Shown one piece after another: positions 1-8,542 of a stretch of DNA of 8,542 nt (within the stretch, counting starts at the first letter, position 1; each line of letters begins with the position of its first letter). The stretch is from Gemmatimonadota bacterium. Lineage in GTDB: Bacteria; JBHIER01; G020348925. Where the stretch lies: positions 1,430,055 to 1,438,596 of the forward strand of contig CP070758.1 in NCBI GenBank assembly GCA_020348925.1, written 5' to 3'. A program made the position numbers and the translations under genes. The notes under the pieces are model-generated. The model was not told the origin of the DNA, did no database searches, and saw nothing but the letters and a program-made list of their open reading frames with translations.

Positions 1-293
1 GAAGATTGTCAAGTTTGTTTTTGAACAAAAGCATATTTGGAATTTTTCAAGAATCGACCGTTTCGTAATGAAGCTGTAAGCCTTGCTCGTGTGGTATATA
101 AGTCAAAACATTTGGTTCGGTTCTTTTCAAAGAGTCCGCCAAACAACATCTATTACTTTCGCTTTTGTATTTTTAAAGGAAACGTAAAAAATGTTGTTTG
201 GCTTTGTGTGGAGCATCACCATCTGGTTGCTTCAGCACGTAATTTTCGTAACGTGCATCACTCAGCATTTAGTTGCATTGGCTTACGTCCGTT
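1..293. other. AT-rich segment upstream of first attC, likely end of a preceding integron cassette
   Basis: This stretch lies immediately 5' of the first attC-like site, so it would be the body of a preceding cassette cut by the window edge. It is AT-rich and full of small inverted repeats: a perfect 12-bp pair at 138-149/191-202 and GCACGT/ACGTGC at 235-240/251-256. GCATCAC also occurs as a direct repeat at 213 and 254. The only plus-strand frame of note is 37-300 (listed separately). I see no promoter, tRNA or recognisable protein domain. Cassettes without an obvious gene are common in chromosomal integrons, which fits but does not prove this reading. Confidence 0.4.
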
Positions 294-300
294 GCCCTAA
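37..300 (+). CDS. Doubtful small ORF (87 aa) in upstream cassette
   Basis: An open frame of 87 codons begins at a TTG and ends with the TAA embedded in the R'' box of the first attC (CCCTAAC). An ORF ending at the attC is the normal layout for an integron cassette. Against it being real, there is no Shine-Dalgarno sequence upstream of 37 and no ATG at the start. The product is rich in Phe, His, Asn and Arg with no domain I recognise, and the frame runs straight through a perfect inverted repeat (138-202) that may be the functional element. An upstream TGA at 22-24 closes the frame, so it does not extend out of the window. I treat it as more likely non-coding than coding. Confidence 0.2.
   Translation: MEFFKNRPFRNEAVSLARVVYKSKHLVRFFSKSPPNNIYYFRFCIFKGNVKNVVWLCVEHHHLVASARNFRNVHHSAFSCIGLRPLP
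138..202. repeat. Perfect 12-bp inverted repeat with extended imperfect stem
   Basis: GCCAAACAACAT at 138-149 is exactly complementary to ATGTTGTTTGGC at 191-202. Pairing continues inward imperfectly: TTAC/GTAA, then TTTC/GAAA separated by one unpaired base on the right arm. The whole hairpin is 65 nt. Its size and single bulged base recall a short attC site. However, the outer 12 bp pair without the unpaired spacer that separates R and L boxes in attC, and the ends (GCCAAAC/GTTTGGC) depart from the RYYYAAC/GTTRRRY consensus. It may be a folded RNA element or a derived recombination site. Confidence 0.6.
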
Positions 301-428
301 CTTTTGTTGCACCGGAATGTAGGACAGCTTTTGAAATCCAGAAAAATTTGTGCAATAATTAAAATTCTATACTTTCCGGAACGAACGGTGCGTTGATCGC
401 CCTATATCCGGTGAACATCACGTTATGT
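294..428 (+). other. attC: attC-like integron recombination site 1
   Basis: The 135-bp imperfect palindrome starts with an R''-like box (CCCTAAC at 295-301) and ends with an R'-like box (GTTATGT at 422-428). Inside, TGTT at 305-308 pairs with AACA at 414-417, and CACCGGA at 310-316 pairs with TCCGGTG at 407-413. G309 is left unpaired, like the extrahelical bases that direct integrase to one strand. Pairing continues as TGTAGG against CCTATA. The TAAC/GTTA ends, a mismatched spacer next to them, a bulged inner arm and a long loop together match the attC plan; RYYYAAC/GTTRRRY is the consensus, and each box here deviates at one position. Predicted cleavage is between G422 and T423. No integrase is in view. 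Confidence 0.65.
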
Positions 429-1223
429 CATAAAAACAATATACTTATGGAAATATAAGGAGATATATAAGATGAGAAAATGTTTGGCATTTTTAATAAT
501 TCTATTACCACTATTGATACATTTATCAATCGATAATGCTTTTTGTCAAACTGAACGAGAGCAGTGGCAGCCCCCAGAACAAATTATGGATTCAATTGGC
601 GTAAAACCCGGAATGATAATAGGTGAACCTGGAGCAGGACGTGGGTATTTTACCTTTCATCTTTCAAAGAGAGTTGGCGAAAAGGGTAAAGTCTATGCAA
701 ATGACATATCTCGTAGTAGTTTAAATGAAATCGATATGCGTGCAAAAAGAGAAGGGATAAATAATATTGAAATCGTATTAGGAGAAATTGAAGACCCTTT
801 GTTCCCAGTAAAAGATCTTGATATGATAATAATGGTATATGTATTACACATGCTTGATAAACCATTATCTTTTATGGAAAATATTAAAAAATATATGAAA
901 GATGATACACCTTTGGTTATCATCGAGAGAGATACTCATAGGGAACGTGCACATCCCCCTTCTTTTATGACGAAAAAACAGATATTAGAAAGTCTTCAAA
1001 AGACAGAATATGAATTAGAAAGGGTAGAAACATTCTTGCCAAGAGATACTATTTATATTTTTAAATTAAAGAAATGATCCTATCAATAAATATAATTTTG
1101 AAGCCATAACAACTGGCTGTAGTGGATTTAAAAAATCTTAGTTGTTTTGAGAACGTCAGCTTTACTGGAATTACATTTTCAATTATGATTGACGTGCAGT
1201 TTTTAAACCACTGAGCCATTACG
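423..1223 (+). mobile_element. Integron gene cassette carrying an exported methyltransferase
   Basis: Taking the predicted cut after the G of each R' box (G422|T and G1223|T) gives a cassette of about 801 bp. It contains one gene (472-1077) starting about 44 nt inside the left boundary and an attC (1103-1230) starting 26 nt after its stop. One short-leader gene with its attC at the 3' end is the standard cassette plan. The whole unit is AT-rich. A TATACT at 440-445 could be a -10 element but lacks a convincing -35, so the gene may depend on read-through from upstream. The inference depends on the attC calls; the integrase and primary attI site would lie outside this window. Confidence 0.55.
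472..1077 (+). CDS. Exported class I SAM-dependent methyltransferase
   Basis: The 201-aa product has an N-terminal signal peptide (basic MRK, hydrophobic stretch to about residue 20, probable cleavage near residue 25-26), so it should act in the periplasm or outside the cell. The mature part is a short Rossmann-fold methyltransferase. Motif I is E52-P-G-A-G-R-G58, the SAM-binding glycine loop. It is followed by a strand ending in an acidic position (YANDI) for the SAM ribose, and a later hydrophobic strand with DMIIMVYVLHML before the C-terminal half. The start is ATG 472 with AAGGAG at 457-462, 9 nt upstream. Small exported methyltransferases with the WQPPEQIMDSIGVKPG-type opening are recurrent in Bacteroidota-like genomes, but I know of no established substrate. 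It lies between two attC-like sites as a cassette gene. Methyltransferase fold is near certain; substrate and pathway are unknown. Confidence 0.85.
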   Translation: MRKCLAFLIILLPLLIHLSIDNAFCQTEREQWQPPEQIMDSIGVKPGMIIGEPGAGRGYFTFHLSKRVGEKGKVYANDISRSSLNEIDMRAKREGINNIEIVLGEIEDPLFPVKDLDMIIMVYVLHMLDKPLSFMENIKKYMKDDTPLVIIERDTHRERAHPPSFMTKKQILESLQKTEYELERVETFLPRDTIYIFKLKK

Positions 1224-1230
1224 TTATAAC
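1103..1230 (+). other. attC: attC-like integron recombination site 2
   Basis: The 128-bp imperfect palindrome has a left box CCATAAC (1104-1110) and a right box GTTATAA (1223-1229); the string GTTATAAC also occurs at cassette junctions of Vibrio-type repeats. TGGCT at 1114-1118 pairs with AGCCA at 1214-1218, GTGG near 1122 with CCAC near 1208, and TTTAAAAA with TTTTTAAA at about 1200-1207. One unpaired A lies in the left arm and a mismatched spacer separates the outer and inner boxes. A further inner pairing is ACGTCA 1153-1158 with TGACGT 1190-1195. It sits 26 nt after the methyltransferase stop and 33 nt before the next start codon, as expected for attC. It resembles site 1 in layout but not in loop sequence, as is normal for attC sites. 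Confidence 0.65.
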
Positions 1231-1262
1231 TTTTATAGTATCAATATTAATGGAGTATAGTA

Positions 1263-4259
1263 ATGATTCCTAAATTAAGAATCTTATTCATATGCTGGTT
1301 ATTTATTTCTATTATGATCCAATTACTCCTCGCACAGATCTCACCTTTATCGGAAAACATTTTTCCTGTGAAACAAAAAATCACATCTACTGAATACAAA
1401 ATACATAAACCAAAACATTTAGAAAAAATTCCTCCGGCACTTTATACAAAAACAGACTGGAAAGAGATCATTGACTCGACATGGGGCGCAGGATTATCGA
1501 CTACCGAGAATTTGACTATTTTTGATAAAGCCTGGAACGACATTGATCAAAGATATGGGGCATTCATGAATATATCTATTAACATAGATTCACTAAGAGA
1601 TTTATATCGACCGGAGATAGAAGCAGGTGTTAGCAGGGGAAGATTTGCGGCAATATTAAATCACCTGGCGTTTGCTCTCAAGGATGCGCACACACTTATT
1701 GAATATATGCCGGTAAACGTATTTACAGATATTCAACCAGGGATACCTCTTTTTGTAACTGGTGCTTGCGTAGATATAAGCCGCTTTGGTGCAGGTTTAA
1801 CACCGTTGCCGGATAGCACTCTATTAGTTTACAAAGCACTTCCAAACCATACATTGGGGCTGCAACCCGGTGATATTGTTTTAGGTTATGATGGTGTACC
1901 CTGGAAACGACTGTACAAACAATTGTTAGATGCGCAATTACCATTAAGGAATACACAAATGGGAAGCAATGATGAATCTGCAATACATATATTATTGCAA
2001 AGCGCCGGGTTAAACTGGCACCTGTTTGATACAATTGACATTTTAAAGTATGATTCAGGAGATACAATCCATTTGCAAACCGCCTTATTACTAAATCAAA
2101 GTGGCAACATTTGGGGAAATGAACAACTGCCCATACCTGGGGTTGCTTTTCCCGACGTATATAATAATGATTTTGTAAGCTGGGGGATTGTTGAAGGTAC
2201 GACAATCGGTTATATTTATGTATGGAGTTGGTTCCTGGATTCTGATGTAAGCGCACAATTTTATGATGCTGTTTATAATATTATGTTTAATTATGAAACC
2301 ACTGGTTTAATTGTTGATTTTAGAGTGAATTATGGTGGGGACATGCGAGTGGCGGATGCAGGCTATTCGCTTTTATTCAATGAAACACTCCAAAAAATTG
2401 CGTTCGATAACCGAGGTGATCCCGGTAATCATCTCGATATGGTACCTTCCACAACCCACCCTACGTATCTTTGGACAATAAGAGGCGATCCCGAAACGTT
2501 TTATGATAAACCGATAGCTGTTTTAACAGGTCCGAATGCGTTTAGTAATGGTGACTGGGAATCAGTAAGAATGCAATTTCATCCCATGGTTCGTACATTT
2601 GGTAAATCGACAAACGGTGCATTCACTATTAATGAAAGACGAGATCTGGGGAATTCTGATTTTATGTTTTGGCTGTCTACAGGCAGTGGCTACCTCATTG
2701 AAGGACATGAATATATGGCTCATCGGAGCGCGAATATTGACGAAAGGATTTGGCTGATGCAGGAAGATGTGGCCAGGGGCAGGGACACGGTGGTCGAAGC
2801 GGCCATCGCCTGGATCGGCAATCCCTATTACCTTCGCGCGGATTTCGTCGCCGATCAGATCACCGGTCACGCGCCCCTGACGGTGAATTTCACCGACCAA
2901 TCCTATGCCGTCCCCACCACCACGGCCTGGTCCTGGGATTTCGATGGTGACGGCGCCATGGATTCGTATGAACACAATCCCACATGGACCTATCTGGAGC
3001 CGGGAACCTACACCGTTTTCCTGGAGACATCAAACAATTCCACCTCCGATACCTTCACCCGGGAACAGTACATCAGCGTTTTTGACGGCGAGAGCGCCCT
3101 CCGGTTCGATAATGAGAACAGCTACGTGCTCTGCCCCGCTGACACCGGACTGAATCTCACCGATACCTTTACGCTTGAAGCCTGGATCCGTCCCGAAGGA
3201 TGGGGTGAATTTCCCACCCTGGGATACGGACGGATACTGGACAAGACATATCTGGCCCTCTATCTCATCGGCTCAAATCCCGCTGTCAACAATCACAGCC
3301 TGGCGATACAGTTCATGCATGCCGACAATTCCACCAGTTTCATGACCTCTCCCGAGGGCTCCATTGAACTCGATACCTGGCAGCATATCGCCGTGACTTA
3401 CGACGGCGCCGCCGGCATGGTTCATTGCTATAAAGACGGCATTGAGCAGGAGATCTCATTTACCGGTATGCCCTCCGGTGCCATCCGGGACAACGGCGCA
3501 AGCGACCTGTATATCGGTAGCAATCCGACCGGAAGTTACACTTTCGACGGCGTCATGGATGAGATCCGGATCTGGAATGTGGTTCGCACGGCGGCGGACA
3601 TTTCGGACCACATGGATTCGTATCTGCTGGGAGATGAAGCCGGGCTCCTGGCTTACTGGAACATGAATGAAGGAAGCGGGGATATCCTGACAGATGAAAC
3701 CCTGGGTGAGCATGACGGCATGGTGATAGATGCCGACTGGATCCAGGGGCTGCATCTGGATCCGCCCTCCCTGGACGACGATGGAGACGGGATCCTTGAC
3801 GTCGAAGATAACTGCCCGATCGTCTACAATCCCGGGCAGGAGGATACCGACGGCGACGGACCGGGTGATGCCTGCGATAATTGCCCTCATGTGTACAATC
3901 CGGAGCAGGAGGACGCCGACCATGATACAACGGGCGATCCCTGCGATGACTGTACCGATACCGATGGCGACGGCTTCGGCGATCCCGGCTACACCGCCAA
4001 CATCTGCGAGGAAGATAACTGTCCCCAGGTATTCAATCCCGACCAGGAGGAAATCGCCCGGGGAGACATCGACTGCGACGGCGGCGTCAATGTTCTGGAT
4101 GTGCTGGGAACCATCAACCACATCTTAGGCACAACACCCCTCATCGGTGCCCCCCTTGACAGAGGCGACTGCAACGGTGACGGAGGCATTGACATCCTGG
4201 ATGTCATCGGCATAGTAAACATCATTCTGGGTATCTCCCTCGAATGTTCAGGGGGATAG
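1263..4259 (+). CDS. Secreted S41-family serine peptidase with PKD, LamG, TSP3 and dockerin modules
   Basis: The 998-aa product starts at ATG 1263 (GGAG at 1252-1255) with a signal peptide to about residue 24. Residues ~85-470 form an S41 (tricorn/CTP-type) peptidase. It has a D-A-H143-T motif with the expected catalytic His, a PDZ-like segment around 165-225 (LQPGD at 200-204), the core strand [12 protein letters not shown] to residue 359, and TGPNAFS428NGD with the nucleophile Ser428. [10 protein letters not shown] segment follows. Then come a PKD domain (~524-606, with WDFDGDG), a LamG/concanavalin-like domain (~611-805, ending [11 protein letters not shown] and YWNMNEGSG), acidic Cys-containing TSP3 repeats (~838-930, NCP...NPxQ units) and a two-repeat dockerin (~933-995). 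Dockerin calcium-loop acids are D935/D937/D939/D946 and D969/N971/D973/D980. It probably cleaves peptides extracellularly; the substrate is unknown. The peptidase half is AT-rich (hand counts 30-38% G+C per 60-base line) and the tail from about 2780 is 57-60%, suggesting a chimeric gene. Confidence 0.9.
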
Positions 4260-4486
4260 GGACCATGAGACTAGGGGTCACCTATGAAAAAGTTGCAACT
4301 GTGGTTGATGAGTAATCTTAAATTATCATAATAAATCCTGTTGTCAAGTCATTCTTCTTCATTCTTTGACAGAGATCTGGTCCAATACAGTCTCATAGGA
4401 CTATTCGTCAGTCACCTATTCGTGCTCGAAGCACAGTATGTTGTTGGACACCGGCTGCGCAATCAGACATAGAGAACCTCTTCGGG
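4260..4486. other. Gene-free segment with short repeats after the peptidase gene
   Basis: No gene is visible. ATGAGACT at 4265-4272 is repeated inverted as AGTCTCAT at 4389-4396, and GTCACCTAT at 4277-4285 is repeated directly at 4411-4419. A short hairpin GTGCT-CGA-AGCAC lies at 4422-4434. No stem followed by a T-run, which would mark a terminator for the peptidase gene, is present. The right part is probably the non-coding end of the IS110-type remnant that follows. Confidence 0.4.
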
Positions 4487-4513
4487 TTATGACCCTATGG
4501 CGCTAACCGGTGT
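4448..4513. repeat. Nested inverted repeats at 3' end of the IS110 remnant
   Basis: ACACCGG at 4448-4454 is complementary to CCGGTGT at 4507-4513. Between them AACC (near 4475) pairs with GGTT (near 4485) across a short loop. The structure spans the transposase stop codon on the minus strand. IS110-group elements have structured non-coding ends, and some encode a guide ('bridge') RNA, so this could be a remnant of such an end. The pairing is seen directly; the function is speculative. Confidence 0.35.
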
Positions 4514-4927
4514 GTTCTTCAGGATGGGATATTCTTGAAAAGACTGATTTCTCTTTAGTATATAATAGATGGTTTCAAGCATCGTTCTATCCACAGTGAT
4601 TCTGGTCGCATTCTTGCCATGCTTGTAGCAGACCCGATTGTATAATTGTTCATAACGAAGAGAGCCTTTCACGGCATGATGAGAGTATTCGATCAGGATC
4701 CATCTGAGCCATTTTGAGCCTTGTTTCGTAATGTATCCCCGACGGACTTTCCCTCCGAAGGCATGAAGAGATGGTACCACTCCTCCGAAGGAGCACAGTT
4801 GGCCGTGAGAGGGAAAGCGGTGAACGGTTCCGATCTCCGAGACGATGAGCAGCTCTGAATACTCTTTTTCGTGAAACAAACAGGTTCTGTCGCCTGTCCA
4901 ATTGGCACTGTGATCCGAACAACCCAC
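4487..4927 (-). pseudogene. Truncated IS110-family transposase (C-terminal domain only)
   Basis: On the minus strand the frame encodes the C-terminal (Transposase_20-type, IS110/IS116/IS902) domain. Reading from about 4870 down to 4487, visible landmarks are SELLIVSEIG, RFPSHGQLCSFGGVVPS, an RRGYITKQGSKWLRW block and a helical end around ETIYYILKRNQ. In intact IS110 transposases (roughly 300-400 aa) this domain follows an N-terminal DEDD RuvC-like catalytic domain; here that domain and the start of the C-terminal domain are absent. The ATG at 4927 is incidental: residues upstream of about 4870 do not look like transposase and overlap the leader of the next gene. There is no sign of the other element end. 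It should be inactive. Its broken end lies about 70 nt upstream of the start at 4940. Confidence 0.8.
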
Positions 4928-4929
4928 AA

Positions 4930-4934
4930 AGGAG
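4930..4934 (+). promoter_or_regulatory. Ribosome binding site fixing the start at 4940
   Basis: AGGAG lies 5 nt before the ATG at 4940. It supports this start over an in-frame ATG at 4871, which lacks such a site, would overlap the transposase remnant, and would put 23 non-hydrophobic residues ahead of a clear signal peptide. Confidence 0.75.
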
Positions 4935-4939
4935 ATACC

Positions 4940-6364
4940 ATGAAAACGAAATCTCTGCTATTTCCGGTTCTGGCTGCTTTGATTTGCTCTGGATTCTTTT
5001 CAATCGCAAGGGGAAGAATCGATGAATCAGCAGGCACATATTTCGGTCAAACGCCACCGGGAATGACGCCGGTGGTCTTCGCCCCCGGCATTGTTTCAAC
5101 TGCCGGTGAGCATGAAGCATATATGGTCGTCTGTCCTGGAGAGAACACGGTATACTACTGTGTGTTAACCCCAAGCGGCAATCAACTGACCAGTACGATT
5201 GTTTTCAGAAACTTCGTCGATGGCTCCTGGACGGATATGGAAGTTGCTCCCTTTTCAGGCACCTATTGCGATGGATATATCGCCCTTCATCCCGATGGTT
5301 CCCGGTTGTATTTTCAGTCTGATCGACCTATCGATCCGTCTGAATCGCACTACACCTATAACATCTGGTTCGTGGAACGGGAAGGAGATTCATGGGGAGA
5401 GCCCCAATCGATGGGAAGCCCGATTAATGGTCGCGGTGATGTCTCGGGACCGTCCGTCACAATGGACGGAACGATGTATTTTACGCTCATGACGAATGGG
5501 TTTCGGATCCAGACACTGTATCGGTCAGAGTATATCAATGGAGTGTATCAGGAGCCTGAAAGGCTACCGGATATTGTCAACAGCGCCAACCAACAGTTCG
5601 ATTCTTATATATCACCTGATGAGAGTTTCCTGATCTTCGGCAGCTACCTGCGGCCAGACACTTACGGCGGTACGGATCTGTATGTCGCATTTCGAGATGA
5701 AAATGGCAACTGGAGCAATTCCATAAATTTTGGCCCGCCTATCAGTACGACTATGGATGAAGGGACGGCAACGATCACAACGGACGGAAAATACATATTT
5801 CCCAATGCTATGAATCCCGACAACGGAAAACTTGATGTCTACTGGGTTGATGCTTCCGTTGTCAATGGATTCCTGCAGGTCGAGATGGTGGAAAAGGAAT
5901 TGAGTCAGGGGACCCGGGGCTGCCCGTACACCGACACCCTTAAGACGGTGCCCGGCACCGGGGCCAGTCCCTTCTCATGGAGTGTGACCAGCGGTTCCCT
6001 GCCCGGAGGCCTGACGCTTGGCGAAACATCAGGAATCATCTCCGGGGAGCCTTCCGAGACCGGCACCTTTGATTTCACTGCCGGGGTCACTGATGCGCGA
6101 CAGACTTCAGACGCATGTCTCTTCACGTTGACTGTCGATCCCTATGCAGAGTACAAGGGCGATGTGAATGCCGACTGTACCATCGATGTGCTGGATGTAC
6201 TGGCCGTCGTCAACATCATCCTTGATCTGCGAACTCCCGATGGGGACGAGATGTGGAGGGCGGACTGTAACGGCACCGGCACATGTGACGGGGACGGGAC
6301 GATCAATATCCTTGACGGACTGAAGATCATCAATGTCGTTCTGGGAACGGCTGACTGCTTCTGA
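4940..6364 (+). CDS. Exported PD40-type beta-propeller protein with Ig-like domain and dockerin
   Basis: The 474-aa product begins with a signal peptide (MKTKS, then a hydrophobic core to about residue 20-24). Residues ~45-310 carry repeated WD40-like/PD40 blades, each marked by a D-G or D-E turn before an aromatic strand: HPDGSRLYF (from 117), MDGTMYF (~175), SPDESFLIF (from 225) and TTDGKYIF (~280), with GGTDLYVAFRDENGNW between the last two. This resembles TolB-like propellers, usually binding or scaffold domains. Residues ~316-405 fit a He_PIG-type Ig-like fold (PFSWSVTSGSLPGGLTL, then SGIISGEP and GTFDFT). Residues 407-472 are a dockerin: the first loop is regular (D408-V-N-A-D...D), the second has about six extra residues (T-G-T-C-D-G) in the calcium loop. 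The DNA is richer in G+C from about 5890 on. No enzymatic residues are visible; the role is probably surface or extracellular binding. Confidence 0.85.
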   Translation: MKTKSLLFPVLAALICSGFFSIARGRIDESAGTYFGQTPPGMTPVVFAPGIVSTAGEHEAYMVVCPGENTVYYCVLTPSGNQLTSTIVFRNFVDGSWTDMEVAPFSGTYCDGYIALHPDGSRLYFQSDRPIDPSESHYTYNIWFVEREGDSWGEPQSMGSPINGRGDVSGPSVTMDGTMYFTLMTNGFRIQTLYRSEYINGVYQEPERLPDIVNSANQQFDSYISPDESFLIFGSYLRPDTYGGTDLYVAFRDENGNWSNSINFGPPISTTMDEGTATITTDGKYIFPNAMNPDNGKLDVYWVDASVVNGFLQVEMVEKELSQGTRGCPYTDTLKTVPGTGASPFSWSVTSGSLPGGLTLGETSGIISGEPSETGTFDFTAGVTDARQTSDACLFTLTVDPYAEYKGDVNADCTIDVLDVLAVVNIILDLRTPDGDEMWRADCNGTGTCDGDGTINILDGLKIINVVLGTADCF

Positions 6365-7073
6365 GTGAACGTTGAGAACGAGTCGTCCGTGTGCGCCATC
6401 ACGTCTCGCTGGGGTCACCCCTTCAATTTTAAATATTTGGTATCACTGGGAACCAGGTCTCAGAGTTAAGGGACACTCTTTTTAAGAAATTGGAAGACAA
6501 AGGTGTCAGGGACCTTTTTTACATAAATAAAGGAGCGGATTCTTCGTGGCATGGAGGATATGCCATACGTTTATGAATAGTCAATGTTGCTTCTGTTCTG
6601 CAAAAACAATGAGAAAGGGACAGGATTCAAAGAGGTCGGTTTAAAAGTTAAAGGCATTCGAAAGCATACCCCCGAGGCTCTCAAATAGGCTGCAAAATTA
6701 TTCCCCCTAAAAGTGCAACTTTGTGCGCTTTTTCTGAACATCAGGCAGACCACATCCCCCTATCCCCCCGAACAAATCTCACAATTTCATCATGTAAGAT
6801 TCAGTCTTCTCCTTTCAAAAATGGTGAGTGTTTCGGCACGTGTTTTGCGAATTTTAAACACGCAAGCTCGTGAAGTTCTATAGTTATGATCTTGAAAAAT
6901 CAAGAAGTTGACCCCCTCGGATTCGAAACAAACGCAACCGGAGTCGTGTCATAAATTCAAGAGGTTGAAAAGGCCGGCAAAGTTGGCACTGGACAGTATC
7001 TATGACCGTGCTCTTCAAATATTTTAGACATCTCGGACGCCAAAATGTCTCAGAAAAAGAAAGGAGGAAAGAA
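6365..7073. other. 709-bp gene-free intergenic region
   Basis: I find no credible gene on either strand: short frames here lack ribosome sites and recognisable domains. Visible structure includes the near-palindrome GGGGTCACCCC at 6411-6421 and the hairpin plus T-run at 6499-6520. There is also the inverted repeat TGGCAT/ATGCCA at 6547-6552/6560-6565, CGTGTTT/AAACACG at 6839-6845/6856-6862, and AGACAT/ATGTCT at 7026-7031/7045-7050 just before the next gene. The promoter of the gene at 7074 must lie in this region or upstream, but I cannot pick a convincing -35/-10 pair. The stretch may hold decayed mobile DNA, which I could not identify. Confidence 0.5.
6499..6520 (+). terminator. Candidate weak intrinsic terminator
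   Basis: AAAGGT (6499-6504) pairs with ACCTTT (6512-6517) around a 7-nt loop, and the T-run continues to 6520. The stem has only three G-C pairs and lies about 135 nt after the stop at 6364, so it is a weak candidate for ending the beta-propeller transcript. Confidence 0.3.
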
Positions 7074-8542
7074 ATGTTAAGAAAGACTCTACTTTTCCTT
7101 TGTTGTCTACCATTGCTCTTACCGGTTTATGTAGGGGGCCAGGGTACAATCGATTTTCCGGAAAGCGCCACCTTCGATCCGTCGGGCAACCGATACTTTG
7201 TATCAAACCAGGGTAACGGTAACATTGTTCAAATCGACAGCGCTGGAAATTATTCGGACTTCATTACAGAGCTTGCTACTTCCAAAGGCTTGAAACTCCT
7301 CGGCGATACACTTTTTGTCGGAGCCAGCACCGCCGCCTTGGTCGCCTTCGACATAAACACCGGTGCTCGCCTTCTCACAGTTCGATTCACCGGTCAGGTG
7401 GATCTCAACGACGTCGAGGCGGACAACTCAGGAAACATATATGTCTCAGATCCCCAGGGCAACCAGGTACACAAACTCCAATTGAGTGACCTTTCGACAG
7501 AAACCATCGTCACCGGGATTACGATGGCCAACGGTCTGTTGTTTGATGAGGAAAACAATCGACTCCTGGTCTGTCAGTGGATAGAGGACTCACCCATCAG
7601 TGCCATTGATCTCGACGACTATTCGCTCACACCCATAGTCAATGACGGATTAGATTTTCTGGACGGTCTGACGGAGGATAACGATGGCAACATTTACGTA
7701 TCCTCCTTCGGCAGCGATAGAGTTTACAGATACGATCCGAATCTCAGCAGCCCGCCGGAGGTCGCTTCAGCCAATCACCTCGATCCCGGTGATATATACT
7801 ACAACAAGAGAGATGACATACTTGCCGTGCCGAATGTAAACGGCAGCAGAGTAGATTTCGTGACCCTTTATGAAATGCTGCACGATCCGGACAGAGACTC
7901 GATCTTAAGCGAAAATGACAACTGTCCGTTTAACTTCAACCCGAACCAGGCCGACACGGACGGGGACGGTGAGGGTGACGCCTGTGACACCTGCACCGAT
8001 CCCGATTCCGACGGGTACGGAAATATCGGCTTTCCAGCGAGCACGTGCCCTCTTGACAATTGCCCCGATGCATACAACCCTCAGCAGGAGGATACGGATT
8101 CCGATTTTTTGGGCGACGCCTGCGACAACTGCCCGAATGACTTTAATATCAACCAAACCGATAGTGATGGCGACGGCGTCGGTGATGTCTGCGACCTCTG
8201 CCCCGGCTCAGACGACAATGCGGACCTCGACGAGGACGGTGCCGCGGACTGCAATGAGGACAATTGTCCCAACGATCATAATCCCGACCAAATTGACACC
8301 GATGCTGACGGCTGGGGAGATGTCTGCGATAACTGTCCGGAGGACCCCAATCCGGAGCAAAGAGATGTTGATATCGACGACACTGGAGACGTGTGCGACT
8401 CGTGCACGGATACAGACGATGACGGTTACGGAAATCCGGGCTACACTGCGAACACCTGCGATGAGGACAACTGTCCCGGAGTTTATAATCCGGATCAGCT
8501 CCCCTTTGATCAGGGTGATCTGGACTGCAACAGCGGGATCGA
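7074..8542 (+). CDS. Exported NHL/SMP-30-like beta-propeller with long TSP3 array and dockerin (3' partial)
   Basis: The frame starts at ATG 7074 with a strong AGGAGG (7062-7067) and stays open to the window end: 489 codons plus two bases. A signal peptide spans about residues 1-22 (MLRKTLLFL, LPLLLPVYVG). Residues ~24-265 form a propeller with NHL/SMP-30-like blades such as FDPSGNRYFVSN, DNSGNIYVSDPQGNQV, NGLLFDEENNRLLV and NDGNIYVSSFGSDRVYRYD. Residues ~271-480 are an acidic, Cys-rich TSP3 array: six DNCP units mostly followed by NPxQ, one CDLCP variant, and two C-x-x-C-T-D variants. These should bind many calcium ions and form a rigid stalk. The dockerin begins at G481-D-L-D-C-N-S-G as the window ends. 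No catalytic residues are evident, though SMP-30-like folds include lactonases. The last ~45 residues closely match the equivalent segment of the peptidase protein encoded at 1263-4259. Confidence 0.88.
   Translation, partial: MLRKTLLFLCCLPLLLPVYVGGQGTIDFPESATFDPSGNRYFVSNQGNGNIVQIDSAGNYSDFITELATSKGLKLLGDTLFVGASTAALVAFDINTGARLLTVRFTGQVDLNDVEADNSGNIYVSDPQGNQVHKLQLSDLSTETIVTGITMANGLLFDEENNRLLVCQWIEDSPISAIDLDDYSLTPIVNDGLDFLDGLTEDNDGNIYVSSFGSDRVYRYDPNLSSPPEVASANHLDPGDIYYNKRDDILAVPNVNGSRVDFVTLYEMLHDPDRDSILSENDNCPFNFNPNQADTDGDGEGDACDTCTDPDSDGYGNIGFPASTCPLDNCPDAYNPQQEDTDSDFLGDACDNCPNDFNINQTDSDGDGVGDVCDLCPGSDDNADLDEDGAADCNEDNCPNDHNPDQIDTDADGWGDVCDNCPEDPNPEQRDVDIDDTGDVCDSCTDTDDDGYGNPGYTANTCDEDNCPGVYNPDQLPFDQGDLDCNSGI

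Follow-up and report, generated by a model that had tools for sequence, protein, structure and literature searches.

Integron integrases (IntI) recombine the folded bottom strand of an attC site, at the G/TT point, with attI or with another attC, thereby stacking promoterless cassettes. Two attC-like palindromes around a single gene in the stretch of DNA analysed here (the window; 8,542 nucleotides, G000:C1:1430055-1438596, within a single 5.04-Mb scaffold) therefore raise the question of whether this chromosome carries a cassette array and, if so, whether that array still belongs to a working integron, a bacterial platform for gene capture. The analyses described below suggest, with a probability of about 0.92, that the window covers the far end of a sedentary chromosomal integron, now decayed into a cassette array that lacks an integrase (CALIN). 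This reading builds on direct observation of attC anatomy, array order, cassette closure, homology at the crossover point and remnants of intI.

Both palindromes lie where a reading made from the sequence alone (hereafter the sequence-only reading) had placed them, and have the anatomy that it described, with outer TAAC/GTTA boxes and one bulged base per site, G309 in the case of site 1 (Table 1). The terminal R''/R' boxes of the two sites fit an RYYYAAC/GTTRRRY-like pattern, with strict conservation only in the core TAAC/GTTA, while the inner L''/L' arms are paired, with one bulged base at each site, and the spacer is mismatched. As predicted for attC sites, folding favours the bottom strand over the top one both at site 1 (z -2.25 versus -0.39) and at site 2 (z -3.20 versus -2.47). 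A strict palindrome scan, in which the two sites score 14.5 and 15.5, yielded no matches of 13 or above in 110 kb of dinucleotide-shuffled sequence. In a looser scan of dinucleotide shuffles of window positions 1-2700, the score of site 1 was equalled or exceeded in 15/500 cases and that of site 2 in 2/500, which makes it improbable that both sites arose together by chance, as had been supposed for the pair. A scan of the window against Rfam matched no family.

Table 1. Positions of attC sites, cassettes and genes in the window, and of the attC sites upstream of it
Feature	Position	Strand	Details
attC site 1	295..428	+	R'' CCCTAAC 295-301; R' GTTATGT 422-428; crossover G422/T423
attC site 1, inner parts			L'' ~310-316 after bulged G309; loop ~80 nt; L' ~408-414
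attC site 2	1104..1229	+	R'' CCATAAC 1104-1110; R' GTTATAA 1223-1229; crossover G1223/T1224
3' part of the cassette ending in site 1	1..422	+	no recognisable gene; start lies in the 100-N gap before the window
Complete methyltransferase cassette	423..1223	+	from G/TT of site 1 to G/TT of site 2
Class I SAM methyltransferase, 201 aa	472..1077	+	PF13847, E 3.5e-15
Last cassette, start	1224..2724	+	AT-rich S41-peptidase gene (ORF from 1263), GC3 0.32; PF03572, E 5e-11
PKD-LamG-TSP3-dockerin continuation of the same ORF	2724..4259	+	GC-rich, GC3 0.68, in frame
Upstream attC sites, one ending each cassette	L006:15732-15830, 16848-16907, 17804-17862

Two covariance models were used to score attC sites. 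The first, R1, a narrower model with short loops, was trained on four attC sites from an unrelated genome (L071) together with the three sites upstream of the window. It gave the three upstream sites 49-55 bits (all three belong to its training set) and, across the genome, revealed more attC sites at 108, 849-850 and 1021-1024 kb; it recovered neither window site, probably owing to their ~80-nt loops. The training set of the second, R2, included long-loop sites of other loci and excluded sites 1 and 2. Applied to the window only, with filters off, R2 scored site 2 at 24.6 bits (E 7.4e-5) and site 1 at 12.2 bits (E 0.13), the latter marginal and not significant alone; with default filters over several loci, the window sites were absent from its output. 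With these models, a covariance search of the kind that the sequence-only reading had named as a check thus has a split outcome, with site 2 recovered by R2 alone and site 1 marginal by itself, so that site 1 rests mainly on its position in the array and on cassette closure. A third hairpin, at 138-202 inside the cassette preceding site 1, has 28-nt arms that are 82% complementary and a DNA fold z of -4.7 (110-255); it was rejected as an attC site, with 7.3 bits (R2), no attC bulge and a single copy in the genome.

Each cassette would consist of one gene and its attC site, once joined by the integron integrase. In a genuine array, the R'' of a cassette pairs by complementarity with the 5' junction of that same cassette. 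We compared the two for nine cassettes in four arrays and found agreement at 38/45 variable positions, as against a permutation mean of 21.2; not one of 100,000 permutations reached 38. Closure was poor in the L082 cassette (2/5 variable positions), which makes the array at 850 kb the least certain. In the complete methyltransferase cassette, the 5' junction GTTATGTC agrees with the complement of its own R'', GTTATGGC, at 8/10 positions. The methyltransferase itself has an N-terminal signal-like segment and a Shine-Dalgarno-like AAGGAG just 5' of the gene. PADLOC matches of methyltransferase and ABC proteins (mad2, mad3) seem to reflect the general fold, and we did not take them as signs of defence. 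For the cassette that ends in site 1, the junction predicted from R'' (GTTAGGGC) is absent both from window positions 1-293 and from the sequence after the last upstream attC site (GTTCGGTG). Since the R'' of site 1 mismatches the 5' junction of the fourth upstream cassette, the gap must contain at least one additional attC boundary.

The last cassette, which lacks its own attC site, has a second copy at 4.897 Mb (G000:4897336-4898505), with 94% DNA identity over 1.2 kb. Similarity between the two copies begins at CGTTATAAC (C1222), one base before the predicted crossover of site 2, and only 9/60 of the preceding bases are identical. Of all the evidence, this homology breakpoint speaks most directly for the use of site 2 in recombination. 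In front of the copy (L101) lies a different, short attC-like site with a weak score of 19.9 bits; a candidate attC match in L102 scored 19.8 bits. A duplication has carried the S41 cassette to 4.897 Mb, a natural case in which homology starts at the attC crossover.

These data also bear on whether common terminators, or palindromes dispersed in the genome, could have given rise to the hairpins, with a chance likeness to attC sites, as AT-rich intergenic hairpins are common and site 1 reaches just 12.2 bits with R2. Such an origin is contradicted by the closure test and by a homology breakpoint that falls at the predicted crossover; moreover, three high-scoring attC sites in the same orientation lie immediately upstream, and a bulged, mismatched stem with a long loop is unlike a terminator. 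We regard it as highly improbable.

The window is flanked on both sides by 100-N gaps and thus represents one contig of the scaffold, linked to the upstream array by scaffolding only. In L006, on the upstream side of the gap, an intI promoter-like leader comes first and is followed in turn by a 70-aa ORF, the final IntI codons, an attI-like site and three cassettes. Residues 30-59 of the 70-aa ORF match the integrase SAM-like domain (PF13495, E 7.5e-8), and the ORF aligns to positions 1-32 of TIGR02249; what is left of intI at this platform is 58 N-terminal amino acids and, at L006:14649-14705, the C-terminal HTHVLNRGGKGVKSPMDGL. The intI remnant lies ~3.7 kb and the attI-like site ~3.2 kb upstream of the window. 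The attI-like site, TATTCATTG/TTGGGCAAC, follows the intI remnant and is itself followed by a cassette that obeys closure, an arrangement found at both platforms of this chromosome (see below). The three upstream attC sites are oriented as those of the window, and their cassettes code for a trypsin-like protein, an Mrr-like restriction endonuclease and an EFR1-like flavodoxin/ferredoxin. The Mrr-like protein has a PADLOC match to PDC-M36A (E 1.7e-14) that is confined to its C-terminal half. The gap cuts off a fourth cassette, the gene of which begins MKTTIVRIGNS (AbrB/MazE-like by eye). The sequence-only reading had pointed upstream and downstream in the contig for an integrase gene, attI and more attC sites, and intI sequence (as a pseudogene), an attI-like site and three more attC sites are indeed present upstream. 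The extent that it gave, 294-1230, is real as far as it goes, within a larger array that starts ~3.2 kb upstream of the window.

Most cassettes are AT-rich, with a GC3 of 0.23-0.42 as against ~0.65 in the host genes that flank them, and the window is enclosed by gaps, as would be expected had the arrays come from a different organism through binning or scaffolding rather than from an FCB-group host. Foreign composition is, however, normal for cassettes, the arrays lie at several separate loci, and the upstream array is joined without a gap to GC-rich chromosomal genes (coding for Fe-ADH and a CBAH hydrolase), all of which makes contamination a highly improbable source.

A second platform is located at ~1024.9 kb on the minus strand (L081) and shares its leader and attI-like 18-mer with the first; exact copies of this 18-mer occur genome-wide at the two platforms only (G000 ~1426.3 kb and ~1024.9 kb). 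Its three closed cassettes code for a TadA-like deaminase, an ABC transporter and a GNAT protein, and its intI is reduced to the first codons plus MIYTHVLNRGGKSIRSPVVNL. At both platforms, intI retains only its start and its last ~20 codons, co-oriented with the cassettes, and the deletions differ between the two, making this a clear case of parallel gutting of intI at two platforms in one chromosome. This chromosome holds at least two copies of the platform, and in each the array is preceded by a promoter-leader, a gutted intI in the same orientation and an attI-like site. The leader contains repeats (ACGCAT, TTGACTTT and TATATGCTT) and a candidate intI promoter, TTGACT followed by TATGCT. 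About five diverged copies of the leader were noted (L006:14280-14375 and G000 243.0, 2005.9, 2528.7 and 1024.8 kb), only two of which precede an integron; a role of the copies in L098-L100 as further full platforms gained no support, with no attC sites after them.

Among the other chromosomal arrays, at least two are confirmed by closure and a third is likely, with attC arrays at 108 kb and probably at 850 kb. Three related cassette genes for zinc-type alcohol dehydrogenases/quinone reductases, two of them in tandem, lie at L082:8255-10294 and L080:9228-9995, and represent cassette duplication followed by divergence. In L080, a cupin cassette is followed by a palindrome (~12113-12165) that does not fit closure of that cassette and, directly afterwards, by RelE/ParE-like toxin and antitoxin-like ORFs (12227-12740; by eye).

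Whether the arrays are still shuffled depends on the integrase. A whole-genome search with TIGR02249 identified no intact IntI (gaps could hide one): its matches were the remnant and two genes of 301 and 328 aa, the alignments of which skip model positions ~185-241, a stretch that we take to be particular to IntI. Based on this pattern, the two genes are read as probable XerC/D-like recombinases. Across the genome, exact matches to the C-terminal motif of IntI are confined to the two gutted copies. Both results speak against a complete and active integron with an intact intI in a scaffold gap. In its favour are the many 100-N gaps in or beside the arrays, a genome completeness of 96.3%, and the 94% identity of the S41 copies, which suggests that the duplication is not very ancient; in addition, near-identical attC sites are known to complicate assembly and to split integrons in draft genomes (PMC9024848). 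Taken together, we estimate that an intact intI lies hidden in a gap with a chance of about one in eight, and consider a still active integron unlikely.

A CALIN comprises at least two attC sites less than 4 kb apart and no intact intI (PMC9668308). Here, sites 1 and 2 lie ~0.8 kb apart and three further attC sites lie upstream beyond a scaffold gap; of the intact intI expected in a complete integron, we found gutted copies only, one at each of the two platforms (with gaps that could hide one). Since no intact integrase was found, this is, strictly speaking, a CALIN or a decayed integron. The proposal of an integron cassette array around one gene is supported by the further attC sites, the attI-like site and the traces of intI, and has to be narrowed to a CALIN or decayed form as regards the integrase.

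In the past, IntI would have acted on attC sites folded from the bottom strand, recombining them at G/TT with attI or another attC. As the search turned up no intact IntI, the arrays are presumably immobile at present or can be moved in trans only, and loss of a co-oriented intI would put each array behind the old intI promoter. Alternatively, the platforms could be non-autonomous integrons, a counterpart of transposons with internal deletions, in which intI was repeatedly excised while the leader, the last codons and attI were kept, with cassettes inserted by an integrase that acts in trans and the array driven by the old, co-directional intI promoter. The diverged leader copies at 243, 2006 and 2529 kb would then be further relics. 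This possibility has a low probability in our estimation, and we favour decay of a sedentary chromosomal integron.

The decayed arrays share their attC architecture, the cassette closure rule and the G/TT crossover with the Vibrio superintegron and class 1 integrons, from which they differ in having few cassettes per array, diverse attC sites, no functional integrase found and a reversed intI orientation. Loss of intI with retention of attC arrays has been described in Xanthomonas (PMC12444791) and Treponema phagedenis (PMC3607928). As in those CALINs, we observe attC arrays without an intact intI, a large intI deletion and extra CALINs at other loci; unlike them, the present host lies beside Zixibacteria, several attC sites have long loops, and two platforms in one chromosome have an intI that was gutted internally, with the leader, the last codons and an attI-like site kept. 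The shared strand of the intI remnant and cassettes recalls Treponema, where intI is co-oriented with the cassettes (PMC3607928), and the attI-like site downstream of the 3' end of intI recalls archaeal integrons, where attI lies immediately downstream of intI (PMC9668308); in contrast to both, the integrase here is a pseudogene.

A phylogenetic analysis of RpoB (18 rows) was used to place the host, an uncultured bacterium, and confirmed the suspected affiliation with the FCB group: G000 clusters with a Zixibacteria MAG and bacterium Gpa_37 (support 100/99; 63.8% and 62.2% RpoB identity, respectively), with Bacteroidota and Cloacimonadota as neighbouring groups. We found no report of integrons from this lineage in the open-access literature, and it is not among the integron phyla listed previously (PMC8618304). 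Thus, a known kind of element, the decayed sedentary chromosomal integron or CALIN, is found in an apparently undescribed lineage, and the hosts of chromosomal integrons gain an apparently unreported lineage of the FCB group beside Zixibacteria.

The last gene of the window changes in composition along its length: within ORF 1263-4259, GC3 shifts from 0.32 to 0.68 at ~2724. A host paralogue (L145; 62% identity) is full-length, GC-rich and has the same S41-PKD-LamG-TSP3-dockerin plan, and L146 contains an AT-rich S41-dockerin gene. Together, the compositional break, the plan of the paralogue and the AT-rich gene mark the window ORF as chimeric, with an S41 gene of cassette type joined to a tail of host type through either recombination or assembly. 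The fusion (junction ~2724-2763) may be an assembly artefact: at L101:5019-5238, just past a scaffold gap, an apparent guanylate-kinase fragment abuts a dockerin gene with no N in between, and this suspicious join makes assembly chimeras possible. If real, the fusion would show how a captured cassette gene enters a resident family of surface proteins. The family of secreted proteins with LamG/TSP3/dockerin C-termini is very large in this genome (179 matches to the query protein), with several members clustered near 2.84-2.94 and 4.30 Mb. Between two dockerin-protein genes of the window, a short piece of an IS110-family transposase (PF02371) remains on the minus strand at 4487-4927.
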